Assembly: GCA_016873835.1 (NCBI GenBank)
Contig: VGVY01000005.1
Span: forward strand, 1 to 64,000
Length of the DNA: 64,000 bases
Origin: Ignavibacteria bacterium
GTDB lineage: Bacteria > Bacteroidota > Ignavibacteria > Ignavibacteriales > Melioribacteraceae
Direction of reading: 5' to 3'
Shown here: positions 1 through 64,000 of the stretch, piece after piece
Numbering within the stretch: position 1 is the first letter of the stretch
Layout: every line of letters begins with the position of its first letter
The notes under the pieces: generated by a model
Told to the model about the DNA's origin: nothing
The model's database searches: none
What the model saw: only the letters and a program-made list of their open reading frames with translations
Made by a program: the position numbers and the translations under genes

Positions 1-716
1 TATGCAATGGTAGAGTAATTGGTAAATATATTTAGTTGATTTTTTCTCAAATAATTTAGTATTCTGAAATCACAATAAAGTAAATTCAACTTATCATTAT
101 TTGTTATCGCTTTCTCAACAATTGAAACTATTTGCTCATGACTATACAAAGGTAATTGAATATTACTCAATGTTATTTTATCAGTATCATTTTTCCATCA
201 AGGGTTTCCATTGAGAGTTTATAAACTTATTCTGGGGTTACTCCATCTAGAATATTCGTGTTGAATGTATACATCGCCATTCACATCTTTTGCAATAAAA
301 ATCTTTATACATCAAATGGCCGTTATTATTCATGGATAAGGGAAAAAGATTCCATATGAGCCACAATCTACAAGCCCAATCATATTAATCCTAATGCTAC
401 TGCCATATGTGAAAATCCAGATCATTGCCAACAAATAAGTAAGCTTAGATAATAGAGATGAACTTTCGTGCAATGAATATTTTCCAGCAATATTAAAAAC
501 GCTTTCCGACTTTTTAAGCATTATTTTTTTGATAAAGCGTCTCTGTCTTTTATTCCCTTGTAAAATAATCTTATAATTTTGATGCTTTGAAAGAAAGGAA
601 ATGAGTGATTTAAAATATTCTTTCGGCCAATCTTTTTCAGTCAAACCAGCTAGAAAAGCGAATAAACTAAAAATAATCCAAGAGACATTTACTTTAATTA
701 TATTTTTGAAAAACAA
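1..716 (-). pseudogene. Decayed family-9 glycosyltransferase (heptosyltransferase-like)
   Basis: The remnant reads from about 716 down to the window edge but changes frame at least three times. One frame gives the start of the C-terminal GT9 domain (EKDWPKEYFKSL, then NIAGKYSLHESSSLLSK). Near 425-395 the expected GND-SGxxHMAxALG nucleotide-sugar motif is split over two other frames (GND, then SGFSHMAVALG). The first frame resumes with INMIGLVDCGSYGIFFPYP to a stop at 330. A third frame continues with YKDFYCKRCEWRCIH, typical of GT9 proteins, and a last piece (PLYSHEQIVSIVEKAI) reads to position 1. The N-terminal Rossmann domain is not recognisable upstream of 716. In the family these enzymes add heptose or related sugars to lipopolysaccharide. 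The gene is inferred to be dead. Its far end lies outside the window. Confidence 0.7.
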
Positions 717-1027
717 GGATATCGATATTAATTATATATTACCTTATTAGTTTAAAACATGTTATAATTTAGTAAGTAAAAACTTGAGAAAAATTGGGTG
801 CAATTAATTGTGTGGGAATAAAATTTTCTATTTGTCAAATTAATTTTAAGATTCTTGTCAAATATCTTGTAGGATATCAAAGCAAACCTGAAAGAAATAT
901 CACTACCATATTCCATTTCACAAGAAAAAAAATCCCCAAGTAGCAGTGGATAAGCATACTAGGTTTTTTGCTTGGTCTTCTTCTGAGGTGAAGATTTGGC
1001 TGCTAAATGGGGATAGAATATTTAATA
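717..1027. other. Gene-poor gap
   Basis: This 311-base stretch between the glycosyltransferase remnant and the dehydrogenase gene is very AT-rich. I find no open frame with recognisable coding character. The only clear structure in it is the inverted-repeat element with a T-run at 925-1014, which is listed separately. Confidence 0.6.
925..1014 (-). ncRNA. Structured RNA element / extended terminator after the sugar-nucleotide dehydrogenase
   Basis: On the minus strand, 14 nt after the dehydrogenase stop codon, ATCCCCATTTAGCAG (1014-1000) can pair with CTGCTACTTGGGGAT (946-932) at 13 of 15 positions. The strand then runs straight into eight T residues (932-925). The arms enclose about 53 nt. 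That interior can form at least one more small hairpin (TCTTC-ACCTCA-GAAGA). The closing stem plus U-run behaves like an intrinsic terminator, but the interior is much larger than a usual terminator loop. A small RNA or structured 3' UTR is therefore possible. It resembles no family I recognise; the SRP, 6S, RNase P and tmRNA hallmarks are absent. Confidence 0.45.
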
Positions 1028-2353
1028 TTAATTATATTTTATCTTTTTTTTCTTCCTAATAAAATTTCTTGTATCTAAAATAAGTTTACTTTTCTTTGCA
1101 ATCAATCCAACATTGAATTTATCATGATCGGTTATTAACAAAACCAAATCAAAAGAACCAATCTCAGATTCAAACCTATTTAAGTTAAGTGATTTCATCC
1201 CAAAATCATATTTTCTTGTTTTCGGTAGTTTAGGTACGTAAGGATCATAATAATCAACATTTGCTCCTTTCTCTTTTAATATCTCAATAATTTTTAACGC
1301 TGGTGATTCGCGCATATCATCAATATTCTTCTTATAGCTTACACCCATAATGAGTATTTTAGAATTGCGAATTGAGATTTGAGATTTATTTAACACTTCA
1401 ATCACTTTACTAACAACGTAGTAGGGTTGGTTAGTATTTATTTCACCAGCTAGTTCAATAAACCTTGTCGGAATATCATATTCTCGTGCTTTCCATGCAA
1501 GATAGAATGGATCAATAGGAATGCAGTGCCCCCCTAATCCTGGACCAGGATAAAATGCATGGAACCCAAATGGTTTTGTTTTAGCAGCTTCGATAACTTC
1601 CCAAACATCAATTCCCATTTTGTCAAAGATCATTTTAAGTTCATTTACAAGTGCAATATTTACGGAGCGATAAATATTTTCTAAAAGTTTAGCTGATTCA
1701 GCAACTTTACACGATGATACTTTAACTACCTGATTTACAATTTTACTATATAAAGCAGAAGATACATCTAAACAATTCTTTGTTATTCCACCTACAATCT
1801 TTGGTATATTCCCAGTATGATATTTCTTGTTCCCTGGGTCTTCTCTTTCAGGACTAAAGGACAAGAAAAAATCTTTACCAACTTCATATTTATTGCCATT
1901 TGATTTAGAGAATAATGGCAATAGGATTTCCTCTGTTGTACCTGGATATGTTGAGGATTCTAAAACAATAAGCTGTCCCTTCTGCAAGTATTTTGCAATT
2001 GTCTTACCTGAGCTCTTTACAAAAGAAATATCTGGTTCTCTATGCTCAGTTAAAGGAGTGGGGACACAAATGACGATAGCATTACAATGTTTTAATTTGG
2101 AGAAATCACTCGTTGCTTTAAATTTTTTACGTTCAACTTGCTTTTTGATTCTTGATGAAGGGATATGTTTTATGTAAGAGTTTCCTTTGTTCAGAATAGG
2201 AATTTTCTTTTTATCGATATCAAATCCGAATACTTTAAATCCTTTTTCAGCAAATCTAAGTGCTAAAGGTAGACCAACGTAACCCATCCCGATAACACCA
2301 ATTACTGCTGTTTTACTACTTATTTGTTCGAGAAGATTTGATTTGTAGTCCAT
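1028..2353 (-). CDS. wbpA: Nucleotide-sugar dehydrogenase, WbpA type (UDP-GlcNAc 6-dehydrogenase-like)
   Basis: A 441-aa member of the UDP-glucose/UDP-GlcNAc/UDP-ManNAc dehydrogenase family. These enzymes oxidise C6 of a UDP-sugar to a uronic acid with two NAD+. The N-terminal NAD-binding Rossmann motif is GMGYVGLPL (residues 22-30), the central region carries ESSTYPGTTEE and SPEREDPGN, and the catalytic cysteine is C277 in GGHCIPIDPFYLAWKARE. That last string and the N-terminal SYIKHI resemble WbpA-type UDP-GlcNAc dehydrogenases more than plain UDP-glucose dehydrogenase, but substrate is inferred. It probably feeds surface polysaccharide synthesis, fitting the glycosyltransferase remnant downstream. 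No strong ribosome binding site precedes the ATG. Confidence 0.85.
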   Translation of the reverse strand: MDYKSNLLEQISSKTAVIGVIGMGYVGLPLALRFAEKGFKVFGFDIDKKKIPILNKGNSYIKHIPSSRIKKQVERKKFKATSDFSKLKHCNAIVICVPTPLTEHREPDISFVKSSGKTIAKYLQKGQLIVLESSTYPGTTEEILLPLFSKSNGNKYEVGKDFFLSFSPEREDPGNKKYHTGNIPKIVGGITKNCLDVSSALYSKIVNQVVKVSSCKVAESAKLLENIYRSVNIALVNELKMIFDKMGIDVWEVIEAAKTKPFGFHAFYPGPGLGGHCIPIDPFYLAWKAREYDIPTRFIELAGEINTNQPYYVVSKVIEVLNKSQISIRNSKILIMGVSYKKNIDDMRESPALKIIEILKEKGANVDYYDPYVPKLPKTRKYDFGMKSLNLNRFESEIGSFDLVLLITDHDKFNVGLIAKKSKLILDTRNFIRKKKKIKYN

Positions 2354-2651
2354 GTTTTTAGAGATCTGTGGTCAGTTATCTGTTATCGGTTTTATGTAAT
2401 CAGGTGTTGTTCTGAAATCTGATTTCTTCATTCAGTACTATAAATTATTCATTATACATTATTAATTGCTTTTAAATACAGCTCCGCACTGTTAGTCACA
2501 TAAACTGAAAAAAATAATTTTATGAAATTCAGCCCTCGAGAAGCAGCCAAACTTTAAATTCTAGAATTGGTTGAATAATTACGATAATAGTAATTCTAAA
2601 TCTTTTGATATTTGAGAATATTTCAAAAAGTTTTTAATAAATCAATCAACT

Positions 2652-3536
2652 TTACTTATTAAATTTTAGAATAACTGAATCTTTCTCCCTTTCAGTTAAA
2701 CCATCAGATTTTGTTGTTGATTTAAAAAGATCGAATACGCTTTTAACCTGATCATGATTTCCATTTTCATCAAATTCGACTTGAGTAGATTTTATTTTGT
2801 CTGTTTTTTGTTCGTCAGGAATATTCAGTGCTTGTTTAAGTAAGCTAATAATCTCTTCTCTTAAATCTTTAATCTGCTCTGAGTTTGGAGTTTTAGGTAA
2901 GTTTAATTGAGTTGATTGAGTTGATGAATCTTCTGCAATATTTTTTAGATTTGCAACCGGATCGATAACTGTTTCTTTTAGTGATGATTTCTTTACTTGT
3001 TTTTGATTTTTTTCTTTTTCTAATTCTTCGTCGATAAAATTGTTGTCAAATGCAAAAATTGCATCTGCAAATATTTTATCATTCTGGTTCTGAGCTTCAA
3101 CAGCTTTCAAATCAAAATTGTAAACTTCAGCAAAATTTGGTTCTCCCTCCCATCGAGTTAGAGATGTAAGTCCGACTTGCTGAATTTTAAATCTAAACCG
3201 ACTCGGATCTAAATCAAATCTAAGATGCCTTAAATCTTTTATAGCAAAAATTGGATCGAAATAAATCAATTCCATTTTGCCGTTGATATTAATAAAATAT
3301 CCATACTTTGTAGAGTAGGCATCTAAACTATTAACATTGGTCAATAAACGATATATAATTAAGTTCTTTGCGGTTGGTTCTTTGACTATATTACAAACAT
3401 CAAAATAACTAATCCGGTGAGGACGACGAATCTTTTCATTTTTATAAATTATCTTAAAACTCTCATTGAAGTTAAATAAATTTTGAGAGTAAATAAGAAC
3501 GTCATTAGTTCTAAGGTCTAAGGTTTCAAGAAGCAT
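2652..3536 (-). CDS. Hypothetical protein downstream of glgP
   Basis: 294 aa that I do not recognise. Residues 1-150 look like a compact domain with mixed hydrophobic strands (for example KYGYFININGKMELIYFDPIF). Residues about 175 to the end are rich in K, E, Q, S and D and look disordered, with a short helical patch (EQIKDLREEIISLLKQAL). There is no signal peptide or membrane segment. It lies 83 nt downstream of the alpha-glucan phosphorylase gene on the same strand and may be cotranscribed. I give no function. Confidence 0.7.
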   Translation of the reverse strand: MLLETLDLRTNDVLIYSQNLFNFNESFKIIYKNEKIRRPHRISYFDVCNIVKEPTAKNLIIYRLLTNVNSLDAYSTKYGYFININGKMELIYFDPIFAIKDLRHLRFDLDPSRFRFKIQQVGLTSLTRWEGEPNFAEVYNFDLKAVEAQNQNDKIFADAIFAFDNNFIDEELEKEKNQKQVKKSSLKETVIDPVANLKNIAEDSSTQSTQLNLPKTPNSEQIKDLREEIISLLKQALNIPDEQKTDKIKSTQVEFDENGNHDQVKSVFDLFKSTTKSDGLTEREKDSVILKFNK

Positions 3537-3619
3537 ATTTTAAAATGATTTCTAAATTGTGATTAAATATAAAATTATTTGAGCTTCTTTGCACTGAAAT
3601 CACGCTCGATTCAAATTAT

Positions 3620-6190
3620 TTAAGTATTAGCCCATCGAATAAGACCTAATTCAAACTGATTTATTAAAACATCATTCTTAGGAAGAATTCTTAATGTGAA
3701 ACCGAATTGCCCGGTGTCCTTCAATTCAATTTCACATCGGTATAAATATTTTCCCGACTTAGATTTTTTAGGCAAATAAATCATTTTGACTTTTGTTCTA
3801 CTTTCAGATGAACCATTATCTATCCTACCGAAATAGATTTGTACATCTACATCATCAGGAGTTAAATCTCCAAGTTCTACCTCAGCAATAATAGGAAACT
3901 TCTGCCCAACCTTAAGGCCACCGTTTTTATCTTCTTCCTCAACATTAATAACTTTTACTTTATTCCAATTTTCATACACTTTTGATTTCCATAATGAAAA
4001 ATGTTTCCCCCTTTCACAATTGTTTTTCAATAATGTTTTTCTTTTTTCATAAGATGCAAAATAAAATTTCTCAGCATACTGTTGAACCATTCTATGCGTG
4101 TTGAAAAGTGGACCTAAAGTTTTCATAGAATTTTTCATCATCTGAATCCATTCTCGAGGTAGTTTGTCCTCACTTCTTTTATAAAATGTTGGAACGATTT
4201 CTTTTTCTAAAATTTCATAAATTAATCTTGCTTCAATTTCATCTTGATAATCAAGGTTGTCATATTCCTCACCATTACCAATTTTCCATCCAACATCATT
4301 TCGGTATGCTTCATCCCACCATCCATCCAAAACACTTAAGTTTAGACCACCATTAGCAATAACTTTCATTCCAGAGGTTCCGCTCGCTTCTAAAGGTCTT
4401 CGTGGATTATTAAGCCATATGTCACATCCTTCAACTAAATATCTTGCAATATTCATGTCATAATTTTCAAGAAAAACAATTTTCTTCTTTAAATGATGAT
4501 CTTTAGTCATAGCAATTATTTCTTGAATCAACTTTTTCCCTTCTTCATCTTTTGGATGCGCTTTACCGGCAATAATAAATTGCACCGGATAAGATGAATG
4601 AAGCAGAAGACTTGAAAGTCTTTCAATATCTTGAAAAATCAATGTCGCTCTCTTGTAAGTAGCAAATCTTCTTGCAAATCCAATAGTTAAAGCTTGAGCA
4701 TCTAAAACTTCCTTTGCTGCATTAAGTTCAATTGCTGATCCTCCTCTTTCGATAATTTGTTTACGCAGACGATTTCGAGCAAAGGCAACCAATCTTTCTC
4801 TTCTTCTTTCGTGAGTACGCCAAAGTTCTTCATCAGGTATTTCATCAATTCGCTCCCATACTTTTATATCTGATGGATTTCTCATAAACCGATCGCCAAG
4901 GTATCTATAGAGTAATTCTTGCATATCATTTGAAAGATGTGATAAAGTATGAGTGCCATTAGTAACGTAATCAATTGGTATCTCATCAAATGGAATATCT
5001 GCAAAGCCTGATTGCCACATTTTTTTGGATACTTTTCCATGTAATTTACTAACACCATTAACATATCCAGCCATATTCATGGCAAGATGTGCCATATTAA
5101 AATTACTTGGTGCTCGATCTTTTATAATTGTTCCGAGAGAATAAAATGCTTTATCACTTATTCCTAATTCATTTCGATAATAGTTAGCAAAATATTTTTC
5201 AACTAATTCATTTGGGAAAATATCGATCCCAGCTGGAACCGGTGTGTGAGTTGTGAATACATTGGAGTAAAAATTTATATCCTTAGCTTCATGAAAGCTG
5301 AGATCATGATTTTTCATCAACGTTCGAATTCTTTCCAAAGATAAAAATGCCGAATGCCCTTCATTCATATGACAGACTAACGGCTGCATCCCAATTGAAT
5401 GCAACACACGAATTCCTCCGATACCTAAAATTATTTCTTGCTGAATTCTTGTCTCAACATTTCCTCCATAGAGTGTTCGAGTAATTTTTCTATCTTCATC
5501 ATTATTCTCAGGTAAGTTTGTATCAAGTAAATAAAGAGGGATTCTACCAATTTGAATTTTCCATACCTGAAAAAATACTTTTCTGCCCGGGAAATCTAAA
5601 TCTAATTTTAATGGAGATTTATCTTCAATAGTTACTAAAGCCATTGGCTGATTATAAAAATCTGTAATCTCATAACGCTCTTGCTGCCATCCGTCATTTG
5701 TCAAATATTGTTGAAAATATCCTTCCTTATAGCACAATCCAACTCCGACCAACGGCAAGCCTAAATCACTTGCGGATTTCAAGTGATCACCAGAAAGCAC
5801 TCCTAAACCACCAGAGTATATTTGAAGGCATTCTGTTAATCCAAACTCTGCAGAAAAATAGGCTATGATATTTTCTTTATCATACTTATGATTTTTTTGA
5901 TACCAAGTCCTCTCTTCCAAATAAATATTTAATTGCACATAGACACGGTTCATATGAGAGAGAAAACTATCATCAAGCGCAGCTTCATTTAACTTTTCTT
6001 GGCTTATCTTTCCTAACATGAAGACTGGATTATGATGACTTTCTTCCCACAATTTACTATCAAGCCTTCGAAACAAATCAATTGCATCGTGATTCCAAGT
6101 CCAAAATAAATTGTAAGCAATTTCCCTAATTGGTTCTAATTTTTCAGGCAGTGCCGGTTCAACTGTAAATTGCCCGATGTAATTTATCAT
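3620..6190 (-). CDS. glgP: Alpha-glucan (glycogen) phosphorylase, GT35
   Basis: Releases glucose-1-phosphate from glycogen or maltodextrin by phosphorolysis, using pyridoxal phosphate. The protein has the DUF3417-type N-terminal extension (LEPIREIAYNLFWTWNHDAI) seen in the bacterial/archaeal alpha-glucan phosphorylase branch, then the catalytic domain with IYSGGLGVLSGDH, VCHMNEGHSAF and the cofactor motif EASGTSGMK, whose lysine (609 of 856) carries PLP. I chose the ATG at 6190 because GGAG lies 8 nt upstream; the open frame extends four codons further only by using TTG. It is the first gene of a possible pair with the hypothetical gene downstream, and is divergent from plsY. Confidence 0.93.
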   Translation of the reverse strand: MINYIGQFTVEPALPEKLEPIREIAYNLFWTWNHDAIDLFRRLDSKLWEESHHNPVFMLGKISQEKLNEAALDDSFLSHMNRVYVQLNIYLEERTWYQKNHKYDKENIIAYFSAEFGLTECLQIYSGGLGVLSGDHLKSASDLGLPLVGVGLCYKEGYFQQYLTNDGWQQERYEITDFYNQPMALVTIEDKSPLKLDLDFPGRKVFFQVWKIQIGRIPLYLLDTNLPENNDEDRKITRTLYGGNVETRIQQEIILGIGGIRVLHSIGMQPLVCHMNEGHSAFLSLERIRTLMKNHDLSFHEAKDINFYSNVFTTHTPVPAGIDIFPNELVEKYFANYYRNELGISDKAFYSLGTIIKDRAPSNFNMAHLAMNMAGYVNGVSKLHGKVSKKMWQSGFADIPFDEIPIDYVTNGTHTLSHLSNDMQELLYRYLGDRFMRNPSDIKVWERIDEIPDEELWRTHERRRERLVAFARNRLRKQIIERGGSAIELNAAKEVLDAQALTIGFARRFATYKRATLIFQDIERLSSLLLHSSYPVQFIIAGKAHPKDEEGKKLIQEIIAMTKDHHLKKKIVFLENYDMNIARYLVEGCDIWLNNPRRPLEASGTSGMKVIANGGLNLSVLDGWWDEAYRNDVGWKIGNGEEYDNLDYQDEIEARLIYEILEKEIVPTFYKRSEDKLPREWIQMMKNSMKTLGPLFNTHRMVQQYAEKFYFASYEKRKTLLKNNCERGKHFSLWKSKVYENWNKVKVINVEEEDKNGGLKVGQKFPIIAEVELGDLTPDDVDVQIYFGRIDNGSSESRTKVKMIYLPKKSKSGKYLYRCEIELKDTGQFGFTLRILPKNDVLINQFELGLIRWANT

Positions 6191-6385
6191 AGCTTTCTCC
6201 AATTATCACTCTTAAGATTTAGTAGTTAAATTTAACAATTTTCTAATTATGAAAAAGAGCCGAATTTAATTTAAATGGAACTATTTCATCATTTTTCAAA
6301 TAAAAAGAGGTAAATAATATTCTAAATATAAAGTTTTACAGCCTTGATTAATTTATTAAATTAACCATCATTTTTCAGGAACAAT

Positions 6386-7000
6386 ATGGAATTTTTATTC
6401 AGTATTTTGATCGGAATAGTACTAGGGTCAATTCCTACTGCATACATTTTAATAAAAAAAATCAAAAACATTGATATTACAAAGAATGGCTCCGGTAATG
6501 TTGGAGCAATGAATTCATTAAGAGTAACTGGTTCAAAGCTGATTGCAGTTCTAACTTTTACTATTGATTTCTTAAAGGGATTTTTAGCAGTTTATTTAAT
6601 AAGACTTTTGTTTGGTGAAAATTTTATGCTCGAAGCTATCGGATTATTTTCTGCAGTGGTCGGACATTGCTATTCGTTTTGGATTAATTTTAAAGGCGGA
6701 CGAGGACTTGCGACTTCAGGAGGAGGTGCAGTTCTACTATCCCTTCCAACCTTAATAATCTGGGGAATTATCTGGATCATTGTTTATATCTATAAAAGGA
6801 ATATTCATTTTGGAAATTTTATAGCATCAGCTATGACTTTAATAATTACTTTCACATCTTCAGAAATTTTAAATAAATATTCATTTGTACCAGCTCAAAC
6901 AAATTTTGAATTCTCTTTTTTTGTATCGCTTATACTTCTCGTAATTTTATTTAAGCACTATGAACCGATTAAAGAATATCTAAAAATAAAAAAGGTTTAA
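6386..7000 (+). CDS. plsY: Acyl-phosphate:glycerol-3-phosphate acyltransferase PlsY
   Basis: Transfers an acyl group from acyl phosphate to glycerol-3-phosphate, the first step of phospholipid synthesis, in the inner membrane. It is 204 aa with about five membrane segments, GSIPTAYIL near the N-terminus, GSGNVGAMNSLR in the first loop and FKGGRGLATSGG in the second; these are the conserved PlsY motifs. AGGAA precedes the ATG. The htrA start lies one base after its stop and htrA overlaps purB, so plsY-htrA-purB reads as one transcription unit. Confidence 0.95.
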   Translation: MEFLFSILIGIVLGSIPTAYILIKKIKNIDITKNGSGNVGAMNSLRVTGSKLIAVLTFTIDFLKGFLAVYLIRLLFGENFMLEAIGLFSAVVGHCYSFWINFKGGRGLATSGGGAVLLSLPTLIIWGIIWIIVYIYKRNIHFGNFIASAMTLIITFTSSEILNKYSFVPAQTNFEFSFFVSLILLVILFKHYEPIKEYLKIKKV

Positions 7001-7001
7001 G

Positions 7002-8186
7002 ATGAACAGAATTAAAATAATTTCAATTACAGCTCTTTTAACTCTATTAGTTGCCTCAATTGCGTATGCATTGATATTTCATGTACCGAATAAATCTAAT
7101 AATAATTATGGTACATTTGGCGGGGATACTAGTGTCAATGCCATCAACACCCAGAATAAGAAAAATATAAGTGATGATATTGCTTCTTCGAGGCAGACAA
7201 TTATTACTCAAACTGTAAAAGAAGTAAGTCCGGCGGTTGTGGGTATTAATGTCACAGAAATCCGTCAATATAGAGACATCTGGTCAATGGATCCATTCTT
7301 CCGACAATTCTTCGGTGATCGGGTTTACAGTCAACCGATTAAAAGTTTAGGTTCTGGTGTGATAATATCTCAAGATGGTTATGTGCTTACAAATGACCAT
7401 GTTGCTGGAAATGCAGTTGAAGCTATTGTGACAATGACTGATGGAACACAGCACGAAGCAAAAATAATTGGAAGCGATCCGGTTAGTGATATTTGTCTAT
7501 TAAAAATTGAAGGAGATAATTTACCACATGTTAAATTCGGAAATTCAGATAATATTTTAATTGGAGAATGGGTCGTTGCTTTAGGTAATCCATTCGGGCT
7601 TTTCGACATTAACGATCAACCAACGGTAACAGTTGGTGTAATCTCTTCGAAAGGGATGAATCTTGGCGCACAGAATAACCGCTATTATGTTAATATGCTG
7701 CAGACAGATGCAGCCATTAATACCGGAAATTCAGGTGGCCCACTTGTAAATGCCTTTGGCGAATTAATCGGTTTAAATACCTTGATTTATACTGCCGGTT
7801 CAGCTGGAAATATTGGTGTTGGATTTGCTATTCCGATAAACAAAATAATACGAATATTAGATGAGTTAAGAGAGAATGGAAAAGTAGATCGTGATTTTTG
7901 GACTGGTCTAAGTGTTCAGACAATTGACCAAAATATAGCTAAAGCTTATAATCTTCAGAGTACTCGTGGAGTTATTGTTACACAAATTACAAGAAACTCT
8001 CCAGCTCATAAATCAGGATTAGAAGTTTACGATATAATCATAGCCGTTAATCAGTATAAGGTGAATAACGAAAATACGTTAATAGGAATTCTTCAAGAAT
8101 TCAGAAATGGCGATGACTTAGTTCTTCAAATTATGCGCGATAACAAACAGATTACTAAAAAAATGAAATTAGAGAGAAGAAAATGA
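7002..8186 (+). CDS. htrA: HtrA/Deg-family serine protease with one PDZ domain
   Basis: Periplasmic envelope protease/chaperone of the trypsin-like S1C family. Residues 7-25 form a membrane anchor or signal. The protease domain follows with a visible triad: H133 (LTNDHVAG), D163 (VSDICLLKI) and S244 (NTGNSGGPLV). One PDZ domain occupies roughly 295-390, so at 394 aa it is DegS-like in layout rather than the two-PDZ DegP form. It starts one base after the plsY stop and its last four bases (ATGA) overlap the purB start. Confidence 0.93.
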   Translation: MNRIKIISITALLTLLVASIAYALIFHVPNKSNNNYGTFGGDTSVNAINTQNKKNISDDIASSRQTIITQTVKEVSPAVVGINVTEIRQYRDIWSMDPFFRQFFGDRVYSQPIKSLGSGVIISQDGYVLTNDHVAGNAVEAIVTMTDGTQHEAKIIGSDPVSDICLLKIEGDNLPHVKFGNSDNILIGEWVVALGNPFGLFDINDQPTVTVGVISSKGMNLGAQNNRYYVNMLQTDAAINTGNSGGPLVNAFGELIGLNTLIYTAGSAGNIGVGFAIPINKIIRILDELRENGKVDRDFWTGLSVQTIDQNIAKAYNLQSTRGVIVTQITRNSPAHKSGLEVYDIIIAVNQYKVNNENTLIGILQEFRNGDDLVLQIMRDNKQITKKMKLERRK

Positions 8187-9481
8187 TCGAGCGATATACC
8201 CGTCCTGAGATGGGCAAAATATGGAGCGAACACAATAAATTCGAAACTTGGCTTAATGTAGAAATTCTTGCATGTGAAGCTCGACATAAACTCGGGGAAA
8301 TTTCTATTGAAGACTTAAATGAAATTAAAGCTAAGGCAAGATTTGATATTAAAAGAATTCTAGAAATTGAAGAGACAACTAAACATGATGTAATTGCATT
8401 TCTAACTTGTGTTGCTGAGTATGTCGGCTCCCCTTCCCGACATATTCATTACGGAATGACCTCATCAGATATTTTAGATACAGCACTCGCTGTTCAATTG
8501 AAATCATCCGGAGTAATTCTTCTTGATAATTTGAACCAACTTAAATCTGCATTGAGAAAAAGAGCAATTGAGCATAAAAATACAATTTGTGTTGGTCGAA
8601 GCCATGGTGTTCATGCAGAAGCATATTCGATGGGTTTGAAATTCGCCCTTTGGTTTGAAGAGGCTAAACGCAATATATCCCGATTAGAAAATGCAATTGA
8701 AAATATTAGTGTGGGAAAAATTTCTGGAGCAGTTGGAACTTTCGAACATTTATCCCCAAAAGTTGAAGAATATGTTTGCCAACAATTAGGATTAAAACCA
8801 GAGTTAGTTGCAACTCAAATTATTCAACGCGATCGGCATGCTCAATTTTTAACTTCAATTGCAATAATCGGAGCTTCTCTAGAAAAAATAGCTATTGAAA
8901 TTCGTCACCTACAAAGGACTGAAGTATTAGAAGCAGAAGAATTTTTCTCAAAAGGACAAAAAGGCTCTTCGGCTATGCCTCACAAGAGAAATCCAATAGT
9001 CAGTGAACGGATAACCGGACTTGCTCGCTTGTTAAGAAGTAATGCTATTGCTGCCTTAGAAAATGTTGCACTTTGGCATGAAAGAGATATTTCTCATTCT
9101 TCTGTTGAAAGAGTAATTCTCCCAGACAATTGCATTATTTTAGATTATATGTTAGCTCTTTCAATTAAGCTAGTTGATAATCTAATAATTTATCCAGAGA
9201 ACATGATAAAAAACCTCGAACAAACTAGAGGATTGATTTTTTCACAGACTGTTTTGCTCAAACTCACAGAGAAAGGGATGACGAGAGAAAAAGCATATGC
9301 TTTTGTACAAGATTCTGCGATGAAAGTATGGGAAAATAAAGACAAAACTCTCAAACAAGAATTGCTTAATTCAAAAGTTGTTTTAAATTATTTAAGCGTA
9401 GAAGAAGTCGAAGAAATTTTTAATTATAACAAACTGCTTAAAAATATAGACTACATTTACAATAGATCTATCAATTTGTAA
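8183..9481 (+). CDS. purB: Adenylosuccinate lyase
   Basis: Cleaves SAICAR and adenylosuccinate to release fumarate, in the cytoplasm, in purine synthesis. It is 432 aa. The fumarase/lyase superfamily signature GSSAMPHKRNP is at 261-271, with the flexible-loop catalytic serine, and H141 lies in GRSHGVHAEA. TSSDILDTA (93-101) is the N-terminal conserved block. The start codon overlaps the htrA stop (ATGA), implying translational coupling. purS and purQ are about 11 kb away on the same strand. Confidence 0.95.
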   Translation: MIERYTRPEMGKIWSEHNKFETWLNVEILACEARHKLGEISIEDLNEIKAKARFDIKRILEIEETTKHDVIAFLTCVAEYVGSPSRHIHYGMTSSDILDTALAVQLKSSGVILLDNLNQLKSALRKRAIEHKNTICVGRSHGVHAEAYSMGLKFALWFEEAKRNISRLENAIENISVGKISGAVGTFEHLSPKVEEYVCQQLGLKPELVATQIIQRDRHAQFLTSIAIIGASLEKIAIEIRHLQRTEVLEAEEFFSKGQKGSSAMPHKRNPIVSERITGLARLLRSNAIAALENVALWHERDISHSSVERVILPDNCIILDYMLALSIKLVDNLIIYPENMIKNLEQTRGLIFSQTVLLKLTEKGMTREKAYAFVQDSAMKVWENKDKTLKQELLNSKVVLNYLSVEEVEEIFNYNKLLKNIDYIYNRSINL

Positions 9482-9569
9482 AAAAATTGAGCAGTTCGAC
9501 CAAACTCACTTCTAATTCTCAAACTCAATGGTAAAGAAATCCTTCTTTTTGAAATGAAATCAGAGCTTA

Positions 9570-9597
9570 TTGACAAAAATTCCAAATAATATTAAAT
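9570..9597 (+). promoter_or_regulatory. groESL promoter (sigma-70-like)
   Basis: TTGACA at 9570-9575 is followed after 16 bases by TTAAAT at 9592-9597. The -10 match is only 4 of 6, but the box sits immediately against the CIRCE operator, as expected for an HrcA-repressed promoter. Confidence 0.5.
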
Positions 9598-9623
9598 TAG
9601 CACTCGTTAAAATTGAGTGCTAA
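9597..9623 (+). promoter_or_regulatory. CIRCE operator (HrcA binding site)
   Basis: TTAGCACTC (9597-9605), nine spacer bases, then GAGTGCTAA (9615-9623): a perfect CIRCE inverted repeat. In the known system HrcA binds here and represses groESL until heat stress. hrcA is not in the window. Confidence 0.97.
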
Positions 9624-9651
9624 CTAATCATTCAAAAGGAGGTTATAAAAT

Positions 9652-9948
9652 ATGGCACAATTCAAAATCCAACCCTTACATGACCGAGTAGTTGTTAAAC
9701 CAAATGAAGCTGAAGAGACAACAAAAGGTGGAATCATTCTTCCTGATACAGCAAAAGAAAAACCGATTGAAGGAAAAGTAGTTGCAATCGGCGAAGGCAG
9801 AGTATCTGATGATGGAAAAGTTACAAAACTTACTGTTAAGGTGGGTGATACTGTATTATACGGTAAATATTCTGGAACAGAAGTAAAAATTGATGGTGAA
9901 GATTACTTAATTATGCGCGAAAGCGACATCTACGGAATTGTAAAATAA
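9652..9948 (+). CDS. groES: Co-chaperonin GroES (Hsp10)
   Basis: 98-aa lid of the GroEL folding chamber. It begins with the usual [16 protein letters not shown], has the mobile loop [17 protein letters not shown], and ends with [24 protein letters not shown] lies 8 bases before the ATG. It is the first gene of the CIRCE-controlled groES-groEL operon. Confidence 0.98.
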
Positions 9949-9962
9949 GTTTGAACAAATAA

Positions 9963-11606
<1,644 letters not shown>

Positions 11607-11641
11607 AATAAAAATCATCTAAAACTGATAGTTTACAAAAG

Positions 11642-11667
11642 AACCCTGTGTTCACACGGGGTTTTTT
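11642..11667 (+). terminator. Intrinsic terminator of groESL
   Basis: AACCCTGTG (11642-11650), TTCA loop, CACGGGGTT (11655-11663) form a 9-bp stem followed by T residues to 11667. On the other strand the hairpin is followed by CTTTT, so it may also stop the opposing nine-gene minus-strand operon that ends at 11703. Confidence 0.9.
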
Positions 11668-11702
11668 ATTACACACTATTCTAAAATTTTTCTGATTAGA
11701 CA

Positions 11703-12644
11703 TTATTTTATATTTTCCTTAAAATAATTTAATGTCAATAAAAGCCCCTCTCTCCTACTAATTTTCGGTTCCCAATTTAAGATCTCTTTAGCACGAGAAA
11801 TATCAGGTTGACGGATCTGAGGATCGTCGATCGGTAAATCATTAAAAGTAATTTTGCTTTTCGAATTAGTTATCTCAATTACTTCTTTTGCAAAATCAAG
11901 AATTGTAATCTCTTCAGGATTGCCAAGATTAACGGGCAGAACTTCATTAGAGATAAGTAATTTATAAATTCCATCAATTAAGTCACTTACATAGCAAAAA
12001 CTTCTCGTTTGTTTTCCGTCACCATAAACTGTTAAATCTTCGCCTTTCAATGCTTGAGTAAAAAAGGATGGTAGCGCTCTTCCATCATCAAGCCTCATCT
12101 TCGGTCCGTAAGTATTAAATATCCTAACAATTCTTGTAGAAAGATTATGGTACCGATGATAGGCCATGGTCAATGCTTCTGAAAATCGTTTGGCTTCATC
12201 ATAAACTCCGCGAGGACCAATCGGATTTACGTTCCCCCAATAATCTTCATTTTGAGGATGGATCAATGGATCTCCATAAACTTCTGAAGTTGAGGCAAGA
12301 AGAAAAACTGCTTTTTTTTCTTTGGCTAATCCTAAAGTTTTATGTGTCCCAAGTGAGCCAACTTTAAGAGTTTGAATCGGCAATTTTATATAATCGATTG
12401 GACTTGCCGGAGAGGCAAAGTGCAGTACATAGTCAACATCTGATGGTATATGAATAAAATTAGTAACATCAAGTTTTATGAATTGAAAATTTGCATTCGT
12501 AAAAAGAGCTTCAATGTTTTCAATTCGACCAGTTAATAAGTTATCTAAACAGATAACATTTATTCCTTCAGAAAGTAATCTATCACAAAGGTGGGATCCT
12601 AAAAAACCGGCACCGCCGGTTACAACTGCAGTTTTTTTATGCAT
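11703..12644 (-). CDS. uxs: UDP-glucuronate decarboxylase (UDP-xylose synthase)-like SDR
   Basis: A 313-aa extended short-chain dehydrogenase. The NAD motif [12 protein letters not shown] is at 10-21, followed by [23 protein letters not shown], the catalytic STSEVYGDP (118-126) and YxxxK (Y148, K152). ASPASP and STSEVYGDP are typical of UDP-xylose synthases, which decarboxylate UDP-glucuronate with a recycling NAD+. The exact product is inferred. It starts 3 nt after the tyrosine autokinase gene and is the last gene of the nine-gene minus-strand run, so it probably supplies a sugar for the polysaccharide that system exports. Confidence 0.85.
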
Positions 12645-12647
12645 GCC

Positions 12648-14879
12648 TTATGCTTTTATCCGGCTCTTTTTTGAACCATTAGTTGGACGTGAATAATAAT
12701 AGTAATATTTATAATAAGAACTATATCCGCTTCTGTAACTAAATCGATTCAGCAATACTCCAAGAAAAGTAGATTTATCTCTCTGCAATATTTCAACAGC
12801 CTTTTCTAGTAAATCATTTTCAGTATAATTTGCAGTAACAACTAAGATAGTTCCGTCAACAAGCTGCGCTAAAATTTCAGAATCAGTTACCGGAATAATT
12901 GGAGGAGAATCTACAATAATATAATCATATTGATCTTTTAGTTTTTCGAAAAACGCTTCCATTTGAGCTGAACCTAAAATCTCTGATGGATTTGGAGGAA
13001 TCGTTCCTGAGCTAACATAAAATAAATTGTTAACTTGAGTAGGTCTCACAATTTCTGTAAATGATGCTTGCCCGAAAAAGTAATCAGTAAATCCAGGAAA
13101 TCTTTTTTGATTGAATATTGAATGGACTCGCGGTTTTCTTAAGTCTGCATCAATAATAATAGTCCTGAAATTTGCCTGAGCAATACTTCCAGCTAAATTA
13201 ATCGAAGTAGTAGTCTTTCCTTCTTGAGAAGTGGGAGAAGTAATCAAAATTAATTTTAATGATTCTTTATCAATCTTTGAAAATTTAATTCTTGTTCTTA
13301 CTGCTCTGTAAGCTTCAGAAGCACTTGCATCCGGTTTTTTTGCTACTATAAATTCAAATTCCTTATTGGAATTATCCATACCATCGATATTGGGAATCCA
13401 CGCTAAAATATTGATATTCTTATTCGATACATCTTCAGGAGTTTTAATTGTATTATCAAAATGATTTCTTACAAATGCGAATGCAATTCCCAAGCCTCCG
13501 CCTAAAACGAGACCAATAATTACAATTAATAATCGATTTGGCTTAGATGGTGATTTTGGAATTAATCCTTCGTCGACAATCAATACATTTCCGGGAACGG
13601 ATTGTTCGTTAATAATTGCTTCTTGATACCTTTCTTCAACTTGTGTATAAAGTTTTTCGTAGGCTGACTGCTCTCTTTTCAGCCTGGCTAAGTCAATTGT
13701 GCTTGTTGGCAATTTTGTTAATCTTCTATCATAATCGCGCACAATTTCTTCTAACTTTCTATAAGAAGCTAAGAAAGCTTGGTACTTTACTTCTTCTTCT
13801 AAAACTTTTTTTGTTAATTCTTTAATTTCTTCCGGACTTGAAGCCAAAATACCAGCACGATAGACAGATAATTGACTATTTAATTTTGCACGCAAATCTC
13901 CAATCTTAGTATCGTACTCTTTTATTAATTCATTCTTTCTTTGAGTATTTGCGCTAATGGACATTGCACGATCTTTTTGAGTTTTAAGATCTGCAATTTG
14001 AGCTTGTAAATTTTTTATATATGGTTCAGTTGCAAAACTTTCAATGTAATCTTTTATTTCAGGATCTTGTTTACCAAGTTCAGTTTTATATTGATTAAGT
14101 GTTTTTTCAGTAATTGTTAAATCAATTTTAGTTGCGTTCATCTTTGCTTCAAAATCTGAGGATTGGGCAATAAGAGTTTTTGCTTGCTCAGGAAGTTCAA
14201 CAATTCCCTTTTGTTCTTGATAACTTAAGAGAGCATCTTCAACAGCAGATAATTCATTAAGTTTTTCTTCTCTTTGCTGAGCCAGAAAATCTTTGACCAT
14301 TGTAAGCTGCTGTCTATTATAACCAAGATTAATTTCTTTATATGCCCTTGCATATGAATTAGCAATTAAAGCAGCTTCGATTGGCGATTGTGATTCAACG
14401 GAGATCTCAACAATGTCGAGTCCTCTTTTTTGATCGATCGAAACGCCGGAAAGTAGTTTGGTAATTGCATCTATACTGCGGAGTTTATTAGGATATTTCT
14501 CTTCATCTTGAATAATTAAAGAAAAATTTCTTTTGTTATTGCTGATAGTAAAACTATCTATTAAGGCATTTGAAACTTTTTCCCGCAACCGATAGCTTTT
14601 TAAAATCTCAATTTCATTTGCTATAAATCGGTCACTACCGAAATCTTGAAACTCAGGCACTAGTGGAGATTCTAAGATATTTCCAGAAGGTTTTGAGATT
14701 TTCAAAACTGTTGTTGATTTATAAATATCGGGTGCATTAAGAGCATAAACAACTGCAACTAAAAGTCCAGTTAAAGTAATGATAATAATTGGGACAAAAT
14801 TTAATCTAACTAGGTTCAGATAATCTCTGAGAGTATTTACTTCCTGATGCGAATAAACATTAGAGTTATTATTGTTCAA
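12648..14879 (-). CDS. wzc: Polysaccharide co-polymerase / tyrosine autokinase (Wzc-type BY-kinase)
   Basis: 743 aa controlling chain length and export of surface polysaccharide. An N-terminal Wzz-type domain carries a membrane segment just after [11 protein letters not shown], a long periplasmic coiled region follows, then a second membrane segment ([20 protein letters not shown]). The cytoplasmic kinase has Walker [13 protein letters not shown], Walker A' [11 protein letters not shown] and Walker B YIIVDSPP. The C-terminus is a tyrosine cluster ([14 protein letters not shown]; nine Tyr including YRSGY just before it), the usual autophosphorylation tail. I set the start at TTG 14879, 5 nt after GAGG. 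The longer frame would overlap the upstream SLBB gene by 67 bases. Confidence 0.9.
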
Positions 14880-14887
14880 ATTATCCT

Positions 14888-15406
14888 CTAGTTTCTTACA
14901 ATATTCAATACAAGAATTGTTAGAGAAATTAATGCACTTAATATAGAGAGCCAAATAGATACTTTATCTCTAGCATAAAGACGCGGCTCACCAGTAATAA
15001 CTAAGATATCGCCAGCCTCCAAGCTGGGAACTCGTCTTGTTCTTAATTCCAGTTCAGATTCCCACATTATATCATTATAATTAATTTTAAGTAATTGCTG
15101 AGTTCCATCTTCATTAGTTCTATAAATTCTCAAGTCCTCTAAATCTGCAGCATCCGAAGGACCGCCAGCAAAGGATAAGAGGTCTAACACCGTTGTATAA
15201 GTTGGAACAATATACTTTCCTGGGTAGCGTACAAATCCCCATACTGCTACTTTAATATTCACAGCTTCAGGATCAGATAAATCAAAAAATCCCGTTTGCT
15301 GATAATACCCTCTATTTAATTTTGCTCCAAGTTCATAATCGGTTATCTGAGCAATGGAGATAGACTGGAATAATATTAGGAAAATATAAAAGATATATTT
15401 TTTCAT
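14888..15406 (-). CDS. SLBB-domain polysaccharide export protein (short, Wza-related)
   Basis: 172 aa. A signal peptide at 1-20 ends SIAQ. A single SLBB domain (VAVWGFVRYPGKYIVP, TTVLDLLSFAGGPSDAADL) binds sugar polymer in Wza-like exporters. A membrane helix (SIWLSILSALISLTILVLNIV) closes the protein. Full Wza proteins are about 360 aa and carry a PES domain before the SLBB domains; that domain and a lipobox are missing here. It stands 8 nt before the tyrosine autokinase gene and probably works with it as an inner-membrane or periplasmic part of an export machine. Confidence 0.8.
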   Translation of the reverse strand: MKKYIFYIFLILFQSISIAQITDYELGAKLNRGYYQQTGFFDLSDPEAVNIKVAVWGFVRYPGKYIVPTYTTVLDLLSFAGGPSDAADLEDLRIYRTNEDGTQQLLKINYNDIMWESELELRTRRVPSLEAGDILVITGEPRLYARDKVSIWLSILSALISLTILVLNIVRN

Positions 15407-15417
15407 AAATATGTCAG

Positions 15418-16296
15418 TTATTTTTTAATGTCAGCTATTCTTAGCGACATTTTTAATGATGAAAAGAAACTACCAATAAATCCGAGTGAAATACCAATGA
15501 TAACCGGTATTAAATGAATACTTTCAATTTGATGGAATAAGTTAACGTTAATATTTATTGCAGTCAACAACTGAATCAGCACAATATTAACGCCAATACA
15601 AATAAGTGAGGCAATAAGTCCGATAAATATTCCATTTAAAATATATGGAATTTTAAGGAGACTCAATTTTGAACCAACTAATTTCATTGTCTTATACAAA
15701 TTTTTATTATTTTCATATTGAAGTCGATGATTAATATAAACCAAGTAAATCGAAAGTACCAATAAAACAAAAGCTGCAATATAGACTGCAATTTCAATAG
15801 ATCTAAAAAATTTCAAAATTCTAACAATAACATTATAATCATATACGACTTCTGTAATTCCACTATCAATGGTTTTCAGCTCACTTACATATTTTTCAAA
15901 CGATTTTTCATCAATAAATTTTGAATCGAACTTAACCAAAAAAGAATTCGGCAAAGGATTCGAATTTAATACCGAAGCGAAATCCTGACCAGTTTCTGCA
16001 ATAAATTCTTTTGTCGCTTCTGATTTATCAATAAACTTAACTTCAGATATTACTTTTTTAGTTATCAGCTTTTCCTTAATCTGAGCAATTTCAAATTCAG
16101 TTAATGTGTCTGATAAATAGAGCGACACTTCAATATTTTGCTTTACTCTCTTACCAAAATCATGTGAAATCAATATTACAAAATACGACATCGTGCAGAG
16201 CAGAATCGCAAGTGTCGTTATTGAAATCGTAACAATTGTAGCGAATGGCGATCGCTTAAAAATTCTTAAAGTTTCTTTAAAGTAATATGAAATCAT
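15418..16296 (-). CDS. ftsX: Cell-division permease-like protein FtsX
   Basis: 292 aa with an N-terminal membrane segment (about 20-45), a periplasmic domain holding NIEVSLYLSDTLTEFEI and FDSKFIDEKSFEKYV, and three further membrane segments in the C-terminal FtsX/MacB domain. FtsX pairs with the ATPase FtsE to activate peptidoglycan hydrolases at the division site. No ftsE lies beside it in this window; its neighbours are two lipoprotein genes and the polysaccharide export genes. Confidence 0.88.
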   Translation of the reverse strand: MISYYFKETLRIFKRSPFATIVTISITTLAILLCTMSYFVILISHDFGKRVKQNIEVSLYLSDTLTEFEIAQIKEKLITKKVISEVKFIDKSEATKEFIAETGQDFASVLNSNPLPNSFLVKFDSKFIDEKSFEKYVSELKTIDSGITEVVYDYNVIVRILKFFRSIEIAVYIAAFVLLVLSIYLVYINHRLQYENNKNLYKTMKLVGSKLSLLKIPYILNGIFIGLIASLICIGVNIVLIQLLTAININVNLFHQIESIHLIPVIIGISLGFIGSFFSSLKMSLRIADIKK

Positions 16297-16302
16297 ATCT
16301 AT

Positions 16303-16797
16303 TTAGAAATTTGATTCATCAATCCAGCGAAAAATCTTCCACTTGTTTTCTGATTTTTTCAGTTCCAAATTTACCCGCCCATCCACAAAAATAATATCAG
16401 TAGGATTAAATGCTATTGTCAAATTAAAACTACGTACAATATGTGTTGAATCACTCGTCATCGAAATTATATTATTCCAAATTAAATCGAGTCTCTGTGT
16501 ATTTTGAAGTAGTCCATAAGTAACCTTCATTTCTTCGTCTCTTCCCCATGAAACATCAACCCCTTTATCATAATCTCGATAAATGAAACTAAAATTTTTA
16601 TCAAGCAACTGACTGTAAATCAAAGTATCCTTAAATGTGTAAACATATTGAAAGTTTTGAAACACTCCTTCAATAGTTTTTTGATCACTAATCAAGCCTT
16701 TCTCAGATCCCAAATTTTCATCAATACTTGGAGCAAATGGATTCAAACAGTTATTACATATAGTAATAAGAATTATTATCAAAATATAATTCTTAAT
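16303..16797 (-). CDS. Lipoprotein-like NTF2-fold candidate, second paralogue (possible ATT start)
   Basis: About 164 aa of unknown function. It resembles the gene just upstream: VFQNFQYVYTFKDTLIYSQLL aligns with LFQNFKFSVEEKIIENYLACL, and both end with a W-x-I-x-x-W strand (NKWKIFRWID here). The layout suggests an NTF2/SnoaL-like fold, which is inference. No ATG, GTG or well-placed TTG exists. The TTG at 16782 lacks a ribosome site. An ATT at 16797 sits 4 nt after GGGAGG and would give (M)KNYILIIILITIC, a good signal peptide with a non-canonical lipobox. The ATT overlaps the TAA of the upstream gene. Confidence 0.6.
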   Translation of the reverse strand: MKNYILIIILITICNNCLNPFAPSIDENLGSEKGLISDQKTIEGVFQNFQYVYTFKDTLIYSQLLDKNFSFIYRDYDKGVDVSWGRDEEMKVTYGLLQNTQRLDLIWNNIISMTSDSTHIVRSFNLTIAFNPTDIIFVDGRVNLELKKSENKWKIFRWIDESNF

Positions 16798-17368
16798 AAA
16801 TCCTCCCTTTCAAATCACTCCAACATGCCAGGTTTTCACGTTTAATATCTTGCCACTCAACTATTACCCACTGATTTCTTGAGTCTAAAAAAATTTTACA
16901 GATAGCAGTGCCGATATAATTACCGTTTAAAGTAATATTATTTGAGCTTACTTGCATTGTATAATCAACAGTGTAAATTGCGCTGTCTCCCAATGGAGTA
17001 TTGTTAACATTGGAAAAATTTAATTTTACATTTGATCCGCTCCCCAAATTTGCCTTAAAGTTATTAAAGTATTGTTTTTCGGAAGCATAACCCCAATTAT
17101 TAAGAACCGGATATTGAGTCACAGAGCCGATAGCCGGAATGAAATGAAATTTTTTTCTTAGAAATGAAGAATCTACTAAACATGCTAAGTAATTTTCAAT
17201 AATTTTTTCTTCAACTGAGAATTTAAAATTTTGAAATAATACATCTGGTGATGTAGCTGGTATAAAATTGGAGCCCAGTTTTTCAGGTTCTTCCGGATCA
17301 CGTGTTGTTAACAGATCGCACGATACAATAAATAGTACTAGAACCAATATTAAATATTTTATTCTCAT
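16793..17368 (-). CDS. Lipoprotein, NTF2-like candidate, first paralogue
   Basis: 191-aa lipoprotein: MRIKYLILVLVLFIVSC has a clean lipobox (IVSC). The mature part holds VLFQNFKFSVEEKIIENYLACL and ends QWVIVEWQDIKRE, shared in outline with the next gene, so the two are tandem paralogues. Function unknown. The start codon overlaps the methyltransferase stop (ATGA). It belongs to the run from ybaB to uxs. Confidence 0.75.
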   Translation of the reverse strand: MRIKYLILVLVLFIVSCDLLTTRDPEEPEKLGSNFIPATSPDVLFQNFKFSVEEKIIENYLACLVDSSFLRKKFHFIPAIGSVTQYPVLNNWGYASEKQYFNNFKANLGSGSNVKLNFSNVNNTPLGDSAIYTVDYTMQVSSNNITLNGNYIGTAICKIFLDSRNQWVIVEWQDIKRENLACWSDLKGRIY

Positions 17369-18099
17369 TTCTGGAAAAATAAAATTAAACGTGGGGATTC
17401 TTTTCTGGAGAATTCATTCCCCTGATAATCTCCGAACGCTTTAAATAATTTATAACCAATCTTCTCAAAATTATCTCTAATGAATTCCAATGAATATAAT
17501 TTTACGGATTCATAATAATGATTTTCTATTCCATCAAGTTGAATTGTAATCTTTTTTTCAACTCTCCCATTCTTAATTTTTCTTTCCTCAGATAGATTAA
17601 AGTCTTTAAAAGTTTTAATCGATTGAGAAGTTAAATTCATTTCTAAAAAATCTTTGTTAAAATAATCCAAAACGTAGTAACCGTCTTTTAGGATTGATTG
17701 ATAAATATTTTTGCAAAATGCAAAGTTTTCTTCATCTGATTTAAAATAACCAAAACTTGTGAACAGATTAATAACGAGATCAAATTTTATCTTAAAAAAA
17801 ATATGTCTTAAATCAGCCTTGATAAAATTTATATTATATTTTTTTTCTTTTAACTCTTTTGCAGCAATTTTCAATAACGATTTGCTAAGATCAAATCCAA
17901 CTACTTTATAACCTAAAGATGCAAAATATTTTGAATGCCTACCAGCTCCGCAAGCAGCATCTAATATCGAAGCAGAAGAATTAAGATTTACAAATTGTAA
18001 AATTAACTCTCCCAATTTTTGTGCGTCTTCTTGGTCTCGATGTTCATAAACCTTAAGGTAATAATCGGAATCAAACCAATCTTTATACCAAAGATTCAT
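17365..18099 (-). CDS. Class I SAM-dependent methyltransferase
   Basis: About 244 aa. The SAM-binding motif I is ILDAACGAGRHSKYFASLGYK, followed by VVGFDLS (motif II acidic residue) and LRHIFFKIKFDLVINLFTSFGYF. Substrate cannot be read from the sequence; small-molecule methyltransferases of this shape are common. I chose the ATG at 18099, which shares one base with the recR stop (TGATG), over the GTG at 18102. The last bases overlap the downstream lipoprotein start. Confidence 0.85.
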   Translation of the reverse strand: MNLWYKDWFDSDYYLKVYEHRDQEDAQKLGELILQFVNLNSSASILDAACGAGRHSKYFASLGYKVVGFDLSKSLLKIAAKELKEKKYNINFIKADLRHIFFKIKFDLVINLFTSFGYFKSDEENFAFCKNIYQSILKDGYYVLDYFNKDFLEMNLTSQSIKTFKDFNLSEERKIKNGRVEKKITIQLDGIENHYYESVKLYSLEFIRDNFEKIGYKLFKAFGDYQGNEFSRKESPRLILFFQK

Positions 18100-18695
18100 C
18101 ACACTGTAATTCTTCCGATAAAAGCACGACCAATTGTAGCAATATCTGCAAATTCAAGATCGCCTCCAATCGGCAATCCGCGAGCAATTCTCGTTAGCTT
18201 AAGTGGATATTCCTTAAAAATTTTAATCAAATACAAAGAAGTTGTATCCCCTTCAGAATCCGGATTGAGTGCAAAGATTAATTCTGTAACTTCTCCAGAA
18301 TCAACTCTTTTTACTAATTCGGCAATATGAAGGGAATCAGCTGTTACATTTGCCAAAGGGTTCAAAACCCCACCTAGAACATGATACAAACCATTATATT
18401 CATTAGTTTTCTCAATTGCGATTACGTCACTTGCTTCTTCTACAATACAGATAATTGTTTTATCCCTCTTTTGGCTTAAACAAATAGCACATTTGTCATC
18501 CACAGCAAGATTGAAGCAATCTACACAAAAATGAATTTTTGTTTTTAGCTCTACAATAGCCTTAATTAAGGAATCAACATCAGTTTGATCATTTTTTAGT
18601 AGATGAATTGCTAAACGCTGAGCAGTCTTTTTCCCAATTGAAGGGAGTTTACTCAATTCTTCAATAGCTCTTTCTAATGGTTCTGCGAGTAACAC
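18099..18695 (-). CDS. recR: Recombination mediator RecR
   Basis: 198 aa, acts with RecO/RecF to load RecA on gapped DNA. The N-terminal helix-hairpin-helix is SKLPSIGKKTAQRLAIHLL, the C4 zinc finger has cysteines 57, 60, 69 and 72, and the Toprim domain starts at ICIVEEASDVIAIEKT and includes LGGVLNPL. It starts with GTG, 2 nt after the ybaB stop, the usual ybaB-recR pairing. Confidence 0.95.
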   Translation of the reverse strand: MLLAEPLERAIEELSKLPSIGKKTAQRLAIHLLKNDQTDVDSLIKAIVELKTKIHFCVDCFNLAVDDKCAICLSQKRDKTIICIVEEASDVIAIEKTNEYNGLYHVLGGVLNPLANVTADSLHIAELVKRVDSGEVTELIFALNPDSEGDTTSLYLIKIFKEYPLKLTRIARGLPIGGDLEFADIATIGRAFIGRITV

Positions 18696-18697
18696 GA

Positions 18698-19024
18698 TTA
18701 AAATCCCGGAATGTTCATACCTGGCGGCAACATCCCTTTAGTTACAGATGCGATTTCTTCCTCAGCCATTTTACCAGCAGTCTGTAAAGCTTTATTTATG
18801 GCTGCTACAACTAAATCTTCCAACATCTCTTTATCACCGCTTTTTACTATTTCTGGATCTATATTAATTGAAAGAATTTCTTTTTTCCCGTTGGCAGTGA
18901 CCATAACCATTCCGCCGCCGCTCTCTTCAGTAACAGTTTTATTCTCTAATTCAGCTTGAACTTTTGCCATATCAGCTTGCATTTTTTGAATCTGTTTTAA
19001 CATTCCTTGCATATTTAAACTCAT
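18698..19024 (-). CDS. ybaB: YbaB/EbfC nucleoid-associated protein
   Basis: 108-aa small DNA-binding protein. It shows the N-terminal coiled coil (MLKQIQKMQADMAKVQAELE), VTANGKKEILSINIDPEIV and the GMLPPGMNIPGF tail of the family. GGAGG lies 6 nt before the ATG. It heads the minus-strand nine-gene run; dnaX, often found upstream, is not here. Confidence 0.94.
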   Translation of the reverse strand: MSLNMQGMLKQIQKMQADMAKVQAELENKTVTEESGGGMVMVTANGKKEILSINIDPEIVKSGDKEMLEDLVVAAINKALQTAGKMAEEEIASVTKGMLPPGMNIPGF

Positions 19025-19160
19025 TTATCCTCCAAATAACAAATATTTAATAACGAAATTTTTAATTCACTTGAAAAATTAGCAAAAAAAAGAATCACAA
19101 GAAATTGAATGGAGAAAATATTACATTTGTGCCACTCTATCGATTAATTTTCCTTTAATT

Positions 19161-19814
19161 ATGATTACAAAATATGGCTTAAGTACATTTATTATTGTTT
19201 CCATCTTTTCAATTGGATTAATAATCGTAGCTCTATTAATTGAAAATGCCTGGATAAAAATCCCTTTATTGGTAATCGGGACTCTTCTTCTTCTTTTTAC
19301 AATTAATTTTTTCCGTGATCCAGATAGATTTCCCCCTACATCAAAAAAAGTAATTGTATCTCCAGCTGACGGAGAAATAGTTATTATCAAAAATGTATTT
19401 GAGAAAAGGTTTTTAAATGCCGATGCAACTCAAGTCTCAGTCTTTATGTCTCCCCTAAACGTTCATGTAAACCGTATCCCAATTGATGGAACAATAGATT
19501 ACTTGAATTACGTAAAAGGTGATTATATTGTAGCGTTTCATGATAAAGCTGATTTGAGAAATGAGAGAAGTGAAATTGGAATTACAAATAAATTTGGCAA
19601 AATGTTATTTACTCAGGTAGCTGGTTTTTTAGCGAGAAGAATCGTTTTTGATTTAAGACTCAACGATAGTGTAAAAATTGGGAATCGCTTTGGTATGATA
19701 AAATTTGGAAGCCGAAGCGATATCATTGTACCTTTAGGTTGGGATGTAAAAGTTAAAATTGGGGATAAAGTTACTGCCGGCGAGACAATTATATTCGAGC
19801 GTGTAAATGAATAA
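19161..19814 (+). CDS. psd: Phosphatidylserine decarboxylase proenzyme (short type)
   Basis: Makes phosphatidylethanolamine from phosphatidylserine at the inner membrane. It is 217 aa, the short bacterial/archaeal form. Two N-terminal membrane segments (about 8-47) precede FFRDPDRFPP, SPADGEIV and FMSPLNVHVNRIP. The self-cleavage site is FGSR (G183-S184), with S184 becoming the pyruvoyl group. The pssA start overlaps its end by 8 bases, so the two phosphatidylethanolamine steps are coupled. Confidence 0.95.
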   Translation: MITKYGLSTFIIVSIFSIGLIIVALLIENAWIKIPLLVIGTLLLLFTINFFRDPDRFPPTSKKVIVSPADGEIVIIKNVFEKRFLNADATQVSVFMSPLNVHVNRIPIDGTIDYLNYVKGDYIVAFHDKADLRNERSEIGITNKFGKMLFTQVAGFLARRIVFDLRLNDSVKIGNRFGMIKFGSRSDIIVPLGWDVKVKIGDKVTAGETIIFERVNE

Positions 19815-20565
19815 ATTCTCGAAAGCATTTTTTGCAAATACTGTTACTTCCTTAAATATTTTCTGCGGCTTTATGTCAATCCTCTATTCTTCACAGAATA
19901 ATTTCAAATTGGCTGCTATCTTCATACTCATAGCAGCTATTTTTGATACTTTGGATGGGATAGTCGCACGTTTATTGGATACTGCTAGCCAATTTGGCGT
20001 AGAGCTCGATTCGTTATCGGACGTTGTTAGTTTTGGAGCAGCTCCAGCATTTTTAATTTATAAAGCTTACCTTTTTCAGTTCGGACCTTGGGGAATTCTA
20101 CTTAGTTCCTTCCTTTTAGTTTTTGGTGCGTTGAGATTAGCCCGATATAATACATTAGTAGAAGATTTGAAAACTAAGGGTGATTTCAAAGGATTACCAA
20201 TCCCAATTCAAGCACTTACAATTTCGATGCTTGTATTTACTTATTACAAGGACGGAAAAATTATTGAACCATTTAATCACATTGTTATTCCGTTAATAAT
20301 ATTAATGTCAATTTTAATGATAACAACCATCCGTTATAACGCACTTCCAAAACTTCGTAATCGAAATTTGAAAACAAAAATTGTTGGAGTTGTTACTTTA
20401 ATTATAGCTTTAATCCTTGCAATAATTACGAATGGAGAAATTCTATTTTTTATTTTTTTAGGTATTGTCTTATTTGGATTGTTGCGATATTTCTTCTTTT
20501 TTATAACTGGAAAGCCGACTTCAAATGGGAATGGCGAATTAGAAACTGAGGAGAATAATGTTTAA
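19807..20565 (+). CDS. pssA: CDP-diacylglycerol-serine O-phosphatidyltransferase
   Basis: Makes phosphatidylserine from CDP-diacylglycerol and serine. It is 252 aa, a multi-pass membrane protein. The CDP-alcohol phosphotransferase motif DGxxAR(x8)GxxxDxxxD is complete (D50, G51, A54, R55, G64, D68, D72). It overlaps psd upstream and purS downstream by 8 bases each. Confidence 0.95.
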   Translation: MNKFSKAFFANTVTSLNIFCGFMSILYSSQNNFKLAAIFILIAAIFDTLDGIVARLLDTASQFGVELDSLSDVVSFGAAPAFLIYKAYLFQFGPWGILLSSFLLVFGALRLARYNTLVEDLKTKGDFKGLPIPIQALTISMLVFTYYKDGKIIEPFNHIVIPLIILMSILMITTIRYNALPKLRNRNLKTKIVGVVTLIIALILAIITNGEILFFIFLGIVLFGLLRYFFFFITGKPTSNGNGELETEENNV

Positions 20566-20809
20566 GGCAACTGTAATAATAAAAAGAAGACCGAAGATTT
20601 TAGATCCTCAAGGTAAAGCAGTTGAACAAGGAGCTAAACTTTTAGGATTTAATAATGTTAGAGGAACTCGGATAGGAAAGTATATTGAATTTTTTGTCGA
20701 CACAAATGATAAATCTTTAGCTGAAAAAGAAGTAAAAGAATACTCAGAAAAACTCCTATCAAATCCAATCATGGAAGATTACGAATTTATTCTAGAAAAA
20801 ATTAAATGA
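20558..20809 (+). CDS. purS: Phosphoribosylformylglycinamidine synthase subunit PurS
   Basis: 83-aa structural subunit that bridges PurL and PurQ in the three-part FGAM synthase. It starts [20 protein letters not shown] and carries the conserved [21 protein letters not shown] precedes the ATG within the end of pssA, and its stop overlaps the purQ start (ATGA). purL is not in the window. Confidence 0.95.
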
Positions 20810-21498
20810 AACCAAAATTCGGAGTTATTGTTTTCCCAGGTTCCAACTGCGATTATGATGCCTACTATTCTGTTAAGAAAGTACTTGGATACGAAGCTCA
20901 ATTTATTTGGCATAAAGAAACTGATCTTAAAAATTCCGATGTAATAATTTTACCCGGGGGATTTTCATACGGCGATTATCTCCGTACCGGTGCAATTGCT
21001 CGCTTCTCTCCAATCTTAGATTCAATTGTTTCATTTGCCGAAAATGGCGGAATAGTAATTGGTATTTGCAATGGCTTTCAAATCCTACTTGAAGCTGGAC
21101 TGCTTCCTGGAGTTATGCTTCAAAATCAATCTCTTAAATTTGTCTGTAAGGATATTTATCTGAAAGTGGAAAACTCTGAAACTTTATTTTCTAGAAGTAT
21201 TCCAAAAAGTGTTATTAAAATTCCAATAAAGCATGGTGAAGGAAATTATTTTGCAGATGAATCAACACTTTCAGATTTAGAAATGAATAGTCAGATAATC
21301 TTTAAATATTCCTCAGGTTCCGGAGAAACATCAGAGGTTTATAATCCTAATGGCTCGTTAAACAATATTGCCGGAATTATTAACAAGAGAAAAAATGTGA
21401 TGGGAATGATGCCCCACCCAGAAAATGCATGTGATCCAATTCTAAAAAAAACTGACGGTGCATTTATTTTCCGATCCATTGCAGAAAGTTTCAATTAA
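20806..21498 (+). CDS. purQ: Phosphoribosylformylglycinamidine synthase glutaminase subunit PurQ
   Basis: 230-aa class I glutamine amidotransferase that supplies ammonia to PurL. Key sites are [12 protein letters not shown] at the N-terminus, the nucleophile C88 in GICNGFQ, and [11 protein letters not shown] with the catalytic H and E near the C-terminus. Coupled to purS by ATGA overlap. Confidence 0.96.
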
Positions 21499-21541
21499 TA
21501 TTTTTAAATTCCGCTTAAATAAATAACAACTAGAGGTTTTT

Positions 21542-21733
21542 ATGTTTGGAAATCTTGGCGCCCCAGAAATTATTTTGATTGTATTAGCAATTTTAATTCT
21601 ATTTGGTGCTAAAAAAATTCCTGAACTTGCTCAGGGAATAGGCAAAGGAATGAGAGAATTTAAGAAAGCCCTTAAAGATGTTGAAGATGATATTAAAATT
21701 TCGGATAAATCTGACTCATCCAATAATAAATAG
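21542..21733 (+). CDS. tatA: Sec-independent translocase subunit TatA/E
   Basis: 63 aa: a single N-terminal membrane helix (APEIILIVLAILILFGAKKIPEL) followed by the amphipathic helix GIGKGMREFKKALKDVEDD and a short charged tail. This is the pore-forming Tat subunit; tatC is not in the window. A TAGAGG ribosome site lies upstream. Confidence 0.93.
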   Translation: MFGNLGAPEIILIVLAILILFGAKKIPELAQGIGKGMREFKKALKDVEDDIKISDKSDSSNNK

Positions 21734-21759
21734 CAATTCTCTTACTTTAGGTAATTAGA

Positions 21760-23175
21760 TTGTTACAATACAAAAATCATTTCCAAAAATTAGAATTACT
21801 TCGAGCAAATAAACTATCACTAAAAAAAAATGTTCAGGATTTTCTGACCAGTATTGCTAAGAGTAAGAATCTTAATGCATTCAATTTTGTTTTCGAAGAT
21901 TGCCTTGATAATGCAGAAATAATTCAAAAGAAAATTATTACTGGCGAGGCTGGTAAATTAGCCGGAATGGTAATCGCAATTAAAGATGTTCTTTCAATTA
22001 AAGATAAACCTTTAACATGCTCATCAAAAATTTTAGGTAACTTCAATTCAATTTATACAGCGACTGCTGTTCAAAAACTGATTAATCAAGATGCAATTAT
22101 TATAGGAAAGACAAATTGTGATGAATTTGCAATGGGCTCGTCAAATGAGAATTCTGCATTTGGACCTGTGTTAAATCCGCACGATAATTCAAAAGTGCCA
22201 GGCGGCTCAAGCGGAGGTTCAGCAGTTTCTGTTGCTGCAAAACTTTGCGATGCAGCTCTTGGAACCGATACCGGCGGATCAATTCGTCAGCCGGCTGCAT
22301 TCTGCGGAGTATTTGGATTGAAGCCGACATATGGCAAAGTATCTCGATTCGGTTTAACCGCATATGGTTCTTCATTCGATACAATTGGACCTTTCTCCAA
22401 TTCAGTTGAAGATACTGCTCTTATTCTTGAAGTTATCTCTGGAAAAGATGAAAAGGATTCTACAAGCGCAGAAAGTGAGAAGATAAATTATTCAAATTCT
22501 CTGACAACTGATAAGAAATTTAAGATTGGAATTCCAAAAGAATTTTTTGGCGCGGGGTTAAATCAAGAGATTAATGTGGCGATACATAATATCCTTAATA
22601 AGTTGAAAAGCGAAGGACATGAAATTATTGATGTATCATTACCTTTATCTGAATACTCAATCCCAACTTACTATATTTTAGCAACTGCAGAAGCATCATC
22701 GAATCTTGCACGATACGATGGAGCTCATTTTGGTTTTCGATCAAAAGATACACCTAATTTAAAAGAACTCTATACTAATTCTAGAACTGAAGGCTTCGGC
22801 AAGGAGGTTAAACGGAGAATTATGCTTGGTACTTATGTGCTTTCTGCCGGATATTACGATGCTTATTATAATAAAGCGCAAAAAGTTAGAAGACTGTTAA
22901 AAGAGAGCTATGACAAAGTCTTTAAAAACGTTGAAATTATTTTAACCCCAACAACTCCAACAACTGCTTTTAATCTTGGCGAAAAATCTAATGATCCATT
23001 GGAAATGTATCTTACTGATATATATACAACTTCGGCTAATTTAGTCGGTATTCCAGGTATGAACATTCCGGTCGGTTTTGATAATAAAAAGATGCCTATT
23101 GGAATGCAGCTTATGGCAAATCAGTTCAATGAAATAGCAATACTTCAGCTTGGAAAAGTAATATCAGAATTATAA
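21760..23175 (+). CDS. gatA: Aspartyl/glutamyl-tRNA amidotransferase subunit A
   Basis: Amidase subunit of GatCAB, which converts Glu-tRNA(Gln) and/or Asp-tRNA(Asn) to the amide form. It is 471 aa. The Ser-cis-Ser-Lys triad is visible: K75 (IAIKDVL), S150 (PGGSSGGS) and S174 (DTGGSIRQPAAFCG). It begins with TTG at 21760; no in-frame ATG occurs for about 70 codons. gatB and gatC are not nearby. Confidence 0.94.
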   Translation: MLQYKNHFQKLELLRANKLSLKKNVQDFLTSIAKSKNLNAFNFVFEDCLDNAEIIQKKIITGEAGKLAGMVIAIKDVLSIKDKPLTCSSKILGNFNSIYTATAVQKLINQDAIIIGKTNCDEFAMGSSNENSAFGPVLNPHDNSKVPGGSSGGSAVSVAAKLCDAALGTDTGGSIRQPAAFCGVFGLKPTYGKVSRFGLTAYGSSFDTIGPFSNSVEDTALILEVISGKDEKDSTSAESEKINYSNSLTTDKKFKIGIPKEFFGAGLNQEINVAIHNILNKLKSEGHEIIDVSLPLSEYSIPTYYILATAEASSNLARYDGAHFGFRSKDTPNLKELYTNSRTEGFGKEVKRRIMLGTYVLSAGYYDAYYNKAQKVRRLLKESYDKVFKNVEIILTPTTPTTAFNLGEKSNDPLEMYLTDIYTTSANLVGIPGMNIPVGFDNKKMPIGMQLMANQFNEIAILQLGKVISEL

Positions 23176-23261
23176 AATAAATAATTTAGTTATAAGTAAA
23201 TTTCACACTCCTTTCTTAAATTTAGCAAGTCAATTTTTGAAAATAATTTATAGGCATAAAA

Positions 23262-24227
23262 ATGAGTATTCTGCTTGACAAAAAAACAAGAGTAGTAGTC
23301 CAAGGAATTACTGGAATCGAAGGATCTTACCATACTGGACAAATGATTGAATATGGGACAAATGTTGTTGCCGGTGTTACTCCAGGAAAAGGGGGACAAA
23401 AATTTGAAGGAACAAAAGTTCCAATTTATAACACTGTTGCAGAAGCTGTGAAAGTGGTAAAAGCAAATGCATCTGTTATATTTGTTCCTCCAAGTTTTGC
23501 TGCTGATGCAATTCTTGAAGCAGCGAATGCCGGAATTAAATTAATAGTGTGCATCACAGAAGGGATTCCGGCAAGAGATATGATTTCTGTTTATAATTCG
23601 TTGAAAGGTAAAGGCGTTACATTAATCGGTCCAAACTGTCCAGGATTGATTTCACCCGGTAAAGCAAAAATTGGTATCATGCCTGGCTTCATTCACAGAG
23701 AAGGAAAAGTTGGTGTAGTTAGCAGAAGTGGAACTCTTACCTACGAAGCGGTTAAGCAATTAAGTGACTTAAAAATTGGTCAATCAACTTGCGTCGGAAT
23801 TGGCGGCGATCCGGTGATCGGTTCTCAATTTGTTGATATTATTAGATTATTTAATAATGATCCCAATACTGATGGAATTGTTATGATAGGTGAAATCGGT
23901 GGAAGCGCTGAAGAAGAAGCTGCTGCATTCATTAAGAAGAATGTTCTAAAACCAGTTGTTGGATTCATTGCCGGTCGAACCGCCCCTCCAGGCAGAAGAA
24001 TGGGTCATGCTGGTGCAATAATTTCAGGTGGTAAAGGGACTGCTGCAGAAAAAATGGCAGCAATGAAAAAATCGGGTATTTACGTAGTTGAAAGTCCGGC
24101 AGAGATTGGCATAACAATGAAAAAAGCTCTTGATAAAATTAAATCTAAAAAGAAAGTTAAAGTTGTTTCAAAAAAGAAAAAAGCAGTCAAAAAAGTTGTG
24201 TTGAAGAAAAAATCAAAAAAGAAGTAA
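23262..24227 (+). CDS. sucD: Succinyl-CoA synthetase alpha subunit with lysine-rich tail
   Basis: ATP/GTP-forming citric-acid-cycle enzyme subunit. The CoA-binding domain starts [36 protein letters not shown] follows, and the phosphohistidine is H249 in [16 protein letters not shown]. Typical SucD is about 290 aa and stops soon after the KAL helix. Here residues 287-321 form an extra tail with 20 lysines in 35 residues (KKKK, KKK, KK repeats). sucC is not adjacent. Confidence 0.95.
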
Positions 24228-24311
24228 GAAGATATTATCGATCTGAGAATATATTAAAAACTTTACTCATGAAAATCGGTGGTCATGAGAACAAATTTAA
24301 CGGAGAATAAT

Positions 24312-24746
24312 TTGAATAACAAAACACTCGCAATACTCAAACCGGACTGTACAAGGAAAAATTTAATTGGTAAAGTAATATCACATTTCCAAAACGCTGG
24401 TTTTAAAATACGTGGCATGAAGATGATTAAGTTAACTGAAGATTCAGCAAAAGGATTTTATGAAGTGCATAAAGAGAGACCATTTTTTAATGATCTTATT
24501 ATCTATATGACTTCTGGCCCATGCGTGCCAATAGTTTTAGAAAAAGAAAATGCAGTCGAAGAATTCAGAAAATTGATCGGAGCAACTGATCCAGCGAAAG
24601 CAGAAGAAGGAACAATTCGAAAATTATATGCTGATAATATTCAAGAGAATATTGTTCACGGTTCGGATTCAAATGATAATGCACTTAAAGAAATTGCCCA
24701 CTTCTTTTCTCGTAAAGAGCTGCTAGAAATTAATGGATGGCAATAA
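24312..24746 (+). CDS. ndk: Nucleoside diphosphate kinase
   Basis: Balances NTP pools by phosphate exchange. It is 144 aa from my chosen start. It shows [34 protein letters not shown] and the phospho-histidine motif NIVHGSDS. I placed the start at TTG 24312 ([11 protein letters not shown]), 7 nt after CGGAG, which gives the family's usual length. The open frame runs to a GTG at 24279 but that adds 11 unlikely residues. Confidence 0.93.
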
Positions 24747-24802
24747 ATTTATGAAAAACATATTCAGTCTTTTTTAGCTGAGATTGACAAAGAGAGAATA
24801 CA

Positions 24803-25837
24803 ATGACAAAATACCACTTAAAATTAATTTCATTATTAATAATAATTATAATCGTTGGATGCAGTAAATCAGATAAAGAAAATAAATCGACTGGTTATGA
24901 TTCATCAAAAGCCTATGAATCAGTTGAAATAAAAGATCAAAACATATCCTTAAGATATAACTTAGAAAAAGGTGATAAGTATTCATACAAACTAACCACA
25001 ATAACTAATGCACTTGAAAGCATCCAAGCTGATTCATTAATCAAATCCAACAGCAGCCAAAATCTTCAGTACATTTTCAATTTAGAGGTCATTGAGATTG
25101 ATGAAGAAAAAGTTGCTGAAATTGCTATAAATATTTCTTCAGTAAAAGTTTCGGCAAATATTAATGGACAAAAAATTTCCTTCGATACAAAGGCAAATCC
25201 TTCTAAAGAAGAACAAGAAAAATTTCTTGAATATTCTGCAATTTCAAATTCTCCTTACAGAGCACGAATTTCTCCAAAAGGTGAGGTAATTGAAGTAAGC
25301 AGATTAGATAAAATGATCGATAAAATGATATCGATTCAGTCTCAGCAGCAAAAACTTTCTACCGAAGAAAGAGCACAACTTGCAAAAAATTTGAGTAATG
25401 CAGCAGTCCGACCATTAACTCAATTAATATTCAGAGAACTTCCTGAAAAACAAATTGCAAAAGATTCAACTTGGGAAAGACGATACCCAAGTCAAATGAC
25501 AGTTTTTACTCTGGAAAATATTGCAAAATTTAAAGTCGATGATTTCTTTGAGATTGATGGAGACAAAGCTGCAAAAATTTCTGCCGATCTTTCGGTTACA
25601 TACACTGGCAATAAAAAAGGCGAGCAAGAAGGAGTTAAATATTCTTTTGATGATCCAAAAATGTCTGGTGACGGATTTATTATTTATAATATTGATAAAG
25701 GAATCCTGATTAAATCTGAAACTACTACTAATGTTGAGATAAGTGTTGAAGTGCTGGCAAAAGATTCTATGCAGAAATTAAGAAAGACTAAAAGAAAAGA
25801 AAATTCTACTAATAAAAATATTGTAGAATTAATATAA
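24803..25837 (+). CDS. Lipoprotein of unknown function (DUF6263-like layout)
   Basis: 344 aa with a lipoprotein signal (LLIIIIIVGC). The mature region is beta-rich with repeated patterns such as RYNLEKGDKYSYKLTT and a charged central helix (QQQKLSTEERAQLAKNL). The layout (short signal, 'kGdkY.y...' strand, late 'W...' strand) is like periplasmic DUF6263-type proteins, but I am not sure of this. It is followed by a bidirectional terminator and is convergent with nfeD. Confidence 0.7.
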   Translation: MTKYHLKLISLLIIIIIVGCSKSDKENKSTGYDSSKAYESVEIKDQNISLRYNLEKGDKYSYKLTTITNALESIQADSLIKSNSSQNLQYIFNLEVIEIDEEKVAEIAINISSVKVSANINGQKISFDTKANPSKEEQEKFLEYSAISNSPYRARISPKGEVIEVSRLDKMIDKMISIQSQQQKLSTEERAQLAKNLSNAAVRPLTQLIFRELPEKQIAKDSTWERRYPSQMTVFTLENIAKFKVDDFFEIDGDKAAKISADLSVTYTGNKKGEQEGVKYSFDDPKMSGDGFIIYNIDKGILIKSETTTNVEISVEVLAKDSMQKLRKTKRKENSTNKNIVELI

Positions 25838-25841
25838 ATAT

Positions 25842-25873
25842 CATAGCACAGTTTAATTCTGTGCTATGTTTTT
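25842..25873. terminator. Bidirectional terminator between the lipoprotein gene and nfeD
   Basis: CATAGCACAG (25842-25851), a 7-base loop, CTGTGCTATG (25859-25868), then TTTTT. The perfect 10-bp stem overlaps the nfeD stop codon (25864-25866), so it can terminate both convergent genes. Confidence 0.85.
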
Positions 25874-27177
25874 AAGTCTACAACAACCTTAGATCCTTCA
25901 ACTGATTTTACGATTATTTTAGATCCGTTAGAAATATAATCTCCTTCTGTAACTACATCAATCCTTTTTCCATCAATTAACGCGGATCCGGAAGGACGCA
26001 AATCAGTTAAAGCTTTCCCTTCCAATCCAATTAAATGTTCAATAGTCGGTTTGGAAGCATAACCTGATTTTTCAGCAACTTGCTCTTTAAGAATTAGTTT
26101 GTTAAACATGTCTGACTTTGGTAGAAATTTTAATAATACAAATATTATAACACCGGTTGCTACAAAAGTTGCAGCCAATTGAATAATAGCAAAAGAAATA
26201 ATATCCCAATCAATAAGGTCAAAATCAGAAAGAAGTCCTAAAAACAGACTTCCAATCATTAACACAATTCCGGAGATGCCAAAAACACCAAATCCAGGAA
26301 TAACAAAAATTTCAATTAACAGTAAAATAAATCCAATTATGAACAAGAGAATTTCTAATATTGATGCCAGTTCTAATATATAACCGGTTCCAAAAAACAA
26401 CGCAAGTGATATAACCCCAAGAGTCCCCGGTAATCCCCAGCCCGGTGTTTTTATTTCTGTATAAAGTCCGATCAACCCAAGCATAATTAATAGAGAAGAG
26501 ATAATTGGATTATTAAGAAAGCGGACAACATCTTCTGCCCAATTAGAATCAATTGTGATAATATCAGCATCTTCATAATTAAAAAATCTTTCAACTTCGG
26601 CAATTGAGCTTAGGATAGTATCAGCTATTCCGAACTTTAATGCTTCTTCAGAAGTTAGAGTTATTAGTTTTGTGCTGTCGTCTTGCAGATCGGGGACAAC
26701 TATAGTTTCATCAACCATTCCTTGCGCAATATCCGTTCTGCGTTTATTTTTTTCTGCAGTTGCTCTCATTTCAGAACGCATATATGATTGATATTTCTCG
26801 GATTGTTTTTGTCCAGCTTGATCAACAACAGTTGAAGCCCCAATAGATGCACCTGGTACCATTACAATTTTTTCACATGAGAGTGTTATCAACGCCCCAG
26901 CAGAAATAGCACGTTTGTCTACAAAAGCTATAGTTCTAACTTTGCTATTTAAAATGGCATCTTTAATTTGAGTTGCTGCATCAACTCTTCCGCCGAATGT
27001 ATTAATCTTGAAAAGTATGGCTTGTGCAAAATTTTTTTCAGCTTCTTCAACAACTCGCCTAATATAAGGTGCAAGACCAAGGTCGATATCACCTTCAATT
27101 TTTGCAAAGTAAATTTTTTCTTGGGCAACTAAAAAACTATTAGCAATTAATAGAAATGCTATAACAAATTTTTTCAT
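25864..27177 (-). CDS. nfeD: NfeD-family membrane serine protease (ClpP-class)
   Basis: 437 aa. Signal peptide MKKFVIAFLLIANSFLVAQ; then a ClpP/crotonase-like protease domain with INTFGGRVDAA (oxyanion region) and the serine in RAISAGALITLS (S92). Four to five membrane helices (about 215-360) follow, and a C-terminal OB-fold (GLEGKALTDLRPSGSALIDGKRIDVVTEGDYI). Related proteases cleave stomatin partners in the membrane; no stomatin gene is adjacent. The start is the ATG at 27177 with GGAGG 5 nt upstream, 11 codons inside the longer frame. Confidence 0.9.
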   Translation of the reverse strand: MKKFVIAFLLIANSFLVAQEKIYFAKIEGDIDLGLAPYIRRVVEEAEKNFAQAILFKINTFGGRVDAATQIKDAILNSKVRTIAFVDKRAISAGALITLSCEKIVMVPGASIGASTVVDQAGQKQSEKYQSYMRSEMRATAEKNKRRTDIAQGMVDETIVVPDLQDDSTKLITLTSEEALKFGIADTILSSIAEVERFFNYEDADIITIDSNWAEDVVRFLNNPIISSLLIMLGLIGLYTEIKTPGWGLPGTLGVISLALFFGTGYILELASILEILLFIIGFILLLIEIFVIPGFGVFGISGIVLMIGSLFLGLLSDFDLIDWDIISFAIIQLAATFVATGVIIFVLLKFLPKSDMFNKLILKEQVAEKSGYASKPTIEHLIGLEGKALTDLRPSGSALIDGKRIDVVTEGDYISNGSKIIVKSVEGSKVVVDLKT

Positions 27178-27221
27178 TTTATCCTCCATTTTGAAGGAAA
27201 CTACTTCCAATAAATTAAATT

Positions 27222-28112
27222 CTACTTATCAATAAAAGCATAATTGAGTATTTTGTAAACTAATTTAGCAGCAATAAAATTTGAAGATTTACTGTACTTC
27301 GATGGAGCCAATTCAACAACATCAAATCCAACAATATTTCTATCCATCCCAATAATTTTTAACAAATTCATAGTCTCATCCCAGAATAATCCACCAGGTT
27401 CTGGGGTACCAGTCGCTGGTAAAAATGAAGGATCAAATCCATCAACATCAAAAGTGATATAGACATTTTCTTTTAAATTACTTGAAACCAACTCTTGCCA
27501 ATTAATGCCGTACATTCCAAGTTTTATTTCTCTTGAGTAAAATGTTTTAATTTGATGCTGTTTTCTAAATTCAGCTTCATCTTTGCATTGTGCTCTTATT
27601 CCAACTTGAACAATATTGGAATTAAATTCAGCTACCCTTGCCATTATACTAGCATGAGAGAACTTTGATCCTTCGTAACTTTCACGTAAATCTGAATGAG
27701 CATCAATTTGAAGAATTGATAAATTTTCATACTTATCATGGTGGGCTTTAATTGGTGCTGTTGATAAGGAATGTTCTCCGCCTAAGGTTACAACAAATTT
27801 ACCAGCATCAATATGTTTTAATACTTCTTTATAAATTTTATCGATTGATTTTTCAACTGAAAGTTTTTTAAGATTGATTTCTTCTAAAGTACAAATCCCT
27901 TTTTCAAAGCAGAGTTCTCTACTCTGTTCTTCATCGTAAAATTCAACATAATGAGATGCCTTGATGATTTCTTTTGGTCCAAGAAAAGTCCCTTTGCCGT
28001 AACTAACAGTTTTTTCTAACGGAGCAGATAGAATTACAATCTGTGAGTCTTTGTAGTTCGAATATTCTTTATCTATAGCAAGGAAATTATTTTTTAATCC
28101 AAGTACTTTCAT
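27222..28112 (-). CDS. speB: Agmatinase/arginase-family ureohydrolase
   Basis: 296 aa, manganese ureohydrolase. Metal-binding motifs are GGEHSLS, DAHSDLRESYEGSKFSHAS and DVDGFDPSFLPATGTPEPGG. Agmatinase (agmatine to putrescine and urea) is the likeliest activity given the short length and motif spacing, but arginase-family enzymes vary in substrate. An AAAGGAA site lies before the ATG. It sits between yajC and nfeD on the same strand. Confidence 0.88.
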   Translation of the reverse strand: MKVLGLKNNFLAIDKEYSNYKDSQIVILSAPLEKTVSYGKGTFLGPKEIIKASHYVEFYDEEQSRELCFEKGICTLEEINLKKLSVEKSIDKIYKEVLKHIDAGKFVVTLGGEHSLSTAPIKAHHDKYENLSILQIDAHSDLRESYEGSKFSHASIMARVAEFNSNIVQVGIRAQCKDEAEFRKQHQIKTFYSREIKLGMYGINWQELVSSNLKENVYITFDVDGFDPSFLPATGTPEPGGLFWDETMNLLKIIGMDRNIVGFDVVELAPSKYSKSSNFIAAKLVYKILNYAFIDK

Positions 28113-28133
28113 AAAATTCCTTTATGAACAATT

Positions 28134-28155
28134 GCCCTTTCTTTGAAGAAAGGGC
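28134..28155. other. Perfect hairpin between yajC and speB
   Basis: GCCCTTTCTT and AAGAAAGGGC form a 10-bp palindrome with two central bases. In the direction of the flanking genes (minus) no T-run follows, so it is not a standard terminator. It could be an mRNA-processing or stability hairpin. Confidence 0.5.
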
Positions 28156-28163
28156 ATTCAGGT

Positions 28164-28484
28164 TTATTTTTTATCATCCCTAACTACTGATGCAATAGCG
28201 GATCGTTCGAATTTTAACTTTATGTTATTGCCAACATCTATTAAAACAGTTTTTTCTTCTAAACCAGCAACTGTTCCATATAATCCGCTTGATAAAATCA
28301 CTTTATCCCCTTTCTCAACAGCAGAAAGCAATTTTTCTCTTTCTTTTGCTCTTTTCTGTTGCGGACGAATAATCATAAAATAAAAGATTGCGAAAATAGC
28401 ACCGAACATTATCAAAGTACTTACCAATCCGCCACCACCGCCTTCACCGCCGGATGGTGGTGCCATTGCTAATAAAAGATCCAC
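28164..28484 (-). CDS. yajC: Preprotein translocase subunit YajC
   Basis: 106 aa. A glycine-rich N-terminus (PPSGGEGGGGG) leads into a membrane helix (LVSTLIMFGAIFAIFYFMIIRP) and the family hallmark IRPQQKRAKEREKLLSAVEKGDKVILSSGLYG. It is an accessory of the SecDF complex. It lies 9 nt after tgt, the classical tgt-yajC order; secDF are not here. Confidence 0.96.
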   Translation of the reverse strand: MDLLLAMAPPSGGEGGGGGLVSTLIMFGAIFAIFYFMIIRPQQKRAKEREKLLSAVEKGDKVILSSGLYGTVAGLEEKTVLIDVGNNIKLKFERSAIASVVRDDKK

Positions 28485-28493
28485 TTAATCCTC

Positions 28494-29657
28494 CTATTTT
28501 GATTGAACATTTTTTGAAATTATTTTACTAAAAATTTTTTTCCATTCTATAAAAGAACCATCAATTATTCTTTTTCTTGATTCCCGAACAAGATTTAAAT
28601 AAAAAGTTAGATTATGTATTGTTGCTAACTCTAATGCTAAGACTTCTTTAGCATTAAATAAATGACGTAAATATGCTCTTGAAAACTGAGAACAAGTATA
28701 GCAGTTGCAATTCTTATCTAAAGGAGTATAATCGTCTTTGTAAGCGGTGTTTCTCATTGAAACAATTCCTTCGGAAGTGAATAGATAAGCATTACGCGCA
28801 TTACGTGTTGGCATTACACAATCGAACATATCAATCCCCAAGGAGATTGCTTCTAAAATATTTTCCGGTCTTCCTACTCCCATTAAATACCGTGGTTTCT
28901 CTTGTGGCATAAAATCAGTTGTAAAATTAACAATCTCGTACATAGTTTCCATCGGTTCACCGACTGCTAGCCCTCCAATTGAATAACCATCGAAATCCAA
29001 CTTGATTAAATCAGCTGCAGAACTTTCACGTAAATCTTTGTAGATACTCCCTTGAATTATCCCAAACAAATATTGAGAATGATCATACAAGGAATTTGAA
29101 TTATCAAATGCAGTTTTATTTTCAATTGCCCATTTTGAAGTAAGCTCTTTCGATTTCTTTGCGTACTCATACTCGCTTGGGAAAGGAGTACATTCATCCA
29201 AAGGCATAATAATATCCGAACCAATACTTCTCTGAATTTGAATTACCTTCTTAGGAGTGAAAAAATGACTTGAGCCATCAAGATGTGAACGAAATTCAAC
29301 ACCATCCGATTTTAATTTTCTTAGATCAGTTAAACTAAAAATCTGAAAACCACCACTATCAGTTAATATTGGTCTGTTCCAATTCATAAATTTGTGTAAA
29401 CCACCGGCTTTTTCTAAGATTTCTGTTCCTGGTCTTAAATACAAATGATAAGTGTTTGAAAGAACAATCTCAGCATCAACTTCATTTTCAAGAGTTCTCT
29501 GAGTGATAGCTTTTACAGTACCTTGAGTTCCAACCGGTATGAATATTGGCGTCTGAACAACTCCATGGGAAGTTTCAAATTCGCCAATTCTTGCTTTGGA
29601 ATGATTATCTCTATAGTTAACTGAATATTTCAATAATATTGTAAAGTTTGCTGACAA
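28494..29657 (-). CDS. tgt: Queuine/preQ1 tRNA-guanine transglycosylase
   Basis: Exchanges G34 for preQ1 in tRNAs with GUN anticodons. It is up to 387 aa. Active-site motifs are LTDSGGFQIFSL and GIDMFDCVMPTRNARNAYLFT; the zinc site is CNCYTC with the later H in ELATIHNL. The longest frame starts with TTG at 29657. A second TTG at 29633 (KYSVNYRDNHSKARIGEF) gives a more usual N-terminus, and neither has a clear ribosome site. First gene of tgt-yajC-speB-nfeD. Confidence 0.95.
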   Translation of the reverse strand: MSANFTILLKYSVNYRDNHSKARIGEFETSHGVVQTPIFIPVGTQGTVKAITQRTLENEVDAEIVLSNTYHLYLRPGTEILEKAGGLHKFMNWNRPILTDSGGFQIFSLTDLRKLKSDGVEFRSHLDGSSHFFTPKKVIQIQRSIGSDIIMPLDECTPFPSEYEYAKKSKELTSKWAIENKTAFDNSNSLYDHSQYLFGIIQGSIYKDLRESSAADLIKLDFDGYSIGGLAVGEPMETMYEIVNFTTDFMPQEKPRYLMGVGRPENILEAISLGIDMFDCVMPTRNARNAYLFTSEGIVSMRNTAYKDDYTPLDKNCNCYTCSQFSRAYLRHLFNAKEVLALELATIHNLTFYLNLVRESRKRIIDGSFIEWKKIFSKIISKNVQSK

Positions 29658-29698
29658 AGATAAGTTAATTATGACTCTACTTCCATTTGAAATTTGGT

Positions 29699-30115
29699 TT
29701 ACCCATTCACAAATAAATGTTTTTTATTATTGGGAAAGAGCATACAGTCATTTTTTTTACCAAAGAGAAAGTATCTGTGTTTTGCAACAAGTTGATAAAT
29801 GCCATCCCGCATTCTTTTTGGAAAAAATCCAAGGGATTGAAAATAATTCCACGGCATTGTAAGAATTGAAAATATTTTGATAACTGCTTCAGATTGGAAA
29901 AAGTATTCATCATTCAACTTTAGGATTATCGTTTCTATTGTCTTGCTTCTTTTTTTCAATGATGCATGGTTCTTTATGATTATAGTCGACAGAAAGGAAT
30001 ATCGGAAGATCTCATTTTAATCAACTTTTAACAAAAATCTAATAAAGGAATTACAGAGGTTACAAATGCTGTCAAAGTATATTATTGGATGTTGATTTGA
30101 TTCAGTCTGATTCAA
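29699..30115 (-). pseudogene. DCC-family (DUF393) thiol-disulfide oxidoreductase with one in-frame stop
   Basis: Reading one frame through a single TAA (30017-30019, codon 33) gives a complete 138-residue DCC protein. It starts from TTG at 30115 with HPIIYFDSICNLCNSFIRFL, which carries the family CxxC pair. After the stop come KTIETIILKLNDEYFFQSEAV, then MPWNYFQSLGFFPKRMRD, and IYQLVAKHRYFLFGKKNDC, all matching the family's second half. One AAA-to-TAA change at KVD-K-NEIF would explain the break. The start overlaps the rhodanese gene by 14 bases, as in an intact operon. It could be a recent pseudogene, a sequencing error or readthrough. Confidence 0.75.
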
Positions 30116-30380
30116 TTTCGCCCGACCACTGAATAATACCACTTTTTAAATTGTAAACTCGTTCAAAGCCAATTTCCATCATCTTCTTTGCTGCATGATA
30201 ACTACGGTTACCCGAACGACAGTAGATTAAATAACATTTGGATATATCTAATTTCTGCAGTTGATCAATGAAATCATGTCGATAAAAATCAATCAACACT
30301 GAATTTGGTATTCTTTCTTGTTTATATTCTTCGATAGTTCTAACATCAAGAATTAAACATTCCTTTTCTGAGCTAATCAT
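30102..30380 (-). CDS. Rhodanese-domain protein (start uncertain)
   Basis: Single rhodanese domain, probably sulfur transfer. The active-site loop is CRSGNRS and the domain has LILDVRTIEEYKQERIPNS and GFERVYNLKSGIIQWSGE. The first ATG (30380) gives 92 aa, but the same frame runs open upstream and encodes LESNEFIDM just before it, the normal start of a rhodanese domain. Before that it reads GKIRDIFSYFFGKNDG. No ATG, GTG or TTG exists in this extension. ATT at 30476 would give 124 aa. Downstream it overlaps the broken DCC gene. Confidence 0.8.
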   Translation of the reverse strand: MISSEKECLILDVRTIEEYKQERIPNSVLIDFYRHDFIDQLQKLDISKCYLIYCRSGNRSYHAAKKMMEIGFERVYNLKSGIIQWSGEIESD

Positions 30381-30502
30381 ATCTATGAATTCATTCGACT
30401 CAAGATTATTTACTCCGTCATTTTTCCCAAAAAAGTAAGAAAAGATATCTCTAATTTTTCCGCGTATAGTTTTAATTGTAACAAATAGAAAAGTGAAAAA
30501 GT

Positions 30503-31732
30503 TTACTCAGACTTGAGGGAATCAATAGTAAGTTTTATCAAGTCTATTTTTGTTCGGTCTGATTTTAAGACAAGAATTGTGAAGTTGTCAATCTTAAAGG
30601 ATTCTCCTTTAACCGGAATTCTTCCAAGTTTATAAGTTAAATAGCCGGCAATAGTTTCATAATCTCCTTCAGATATCTCAATCTCATATTCATCGGATAA
30701 ATAATCAATCTCAACTTTACCGTGCATTATAAAAGTATTCTCACTTAATTTTCTAACAATGTTGTCATCTTCATCGTATTCATCCCTAATTTCACCGAAC
30801 AATTCTTCGATTAAATCTTCCATGGTAATAATTCCAGCAGTCCCGCCAAATTCATCAACAACAACAGCCAAAGAAAAATGTTTTTCTAAGAATTCATTAA
30901 GCATCTCTAAAGATTTTTTAGTTTCGGGTACAAATTCAACATTTCTTATGAATGATTTCCAATCAGATTGCTGAGTGAAAAAATCTTTTATTAAAATTAT
31001 GCCGCGGATATTATCTAAGTTCTCTTCATATACAATTAATTTTGAATAACCGGATTCAATAAAACGATTTATTACATCGTTTATGCTCGTATTTATATCA
31101 ACTCCAACAATATCAATCCGAGGTGTAATCGCTTCATGAACTCGTTGTTCACGAATTTCAATAACTTTGTTTATAATATCCGATTCGTCTTCATCCATCT
31201 TGCCAGCTTCCGAACTCTCTTCAATAAGGGTTCGGATATCTTCTGTTTGTATAATTTGTAAAATTTCATCTTCTTCCCGTTTTATCATACGATCAATAAC
31301 TGAAGAGATTTTAGAAGTAATTTTAACAAGCGGATATAATAGTATAAGTGCTAACCTAAGTGGTACAGAACAAAATAATATTAAACTGTCAGCCAATTCC
31401 CTTCCTACATATTTGGGAATCAGTTCTCCGAATAGTAGGAGTAGAATTGTTGTAACAATTAATATCTCATATTCATCCATATTAAAAATTGAAAAAAGAA
31501 ACAGTGAAGCTAAAGAAGCAAATGCAATATTTACAATGTTATTTGAAATTAGAATAGTTGAAAAAAACAATTCCGGTTTTTTTACGAAAAAATTTGCGTT
31601 CTGGGCATAGATATTATTTTTTCTTGCACGAATTTCAATCTTAATTTTGTTTGAAACTACATAGGCGATTTCAGATGAAGAAAAAAATGCACTTAATATC
31701 AATAACACAACAAGAAATATTATATCATTCAC
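30503..31732 (-). CDS. CNNM/CorC-family transporter (DUF21-CBS-CorC), GldE-like
   Basis: 409-aa integral membrane protein. An N-terminal DUF21 domain with three to four helices (residues 1-150) leads to a CBS pair (RVHEAITPRIDIVGVDI and KSLEMLNEFLEKHFSLAVVVDEFGGTAGIITMEDLIEEL). A C-terminal CorC/HlyC domain follows (NTFIMHGKVEIDYLSDEY). Homologues export magnesium or cobalt; in Bacteroidota the GldE relatives support gliding/type IX secretion. Ligand and role are inferred. It follows the UbiA gene by 10 nt. Confidence 0.9.
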   Translation of the reverse strand: MNDIIFLVVLLILSAFFSSSEIAYVVSNKIKIEIRARKNNIYAQNANFFVKKPELFFSTILISNNIVNIAFASLASLFLFSIFNMDEYEILIVTTILLLLFGELIPKYVGRELADSLILFCSVPLRLALILLYPLVKITSKISSVIDRMIKREEDEILQIIQTEDIRTLIEESSEAGKMDEDESDIINKVIEIREQRVHEAITPRIDIVGVDINTSINDVINRFIESGYSKLIVYEENLDNIRGIILIKDFFTQQSDWKSFIRNVEFVPETKKSLEMLNEFLEKHFSLAVVVDEFGGTAGIITMEDLIEELFGEIRDEYDEDDNIVRKLSENTFIMHGKVEIDYLSDEYEIEISEGDYETIAGYLTYKLGRIPVKGESFKIDNFTILVLKSDRTKIDLIKLTIDSLKSE

Positions 31733-31742
31733 TAAAAAACCT

Positions 31743-32639
31743 TCACTGATTTAAGAAATAAATTATATAAAAAAGTGAAACCACATAAAGTATTGTATTC
31801 AAAATTGTTGGTAAGTCTTTCAATACAATTTCAAACACGTTTTCACCAATATTTTTTTTGAATACCACATAGATATAACGGAAAATTCCAAATATTACAA
31901 ATAGAGTTGTAAAAACTAAATATTCTGTTCTGAAAACAATTATCGTCCTTTCAGCAACTGTATACAGAGCGTAACATAAAATGACGCCAGTTGCGGTAAC
32001 TGCTATTATAAGATCAAAAAAATTAAGTGAATAATCCTTTAGAACAGCACGTTGTTCTGAAGCATTTGGATTTGTAGCATATTCAACACGGCGTTTCATT
32101 ACCGCAAGGAATAAAGAGAGAAACAATGTTGTTAATATTAGCCAACTCGAAATATAAACCGAAATTATTAGTGCACCGGCTATTACTCTAATCATAAATC
32201 CAGCAGCGATGCAGAAAATATCCAACAACACTTTTTGTTTTAAGTAAAATGTATAAGCAACATTAATTAGAATATACAACCAAATCATTAATACAAAACC
32301 TAACGCCATAGAAAATGAAATTAGAAGAACAATCATAAAAAGCACAGTAAGAAGTATTGAAGCTTCACTAGTAGTTATCTTTCCCGAAGGAATTGGTCTA
32401 TTTTTCTTAAAAGGATGTAACTCATCTTTTTTAAAATCTACAATGTCATTTAGTATATAAATAAAACTTGAGGTTAGTGAAAATGCAGCGAAACCTATTA
32501 AAGACTCTATTAAAAAGTTGAGTTCTAACAGATGTTTCGAAAACAGAAGCGGAACAAAAACAAATATGTTTTTAATCCAGCTATTTACCCTAATTAACTT
32601 TAGATAGCTTATTAATTTAGAAAACGACTGTTTCTTCAT
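31743..32639 (-). CDS. UbiA-family prenyltransferase, DPPR-synthase-like
   Basis: 298 aa with about eight membrane segments. The first aspartate motif is [23 protein letters not shown] and a second block reads [15 protein letters not shown]. These match decaprenyl-phosphate phosphoribosyltransferase, which joins PRPP to a polyprenyl phosphate, better than quinone-type UbiA enzymes. The assignment is inference. The ATG at 32639 lies inside the mutase gene (23-base overlap); an upstream TTG at 32648 is less likely. Confidence 0.82.
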
Positions 32640-34272
32640 ATATACCAAAATGTTTTTTCAATTCCCTAACCATCTCGCCAAGCGTAACATAATTTCTAGC
32701 AGCTTCTACAAGTACGGGCATTATATTCTTGCCATCCACAGCAGCTTGTGATATTCTTTCTAAACTTTCTTTGACTTCTAATTGATTTCTGCTTTGTCTC
32801 AATTCAGCTAGTCGTTTTTTCTGAAGCAATTCAACTCCAGAAGATATCTGTAGTATTGGAATATCAATTTTTTCATTTTCTTCAACAAATTCATTTACTC
32901 CAACAATAATTTTTTCTTTTCTTTCTAGTTCAAGTTGATAACGATAAGCTGAATCCGCAATTTCTTTCTGGAAATAACCAAGTTCAATTGCGGGAATTAC
33001 ACCTCCCAATGAATCGATCTGGTCAAAAATTGCATTCGTTTCTTCTTCCATTTTATTGGTTAACGATTCCAAAAAATAACTTCCTCCTAAAGGATCAACA
33101 GTATTAATTACTCCAGTTTCGTATGCCAATAGTTGTTGGGTGCGCAGTGCAGTTTTTACTGCCTTCTCACTTGGAAGAGCCAGAGTTTCATCCATAGAAT
33201 TTGTATGCAAAGATTGAGTTCCGCCAAGTATTGCTGCTAATGCTTGGAATGCTGTTCTCACGATATTGTTCTCAGGTTGCTGTGCTGTTAATGTGCAGCC
33301 GGCAGTCTGTGTATGAAATCTAAGCCACCAAGAGCGAGGATTCTTAGCCCCATATTTTTCTTTCATTCTTTTTGCATAAATTCTTCTTGCTGCTCTATAT
33401 TTTGCTATCTCCTCAAAGAAATCTAAATGAGAATTAAAAAAGAATGATAGCCTCGGAGCAAATGAATCAACGTCCATTCCTCTGTTTATGCATTCTTCAA
33501 TGTAGGCAAATCCATCTGCTAAAGTATATGCCAATTCCTGAACTGCAGTTGAACCGGCTTCTCTTATATGATATCCACTAATAGAAACTGGATTCCATTG
33601 AGGAACTTCCTCATAGCAGTATTCAATCATGTCCGCGATAATTCGCATGGAAGGAAGCGGTGGAAAAATAAATTCTTTTTGAGCGATATATTCTTTTAAA
33701 ATATCATTTTGAAGAGTACCCCTTAATTTTTCAAAAGGAACACCTTGCTTTTGAGCAACTGCTAAATAAAATGCAAATATCATAGCAGCCGGTGAATTAA
33801 TTGTCATCGAAGTCGATACTTTATCAAGCGGAATTCCTTCAAACAGAATTTCCATATCCTCTAAAGAGGAAACAGCAACTCCGCAAATCCCAACTTCACC
33901 TTCACTTAAGCTTGAGTCGGAATCCCAACCCATTAGAGTCGGCAAATCAAATGCAACCGATAGCCCAGTTTGCCCATGCTCAAGTAAATATTTAAATCTT
34001 TGGTTAGTGTCTTCGGGTGAACCAAATCCGGCAAATTGTCGCATCGTCCAAATTTTACCTCGGTAACCATTAGGATGAATACCACGGGTGAAAGGGAATT
34101 CACCAGGGAATCCAATTTCATCTAAGAAATTTTCTTCGTCAAATCTATCAGGTAAATACAAAGGGTCAACTTTGTCACCAGAAACGGTTGTAAATTTCCA
34201 ATCAATTTCCTTTGATGCAAGTAATTTTTTTTCGAATTGTACTTTTGCCTTGTTGTATTGCTGAGATTTCAT
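32617..34272 (-). CDS. Acyl-CoA mutase large subunit (methylmalonyl-CoA mutase family)
   Basis: 551-aa catalytic TIM barrel of a B12-dependent acyl-CoA mutase. Motifs include [63 protein letters not shown] and [16 protein letters not shown]. The C-terminal cobalamin-binding domain of one-chain mutases is absent, so a separate small subunit is needed and none is in the window. Methylmalonyl-, isobutyryl- or 2-hydroxyisobutyryl-CoA are all possible substrates. An AAAGG site precedes the ATG. Confidence 0.9.
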
Positions 34273-34328
34273 TTGAACCTTTACTAATCTAATTTTTGTA
34301 TTGGAATTATTAGAAAATACAAAACCAA

Positions 34329-36158
34329 TTATGTCCTTCCAAATTTTTTATCGAGTTCTTCAATTGGAATTTTGATAACAATTGGTCTTCCATGAGGACA
34401 AACGTACGGCATGGAGGTAGCAAACAACTGGTCAACTAAAATTCTTAGTTCAGTTTCAGAAAGTTTATCACCAGCTTTAATTGCAGCTTTACATGAGAAA
34501 GATTTTGCCAAATTATCAGTTATTTCTAAATGTTTTTCTTGCTCATTTTTTCTGTATTCGTGTAAGATTTCAAGTAGGGTTTCGACTTCATGTTCAGATT
34601 TTAAATCAGCTGGAATACCCACAATTTCAACTCTATTTTTTCCTTTGTACTTAAAAGAAAAACCAAGATTGATTAAATGTGTTTCAAGTTCTTTTACCAA
34701 TTGAAAATCAGCTGGATCAAGAGATACTTTTTGAGGAAAAAGTAATTGCTGCGAAAAAGGAATATTTGCATTGATCGAAGTTAAGGCTTTTTCATACAGA
34801 ATTCTCTCATGGGCAACATGGGCATCAATTATCATCAACCCGCTTTTGATTTGTGATAAAATATATTTATTGTGCAGCTGTACAATGAAAGGGGTTTCAT
34901 TCTCTCTTTGCGAAATTCTATCTGTGGTATGATATATTTCTTTTGGCTGTCCTTCATCGAAAGGACCATCTCCAGCTGAATCGTTCCCAGTTACTTTGAT
35001 TTCTGCATTTAATGATTCAAACAAACGATCAATCTCGTCATCACTTAAAATTGAACTTACACTTGCTTGTCTTGGACGATCTGAAAAATTTCCTCGTTCA
35101 ATATTTACATTTTGAAAATTAAGCGATTCACTAGATGCCCTATCATCGAAGGATAATGAAGGCACTAAGTCATAACTAGCAATAGTCTTCTTTATTACTG
35201 CATTTACAAAAGAATAAATTTCTTTGTCATCATCAAATTTAACTTCAAGTTTAGAGGGATGTACATTCACATCAATCTTTTTGGGATCAACTCTCATGAA
35301 TAATACGAAAAATGGATAGTCACCTTTTTCAAGTATATTTTCAAAAGCAGTAAATACAGCATGATTTACAATTCTGTTAGATACGTATCTCTGATTCAAA
35401 AAAAAGTATTGTTCACCTTTGCTTTTCCTCAAGTAAGCTGGTTTTGTAACATAGCCCGTCATAGATAAGTAATCTGTTTCTTCTTTTACTTCAATAAGTG
35501 CATCTAAAATATTATCAGCGAAGACAGATTTCATTCTATCTGAAAAAGAACCAGCGTTAAAATCAAATATTAAATCGTCATCATTAAAAAATTTAAAGGA
35601 AATACCAGGATTGCTTAATGAAATTCTTTTGAATGATTCAATGATATGCTTGAGCTCGGTTGAATTACTTTTCAAAAAATTTCTACGAGCTGGGACATTA
35701 TAGAATAGATTTTTAACACTTACTGTTGTTCCTACTTGAGCAGAATCTTTTTCTTTTATGATACTCGCGTTTTCATTGATTTTTAAAATTGTACAAAGTT
35801 CATCTTCACTTCTCCTTGACTTCAATTCAAAGATGCTGACAGCTGCAATAGAAGCTAATGCTTCTCCTCGAAAACCAAGAGTTTTAATTTTTTCAAGATC
35901 TTCAATTGTCGAAATTTTACTTGTTGCGTGACGCTGGATACAAAGCTCCGCATCTTTTTCAGACATTCCTATACCATCATCAATGACCTGGATTAAATTT
36001 TTGCCAGCATTTTTAATAATTACCTCTATTAATTTAGCCCCAGCATCTATTGAATTTTCCATGAGTTCTTTAACAACAGATTCCGGACGGTTTACTACTT
36101 CACCGGCTGCGATCTTATTAGCTAAATTTTCTGGCAATATTTTTATTCTTGAGTTCAA
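34329..36158 (-). CDS. mutL: DNA mismatch repair protein MutL
   Basis: 609 aa. The N-terminal GHKL ATPase shows [29 protein letters not shown] and [16 protein letters not shown]. The C-terminal part has [12 protein letters not shown], a variant of the DQHAxxExxxxE nicking-endonuclease motif, plus [12 protein letters not shown] and CPHGRP, which complete the metal site in endonuclease-type MutL. Gln-to-Ala and Ala-to-Val changes in the first motif are unusual. It follows folA by 8 nt. Confidence 0.95.
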
Positions 36159-36166
36159 TTCAATTA

Positions 36167-36643
36167 TTAAATTTTTTCAAAATGCTTAATTAAAAATTCC
36201 CCTTCGTCCGATTCCGATAAAAGTTTCCATTTATTAGTTTCAATTTTCGGAAAAAACTGATCTCCATCAATTTCGAAATTCATTACGGATAAAATTATTT
36301 CATCTGCCAATGTAATCATTTGATTAAAAATTTCTTCGCCACCTATAATAAAAAGCTTTTCAAAGTTTTCTTTCTCACAATAATTTATTGCATCAGAAAT
36401 ACTATTGAAAATTACAACGTTTGGATGAAAAAATGAAAAATCGGGATTTCGAGAAAGAATAATATTTAGTCTGTTTTTTAATGGGTTTTTAAGAGTTTCC
36501 CAAGTTTTTCTACCCATTAGGATCGGTAAACCCATGGTGGAATTTTTGAAATGAAACAGTTCTCGTTCAGATTTCCAAGGAATTTCTCCATCTTTCCCAA
36601 TAACATAATTTGATGATACAGCTGCTATTATATTTTTTTTCAA
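36167..36643 (-). CDS. folA: Dihydrofolate reductase
   Basis: 158 aa, reduces dihydrofolate to tetrahydrofolate with NADPH. It shows IAAVSSNYVIGKDGEIPWKS, where the acid in KSERELFHF takes the substrate-binding role, GLPILMGRKTWETL, NIILSRNPDF and LFIIGGEEIFNQ. It starts with TTG. It lies in a thyX-PEGA-folA-mutL series with 8-nt gaps on either side. Confidence 0.94.
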   Translation of the reverse strand: MKKNIIAAVSSNYVIGKDGEIPWKSERELFHFKNSTMGLPILMGRKTWETLKNPLKNRLNIILSRNPDFSFFHPNVVIFNSISDAINYCEKENFEKLFIIGGEEIFNQMITLADEIILSVMNFEIDGDQFFPKIETNKWKLLSESDEGEFLIKHFEKI

Positions 36644-36651
36644 ATACTTTA

Positions 36652-36957
36652 CTAATAATTTTGAAAAGTTACATTAATATACTTTTTCTGCCCCGATAAA
36701 ACATCAACTCTCAAAGTTTGAACACCATAGCCTAACAATATCAATTTAACTGAATAATTACCAGGCTGTATATTTAATAAACTATCTGGAGTAGTTTTTC
36801 CTATACGATAGTCATTCAAATAAATATCTGCACCTCGAGGAAATGAATTTATATATAAGTCGCCATAAATTGTTTCATTAGAAAATTCAACTATATTCTC
36901 TCTGCATCCAAATGATATAAATAAAAATAGAATGCAGCCGATAATTTTAAAATTCAT
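36652..36957 (-). CDS. PEGA-domain lipoprotein
   Basis: 101 aa. Lipoprotein signal with lipobox SFGC (residues 15-18), then one PEGA domain: LYINSFPRGADIYLNDYRIGKTTPDSLLNIQPGNYSVKLILLGYG. PEGA domains sit on cell-surface or periplasmic proteins; specific role unknown. Sits between thyX (84 nt upstream) and folA (8 nt downstream). Confidence 0.85.
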   Translation of the reverse strand: MNFKIIGCILFLFISFGCRENIVEFSNETIYGDLYINSFPRGADIYLNDYRIGKTTPDSLLNIQPGNYSVKLILLGYGVQTLRVDVLSGQKKYINVTFQNY

Positions 36958-37041
36958 ACTTTCCCCTTAATTTCCCTTACAATATTTATTTTAAGGAGAA
37001 ATAATTCAAGTCAAAATTCTTCCTACAATAGAGATCACATC

Positions 37042-37962
37042 TTATTCCCATGGTTTGTCAATTCCAAGCTTGTCAAGTTTTTCTTCAAATTCCATCCGTT
37101 CAATATTCTTTGTAAAGCGGGTATCAACAATTTTTAACCAGCCAAAACTATCTGCAATATCTATTGCTTCTTGTTTTTTCCCAGAATAGATTTTTTTTAG
37201 AATTTCATTCTCTTGATAAGAAAATGTTAACGAATTAAGCACATAGTCATTAAACGCTTCCCAAGTTATTGGGCACCATTTTTTAACAATTTCATTTCCA
37301 ATTACATTAGCATAACTTCTTATTTCGAATTGAGCATGATTTTCCATTCTCAATTTTAAAAAATGAAGAAGATTGTGAAGGTCAACTTTCCAATAAGCTT
37401 CCGTATAGGTAGATAGCGGGAGATCTTTTCGAGCTTGTTCCCTTGCTACTCCTAATGAAAGTCTCTCTTGATAAATTTCCCTAGCAAAATTTTGCAAATC
37501 ACTTTCGCGGTCTGTAAGTTTGTCTCCAATTTCGATTGGGAAAAATCCTTCACTTCCTTGCTTATTATCTTTTGCCTGAATTCTCCATTCATTTGATTTT
37601 GTTTTTTGAGATGCATCAATCGCAATTGAATATCGGGTTGAATACTCATTTACATTAGCAGTTCGATGCCTAATCCATTGACGCCATGTATCCATAGGAA
37701 CACGCAAATGTAATTTTATTTCGCACATTTCGAATGGAGTTGTATGCTGATGTCGAATCAAATATCTGATTAATCCGCGGTCTTCAGACATTTTTTTCGT
37801 TCCTTTGCCATATGAAACTCTTGCGGCTTGAACAATTGATTCATCACTCCCCATATAATCAACTACTCGTATAAAGCCATCATTCAATACTGGTAGTTTA
37901 ACACCAAGAATTTCATCCAATTGCGGAACAAAAATTCTGTCAAGTTTTTCAAAATTATTCAT
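37042..37962 (-). CDS. thyX: Flavin-dependent thymidylate synthase ThyX
   Basis: 306 aa, makes dTMP from dUMP with FAD and methylene-tetrahydrofolate. The ThyX motif RHRTANVNEYSTRYS is present, with RHQHTTPFEMCEIKLHLRVP before it and HNLLHFLKLRMENHAQFEIR after it. Longer than the about 220-aa average, with extra residues at both ends, but similar to other long ThyX proteins. ThyX produces tetrahydrofolate directly, so the nearby folA is notable. Confidence 0.95.
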   Translation of the reverse strand: MNNFEKLDRIFVPQLDEILGVKLPVLNDGFIRVVDYMGSDESIVQAARVSYGKGTKKMSEDRGLIRYLIRHQHTTPFEMCEIKLHLRVPMDTWRQWIRHRTANVNEYSTRYSIAIDASQKTKSNEWRIQAKDNKQGSEGFFPIEIGDKLTDRESDLQNFAREIYQERLSLGVAREQARKDLPLSTYTEAYWKVDLHNLLHFLKLRMENHAQFEIRSYANVIGNEIVKKWCPITWEAFNDYVLNSLTFSYQENEILKKIYSGKKQEAIDIADSFGWLKIVDTRFTKNIERMEFEEKLDKLGIDKPWE

Positions 37963-38055
37963 TTTCCCCTTTAAGATTTAGTTTGATGAAGTCAAACATT
38001 GGAAGTGCAATATAAATCAATTAGTAGTTTATAAAAAGAAGCGAGAAATAAAAAA

Positions 38056-38559
38056 TTATTTTAATACTTCTAAAAACGCCTTTCTTAAATTCTTTTTTGT
38101 CTCTACAAGGTCTTGAGATATAACTTTAACTTCTCCAAGAGTAGGCATAAAGTTTGTATCGCCATTCCATCTTGGTACTATATGAAAGTGAATATGATCT
38201 TCAATACCGGCTCCAGCAGCTTTACCAATATTAGCGCCGAAATTAAATCCATGAGGTTTCATAACAATTTCTAAAGCTTTAATAGATAAATTCACTAATC
38301 CCATCATTTCTGAAATTTCTTCTTTTGATAAATCGCTTAAATGTGAAACGTGTTGATGAGGCACAACCATTAAATGTCCGCTATTATATGGATACAAATT
38401 AAGGATAACATACCCTAACTCATCTTGAAATACTTTTAAAGAATTGTTTAATTCTATATTTTCTTTTACTGCTTCACAGAAAATACACTCATTACTTTTT
38501 TTCTCTTGATTGAATGATTCAATATAAGATGAGCGCCAAGGCGACCAAAGCTTATCCAT
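38056..38559 (-). CDS. HIT-family hydrolase
   Basis: 167 aa. The histidine triad is DHIHFHIVPRW (H122, H124, H126). C25 and C28 (CIFC) form the usual zinc pair, and SGHLMVVPHQHVSHLSDL is the nucleotide-binding strand. Relatives hydrolyse AMP-linked dinucleotides such as Ap4A; substrate not determined. A terminator separates it from the EF-G-like gene upstream. Confidence 0.92.
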   Translation of the reverse strand: MDKLWSPWRSSYIESFNQEKKSNECIFCEAVKENIELNNSLKVFQDELGYVILNLYPYNSGHLMVVPHQHVSHLSDLSKEEISEMMGLVNLSIKALEIVMKPHGFNFGANIGKAAGAGIEDHIHFHIVPRWNGDTNFMPTLGEVKVISQDLVETKKNLRKAFLEVLK

Positions 38560-38571
38560 AATACACCTAAA

Positions 38572-38600
38572 ATAAAAAGGGCAGAAGTTGATTTCCGCCC
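38572..38600 (-). terminator. Terminator after the EF-G-like gene
   Basis: On the minus strand GGGCGGAA (38600-38593), loop ATCAAC, TTCTGCCC (38586-38579), then TTTTTATTTT. An 8-bp stem with one G-U pair. Confidence 0.8.
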
Positions 38601-38614
38601 CGGTTATTAATTAA

Positions 38615-40711
38615 CTATTCTTTATCTTCTTCCTTAGACTTTTGATACTCCTCAATAATCTTTCCTTCTATGTCTTTAGATACTTCTTCATAGTGAGAAA
38701 ATGACATTGAAAACATTCCACGTCCTTGGGTTAGGCTTCTTAATTGGGTAGAATATTTATGAAGTTCAGCTAGCGGGACTTTTGCCTTTATTATTTGGAA
38801 AGGACTTTCGGAATCCATTCCTAATATTTTTCCTCTTCTGCTCGAAATATCGCCCATCACATCGCCCATATATTCTTCAGGAATTTTTACGGTTATATCA
38901 TAAATCGGTTCTAGTATTACTGGTTTTGCATCCATAAAACCTTTTTTGAAAGCTTGTGATGCTGCTATCTTAAAGGAAACTTCATCAGAATCAACTGAAT
39001 GGTAGGTGCCGTCAAATAAAGTCACTCTAACATCAACTACTTTACTTCCAGTCAAAATTCCCTTTGTCATAATTTCTTTAAGACCTTTTTCAACAGCCGG
39101 AACAAATCGACCTGGAACAACCCCTCCAACAATTGCATCAACAAATTCATAGCCATTGCCTCGAGGAACCGGTTCTAATTTTAAGTGAACATGACCATAT
39201 TGACCACGTCCGCCGGATTGTTTTTTATGTTTATATTCAGCGTCTTCACATTTCCCTTTTATAGTTTCTCTATATGGAATTCTTGGTTCTACCAAATCAA
39301 CTTCAACACCATATCTGTCTTTTAAAAGTTTAATTGCAAGATTTAACTGTAACTCTCCTTGTCCAGATACAATGGTTTGAGCAATTTCACCATCATATCG
39401 TGATTCAAGAGAAGGTTCTTCTTCATGTGCTGTATGCAAAGCTGCTGAGATTTTATCTTCATCACCTTTTGCTTTTGGCTGAACAGCAAATCGGATAACC
39501 GGATGTGGGTAATTAATCTCCGGAATTACAATCGATAAATTTTTTGAACAAAGTGTATCACCCGTATGGCTGTCTTTCAATTTTACAACTGCACCAATAT
39601 CACCAGCTTTTAGTGATGATACTTCTTTTCTATTTCTTCCGTTGAGAATAAATAACTGACCAAGTCTTTCAACTTTATCACGGTGTGTATTTACCATATC
39701 AGTCCCAGGAGTTAAAGTACCTGAATAAACTTTAAATATGGAAAGTTCACCAACATGCTGCTCTGATAGCGATTTAAAAATAAATAATGCTGGTTCACCG
39801 GAAGGATCGCATTTAAGCTGAATTTTATTTTCAGAATCTTTTATTTTAACTTCTGCAGCATTTCTCTCATTCGGTGCTGGAAAATACTTTGAAGCAAAAT
39901 CCAAAAATGTATTAACTCCAACTCCCTTTGACGAAGAGAAAGCAAATGCCGGAACGAAGGATCTATTAACAATTGCAGATTTCAATCCTTTTAATAAGTC
40001 CTCATCTGAAAGCGTTCCTACTTCAAAAAATTTGTTCATTAATTCTTCATTGGATTCTGCAACTTTTTCAATTAATTCTATGCGTAATGCTTCGGCTTTT
40101 TCTTTAAGATCAGCTGGAATATCAGACTCAGTTATTTTTTTAGTTCCAGATTCTCCATAATTTACTAATTTCATTTTGATGAGATCAACTACTGAATCAA
40201 AATTCAAACCTTCTTTTGCTGGAAATGAAATTATTGTAACATCAGAGCTAAGTCTTTCTTTAGTTTGCAGAAGTGTTTCAAAAAATTTCGAGTGTTCGTT
40301 ATCAACTTTATTGATAATAACCGCCGATGGGAGGTGATATTTTTTTACAAAATCCCAAGTAAGTTCAGTGCCTACTTCAATACCTTCAGCACTCTTTACA
40401 ACCGCAACTGCAAGATCGGCAACATGTAAGCTGGAAATAACTTGTCCGATAAAATCAGGAAATCCAGGTGTATCAAGCAAATTTATTTTAACATTATTCC
40501 AATCTAAATGTAATGGACTTGCCGCAATAGAAATTTGTCTTTCAATTTCATTTGAATTAAAATCAGAAGTGGTATTTCCTTCTTCAATTTTACCTATTCT
40601 GTTGATTTCTCCGCCAGTATACAATAACAATTCTGAAATCGTAGTTTTTCCACTTCCACCATGACCAACAAGTGCTATGTTTCTAATAGCATCTGGATTA
40701 TACTCTTTCAA
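38615..40711 (-). CDS. Elongation factor G-like GTPase
   Basis: 698 aa with the EF-G domain order I-V. The P-loop is GHGGSGKTT (16-24) where classical EF-G has AHIDAGKTT; DTPGFPDFI and NKVDNEHSKF complete the G domain. Domain IV contains KKQSGGRGQYGHVHLKLEP and domain V MGDVMGDISSRRGKILGM. This motif set marks the divergent EF-G-like group (FusA2/EFG-II type) rather than the main translocase; its exact task is uncertain. AAGGAGATATC precedes the ATG. Confidence 0.88.
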   Translation of the reverse strand: MKEYNPDAIRNIALVGHGGSGKTTISELLLYTGGEINRIGKIEEGNTTSDFNSNEIERQISIAASPLHLDWNNVKINLLDTPGFPDFIGQVISSLHVADLAVAVVKSAEGIEVGTELTWDFVKKYHLPSAVIINKVDNEHSKFFETLLQTKERLSSDVTIISFPAKEGLNFDSVVDLIKMKLVNYGESGTKKITESDIPADLKEKAEALRIELIEKVAESNEELMNKFFEVGTLSDEDLLKGLKSAIVNRSFVPAFAFSSSKGVGVNTFLDFASKYFPAPNERNAAEVKIKDSENKIQLKCDPSGEPALFIFKSLSEQHVGELSIFKVYSGTLTPGTDMVNTHRDKVERLGQLFILNGRNRKEVSSLKAGDIGAVVKLKDSHTGDTLCSKNLSIVIPEINYPHPVIRFAVQPKAKGDEDKISAALHTAHEEEPSLESRYDGEIAQTIVSGQGELQLNLAIKLLKDRYGVEVDLVEPRIPYRETIKGKCEDAEYKHKKQSGGRGQYGHVHLKLEPVPRGNGYEFVDAIVGGVVPGRFVPAVEKGLKEIMTKGILTGSKVVDVRVTLFDGTYHSVDSDEVSFKIAASQAFKKGFMDAKPVILEPIYDITVKIPEEYMGDVMGDISSRRGKILGMDSESPFQIIKAKVPLAELHKYSTQLRSLTQGRGMFSMSFSHYEEVSKDIEGKIIEEYQKSKEEDKE

Positions 40712-40744
40712 GATGATATCTCCTTACGTTGAACAAATAAATGG

Positions 40745-41122
40745 TTAATAACTTTTATATGTCTGCCAGAAAGCTGAAAAGCCTTTTGATAGAGCTTTTA
40801 AGTTCGTAATTAATTCTTTAACCGGATTATCGTCGCGAAAAACTCTGAGTGAAGTAACGTCTGTTACCTTTTCTCTCATCCGTTTAATTGAACGATCTAG
40901 CTCATCCCAATAATTTTCTGCTTCTGATACAATTCGACTTGCTTTTTGAGAAACTTCGGTGAGATTGTCTAGCACTGGATTTGCTTTTTCAATGAATCCA
41001 TGAACATCAGCACGTACGGCTTCCACCTCTTTCAAAAGTTTTGAAATAGAGAATATCAAGAAAATACATAATGCAGATGCAGATATAATTAAAACGATCA
41101 ACAGAATTTCAATTACTGTCAT
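40745..41122 (-). CDS. DUF948-like membrane protein
   Basis: 125 aa. N-terminal membrane helix (IEILLIVLIISASALCIFLIFSI), then a long helical region (KLLKEVEAVRADVHGFIEKANPVLDNL) and a basic stretch. Resembles DUF948 proteins, which often accompany YtxH proteins as here (6-nt gap). Function unknown; envelope stress is often suggested. Confidence 0.8.
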   Translation of the reverse strand: MTVIEILLIVLIISASALCIFLIFSISKLLKEVEAVRADVHGFIEKANPVLDNLTEVSQKASRIVSEAENYWDELDRSIKRMREKVTDVTSLRVFRDDNPVKELITNLKALSKGFSAFWQTYKSY

Positions 41123-41128
41123 AGTATT

Positions 41129-41545
41129 CTATGATTGTTTTTCAGTTTTGTAAGTATCCATTCCGGCTTTAATTGCAGTCTTTAGTCGGTCAGTTTCTTT
41201 ATCCAATTTTGCTTTACTGGATTCAACAGCATTACCGGCTTTAACTTTTGCATCACTTAAAATTTTTTCAGCTTCACCAAGCAAAGAATCTACTTTTTCT
41301 TTGGCATCAGTGATCAATTTTTCCGATTTTTTTTTTCCTTCATTTATTAACTGTGAAGCTTTGTCTTTTGCATTTGCTAAGTATCCCTCAGCGTCGTCAA
41401 TAAAATCTTGAGATTTGTTCTTGATATCTTGACGCAGCTCCTTGCCTGATTTTGGGGCAAAAAGCAGAGCAATTATTGAACCAACTGCAGCTCCAGTTAA
41501 AAATCCAATTAATAATCCTTTTCCAATTCCATTTTCTTCTCGCAT
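41129..41545 (-). CDS. YtxH-domain protein
   Basis: 138 aa. One membrane helix at the N-terminus (KGLLIGFLTGAAVGSIIALLFAP) with the YtxH signature FAPKSGKELRQDIK, then a lysine/alanine/glutamate-rich repeat-like helix (KKSEKLITDAKEKVDSLLGEAEKI) that resembles LEA/apolipoprotein repeats. I chose the ATG at 41545 (5 nt after GGAGG); the open frame has four more codons. Confidence 0.85.
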   Translation of the reverse strand: MREENGIGKGLLIGFLTGAAVGSIIALLFAPKSGKELRQDIKNKSQDFIDDAEGYLANAKDKASQLINEGKKKSEKLITDAKEKVDSLLGEAEKILSDAKVKAGNAVESSKAKLDKETDRLKTAIKAGMDTYKTEKQS

Positions 41546-41805
41546 CTTAACCTCCATTTTGATGTAATTTATACGACACCAAAATAAGAATGATGTGCTC
41601 TAAAATCAAGGATTAGTCTATCGCCTTGAACCGATTTGGTGAACGAGTGTTAATATAAAAAATTTTGCTAGTTTATAACAAAGGATTGAAGTAAACAACA
41701 TAGAAAAAGAAAATTGTCAAGTAGTCAAACCTCTTTTTCATTCCCTTAATATTTTTAAAATGCTAATTACTGTTTACTACCAGCTGTTAATAGTACACAA
41801 TAATC

Positions 41806-44031
<2,226 letters not shown>

Positions 44032-44056
44032 TTAATTATCCGTTTAATTTTTAATT

Positions 44057-45007
44057 CTATTTATTGATTAATGAATTTTTGTATTGACTCTTAAAGAAAA
44101 ATAAAACTGCAGAACCTAAAAATACAGCAAACCATAACGTTGCTACTCTAATAATCAATGTTGCGGCAACTGCTATTTCTTTTGAAATATTGCTGCTAAT
44201 CAGTAATAAACTCAATGATCCTTCTGTAACGCCAAGTCCGCTAGGAAGCATAGAAACTGCACCGGCAATAGTTGATAATGCATAAACAAACATCGGAAAT
44301 AATATAGTAACGTTCTGATCAAAATTAATGAGAATAAGATAAAATGCAAAACATTCAAAGAACCATGAGAATGTACTGATTGCAAGCATCTTAAAAAGAG
44401 GTTGTGGCTGCAATAATTTATTAGCACTTTCGTAAAGGTTAATAATTTTTGATGAATGTGATCTTATAAAAGCAGATTTGTTGACACCGTTAATAAAAAA
44501 ACCGGCAAGTTTTCTATTGCTAATTATAATTATTAAAATCACAAAGAATATTAAAACAAAATAAACCCAGATTGCAGAATAATTAAAAAAGTACAATCCG
44601 ATTATTGTTAAAAATGCTAAGGAGAGAAAATCCGTTAATCGTTCTGTAAAAATTATTGAAGCAGTTTTCGAGATCGGTTCGTTGTGTAATTCTTTCAATA
44701 AAAATGATTTGATAACTTCGCCCATCTTTCCTGGCGAGGCGCTCATCGATAGACCCGAAAAAAATATTTTTAATGATTGTTTGAACGGGACTTTTATTTC
44801 CAATAAATTTAAATAATATTCCCATTTGAAGAACCTTACAAGATAATTTCCTAAAGATAAAAACAATAGAACCGGAAGAATTAGCCAGTTAAATTTTTTA
44901 AAGGAATCTATTACAGAATTGAAGTCCACGTAAACTGCAATAACAAAGAAGACAATTGCAGTTATCAGGAGTGAAATGATTAGATTTTTTTTAAGTTTTT
45001 CAATCAA
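44057..45007 (-). CDS. Flippase-like integral membrane protein (LPG synthase TM-region family)
   Basis: 316 aa with about seven or eight membrane segments. Conserved PF03706-type motifs are NYLVRFFKWEYYLNLL, SASPGKMGEVIKSFLL and GAVSMLPSGLGVTEGSL. Members include the MprF membrane domain and putative lipid-linked sugar flippases such as AglD. Substrate unknown. Overlaps maf by 8 bases. Confidence 0.85.
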   Translation of the reverse strand: MIEKLKKNLIISLLITAIVFFVIAVYVDFNSVIDSFKKFNWLILPVLLFLSLGNYLVRFFKWEYYLNLLEIKVPFKQSLKIFFSGLSMSASPGKMGEVIKSFLLKELHNEPISKTASIIFTERLTDFLSLAFLTIIGLYFFNYSAIWVYFVLIFFVILIIIISNRKLAGFFINGVNKSAFIRSHSSKIINLYESANKLLQPQPLFKMLAISTFSWFFECFAFYLILINFDQNVTILFPMFVYALSTIAGAVSMLPSGLGVTEGSLSLLLISSNISKEIAVAATLIIRVATLWFAVFLGSAVLFFFKSQYKNSLINK

Positions 45008-45587
45008 TCCACAAAATTTCCATTAGAGATTTGTAAAGTTTAGGAAGCGGCAGACCTACAACATTATAATAACAACCGTCAATCCTCTTAACGAATACGG
45101 CACCAAAATCATCTTGAATTCCGTATGCTCCGGCTTTATCCATTGGACTGCCAGAATCGATATAATCTTTTATTTCTTTGTCAGTTAATTTATTAAAAGA
45201 AACAAATGTTTTTTCATAGTTAATAATTATCTTAAGATTTGATAAATTTGCAACGACATATCCAGTATAAACAACATGCTTTTTATTGCTAAGCATCCTC
45301 AGAATTCGAAATGCGTCTTTTTTATTCTTCGGCTTTCCGATTATTTTTTTGTTCAATACAACTATTGTATCGGCAGTAATTAATATTCCTTTATTGACCC
45401 TTAACAATGCATGTTCAAATTTATGTAACGCAATCCTTTTTACAGTTTGTATTGGATGTTCTCCATCAAAGATCTCTTCATTTAAATCAATTGAAATGGA
45501 TTTGAACTTAATACCAAGCTGCTTAAGTAGTTTTTTTCTTCTAGGTGATTTTGAAGCTAAATATATTGGAAGATTAGTATCAATCAT
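45000..45587 (-). CDS. maf: Maf-family nucleoside triphosphate pyrophosphatase
   Basis: 195 aa. LASKSPRRKKLLKQLG at the N-terminus and ITADTIVVLNKKIIGKPKN are Maf hallmarks, and GAYGIQDDFG near the C-terminus is the YhdE-like (dTTP/UTP) form. Hydrolyses odd or modified nucleotides; older name septum formation inhibitor. Confidence 0.93.
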   Translation of the reverse strand: MIDTNLPIYLASKSPRRKKLLKQLGIKFKSISIDLNEEIFDGEHPIQTVKRIALHKFEHALLRVNKGILITADTIVVLNKKIIGKPKNKKDAFRILRMLSNKKHVVYTGYVVANLSNLKIIINYEKTFVSFNKLTDKEIKDYIDSGSPMDKAGAYGIQDDFGAVFVKRIDGCYYNVVGLPLPKLYKSLMEILWID

Positions 45588-45643
45588 TAGTAAACTTATT
45601 TAATTAGTAAGGTTGGAATTAGTCGAGATGCAAAAACTATTGC

Positions 45644-46033
45644 TCACCTGAATAATGCTTTTATGCTTCCCCAAGTTCTTTTAACACTAGAAACATTGTG
45701 CGGTACAGCAACTTCCCATGAATATGAAATTGTTCCATCAGTATCAACAATCTTTAAGCGATATATGTATAACACATCACTGCTCTTAAATGCACTTTGA
45801 TCTACATACTGATAATTTTTATCTGAGCGAGGATCGAGAGTACCGACTTCGATAAAACCACCATTAATCGTTTTTCGTTCAACAACAAAATTCTTTAGGT
45901 TAGTTTCTGATTGGGTTTGCCAGTTTAAAACAACATTACCGCCTTGACTTCGGGCTGTAAAACTAACTAACTCTGCTCCAGCATAAAGTAAAGTTGCAGT
46001 AATTATTAGGAATATAAGAGTTTTTGCTTTCAT
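45644..46033 (-). CDS. Small secreted protein with fibronectin III-like fold
   Basis: 129 aa. Signal peptide MKAKTLIFLIITATLLYAGA, then ELVSFTARSQGGNVVLNWQTQSETNLKNFVVERKT, the pattern seen before type IX secretion tails and in FnIII repeats, ending VAVPHNVSSVKRTWGSIKALFR. The canonical sorting tail itself is not present. Function unknown. Confidence 0.75.
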   Translation of the reverse strand: MKAKTLIFLIITATLLYAGAELVSFTARSQGGNVVLNWQTQSETNLKNFVVERKTINGGFIEVGTLDPRSDKNYQYVDQSAFKSSDVLYIYRLKIVDTDGTISYSWEVAVPHNVSSVKRTWGSIKALFR

Positions 46034-46085
46034 ATATATTTTTCAGCCTTAATATATCCCTAAAAGACAAATTTGTCAAGAATTT

Positions 46086-47441
46086 TCAAATTACTTTTTT
46101 ATAATTAGCCCAATTACCGAATTTGAATTTTAGGAAAATAATAGATGCATATAATACAACATAAAAAGGTAATGCAGCCCAAGCGCCAATTAATCCAAAT
46201 TCAAATACAACACCTAGAAGATAGGCAATCGGGACAAATACTAACCAATTAGAAACTACTTCTGCAATCATTACAAATAAGGTTTTCCCTACAGCTTGTA
46301 ATCCATTTGCTAAAACAACTCCAACTGAATAAAATAGTTGGCCAAAGCCAGCAATCCTCAAAGCTGGTTCAGCAGTTTCTATAACTGTTTGATCGTTTGT
46401 TGTTAAAATTAGAATTACTCTTGGGGCTATAACAAAAATAAGCCCTATAAAAAAAGTATAAACTGTTGCAATTTTACTGGTTTCAAAGCCGTAATGTTTT
46501 GCTAATTTAATATCACCACTTCCGATTGTATTTCCAACTAAAGTTTGCACTGCAATGCCAAATCCAAAACAAGGCAAAAGAGAAATCAGAAGCGCAGAAA
46601 AAACAACATTGCTTGCTGCTTGTTCTAAAGTACCGATTAAACCAGTTATTGCAATAAAACTTAAGAAGCCAACTAGAATAAATATATTTTGAAGTGAAAC
46701 TGGTAAAGATATTTTTACAATTCGGAATGCATAATCCTTAACAAATTTGAAATTATTGAAATACCTAAATTTATGTTTGTAAAGAGGCAAGAGTGAGACA
46801 AGAAAATAAAATATAGCATCGCAAATAGTAGCTACAGTGGATCCCAATCCGGCACCGGCAAGTCCCATTCCTTCAATCCCAAAACCACCATAGATGAAGA
46901 GATAATTAAAAATGATGTTTAAAAAATTAGCCAGCACTCCTGAATACATAAAAATTTTAGTCTTGCCAATTCCAAAGAAAAAACCTCTATAAGAAACAGT
47001 AAGCAAGAAAAAAGGAATTCCCATGAAACGATAATAAAGATAATCACCAGCAAGACGACCAACTGTATCATCAGCGGCAAAAAAATCAGCGATATCATGC
47101 GAAAATGCAACAACAACAAATGCAACAACGGAACCAATTAAAAAAGTAAGAATTAATGCTGTATTCAAAATTTCACCGCAGCCATTATCATCCTTTTCAC
47201 CAAATTTTCTTGCTATCAACACATGAGTACCAGTTGATAAACTTGAAAATAAACTAACAACTGCCCATGTGGCAAAGACTCCTATTCCCATCGCAGCAAG
47301 GTTATATTCCGCATTTTCTAATCTGCCAACCATTGCAGTATCTACTAGAGAAACAACCATTTGAGTGGCTAATCCAGCAATTGCCGGAAGTGCTAAAGAG
47401 AGGATATATCGGTGTTCAACTTTCAATGAGAATAAATTCAT
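46086..47441 (-). CDS. MATE-family multidrug/toxin exporter
   Basis: 451 aa, about twelve membrane segments in two related halves. LALPAIAGLATQMVVSLVDTAMVGRL opens the protein and the second half begins LPVSLQNIFILVGFLSFIAITG. Na+- or H+-driven exporter; substrate unknown. The same strand and spacing as its downstream neighbour give no functional hint. Confidence 0.9.
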   Translation of the reverse strand: MNLFSLKVEHRYILSLALPAIAGLATQMVVSLVDTAMVGRLENAEYNLAAMGIGVFATWAVVSLFSSLSTGTHVLIARKFGEKDDNGCGEILNTALILTFLIGSVVAFVVVAFSHDIADFFAADDTVGRLAGDYLYYRFMGIPFFLLTVSYRGFFFGIGKTKIFMYSGVLANFLNIIFNYLFIYGGFGIEGMGLAGAGLGSTVATICDAIFYFLVSLLPLYKHKFRYFNNFKFVKDYAFRIVKISLPVSLQNIFILVGFLSFIAITGLIGTLEQAASNVVFSALLISLLPCFGFGIAVQTLVGNTIGSGDIKLAKHYGFETSKIATVYTFFIGLIFVIAPRVILILTTNDQTVIETAEPALRIAGFGQLFYSVGVVLANGLQAVGKTLFVMIAEVVSNWLVFVPIAYLLGVVFEFGLIGAWAALPFYVVLYASIIFLKFKFGNWANYKKVI

Positions 47442-47545
47442 ATATTGCTAAAATAATTATCCTTTCTTCAAAACAAAATATTTTAATAAAATGGTTTTGT
47501 AAGAGATGCGATATATGTTAATTTTCATTTAGATTTTTGCTATTT

Positions 47546-47559
47546 TGCTTACATAAGCA
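47546..47559. promoter_or_regulatory. Palindrome upstream of the double-HTH gene
   Basis: TGCTTA-CA-TAAGCA, a perfect 14-base palindrome 30 bases before the start codon. A candidate self-regulatory operator for the helix-turn-helix gene. No experimental basis. Confidence 0.35.
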
Positions 47560-47588
47560 GCAGTTATACACAAAATAGGCATGCTTTA

Positions 47589-48137
47589 ATGACAAAACAA
47601 GAAGAATTAAGATATCTTGTTCACACTCTCGGAATTAAGCATAGCATGATTGCCGAAAAACTTGGTATTAAAGTTCAAACGCTTTCCTATTTATTAAATG
47701 AATCCCCCCAGTTTGATGATGACCTTTATAAAAAAATCAAAGAGATAATTGACGATTATCAATTTGAATTAAATCTTTTCGAAGATGAATATCATGAAAC
47801 ATTAGACCTCTTTGCAAGTGAAGAAAGTATGCATCTTGGGATTGGCGAGAGATTAAGACTTTTTGCTAAAAGAAAATATGGTACACTAAAAAAACTTGCA
47901 GAAGAAATGACAATTTCACCTCAACAGCTTCAACAGTACATAAGCGGTAAACGGGAACCAGGATCAAAAATTTTAACAAGATTGCTAAGACTTGGGTGTG
48001 ACATCAACTGGCTGTTAGGCGGAAAGGAAGCTCTTGAATCCTATAAAATTTATAAACTAGAAAGTGAGTTAAGAAAACTTCAGAGCAGCTTTCATCAGAT
48101 TACTTCCATTGTTCAAAAAACCGATCACTCTCACTAG
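47589..48137 (+). CDS. XRE-type regulator with two helix-turn-helix domains
   Basis: 182 aa. First HTH: LRYLVHTLGIKHSMIAEKLG and KVQTLSYLLNE (residues 5-42). Second HTH, like a classical XRE domain: RLFAKRKYGTLKKLAEEMTI and SPQQLQQYISGKREPGSKIL (about 85-130). A C-terminal helix (KIYKLESELRKLQSSFHQI) may dimerise it. Targets unknown; a palindrome 30 bases upstream could be its own operator. It is convergent with the response regulator, six bases apart. Confidence 0.85.
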   Translation: MTKQEELRYLVHTLGIKHSMIAEKLGIKVQTLSYLLNESPQFDDDLYKKIKEIIDDYQFELNLFEDEYHETLDLFASEESMHLGIGERLRLFAKRKYGTLKKLAEEMTISPQQLQQYISGKREPGSKILTRLLRLGCDINWLLGGKEALESYKIYKLESELRKLQSSFHQITSIVQKTDHSH

Positions 48138-48142
48138 CATAT

Positions 48143-48511
48143 TTACTTTTCTTCAATTAATCTTTTGACAGTCTCTCTAAGAACTTTATTTGTTACTGGT
48201 TTAGTTAAATAAGCATCTACACCAGAGTCTAGCGCCAAAGTTCTATCCTTTAATAATGCATGAGCAGTGAGACACAAAATAGGTGTATTTTTATATATTT
48301 CTGAAGATCTCATTTCTCTTGTTAACTCAAGACCATGTTTTATTCCTCGTAATGCAATATCCATAATAATAATATCATAACTGACACCATTAAATTCTTC
48401 ATAAAACCTCTCAACCGATTCGACTGTATTTATTTCAAAATCTTTTTTAAATAATCTTATCAGTACTTTCTGTGATAATAAATCGTCCTCAACAACTAAC
48501 ATTTTTTTCAT
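48143..48511 (-). CDS. Stand-alone response regulator receiver (CheY-like)
   Basis: 122 aa, receiver domain only. Acidic pocket D9-D10, phosphoacceptor D51 (IIIMDIALRG), T82 and K104 (YLTKPV). GAGAGGG precedes the ATG. No histidine kinase is close, so its partner and output are unknown. Confidence 0.9.
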   Translation of the reverse strand: MKKMLVVEDDLLSQKVLIRLFKKDFEINTVESVERFYEEFNGVSYDIIIMDIALRGIKHGLELTREMRSSEIYKNTPILCLTAHALLKDRTLALDSGVDAYLTKPVTNKVLRETVKRLIEEK

Positions 48512-48608
48512 GGTGCCCTCTCAAAATCAAATATAAATATGTTTACTGATATTCATATAAAGTACTAGACATTCTATTACCATTTTATCAATAATTCTGC
48601 ACAGTGTT

Positions 48609-48628
48609 ATGTCATTTTAAAATAACAT
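48609..48628. promoter_or_regulatory. AT-rich near-palindrome upstream of the response regulator
   Basis: ATGTCATTTT and AAAATAACAT are inverted copies with one mismatch. Such AT-rich symmetry can arise by chance here, so an operator role is only possible. Confidence 0.2.
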
Positions 48629-48765
48629 TTCTTTAATAATTAATGCAACTGAAATAATTGAGTTATTGAGATAAAAGAATATTGCAAAAATGCAGAGCTA
48701 ATCCAGATAAGTTGAGATAACCTTCTTTTTTTTAAGAACAATTTACTTTAAATCTTTTATTTAAA

Positions 48766-48796
48766 ATAAAAACTCGATTACTAAAAGTAACCGAGT
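48766..48796 (-). terminator. Terminator of the tRNA-Ala gene
   Basis: On the minus strand ACTCGGTTAC and GTAATCGAGT pair over 10 bases (one G-U) around a TTTTA loop, followed by a T-run. Begins 7 bases after the tRNA 3' end. Confidence 0.85.
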
Positions 48797-48803
48797 AGAT
48801 AAG

Positions 48804-48876
48804 TGGAGCTAAGCGGGATCGAACCGCTGACCTTCTGAATGCCATTCAGACGCTCTCCCAGCTGAGCTATAGCCCC
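48804..48876 (-). tRNA. tRNA-Ala(GGC)
   Basis: 73 nt. Acceptor stem GGGGCTA/TAGCTCC contains the G3:U70 pair that marks alanine tRNAs; discriminator is A. D-arm GCTCAGCTGGGAGAGC; anticodon arm TCTGA-ATGGCAT-TCAGA with anticodon GGC; T-arm GCGGTTCGATCCCGC. The CCA end is not encoded. It reads GCC and GCU codons. Confidence 0.97.
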
Positions 48877-48952
48877 AATTGAATTAATATTACGAATAAG
48901 GAAAAATTATTAACACAAATTTAAAAAATTTCTATTAATTCAACATTCATAA

Positions 48953-50287
48953 TTACTTTTTGTTCTTAAGTTCATTTTCATTAACTGAAAAACTCCAAAG
49001 TTCTTTTCCATCTACATTATACACAGTGCATTTTAATGTTCTATCTTTTCTTGGACCGCTAAATTCAAAAATCGCAAAATTTCTTTCAGTAGTTAATGTT
49101 GATTCTATTCTCCAAGGATTTGGGTAAGCTCTTGAAGCACCGGAAGTAAAAGGTGAAATTGTAAAATCATATAATGGATAACTATTGGCTCTTTCCATTT
49201 TTGTTATTTCACTTCTATGAACATCACCGGTTAAAAATACTACTCCTTCAATTCCTTCCTTTTCTATTAACTCTAAAATTTTATTTTTCTCATCAAGAAA
49301 GTTTGAATGGTTTTCATCTGCTTGAATTGGATTTAAAAATTGACCACCAGTAATAACAAATTTAAAAGGTGCACGGCTATAGACAAGGTTATCAATCAAC
49401 CATTCAACTTGTTCATCACCCCACATTACTTTTTCTCCAGTTTTTCTATCATTAGGGGTTCTGTAATATCTATCATCCATTAAGAAGAATTCTACATCGC
49501 TCCATTGAAAATAAGTTGTAGTTCCAGGTTTGCCGTTAATTCCGAATGATGGATTTGGCCAAAAGTGTTTAAATGATTCGAGAGTTTTTTCCTTATTCCA
49601 AAATCCTCTGTCGCTATTGTTAGGCCCAAAATCATGATCATCCCATATTGCATAATGATGCATTGAGCCGAATAAAGGCTGCATTTCAAGTGTAGACCTT
49701 GTGTGAGTGTTCCTCTTAATAATACCGCTCCATGAATCCCAATCAACTTCTCTTAAGTAAACATTATCACCAAGCCATAACATGAAGTCCGGATGCTTGC
49801 CGTAAATGCTTTTGTAAATTTCATATTGACCACCGTATGGATTGCCGGGTCTATCATAAATTGTTTCATTGATATAGGCACCACTCCCGGTAGCAAATGA
49901 AAAATTTGGCGCATCCTCTCTCCACTGCCATAATTTTTGCGTTTGGAATTTCAAATTATAATCTCTTTTAATCTTTTTACCATTAATAAACAACTCATAA
50001 TTATAAACTACGCCAGGTTCAAGATCATCAATAATTATTTTTGCAGTATATCCTGACCCTTTAGAAGTTTTTATTTCTTCTGAAAATGATTTTTTTTGCG
50101 GAGAACTAACATTCCAAAAAGAAAATTTAACTTTAGCTGCAGATGTAGTTTGTACCCAAAGGCAAACTTCTCGCATCGCAGAGTAGCCAACGACTGGTCC
50201 TGACTGTAAAATACTTTGAGCAGTAGAATAGGAGTATGCCAATACTAAAAAAGCCATCAATAATATTATAAAAATGTTTTTTTTCAT
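48953..50287 (-). CDS. PhoD-like secreted phosphatase
   Basis: 444 aa. Signal peptide 1-24 (ending STAQ), an N-terminal FnIII-like PhoD domain, then a metallophosphoesterase domain with MLWLGDNVYLREVDW, YAIWDDHDFGPNNS and FLTGDVHRSE, the metal-binding blocks of alkaline phosphatase D. Probably a phosphodiesterase/phosphatase scavenging phosphate outside the inner membrane. Confidence 0.9.
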   Translation of the reverse strand: MKKNIFIILLMAFLVLAYSYSTAQSILQSGPVVGYSAMREVCLWVQTTSAAKVKFSFWNVSSPQKKSFSEEIKTSKGSGYTAKIIIDDLEPGVVYNYELFINGKKIKRDYNLKFQTQKLWQWREDAPNFSFATGSGAYINETIYDRPGNPYGGQYEIYKSIYGKHPDFMLWLGDNVYLREVDWDSWSGIIKRNTHTRSTLEMQPLFGSMHHYAIWDDHDFGPNNSDRGFWNKEKTLESFKHFWPNPSFGINGKPGTTTYFQWSDVEFFLMDDRYYRTPNDRKTGEKVMWGDEQVEWLIDNLVYSRAPFKFVITGGQFLNPIQADENHSNFLDEKNKILELIEKEGIEGVVFLTGDVHRSEITKMERANSYPLYDFTISPFTSGASRAYPNPWRIESTLTTERNFAIFEFSGPRKDRTLKCTVYNVDGKELWSFSVNENELKNKK

Positions 50288-50394
50288 CGGAGTGCCTTTT
50301 TATTTAATTCCAGTGATAAAAAATATATATTTTTAGTATAACGATAAAAGAATTTGATTAATGTTTTATAAAAATAATTTTCTCAGTTATAAAT

Positions 50395-50802
50395 ATGCAA
50401 TTTGTTATGCGATTTAAATATTTGATATTTCTTCTTTTAGTTAGCATGGTTTGTCTTTCTTGTGATGACACAATAAATCAAGAGGACTTGGATAATAAAA
50501 TTATTCCATCAACCAAGGTTAGTTTTTCACAACATATTCAACCAGTGTTTGAAGCTCGTTGCAATAATGCCGGGTGCCATAATGATCAAGATCGCGCAAG
50601 TGGTTTAAGTTTGACTTCCTATGTAAACACAACTTCAAATTACTTAATTGTTGCTCCTGGAACTCCTAGTAATAGCAAATTGGTTTGGGTTATTGAAGGT
50701 AATTCTACCAATCCTATGCCGCCCATTGGTTACAGACCATTAACAAAAAATCAAATCGATGGAATTAAAAACTGGATAAAAGAAGGCGCAAAAAATAATT
50801 GA
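50395..50802 (+). CDS. Cytochrome c-like lipoprotein with CX4CH motif
   Basis: 135 aa. Signal and lipobox-like CLSC (C23). The single heme-type motif is C56-NNAG-C61-H62, with four residues between the cysteines instead of two; M108 in NPMPP could be the distal ligand. The layout HIQPVFEARCNNAGCH...GLSLTSY...IKNWIKEGA matches c-type/PSCyt1-like domains seen in Bacteroidota and Planctomycetes surface proteins. Heme binding is inferred. An alternative start is the ATG at 50407. Confidence 0.75.
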   Translation: MQFVMRFKYLIFLLLVSMVCLSCDDTINQEDLDNKIIPSTKVSFSQHIQPVFEARCNNAGCHNDQDRASGLSLTSYVNTTSNYLIVAPGTPSNSKLVWVIEGNSTNPMPPIGYRPLTKNQIDGIKNWIKEGAKNN

Positions 50803-50881
50803 GAATTTGTAATTACGAGTTGAGTATTATTTTTTTATTATAAATTTAAATCTCAATTCTAAATTCGCAGTTCTCAATTAA

Positions 50882-51874
50882 TTAAAGCCATTTCATTTCA
50901 CGATACCAGTCGATAGTTAATTTCATAGATTCTTCTAATGAATAAGATTCTTTAAACCCAAGTTCTCTTTTAGCTTTTGATACATCGCAAGTCCAATATT
51001 GCTGAACGAAATCCCTTGCCTTTTCGATATTAAACGTTGCTGCCTTTGAACTGAACATTGAAAAAAATTGAGCAAATGCAGCAACGATATAAACGATAAA
51101 ATGCGGTATTCTTATTGTGAATGCTTTACGACCGAAAGCATTTGCAATTACATCTCCAATCTGCGGCCAAGTATACATCTCCTCTGAAGCTATGTAATAA
51201 ATTTGCCCGGCAGCTTTTTCATTGATTGAAGCTAAGTATAATCCAACAATTAAATCATCTATATAAATAAGATTAAGTAATTTATTATTGTACCCTATCA
51301 GTGACATTAATCCGGCTTTGTAAGTTTTAAAGAATAGGTAAATTTCTGTATCTCTTGGCCCGAATACTGCTGGTGGTCGTATTATTGTGATTGGCAGTTG
51401 ACCCATATATTGTTTTGCTAACAATTCTTGTTCAAGTTTACTTTTGCCATATCTAGTTAGCGGATGTTCCTTTGTCTCTTCATTACACGTCATACTTTCA
51501 TAGGATGGTCCGCATGCTGTAAAACTGCTTGCGATAACAACTCTTTTGACCTTAGGATTAACTTTTAAAAGAACATCCAAAAGAATTCTTGTAGTTTCAA
51601 CATTTCCATGCAAATATTCATCATATGTTTTTGCCTTGACTACGCCAGCAATGTGATAAAGATAATCTGCACTTCGTAAAACCCCTGATAAAGATTCTGT
51701 ATCGAACAAACCACAGTCCACTATTTCAACTGGCTTTCCTTCAAGCCATTTCTTAGAACTGCTTTTCCTTAAAAGACATTTGACATAATGACCTTTTGAT
51801 ATTAAATAATCAACTAAGTGGCTTCCAACGAAACCAGAAGCACCAGTTACGACTGAGATAATTTTTGTTTCCAT
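50882..51874 (-). CDS. NAD-dependent epimerase/dehydratase, candidate ceramide reductase (CerR-like)
   Basis: 330-aa extended SDR. NAD(P) motif TGASGFVGSHLVDYL (10-24), LLRKSSSKKWLEG after it, IASSFTACGP and the YxxxK in TRYGKSKLEQE. It lacks features of sugar epimerases and has the 3-beta-HSD-like look of lipid reductases. It is divergent from a serine palmitoyltransferase-like gene 111 nt away, followed by a GNAT gene: the same three kinds of genes that make ceramide in Caulobacter. The specific role is inference. Confidence 0.75.
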   Translation of the reverse strand: METKIISVVTGASGFVGSHLVDYLISKGHYVKCLLRKSSSKKWLEGKPVEIVDCGLFDTESLSGVLRSADYLYHIAGVVKAKTYDEYLHGNVETTRILLDVLLKVNPKVKRVVIASSFTACGPSYESMTCNEETKEHPLTRYGKSKLEQELLAKQYMGQLPITIIRPPAVFGPRDTEIYLFFKTYKAGLMSLIGYNNKLLNLIYIDDLIVGLYLASINEKAAGQIYYIASEEMYTWPQIGDVIANAFGRKAFTIRIPHFIVYIVAAFAQFFSMFSSKAATFNIEKARDFVQQYWTCDVSKAKRELGFKESYSLEESMKLTIDWYREMKWL

Positions 51875-51910
51875 AATGCCTATAAATAATGAAAAATGTT
51901 TATATTGTTT

Positions 51911-51938
51911 TTGTCAATTACGCACTCTGACGCATAAT
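51911..51938 (+). promoter_or_regulatory. Candidate promoter of the Spt-like gene
   Basis: TTGTCA (51911-51916), 16-base spacer, CATAAT (51933-51938), ending 47 bases before the start codon. Matched by eye only. Confidence 0.4.
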
Positions 51939-51985
51939 TCTTACAAAAATACATAAAACAAATAGAAAAATAATACGGAGGTCTA

Positions 51986-53176
51986 TTGGATTTATTCACA
52001 AAGTGCTATGAATTTACCCGTGCTGATGATATTAAAGCAATGGGGGTGTATCCATATTTCCGAGCAATAGAAGAAAATGAAGGACCAGTAGTTCAAATTG
52101 AAGGTCGTAAAATTGTAATGGCCGGTTCAAATAATTATTTAGGATTAACAGCTCACCCAAGAGTTAAAGAAGCTGCATTAAAAGCTATAGAAAAATACGG
52201 CTCAGGCTGTTCAGGTTCCCGTTACTTAACTGGAACTCTTGATCTCCACATTCAATTAGAAGAGGAATTAGCTAAATTTTTTGGTACTGAAGCTGTTTTA
52301 TTATACAGTACTGGTTATCAAACAGCTCAAGGAATTATTCCAACCTTGGTTCAACGCGGTGAATATGTTGTATCTGATAGAGATAATCATGCTTGTATTG
52401 TTGCTGGACAAATTATGGCAAAAGGAGCAACTGCATCTCTTGAAAGATACAAGCACATGGATATGAAGGATTTAGAAAGAGTCTTAGCTAAATTACCTCT
52501 TGATGCTAGCAAGTTAGTTGTAAGTGATGGTGTTTTTAGCACCGGTGGAAGTATAGTCGATCTTCCAGTTTTGGTAGATCTTGCTAAAAAATATAATGCA
52601 AGAGTTTTGATTGATGATGCCCATTCAGTTGGAGTAATTGGAAAAGGCGGACGTGGAACTGCAAGTGAATTCAATTTAGAAAAAGAAGTTGATCTCACAA
52701 TGGGAACATTTAGTAAAACCTTTGCATCTCTTGGAGGATTTGTTGCTGGTCCAGAACGCGTTATTAATTATTTAAAACATCACTCCTCTGCACTAATTTT
52801 TAGTGCATCACCAACTCCACCTTCTGTTGCAGCTGCTCTTGCTGCGCTTCAATTATTAATTGAAGAACCTTGGCGTGTTGATAAACTAATTAAAAATGCT
52901 GCTAAGGTTAGAAATGAACTTAAAGCAGCTGGTTTTAATGTACCGGATGGAAGAACAGCTATTGTTCCAGTAATTGTTGGTGATGATCCTTTAGCATTCA
53001 AGATGTGGCGAATGTTGTATGATGCCGGCATTTTCGTGAATGTGTTTATTTCACCCGGTGTACCACAAGGGAGACAAATGATGAGAACTTCTTATATGTC
53101 AACTCATGAAGATGAGCATCTCGATTTTATTATTGAAACTTTTAAGAAGATTGGAAAAGAATTAGGATTGATTTAA
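51986..53176 (+). CDS. spt: Alpha-oxoamine synthase, serine palmitoyltransferase-like
   Basis: 396 aa, PLP-dependent. Condenses an amino acid with an acyl-CoA or acyl-ACP. PLP lysine K244 ([12 protein letters not shown]), H135 of DRDNHACI stacks on PLP, and [10 protein letters not shown] holds the cofactor aspartate. [24 protein letters not shown] and SNNYLGL fit serine palmitoyltransferase and also BioF and Kbl. I favour Spt because of its neighbours. It starts with TTG 6 nt after GGAGG. Terminated by a hairpin before the GNAT gene. Confidence 0.82.
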
Positions 53177-53194
53177 TTTTTTTTATCTATTAAT

Positions 53195-53225
53195 AAAAAG
53201 CATACTTCTTAAGTATGCTTTTTTT
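53195..53225. terminator. Hairpin terminator after the Spt-like gene
   Basis: AAAAAGCATACTT (53195-53207), CTT loop, AAGTATGC plus a T8 run (53211-53225). Stem of 13 bp if A-U pairs are counted; A-run on the other side makes it usable in both directions. The GNAT gene follows 16 bases later, so it relies on readthrough or its own promoter. Confidence 0.85.
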
Positions 53226-53241
53226 ATAGGAAGGAGAATCC

Positions 53242-54363
53242 ATGTCATTAGTAAAAATTAAAACCGTTTCGAGTAATAATGAAATAATGACATTTATAAA
53301 ATTTCCATGGAAGATTTATAAAGACGATCCTTTTTGGGTCGCTCCATTATTGATGGATAAGAAAAAAATATTGAACAAAAATAAAAATCCATTTTTCAAA
53401 CATGCAGAGATGGAATTATTTCTTGCAGAAAAAAATGGAGAACTTGTTGGCAGAATAGCTGCAATTAAAAATGACCTACATAATAAACACCATAATGACA
53501 ATGTTGGCTTTTTTGGTTTCTTCGAGTGTATAAATGATCAAGAAGTTGCCGATGCTTTATTTGATAAAGCAAAGGAATGGCTCAAATCAAAAAACTTATC
53601 AGAAATGAGAGGTCCGGCAAATCCATCTTCTAATGATGAGTATGGAATGTTACTGGATGGTTTCAACGATGAGCCTAGATTATTAATGACCTATAATCCC
53701 CCCTATTACTTAGAACTTTGTGAAAAATACGGCTTGAAAAAAGCTAAAGATCTTTACGCCTACAAACTTGAGAATAAAAAAGTTGTTTCTTCAGAAAAAT
53801 TGAAACGCGTCGCAGAAATTGCTCAAAAAAGATCTGGTATTAAAATTTCTCAGCTCGATATGAAAAATTTTAATAAAGAATTAGATAAGGTAAAATTTGT
53901 TTATAATAAAGCTTGGGCACCGAATTGGGGATTCGTTCCAATGACTGAAGAAGAAATCGATGCAATGGCAAAAGATTTGAAACCTTTAGTGGAGCCATCA
54001 CTATTGCTTTTTGGAGAAATCAATAATCAATTAGTTGGATTCGCATTAGTAATGTTAGATTACAATCAACTTTTTAAATCATTCAATGGAAGACTTCTTC
54101 CTTTTAATTTTTTAAAACTCTTCACTCAAAAGAAAAAAATCACCTGGTCTAGAATTCTTACTTTAGGAATAATACCAGAATACCAAAAACGCGGACTCGA
54201 TGCAGTTTTTTATTGGGAAATTGTAAACCGTGCTGAAAAATTAGGAATACTATTAGGTGAAGCGAGCTGGGTATTAGAAGATAATGATATGATGAATCGC
54301 GGTGCTCAAGTAATGAATGGCGAGATTTATAAAAAGTATAGAATTTATGATATGAAGATTTAA
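53242..54363 (+). CDS. GNAT-like acyltransferase, candidate bacterial ceramide synthase
   Basis: 373 aa, longer than single-domain GNATs. N-terminal block FIKFPWKIYKDDPFWVAPL and ELFLAEKNGELVGRIAAIKND; MRGPANPSSNDEYGMLLDGF in the middle; a C-terminal GNAT fold with LGIIPEYQKRGLDAVFYWE, the acyl-CoA pyrophosphate loop. This architecture matches the large GNAT family that includes Caulobacter bCerS, which N-acylates 3-ketosphinganine. Function is inferred from family and location. AAGGAG precedes the ATG. Confidence 0.72.
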   Translation: MSLVKIKTVSSNNEIMTFIKFPWKIYKDDPFWVAPLLMDKKKILNKNKNPFFKHAEMELFLAEKNGELVGRIAAIKNDLHNKHHNDNVGFFGFFECINDQEVADALFDKAKEWLKSKNLSEMRGPANPSSNDEYGMLLDGFNDEPRLLMTYNPPYYLELCEKYGLKKAKDLYAYKLENKKVVSSEKLKRVAEIAQKRSGIKISQLDMKNFNKELDKVKFVYNKAWAPNWGFVPMTEEEIDAMAKDLKPLVEPSLLLFGEINNQLVGFALVMLDYNQLFKSFNGRLLPFNFLKLFTQKKKITWSRILTLGIIPEYQKRGLDAVFYWEIVNRAEKLGILLGEASWVLEDNDMMNRGAQVMNGEIYKKYRIYDMKI

Positions 54364-54371
54364 TGCAGAAA

Positions 54372-55265
54372 CTATTTTAAAGCTTCTTCATATTTAGAAA
54401 TGTGAGGCGTATCAACCTTTTTCAACATATTAAAAACTTCTTTATCAGAGTAGTCTTTCAAATATTCGATGAACTCGCCAGATTTAGCATCAAAAAATAC
54501 TTTTATGAATGAACTTCTTGGATCAATCTGATCTTTAACTTTAAAAAGATTTGATACAAGTTTAACCATATTTTCATGTGCTTTTGCACGCAGACCTTTT
54601 TCATAATATATATCTAAACCATTGTAATGGTAATCAAAAATATCATTTCGTAATTGTAAGTACTTCGCGTTTAATAAATTATCAACAAATCCTCTGCGAT
54701 TGTAAGTTGAACTTTTTAACTGCCACCCTTCTGCAAATCTATTAGTGCCTCCTCGAACAGCAATATCAAGTGCTTTTTGGAATAAATCGGAGCCGCCAAG
54801 TTTGTAAAATGAATCTAAATCAAAGCCAATTATTAAGTACGCATAGAAATCAAGCAAACTTGTTAGAGGATCAAAATCAGTTTGATTGAAATACATTGAT
54901 TGGTTTTTTTCATATCTGAAACCCCAACTATTATCAAGAATGTTAAGCATAAGTGAATTTAGTTTTGTGTTATAAATTGGCCTTTGACTTACAACTACCA
55001 GTTGAGCTGAATAAGTAACTTCATCACTAGCAGCAGTGAAAAAAATATTGAATGTACATTTTATCTTATCGCCTTCCCAATTCTGTCTAGTAAATTTATT
55101 ATTGTTAAGATAATCTTGAACTTGATTCTTAAAATTCTCTAGTCGTTCACGTGCAGCAATCTGAAGCTGTTCATAATTTACTATTACAGTAGCATCTAAT
55201 TCTTGTGAGTATAAATATATTGGGATAGAAAGTACTATTAGAATTGCTATGCTAAAATTTCTCAT
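54372..55265 (-). CDS. DUF4835 family secreted protein
   Basis: About 297 aa. Signal peptide MRNFSIAILIVLSIPIYLYSQ, then ELDATVIVNYEQLQ, SDEVTYSAQLVVVSQRPIYNT, LTSLLDFYAYLIIGFDLDSF and RRGFVDNLLNAKYLQLRN, the pattern of DUF4835 (Bacteroidota). Function unknown. The open frame reaches 55292 (TTG) and an ATG at 55283. I chose 55265 because GAG lies upstream and it leaves space for a promoter in the short gap to the divergent gene. Confidence 0.8.
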   Translation of the reverse strand: MRNFSIAILIVLSIPIYLYSQELDATVIVNYEQLQIAARERLENFKNQVQDYLNNNKFTRQNWEGDKIKCTFNIFFTAASDEVTYSAQLVVVSQRPIYNTKLNSLMLNILDNSWGFRYEKNQSMYFNQTDFDPLTSLLDFYAYLIIGFDLDSFYKLGGSDLFQKALDIAVRGGTNRFAEGWQLKSSTYNRRGFVDNLLNAKYLQLRNDIFDYHYNGLDIYYEKGLRAKAHENMVKLVSNLFKVKDQIDPRSSFIKVFFDAKSGEFIEYLKDYSDKEVFNMLKKVDTPHISKYEEALK

Positions 55266-55332
55266 CGTTTTCTCAAAATTCATTTTCTTCAAAATATATA
55301 ATTGATATATTTAATACAATCTTTTTCGATAA

Positions 55333-56160
55333 ATGATGCTACAATTAAAAAGATTAAAAATATCTTTCTTCGTTTTACTGCTTATCAATACACAAAGTTT
55401 CGGGCAAGTTAATCCCGGTGCACGCCAAATTGCACTATCACATTCTGATATAGCCTTTTCAGAAGAAGTGTTTTCTTTATTTAATAATCCAGCCGGGTTA
55501 GCATACCTAATCAATAGAGAAGTTGGTTTATTCTATTCCCCGGCCCCATTTGGGGTAAAAGAATTATCGAGTGGCTTCGGTGCATATGTAGAACCGACAT
55601 CAATTGGTTCCTTTAGCGGCGGATTCATGATTTACGGATTTGATCTATATAAAGAAACAAAAATTTTATTTGGCTTTGGGAGAAAAATAACTAATACTTT
55701 TTCGGTTGGATTGTCGGCAGTATATAGAAATATCTCAATCATAAATTATGGAAGCAAAGGAAATTTATCATTCAATTTAGGCAGCAGTCTTATACTATTA
55801 GAAATGGTTAGTATCGGAGCTTCAATTGAAAATGCAACAAATAGCACGGTTGGGAATGAAGAAAATCAATTGCCGGTAGTGTTCAACTCTGGTATTGGAA
55901 TAAAAATATTAAATGACTTCAAGACTTTTATGGCTATTCGAAAAGAACTTAATTATGATCTTTCAATAATGTTAGGTGCAGAATATAATATTTTTGATTT
56001 TCTTCAACTGCGTATTGGAACTGCAACAGAGCCAAATACTTTTTCCGGTGGTTTTGGTTTAAAGTTTAATTTTCTTACAGCAGAATATGCTGTTCTTTCT
56101 CATCCTGATTTGGATTTGACACATCAATTCGGTTTAGTTATTCAACTCAAAAACGAATAA
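55333..56160 (+). CDS. PorV/PorQ-like outer-membrane protein
   Basis: 275 aa. Signal peptide ending SFGQ; then NPGARQIALSHSDIAFSEEVFSLFNNPAGLA, the characteristic opening of PorV/PorQ-type barrels, and repeated amphipathic strands to a final aromatic/hydrophobic strand (HQFGLVIQLKNE). In Bacteroidota such proteins anchor or process type IX cargo. It precedes the HHH-barrel gene by 5 nt. Confidence 0.8.
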   Translation: MMLQLKRLKISFFVLLLINTQSFGQVNPGARQIALSHSDIAFSEEVFSLFNNPAGLAYLINREVGLFYSPAPFGVKELSSGFGAYVEPTSIGSFSGGFMIYGFDLYKETKILFGFGRKITNTFSVGLSAVYRNISIINYGSKGNLSFNLGSSLILLEMVSIGASIENATNSTVGNEENQLPVVFNSGIGIKILNDFKTFMAIRKELNYDLSIMLGAEYNIFDFLQLRIGTATEPNTFSGGFGLKFNFLTAEYAVLSHPDLDLTHQFGLVIQLKNE

Positions 56161-56165
56161 CATCA

Positions 56166-58145
56166 ATGAAAAAAATCGTCTTCGCATTAATTATTATTAG
56201 CTCAATACATTCATTTGCACAAGTCGATACAACACAATTGTTTGAAAATGTTGAGTCACTACTTGAAGATGCTTCCCAAGAAAATGAAGATTCACAAATT
56301 TTTGATTCAATAGAATATTTGCTAAATAATCCTATCTTACTCAATGAGTCATCAATCAACGAGCTTTTGCAGATTCCATTTTTAGATTTACCAGCTGCTC
56401 GGGCAATTATCAGACATAGAAATTTATTAGGTGGTATTTCTTATAAAGAGCAATTGTATAATATAGAAGGTATTAGCTCTGAGTTAATAGAAAAAATTAT
56501 TCCATTTTTAAAACTCGGTGATGAAAAATCAACTTCATTCTTTGATACATTTACACAATTTTCTCAGAATCTATCATTAAAGTATCGGACAAGGATGCAA
56601 TATGATATTCAAGAACGTCTTGGCTTTAGTAATAATAAATTCCTAGGTTCAAGACCAAAATATTATAATCGATTTTTGATAAATTCCTCAAATGCATTTC
56701 AGCTTGGGGCTGTAATTGAAAAGGATGCCGGAGAAGAATCGTTAACTGACTTTTCATCACTTCATTTACAAATTAGTGAATTAGGTTTTGTAAAAAATAT
56801 TCTGCTAGGTGATTTCAATTATGAATTTGGTCAAGGACTTGCTCTATGGAGCCCATACTCTTTTTCAAAAGGATCAGACGCTGTCAAAGTAATTTCGAAA
56901 CGTGCAAGGGATTCTTACCAGTATTCAAGTACTGATGAAAACAAATTTTTTAGAGGTGCTTCATTTCAAATAGACATTCTTGGATTTAAGATAATTCCAT
57001 TTTACTCTTTCAATTCATTGGATGCATCAATTGATTCTACTACAAACACAGTTACTTCTTTTACTGAAGATGGATATCATCGCACGTTAAGTGAGATCAG
57101 GAAAATCGATAGTGCAAATGAAAAGGTTTTTGGTATAATGACACATTACGCCCCAATTGACAATACAAACCTTGGTTTTCTTTTTTACAACTCAACTTTC
57201 ACTCCATCAATTTCTAATACAAATATTCATAAACCAAGCGGTTCGGATCATTCTTACTATTCATTGAGCTACTCAACAACATTTAATAGAATATTTTTTA
57301 CGGGAGAATTTTCATTTAATAACTTATCAGTAGCATCAATAAATAATTTGGAAATATTTCTCGAAAATAATTTTTCTTTAATTATTTCTTTAAGAAATTA
57401 TCCGAGGAATTATTATTCATTCCACAGTAATGGATTTGGAGAAAAAAGCACAACCCAAAATGAGGTCGGATTTTATTCAGGTTTTTATTGGAAAACATCT
57501 TTTGGTGTTTTCAATTTTTACTATGACCAATTTAAAATTCCAGTCGCCGGTAGTAACTATAATTTTTCTGCACAAGGAAATGATTTTTTGCTTAATTACT
57601 ACCATAGAATATTTCAAAACACAACCGCTACATTAAGATTTAAATCTGAAACAAAAGAGCAAGTTGAAATAATCAGCAATGAATTCAAGCTTATTGATAG
57701 AAGAATAACTAATCTGCGATTAGAAATTAATCATAAGGTTTCAAGAATTCTGCAAATGAGAACTCGCGCAGAATTCGTTTTTATTCCATCAAACATTGCA
57801 AATTCAAAAGAAACTGGCTCACTTTTCTTTTATGATTTGAAGTACATACCTTTTAATCAATTCTCCATTCAATCTAGAATTATTTTTTTTAGTACCGATT
57901 CATATAATTCACGCATTTATGAATTTGAAAATGATTTGATTGGTGTTATGACCAATCCACCCTTATATGGTGAAGGTTTTAGATGGTATTTATTATTGAA
58001 ATATTCTACAAAGTTTGGATTAAACGTTTCATTTAAATATTCTGAACTCCACAAGCCGAATGAAAAAGCATTGAGTAGCGGAGATTCAGAAATTTTTGGG
58101 AATTTAGATAATAAGATCAGTTTGCAATTGGACTTTAATTTTTAA
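56166..58145 (+). CDS. Helix-hairpin-helix plus outer-membrane beta-barrel protein
   Basis: 659 aa. Signal peptide MKKIVFALIIISSIHSFAQ. Residues about 35-115 hold ComEA-type helix-hairpin-helix repeats (SINELLQIPFLDLPAARAIIRHRNLLGGI, then EQLYNIEGISSELIEKI). The rest is a long beta-barrel with aromatic strand ends, finishing LDNKISLQLDFNF (C-terminal F). Related proteins are common in Ignavibacteria but have no proven role. It is convergent with the ferredoxin oxidoreductase gene, overlapping by 11 bases. Confidence 0.8.
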   Translation: MKKIVFALIIISSIHSFAQVDTTQLFENVESLLEDASQENEDSQIFDSIEYLLNNPILLNESSINELLQIPFLDLPAARAIIRHRNLLGGISYKEQLYNIEGISSELIEKIIPFLKLGDEKSTSFFDTFTQFSQNLSLKYRTRMQYDIQERLGFSNNKFLGSRPKYYNRFLINSSNAFQLGAVIEKDAGEESLTDFSSLHLQISELGFVKNILLGDFNYEFGQGLALWSPYSFSKGSDAVKVISKRARDSYQYSSTDENKFFRGASFQIDILGFKIIPFYSFNSLDASIDSTTNTVTSFTEDGYHRTLSEIRKIDSANEKVFGIMTHYAPIDNTNLGFLFYNSTFTPSISNTNIHKPSGSDHSYYSLSYSTTFNRIFFTGEFSFNNLSVASINNLEIFLENNFSLIISLRNYPRNYYSFHSNGFGEKSTTQNEVGFYSGFYWKTSFGVFNFYYDQFKIPVAGSNYNFSAQGNDFLLNYYHRIFQNTTATLRFKSETKEQVEIISNEFKLIDRRITNLRLEINHKVSRILQMRTRAEFVFIPSNIANSKETGSLFFYDLKYIPFNQFSIQSRIIFFSTDSYNSRIYEFENDLIGVMTNPPLYGEGFRWYLLLKYSTKFGLNVSFKYSELHKPNEKALSSGDSEIFGNLDNKISLQLDFNF

Positions 58146-59415
58146 CTGAATTCAACTCAAATAATTCTTCTAAATTTATTTTTGCGGCAAGTTTACTTTC
58201 AGAACAGACTTCAACAAAAACTTTTTTAGGAAATATTTCAGAGCTCTCTAAGAAAAATGCTAAACTAAATAATGCAGCAAATTTATTTGTAAATTTAGAA
58301 CGAAAGCCATTTTTTAAAATTTTCATTTTTGTTTCAGGAATTGCTAACGATGAATCAATTATAAGTTGACCACTTTCAGCTTTTTTAAGAATAGCTAATG
58401 AATAATCCAATCCATCATTAGAAGTGACGATTGCAAAATCAGGACAGCTTGAACCCGTAAATAAAATATTTTTAGGTGATAAAATTATTTCCGCAGATGA
58501 AAATCCTATTCCTACTGTAACTGGGTAGCTGCTCTTTTTTGTTGCATGCAATCCGGATTTAATTGCCGCTTGTGTGAATAATTCTGCTGCTGTTTGAACA
58601 CCTTCTCCAGCTGAACCGGAAATTAAAATGCTGATCGGTTTAGTTAACTTGTGATTTCTTTTGGGTTGTATAAATAACTTTTCATTGATCAATGGCTTGG
58701 GAGCATTTTTCACAGCCAGCTTAAATGGTTCTCTCATTTTATTGTAATATAATTTAATCGGGATCCCGGCTTCATTTGCGATATTTATTAATTTCATCCC
58801 GGGATTTGACTTCACTCCATAACTTGGGCACAATTCCAAAACTTCAACTAAAGAAAATCCGTTGTTTGTAATTGCCTCGGTGAAGGTTTTGTACATTTCC
58901 ATATTTGTTAAAATCCTACTGACGTAGTTTGCACCGGCAGATGATGCCATTTCACATATATCATATCCGCTATGATCTGCTCCTTCTTTTAATGTAGGAG
59001 TTTTGAACCCTAATGGGGTGAACTCACTTTGCTGTCCACCAGTCATCCCATATAACATATTATTGTGAACAATAACAGTCATATTAAAATTATTATGCGC
59101 TGCATCTAATATGTGCTGCATACCAATTGTTGCGCCGCCATCTCCAATAAAAACAATTATTTTTTTATTAGGATTTTCTAATGACATTGAAATGCCAGCA
59201 GCAAGAGCCACAGATCTTCCGTGCAATCCGTGAATTGTGTGCGTTGTAAAACATTTATCAACAATTCCATGACACCCAATATCAGTTACTATAATGACAT
59301 CAAAAGGTGAACAGTTTAATTCTTGCAGTGATTTATCAATTCCCATTGCAATTAATGAGTGACCGCAACCTTTACAAAATGGTAATTTTTCTTCAAGTAG
59401 ATATTTATTGCTCAT
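58135..59415 (-). CDS. 2-oxoacid:ferredoxin oxidoreductase, beta-gamma fusion
   Basis: 426 aa. Residues 1-245: TPP-binding beta subunit with CKGCGH (C14, C17), DIGCHG, GDGGATIGMQHILDAAHNN. Residues about 260-426: gamma domain (ISILISGSAGEGVQTAAELFTQAAIKSG). Converts a 2-oxoacid to acyl-CoA, reducing ferredoxin. In many KorAB systems the gamma part is fused to alpha, not beta. No ferredoxin-like delta subunit is present. Specificity (2-oxoglutarate, branched-chain or indolepyruvate-like) cannot be read from the sequence. Overlaps the alpha gene by 11 bases. Confidence 0.85.
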   Translation of the reverse strand: MSNKYLLEEKLPFCKGCGHSLIAMGIDKSLQELNCSPFDVIIVTDIGCHGIVDKCFTTHTIHGLHGRSVALAAGISMSLENPNKKIIVFIGDGGATIGMQHILDAAHNNFNMTVIVHNNMLYGMTGGQQSEFTPLGFKTPTLKEGADHSGYDICEMASSAGANYVSRILTNMEMYKTFTEAITNNGFSLVEVLELCPSYGVKSNPGMKLINIANEAGIPIKLYYNKMREPFKLAVKNAPKPLINEKLFIQPKRNHKLTKPISILISGSAGEGVQTAAELFTQAAIKSGLHATKKSSYPVTVGIGFSSAEIILSPKNILFTGSSCPDFAIVTSNDGLDYSLAILKKAESGQLIIDSSLAIPETKMKILKNGFRSKFTNKFAALFSLAFFLESSEIFPKKVFVEVCSESKLAAKINLEELFELNSVKN

Positions 59416-60529
59416 ATTTTAAAACTTCATTTATTATTTCATTTGGAGTTATCATTCTACCAAATTCATTTACACCTGATATATTTTTGCTTGAATTTGC
59501 ACCAAATAAAATTTGACGGTATTGACCGGTTAGATTCTCTTCTGCTACGATGACATTTTTGTGATTGATAACACATTCAAAAATAATTTTGGGTATCGGG
59601 AAAAGAGTCTTAACAATCAGAAGTGATACATGTTTCCCAATTTCTCGTAAAGATTCAATAGCTTCTTTTGCAGCTAGTGATGTTATTCCATACGAAATTA
59701 AAAGAGTTTCCGATTTCTTAGCTTCATTATAATCAAATAAACAAAATGCATTTTGATTTTTAATCATTTTATTATGCAAACGTTTTGAATTAAAAAGTGC
59801 TTCGTGTGTAGAATTTTGAATTATTCCTTTTGTGTTGTGTGTTGACGAAGTTATTCTAACCTGATGTTTATTATTATTTATCGGTAAAAATTGTGGGACA
59901 AGATTACTTTCGGGTTTATATGGGACATAAGTATCATCACTTTCAAAATAATTTCTTTTAATTTGTTCAATCTTTTTCAACTTAGTACAATCTACGTCAG
60001 CCATTGTCATCATTTCTTCTTTTGATGTTAAAATAATAACCGGAGTTCTTAGATTAACCGCAGTTTCAACTGCTTTAGCAGATATTTCCCAACAATCTAT
60101 TGAATCACCTACACAAAAAGTCGGTATTGCCATTCCGCCAGAAATTATCCCATTAAGTATACTTATATCCCCTTGAGAACCGATTGTAGCAGTTCCGGTT
60201 GATGGACCTAACCTTTGAACTAAAATAATTATCATAGGCAGTTCCATCATATATGCCATATTAATACTTTCTATCATCAATGCAAATCCGGGGAATGAAG
60301 TTGCAGTAACTGGAATTCTTGAAGTTGAAGAGAAGCCAGTCATCCACTGAAGAGTAGTAATTTCATCTGGTGCTGCTAAGAAAATAGGAAATCTTTCTGA
60401 TGCATATGAATAGAGTAAATTTGCCGGTGTTATTGGATATCCAATAAATACATCTGCTCCAGCTTGTGCTAATGACTCAATTACTAACCTTGAATTATCT
60501 GTAAATATTATTTGGTCATCAATTTCCAT
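59405..60529 (-). CDS. 2-oxoacid:ferredoxin oxidoreductase, alpha subunit
   Basis: 374 aa. ADVFIGYPITPANLLYSYA (GYPITPxx motif), APDEITTLQWMTGFSSTSRIPVTATSFPGFALMIESINMA, and QRLGPSTGTATIGSQGDI are the core alpha-subunit blocks, then a transketolase C-terminal-like domain. It lacks an N-terminal gamma domain because that domain is on the beta gene. It forms a two-gene operon with the beta-gamma gene. Confidence 0.88.
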   Translation of the reverse strand: MEIDDQIIFTDNSRLVIESLAQAGADVFIGYPITPANLLYSYASERFPIFLAAPDEITTLQWMTGFSSTSRIPVTATSFPGFALMIESINMAYMMELPMIIILVQRLGPSTGTATIGSQGDISILNGIISGGMAIPTFCVGDSIDCWEISAKAVETAVNLRTPVIILTSKEEMMTMADVDCTKLKKIEQIKRNYFESDDTYVPYKPESNLVPQFLPINNNKHQVRITSSTHNTKGIIQNSTHEALFNSKRLHNKMIKNQNAFCLFDYNEAKKSETLLISYGITSLAAKEAIESLREIGKHVSLLIVKTLFPIPKIIFECVINHKNVIVAEENLTGQYRQILFGANSSKNISGVNEFGRMITPNEIINEVLKYEQ

Positions 60530-60803
60530 AATAAAAAATCATTGTTAAAGATTGGTTTGACAAATAACTTTTTATGAAGCTCATAAGGATTGTGGAATTA
60601 ATTTTTGTACAATTATTTTCGAAATATTACTTAGCAAAATAACAAAAAGTATCATAAGGTTATTATATATTTACGATGAAAATATATTTCTTTTTGAGAA
60701 AATTGCTTTTTATTACGGACTTGTGGTCATTGTATGGTTTCTATAAATGAATTAATTCGTCACAAATTTTTCTAACCAGTCTATTAATTAAAATGGTAAG
60801 TAT

Positions 60804-61982
60804 ATGTCAACAAATCAATTAAAACACACGGATCACTATTTAGTAGAAGATTTATTTACAGCTGAACAGAAAATGATTCGAGAAACAATGGGAGAATGGG
60901 TGAACAAATCGGTAAAACCAATTATTGAGGATTACTGCGAAAAGTCAGAATTCCCAATCCATTTAGTAAAAGAACTTGGGGAACTTGGCGGCTTCGGACC
61001 ATTCATTCCAGAGAAATATGGTGGTGCTGGATTAGATTATATTTCATATGGAATCATTATGCAAGAACTTGAACGCGGTGATTCCGGAATTCGTTCAATG
61101 GCATCAGTACAATCATCTCTTGTTATGTATCCAATCAATTCTTTTGGAAGTGAAGTACAAAAAATGAAGTATTTACCCAAACTTGCAACTGGAGAAATAA
61201 TTGGCTGCTTTGGTTTAACAGAACCGGACTATGGTTCAGATCCCGGCGGAATGATAACTAGAATAAAAGATACTGGTGATTATTACTTGCTTAATGGCGC
61301 AAAAATGTGGATCACAAATTCATCCATTGCAGACATCGCTATTGTATGGGCAAAAGATGCAAATGATGAAGTAAAAGGAATGATAGTTGAAAAAGGAAGT
61401 GAAGGATTTTCAGCACCAGAAACACATGGCAAATGGTCTTTAAGAGCATCAGTTACCGGCGAATTAGTATTTGATAATGTGAAAGTACCAAAGGAAAATA
61501 TTCTGCCAAACATTTCGGGATTAAAAGGACCATTAAAGTGTTTAAGTTCAGCTCGTTATGGAATTGCATGGGGAGCTATTGGAGCAGCAATAGATTGTTA
61601 TGAAGCTGCTGTTAAATATTCTCTTGAGCGAAAACAATTTGGAAAACCAATCGGAGCGTTTCAGCTTCAGCAAAAAAAACTTGCTGATGCACTTACAGAA
61701 ATTACAAAAGCTCAATTATTGGTATTGCGATTAGGTCAGCTTTGTGATGAAGGAAAAGTAACTGCAGCACAGATCTCAATGGCCAAAAGAAATAATGTAG
61801 AAATTGCATTGACTATTGCGAGAGAAACTAGACAAATTTTAGGCGCAATGGGAATAACAAATGATTATCCGATGATGCGGCACATGATGAATCTAGAATC
61901 AGTTATTACATACGAGGGAACTCATGATATCCACACGCTAATAACTGGTCACGAAATTACCGGCATACCTTCTTTCAGATAA
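60804..61982 (+). CDS. gcdH: Acyl-CoA dehydrogenase, glutaryl-CoA dehydrogenase-like
   Basis: 392-aa flavoprotein. FAD/substrate motifs GCFGLTEPDYGSDPGGMITR and NGAKMWITNSSIADIAIVWA; the catalytic glutamate is in ITYEGTHDIHTLITGHEITGI. The THDIHxLI-GxxITGIxxF ending and FGLTEPxxGSDP are typical of glutaryl-CoA dehydrogenase, which oxidises and decarboxylates glutaryl-CoA in lysine/tryptophan breakdown. Exact substrate is inferred. Confidence 0.82.
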   Translation: MSTNQLKHTDHYLVEDLFTAEQKMIRETMGEWVNKSVKPIIEDYCEKSEFPIHLVKELGELGGFGPFIPEKYGGAGLDYISYGIIMQELERGDSGIRSMASVQSSLVMYPINSFGSEVQKMKYLPKLATGEIIGCFGLTEPDYGSDPGGMITRIKDTGDYYLLNGAKMWITNSSIADIAIVWAKDANDEVKGMIVEKGSEGFSAPETHGKWSLRASVTGELVFDNVKVPKENILPNISGLKGPLKCLSSARYGIAWGAIGAAIDCYEAAVKYSLERKQFGKPIGAFQLQQKKLADALTEITKAQLLVLRLGQLCDEGKVTAAQISMAKRNNVEIALTIARETRQILGAMGITNDYPMMRHMMNLESVITYEGTHDIHTLITGHEITGIPSFR

Positions 61983-61999
61983 TCTTTTCTTACAAATTT

Positions 62000-62026
62000 A
62001 ACCGGCTACTTTTTGTAGTCGGTTTT
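62000..62026 (+). terminator. Terminator after the acyl-CoA dehydrogenase
   Basis: AACCGGCTAC (62000-62009), TTTTT loop, GTAGTCGGTT (62015-62024), then TTAGTTTT. A 10-bp stem with one G-U pair. Confidence 0.82.
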
Positions 62027-62128
62027 AGTTTTAAATTCTTTTTGGTTCTTGAGTGTTTTTAATTTCTTGCCTAAATCTTTACATATATCTAAGTTGCATA
62101 CAATTTTTTAATTTACATATTAAACTGA

Positions 62129-63307
62129 ATGAAAACTATTGTAGCCTTACCGGGAGATGGGATTGGTAAAGTTGTTCTTAAAGAAGCAATTCGTTTACTT
62201 AATGCTGCTGGATTCAATGCAAATTATATTTGGGCCGATATAGGGTGGGACTTTTGGTGCAAAGAAGGAAATGCACTTCCTCAAAGAACAATTGATTTAA
62301 TTGAAGAACATAAACTTGCTTTATTTGGTGCAATAACTTCTAAACCGAAAGAGGCTGCAGATAAAGAGCTTGTCCATTCACTTCGAGGTAAAGGTTATAC
62401 TTATTTTTCTCCAATTGTTGGATTGAGGCAAAAATTTAATCTTGATATTTGCATTAGACCATGCATATCATTTAAAGGGAATCCGCTTAATTTTATACGC
62501 AAAAAAAATGACGGCACCTTTGAAGAACCGATTATCAACACTGTAATCTTTAGGCAAAATACAGAAGGACTTTACGCTGGCGTTGAATGGACTAATCCTC
62601 CCAAAAATGTACGCGATGCTTTTGAGTCGAATCCTAAAATGAAATCATTCTCGAATGTCCCTAATGAAGAAATAGCAATCTCCACTCGAATAGTTACTAA
62701 AAAAGCAAGTCATAGAATTATAAGGGCGGCTTTTGAATATGCAAAAAAACATGGATACACTAATGTTACATTATGCGAAAAACCGAATGTGCTTCGTGAG
62801 ACTTCTGGTATGATGTTGAAAATTGCTAATGAAGTTTCTAAAGAATATCCTAATATTGAATTATGGGACACCAACATCGATGCACAAATGATGTGGCTGA
62901 CAAAAAATCCTGAAGATTATGGGGTTATAGTTGCTGAAAATATGTTCGGCGATATCATAAGCGATGGTTTTGCCGGATTGATTGGCGGACTTGGATTTGC
63001 ATGCAGTGCTAATCTTGGTGATTACCAGGCTGTGTTTGAACCAACTCATGGAAGCGCACCAAAGTATGAAAATCTAAACCCATCAATTGTAAATCCAATT
63101 GCAATGTTTATGAGTGCTGTAATGATGTTGGAGTATATAGGAGAAATTAATTTGGCTGAAAAAATAAAAAATTCTATTGCATACGTGATTCAAGAAGGCA
63201 AAATTAAAACTTATGACATGCTTAAATTAAAAGGTGGTTCTGATTCTCTTAGTAAAGGTGCAGCCTCAACTACACAAATGACTGATGCAATTATTTCAAT
63301 GCTTTAA
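62129..63307 (+). CDS. Isocitrate/isopropylmalate dehydrogenase family enzyme
   Basis: 392-aa beta-decarboxylating dehydrogenase. LPGDGIGKVVLKEA at the start, LRQKFNLDICIRPC (substrate arginines), RQNTEGLYAGVEW, and the signature NMFGDIISDGFAGLIGGLGFACSANLG with the metal aspartates. Substrate could be isocitrate, 3-isopropylmalate or homoisocitrate-like acids; NMFGDIISD and lack of leu genes nearby favour isocitrate. A monomeric isocitrate dehydrogenase is also encoded at 41806. Confidence 0.85.
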   Translation: MKTIVALPGDGIGKVVLKEAIRLLNAAGFNANYIWADIGWDFWCKEGNALPQRTIDLIEEHKLALFGAITSKPKEAADKELVHSLRGKGYTYFSPIVGLRQKFNLDICIRPCISFKGNPLNFIRKKNDGTFEEPIINTVIFRQNTEGLYAGVEWTNPPKNVRDAFESNPKMKSFSNVPNEEIAISTRIVTKKASHRIIRAAFEYAKKHGYTNVTLCEKPNVLRETSGMMLKIANEVSKEYPNIELWDTNIDAQMMWLTKNPEDYGVIVAENMFGDIISDGFAGLIGGLGFACSANLGDYQAVFEPTHGSAPKYENLNPSIVNPIAMFMSAVMMLEYIGEINLAEKIKNSIAYVIQEGKIKTYDMLKLKGGSDSLSKGAASTTQMTDAIISML

Positions 63308-63358
63308 TAAATTTATTTAATAAGACTAGAAAACTTCACTTAGAAAGAAAGGAAAGTT

Positions 63359-64000
63359 ATGAGCGGTGTAACTTTAATCCTTTTTGCTATTATTGCATTT
63401 CTATTTGCATATCGTTTTTATGGTTCATTCCTCACAAGACGTTTGAACGTTTCAAATTCAAACACTACTCCTTCACATTCTATGAACGATGGAGTAGATT
63501 ACTGCCCAGCTAAACCGCCGGTTTTAATGGGTCATCACTTTGCGTCTATTGCCGGGGCTGGTCCAATAGTTGGGCCAATCATTGCCGCAAGTTTTGGCTG
63601 GGTTCCAGTGTATGTTTGGGTTCTTGTTGGTGCAACATTTATTGGCGGTGTTCATGACTATACAGCCATTATAGCTTCCGTTCGCCACAAAGGGAAATCG
63701 ATTGGTCAAATAATCGAAACATATATCGGTATAAATGGAAAAAAATTATTTCTAATTTTTACTTGGGCAACTTTGATATTAGTAATTGCAGTTTTTACAA
63801 TAATTGTAGCAAATACTTTTTCAAGCATTCCGAGTAGTGGAACTTCCTCAATTTTATTTATGGTGCTCGCAGTTGCATTCGGTCTAACAATTTACCGCTT
63901 AAAAGCTCCACTTATAGTTTCGTCTATCATCGGAGTTGCATTATTGTTTTTCTGTATTTATTTGGGAAATATTTTCCCAATTGTTTTATCCCGTCAAATA
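63359..64000 (+). CDS. cstA: Carbon starvation protein CstA family transporter (5' part)
   Basis: Open from ATG 63359 to the window end (214 codons, no stop). Multi-pass membrane protein with NDGVDYCPAKPPVLMGHHFASIAGAGPIVGP and FGWVPVYVWVLVGATFIGGVHDY, the CstA hallmark blocks. Family members import pyruvate or peptides. GAAAGGAAAG lies before the ATG. The 3' end is outside the window. Confidence 0.92.
   Translation, partial: MSGVTLILFAIIAFLFAYRFYGSFLTRRLNVSNSNTTPSHSMNDGVDYCPAKPPVLMGHHFASIAGAGPIVGPIIAASFGWVPVYVWVLVGATFIGGVHDYTAIIASVRHKGKSIGQIIETYIGINGKKLFLIFTWATLILVIAVFTIIVANTFSSIPSSGTSSILFMVLAVAFGLTIYRLKAPLIVSSIIGVALLFFCIYLGNIFPIVLSRQI

Follow-up and report, generated by a model that had tools for sequence, protein, structure and literature searches.

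A 2-oxoacid:ferredoxin oxidoreductase with gamma fused to beta in an Ignavibacteria bacterium, and 2-oxoadipate as its likely substrate

Which reaction is served by the gene pair at 58135-60529, in which two subunits of a 2-oxoacid:ferredoxin oxidoreductase (OFOR) are joined, in the 64,000-nucleotide stretch of Ignavibacteria bacterium DNA analysed here (the window)? The products make up an enzyme of a known type, with two usually separate parts lying in one chain; what is new here is the likely job, as the gene neighbours suggest a substrate for it. The pair belongs to the OFOR superfamily, with domains I and II (alpha), III (gamma) and VI (beta) present, and POR_N, PFOR_II, TPP_enzyme_C and POR each scored above its Pfam cut-off.

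The fused subunit (426 aa; 58135..59415, minus strand) is encoded by an intact ORF and consists of beta (residues ~1-215), a linker (~216-257) and gamma (~258-426). TPP_enzyme_C matched residues 45-192 (58840..59283, minus strand, as derived from the residue numbers) with 96.6 bits against a cut-off of 21.9, and POR/gamma (PF01558) matched residues 269-371 (58303..58611, minus strand; 58300-58611 in a second placement) with 38.8 bits against 27.4, over positions 1-102 only of the 173 in the profile. The sequence-only reading had described a TPP-binding beta domain followed by gamma in one chain and had proposed a domain scan; the scan recovered both domains, PF01558 being matched by the C-terminal half. 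The final 61 residues are divergent; despite this, the C-terminal half is folded as a gamma domain, because the AlphaFold2 model of the chain (mean pLDDT 88.6) matched the solved gamma chains 9bt4_E, 3on3_A and 8ys5_B (TM 0.74, 0.73 and 0.73, respectively). The model also matched the solved beta chain 8ys5_C (TM by target 0.74). Cysteines C14, C17, C48 and C196 of the beta domain, which we take to be the ligands of the beta [4Fe-4S] cluster, were kept in 78/78 fused proteins, as was each of D92, N118 and N119 of the TPP-Mg motif GDG...N.

The alpha gene (374 aa; 59405..60529, minus strand), also an intact ORF, lies upstream of the fused gene and overlaps it by 11 bases. Its product matched POR_N (residues 21-240) and PFOR_II (274-337) in Pfam and, at E values up to 1, did not match POR/gamma, in agreement with the earlier statement that alpha is free. 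Y31, I33, T34, P35, E56 and R106 were each present in 75/75 alphas, and P32 is among the columns at least 95% conserved; the YPITP motif, the catalytic Glu and the carboxylate-binding Arg are treated as functional residues of OFOR alpha in passages of PMC5020499. Between alpha and the next gene, a glutaryl-CoA dehydrogenase (GCDH) gene, there was no ORF of at least 25 aa with an ATG, GTG or TTG start, and therefore no delta is encoded there; promoter and terminator scans of the interval gave nothing above shuffled sequence. The delta subunit was thus rightly reported as missing beside the pair, but its absence is not peculiar to the fusion, as the Sulfolobus enzymes also have no ferredoxin domain (passages of PMC5020499), and to be without delta is ordinary for OFORs having one beta-bound cluster. 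These Sulfolobus two-subunit enzymes retain a single cluster and rely on an external ferredoxin (passages of PMC5020499), such as the same reading expected here. Gamma on alpha is indeed the familiar fusion, being found in the Sulfolobus enzymes (passages of PMC5020499) and in the second OFOR of this genome. The pair fits neither the two-subunit scheme, with gamma on beta and not on alpha, nor the four-subunit scheme, with gamma fused and delta absent at the locus. Among the NCBIfam matches listed (25 of 59 families for the fused chain; 24 for alpha) none reached its cut-off, and neither these matches nor literature searches gave a named class in which the fusion is standard; with PF01558 matched as well, neither of the results named as refuting in the sequence-only reading was seen.

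The neighbours converge on 2-oxoadipate and glutaryl-CoA, and 2-oxoadipate is therefore proposed as the main substrate; the sequence-only reading had raised the question of substrate range without naming a candidate. The divergent neighbour (392 aa; 60804..61982, plus strand) has GCDHs as its best solved relatives (448 bits; best short-chain acyl-CoA dehydrogenase, 228). In the alignment, E90, R97, S98 and T171, at contact positions of human GCDH, were kept in 22/22 rows, and Y370 and E371 in 21/22, the remaining row being an incomplete sequence; these six residues are presumably the substrate or catalytic contacts of the human enzyme and of the decarboxylating type. The next protein (392 aa; 62129..63307, plus strand) had homoisocitrate dehydrogenase as its best NCBIfam model (274 bits, under the cut-off of 500) and an isocitrate dehydrogenase as its best solved relative; it carries Ile at the position of E. 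coli IDH Asn115 and Val at that of the Thermus homoisocitrate dehydrogenase Arg, which we take to be Arg85, the numbering and roles of both residues being assumed. A CstA-like carrier gene starts at 63359..64000 (plus strand) and continues past the window, and is followed on the same contig (C5), at 65015-67006, by a homoaconitase gene (867 bits against a curated cut-off of 529.9; aconitate hydratase model, 374.5 against 612). Two genomes of the same family have an uninterrupted run of alpha, beta-gamma, the homoisocitrate-dehydrogenase-like gene and homoaconitase (883 and 868 bits). The locus thus carries linked 2-oxoadipate/glutaryl-CoA enzymes, GCDH and homoaconitase, and lysine enzymes are present in the genome: L-lysine 6-transaminase scored 631 bits against 520.8, a cut-off exceeded in 0/14 control genomes, and an adjoining gene encodes piperideine-6-carboxylate (P6C) dehydrogenase (799 bits against 730). 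A search of the genome for the saccharopine dehydrogenase C domain (PF16653) found none. It was also noticed that the lysine-degrading genes sit elsewhere, away from the OFOR pair. The products of homoisocitrate dehydrogenase and of lysine degradation are linked through 2-oxoadipate to glutaryl-CoA, on which GCDH acts.

On the basis of these sequence comparisons, the gene pair is probably a 2-oxoadipate:ferredoxin oxidoreductase forming glutaryl-CoA. The putative reaction would be 2-oxoadipate + CoA + 2 oxidised ferredoxin -> glutaryl-CoA + CO2 + 2 reduced ferredoxin, with substrate, direction and acceptor as predicted, catalysed by a likely (alpha, beta-gamma)2 assembly in which TPP would be held between alpha and the beta domain, the single [4Fe-4S] cluster would lie inside the beta domain and an external ferredoxin would take the electrons. 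Upstream, lysine would be converted to 2-oxoadipate via L-lysine 6-transaminase, P6C dehydrogenase and an unspecified 2-aminoadipate transaminase; downstream, GCDH would convert glutaryl-CoA to crotonyl-CoA, and the pair would stand in for the lipoate-dependent 2-oxoadipate dehydrogenase complex. This reading is favoured by the failure to find a 2-oxoglutarate dehydrogenase E1 in the draft genome at E 1e-100 and by the three other OFORs described below; E1 in 30/58 full-length fusion genomes of the class speaks against it. The substrate pocket was assessed from the alignment only, where Ile51 occupies, in 78/78 fused proteins, the position of Lys49 of the Sulfolobus b subunit, at which the Helicobacter protein has Arg. 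According to passages of PMC5020499, this lysine is required for 2-oxoglutarate and the K49I change abolishes 2-oxoglutarate activity. Beta Lys54, present in 63/78 fused proteins, and alpha Arg46 are candidate basic residues for reaching the distal carboxylate of 2-oxoadipate. Open-literature searches directed at an OFOR step for 2-oxoadipate listed no papers on it, nor is one described in passages of PMC9986279, PMC5264521, PMC7661554 and PMC12655727.

Locus counts out of 80 refer to the best 80 of 220 relatives obtained by a beta-only motif search. GCDH was present in 21/80 loci: 14 have it immediately upstream of alpha in divergent orientation, and the others show varied arrangements. A contig titled Melioribacter roseus (L065) has the GCDH, alpha and beta-gamma order of the window. 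A CaiB-type CoA-transferase occurred in 29/80 loci (directly upstream of alpha in 28) and an SSS-type symporter in 31/80, the two together in 27/80; scans with one representative per cluster gave succinate--glutarate CoA-transferase as the best NCBIfam model for the former (286 bits, next 212, cut-off 750) and 152 bits against 184 for the latter. The names CoA-transferase, symporter, GCDH and homoisocitrate-dehydrogenase-like thus all stand under curated NCBIfam cut-offs. In one Bacteroidales locus (L088) the order is thiolase-cluster gene, acyl-CoA dehydrogenase, GCDH, symporter, CoA-transferase, alpha and beta-gamma, and 28/80 loci, several on short contigs, had none of the three neighbour types. 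Among the fusion genomes of the first 50 of the 80 loci, L-lysine 6-transaminase was found in only 7 and P6C dehydrogenase in 20. In one Bacteroidota order of 247 genomes, the fusion (19 genomes) and P6C dehydrogenase (68) shared 5 genomes against 5.2 expected, that is, no coupling there, and the idea that every such fusion serves lysine degradation was accordingly given up. Within the class, shared presence of GCDH and the fusion is uninformative, because 265/294 genomes have a GCDH-like gene.

It is possible, although unlikely, that the enzyme acts on a 2-oxoacid of another kind (branched-chain, aromatic or unspecific), the glutaryl-CoA neighbours marking a locus for wider acyl-CoA degradation. 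This would agree with the hydantoinase A/B, HMG-CoA-synthase-like and thiolase genes at L079, L084, L094 and partly L092, and with the existence of a second fused subfamily with different neighbours, which means that the fusion by itself does not imply 2-oxoadipate as substrate. However, the linked acyl-CoA dehydrogenase groups with GCDHs by sequence and residues, and a four-subunit OFOR, a type often specific for branched-chain substrates, is already present in the genome. It is similarly doubtful that the reaction runs in reverse, glutaryl-CoA made from glutarate by the CoA-transferase being carboxylated with reduced ferredoxin to 2-oxoadipate to feed biosynthesis of lysine or of the homocitrate branch. 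OFORs are reversible, the symporter and CoA-transferase accompany each other as above, with GCDH in view at only 2/29 CoA-transferase loci, and P6C dehydrogenase was not found at E 1e-110 in 30/50 fusion genomes; but the window GCDH, with its decarboxylating-type residues, would drain glutaryl-CoA, and lysine-degrading genes are present elsewhere in the genome.

That the pair serves the oxidative or reductive TCA cycle as a 2-oxoglutarate:ferredoxin oxidoreductase, with the aconitase-family and dehydrogenase neighbours acting on citrate and isocitrate, appears rather improbable. By model, the Kor/OAFO families come closest to alpha and beta, the neighbouring dehydrogenase could be an isocitrate dehydrogenase, as its best solved relative is one, and 2-oxoglutarate dehydrogenase E1 (sucA; TIGR00239) was not found in this draft genome at E 1e-100, E1 being present in 181/294 genomes of the class. 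Against this, the best Kor/Oor NCBIfam scores were 221 bits for alpha (cut-off 482.75) and 142 for beta (cut-off 402), Ile51 stands where Sulfolobus has the lysine required for 2-oxoglutarate, so that no basic residue is present there, the aconitase-family neighbour scored over the homoaconitase cut-off and under that of aconitate hydratase, and the adjoining GCDH has no role in the TCA cycle. Moreover, of the three further OFORs in the genome (a 1200-aa PFOR-like protein, a gamma-alpha + beta set and a delta-alpha-beta-gamma set), the second is already of the Kor type.

The fusion itself is widespread. All of the best 80 relatives, mostly titled Bacteroidota, were beta-gamma fusions with the frame open over the whole match, 54/54 aligned fused proteins (the window and 53 relatives) matched both TPP_enzyme_C and POR, and the survey of Ignavibacteria suggested by the sequence-only reading gave 58 full-length fusion genomes in the class. 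A sequencing or assembly artefact, conceivable in a 187-contig draft and given that adjacent separate beta and gamma genes are known elsewhere (Ilyobacter, L188), is refuted almost beyond doubt by those open frames, by the two domains in every member scanned and by the same fused ORF in three other genomes of the genus, at 55-56% identity. ORFs of 768, 705 and 508 aa (L135, L098 and L143), considered as triple fusions, are upstream frame extensions by the ORF caller, since the similarity to alpha or beta-gamma is confined to their 3' parts. In a first beta tree, which required 2 changes of the fused label, a branch of 6.8 led to the fragment L079_U229; FastTree without this fragment, and with three rows added, gave a single fused/unfused split with support 1.0 and 0.955 as printed after rerooting. 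The fusion may have a single origin, possibly in a lost stop codon that once separated neighbouring beta and gamma genes.

Anaerobes degrading lysine through 2-oxoadipate need a glutaryl-CoA step. If the pair is a 2-oxoadipate:ferredoxin oxidoreductase, a dedicated ferredoxin enzyme would fill this step without the lipoate complex, the electrons being conserved at low potential, and alpha plus beta-gamma with PVTxGxG would be a genomic marker of it across several phyla. A ferredoxin-linked 2-oxoadipate node joined to the homocitrate branch via homoaconitase and homoisocitrate dehydrogenase is a speculative extension that we consider unlikely to hold; it would connect 2-oxoglutarate and acetyl-CoA with glutaryl-CoA and crotonyl-CoA by a path that is not part of the usual TCA cycle, in an organism where no 2-oxoglutarate dehydrogenase was detected. 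The fusion also adds another subunit arrangement for comparing how gamma is tethered in OFORs.

Among known systems, Sulfolobus StOFOR1/2 (5b48, 5b46) resemble the pair in having alpha domains I-II, beta domain VI, gamma domain III, one [4Fe-4S] cluster, no ferredoxin domain, the YPITP motif and the essential Arg, and the fused chain is ~30% identical to 5b46_B in the fold alignment; however, gamma is on the alpha N-terminus there and on the beta C-terminus here, and Lys49b there is Ile51 here. Oxalate oxidoreductase of Moorella (MtOOR) likewise has gamma joined to a partner other than alpha, with domains III-V in one subunit, but that partner is a ferredoxin domain and not beta, YPIRP stands for YPITP and no CoA is used (passages of PMC5020499). 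In the OorDABC/KorDABC enzymes (Helicobacter 8ys5; Ilyobacter L188) alpha is separate as here, and the 8ys5 beta is the nearest solved chain, whereas beta and gamma are apart and delta is present; the gamma segment reads E-x-R/K-G in unfused gammas and PVTxGxG in fused ones. The gene order delta-alpha-beta-gamma of Ilyobacter L188, with beta just before gamma, is a natural parent of the beta-gamma fusion. The 2-oxoadipate dehydrogenase complex (DHTKD1 type) shares the proposed substrate and product, followed by GCDH, but it is lipoate/NAD machinery, and its E1 family (TIGR00239) had no match in this genome at E 1e-100.

The alpha subunit (59405–60529, minus strand, 374 aa) contained the Pfam domains POR_N and PFOR_II, and its gene overlapped by 11 bases that of the fused beta-gamma chain (58135–59415, minus strand, 426 aa). 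In the fused chain, TPP_enzyme_C (residues 45–192) and the gamma domain POR (residues 269–371) both scored above the Pfam cut-offs. The gamma match covered positions 1–102 of the 173-position profile, which fits the divergent tail of the chain: across 77 relatives, median identity to the window protein stood at 60% in beta and 55% in the opening part of gamma, against 24% in the linker and 25% in the last 61 gamma residues. The AlphaFold2 model (mean pLDDT 88.6, pTM 0.61) matched solved beta chains of 2-oxoacid:ferredoxin oxidoreductases (OFOR) and, separately, solved gamma chains, the target TM-scores reaching 0.74. The 3′ end of the fused gene also overlapped, by 11 bases (58135–58145), that of a convergent 659-aa ORF (56166–58145, plus strand); by eye, look-alikes of this ORF and of the genes at 55333–56160 and 54372–55292 adjoin the fused OFOR in two same-family genomes (L166, L167).

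Among 38 genomes sampled from genus to order, long matches to both halves were found in the own genome, in three genomes of the same genus (55–56% identity) and, at 41%, in a single genome from another family. Two beta-domain motifs retrieved 254 stretches from genome contigs, of which 220 were relatives. The best 80 of these 220, a score ranking that favours fusions, all spanned the query from residue 11 or earlier to residue 407 or later; the matched stretch was open in 80/80 (one terminating at its own stop codon), each carrying the gamma motif, either as PVTxGxG[FY]S or as the variant with Ile. They were labelled mostly Bacteroidota and some Ignavibacteriota, with one to four each from Bipolaricaulota, Eisenbacteria, Fermentibacteria/Hyd24-12, WOR-3, Delongbacteria, Chloroflexota (Thermoflexus and another) and Thermoplasmata, and three called only "bacterium"; single phylum assignments are unsafe because nearly all are metagenome bins. 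In the window's class (294 genomes), 66 matched the fused chain at E 1e-45, 58 being counted as full-length (one ends at a contig edge, one contains a stop) and 8 dropped for a short or split best match. In the class and the order of G331, the genome carrying locus L088, 9 of 295 genomes (E 1e-120) and 19 of 247 (E 1e-100) matched, respectively.

In a careful tree built from 142 beta domains, 33 unfused rows fell together with support (99/99), and the fused rows formed a main part (79 rows, among them that of the window) and a second group (29 rows, 100/96). The fused label needed two changes on this tree because one very-long-branch fragment stood apart; a quick tree with the fragment removed and three rows added gave a single fused/unfused split, and therefore one origin of the fusion is possible, not proved. 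The gene order in Ilyobacter is 4Fe-4S protein, alpha, beta and gamma, with 3 bases separating beta and gamma, and in five genomes the match continued from beta into gamma in frame across stops (one stop in four genomes, two in the remaining one). These arrangements suggest that loss of a stop codon between adjacent genes would be a simple route to the fusion. The second fused subfamily (L009 and L037–L064; contexts L151–L165) comprised 29 tree rows, with NDNPVTQGSGFS as its commonest motif; its neighbours included, at three loci, genes that by eye resemble those of electron-transfer flavoproteins and, at three, an adjoining further alpha-beta-gamma OFOR set.

Following the glutaryl-CoA dehydrogenase gene (GCDH, 60804–61982, plus strand) is a member of the homoisocitrate/isocitrate dehydrogenase family (62129–63307, plus strand, 392 aa), then a CstA-like carrier and, just beyond the window, a bacterial single-chain homoaconitase (65015–67006 of the contig, equal to L187:3016–5007) scoring above the TIGR00139 cut-off. 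The dehydrogenase exceeded the homoisocitrate dehydrogenase models (333–345 positions) by some 50 residues and reached the cut-off of none of the 16 NCBIfam models among the matches listed. Two same-family genomes, of the four in genus g38, had alpha, beta-gamma, a same-type dehydrogenase and homoaconitase in order, the L166 dehydrogenase being 79% identical to that of the window. Further neighbours in these two genomes were alike by eye. Locus L066, from a Bacteroidota bin, had the order GCDH, alpha, beta-gamma, dehydrogenase (69% identical to the L166 counterpart), a short ORF and a pair of aconitase-superfamily genes, neither of which exceeded the homoaconitase cut-off and one of which exceeded that of TIGR01343 (homoaconitate hydratase family).

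Across the 80 loci, GCDH occurred in 21 (66–80% identical to that of the window), a CaiB-type CoA-transferase in 29 and an SSS symporter in 31; 52 had any of the three and 28 none, several of the latter on short contigs, and these counts carry no probability as the loci share ancestry. Directly upstream of alpha were the CoA-transferase (28/80), divergent GCDH (14) or codirectional GCDH (2; L122, L134), four further codirectional genes being other acyl-CoA dehydrogenases 33–35% identical to the window's GCDH. Elsewhere GCDH was convergent downstream (L080, L082), one gene off (L083) or further away (L086, L088). Such varied placements suggest that GCDH and the OFOR genes became linked, or were linked anew, on more than one occasion. 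The best NCBIfam model for the CoA-transferase was succinate--glutarate CoA-transferase, at a score below its cut-off, and the best solved relatives were formyl-CoA transferase (249 bits), a CAIB/BAIF family protein (239) and succinate--hydroxymethylglutarate CoA-transferase (237). At L079, L084, L092 and L094, a main-group fused OFOR adjoined hydantoinase A/B, another acyl-CoA dehydrogenase, an HMG-CoA-synthase-like/OB-fold protein and, where the contig continues, thiolase; such loci possibly serve another pathway.

OFORs are the type of enzyme that converts a 2-oxoacid to an acyl-CoA, and 2-oxoadipate connects homoisocitrate dehydrogenase and lysine breakdown with glutaryl-CoA. From this linking position and chemistry, the alpha and beta-gamma pair is read as a putative 2-oxoadipate:ferredoxin oxidoreductase, an assignment that we consider rather probable on sequence and gene context. 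The own genome has L-lysine 6-transaminase and piperideine-6-carboxylate (P6C) dehydrogenase, both above cut-off and close together on opposite strands (L174:2415–6202), and three further PF01558 places (a 1200-aa PFOR-like frame, a gamma-alpha plus beta set and a delta-alpha-beta-gamma set). Searches of it for a saccharopine dehydrogenase C domain and, at E 1e-100, for 2-oxoglutarate dehydrogenase E1 found neither; E1 was also missing from all four g38 genomes, but present in 30 of the class's 58 full-length fusion genomes, these 58 being mostly of the second fused subfamily or unplaced. Against the 2-oxoadipate reading, neighbour names scored below curated cut-offs, some loci keep the company of hydantoinase, HMG-CoA-synthase-like protein and thiolase, L-lysine 6-transaminase was found in few fusion genomes (7/50) and P6C dehydrogenase in 20/50, and in one order of 247 genomes P6C dehydrogenase and the fusion coincided no more than by chance (5/19; 5.2 expected). 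A role in lysine breakdown is therefore a good guess where this organism and its closest relatives are concerned, while among the Bacteroidota members the glutarate side has better support than the lysine side. Among titles and abstract beginnings of the top matches in open PubMed Central, which holds few subscription journals, we found neither a 2-oxoadipate or ketoadipate OFOR nor such a fusion of OFOR subunits.

The dehydrogenase was compared at Ser113 and Asn115 of E. coli IDH and at an Arg of the Thermus homoisocitrate dehydrogenase. It may be either a homoisocitrate or an isocitrate dehydrogenase: it has Ser at the first position and Ile at the second, as in the Thermus alignment, but Val in place of the Thermus Arg. 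Invariant in 78 fused proteins (the window's and 77 relatives) were the beta cysteines C14, C17, C48 and C196, the TPP residues D92, N118 and N119, and Ile51 and Met124; in 75 alphas, Y31, I33, T34, P35, E56 and R106 were invariant and P32 lay in columns at least 95% conserved. An acidic-x-basic-Gly segment was kept in nine unfused gamma rows (seven distinct genes) matched by the fused-gamma model, and the same segment in fused rows was PVTxGxGFS or GYS (12 commonest variants, 104/115, copies of one gene included). In Sulfolobus OFOR (PMC5020499), a gamma loop with Ser41a lines the pocket and a lysine is needed for 2-oxoglutarate. The PVTxGxG segment may correspond to that loop. Three positions after Ile51 a basic residue occurs (Lys 63/78, Arg 7/78), which, speculatively, could serve a longer substrate; the pocket residues would thus weakly favour the 2-oxoadipate reading, Ile51 of the fused chain occupying in the alignment the place of the Sulfolobus lysine.
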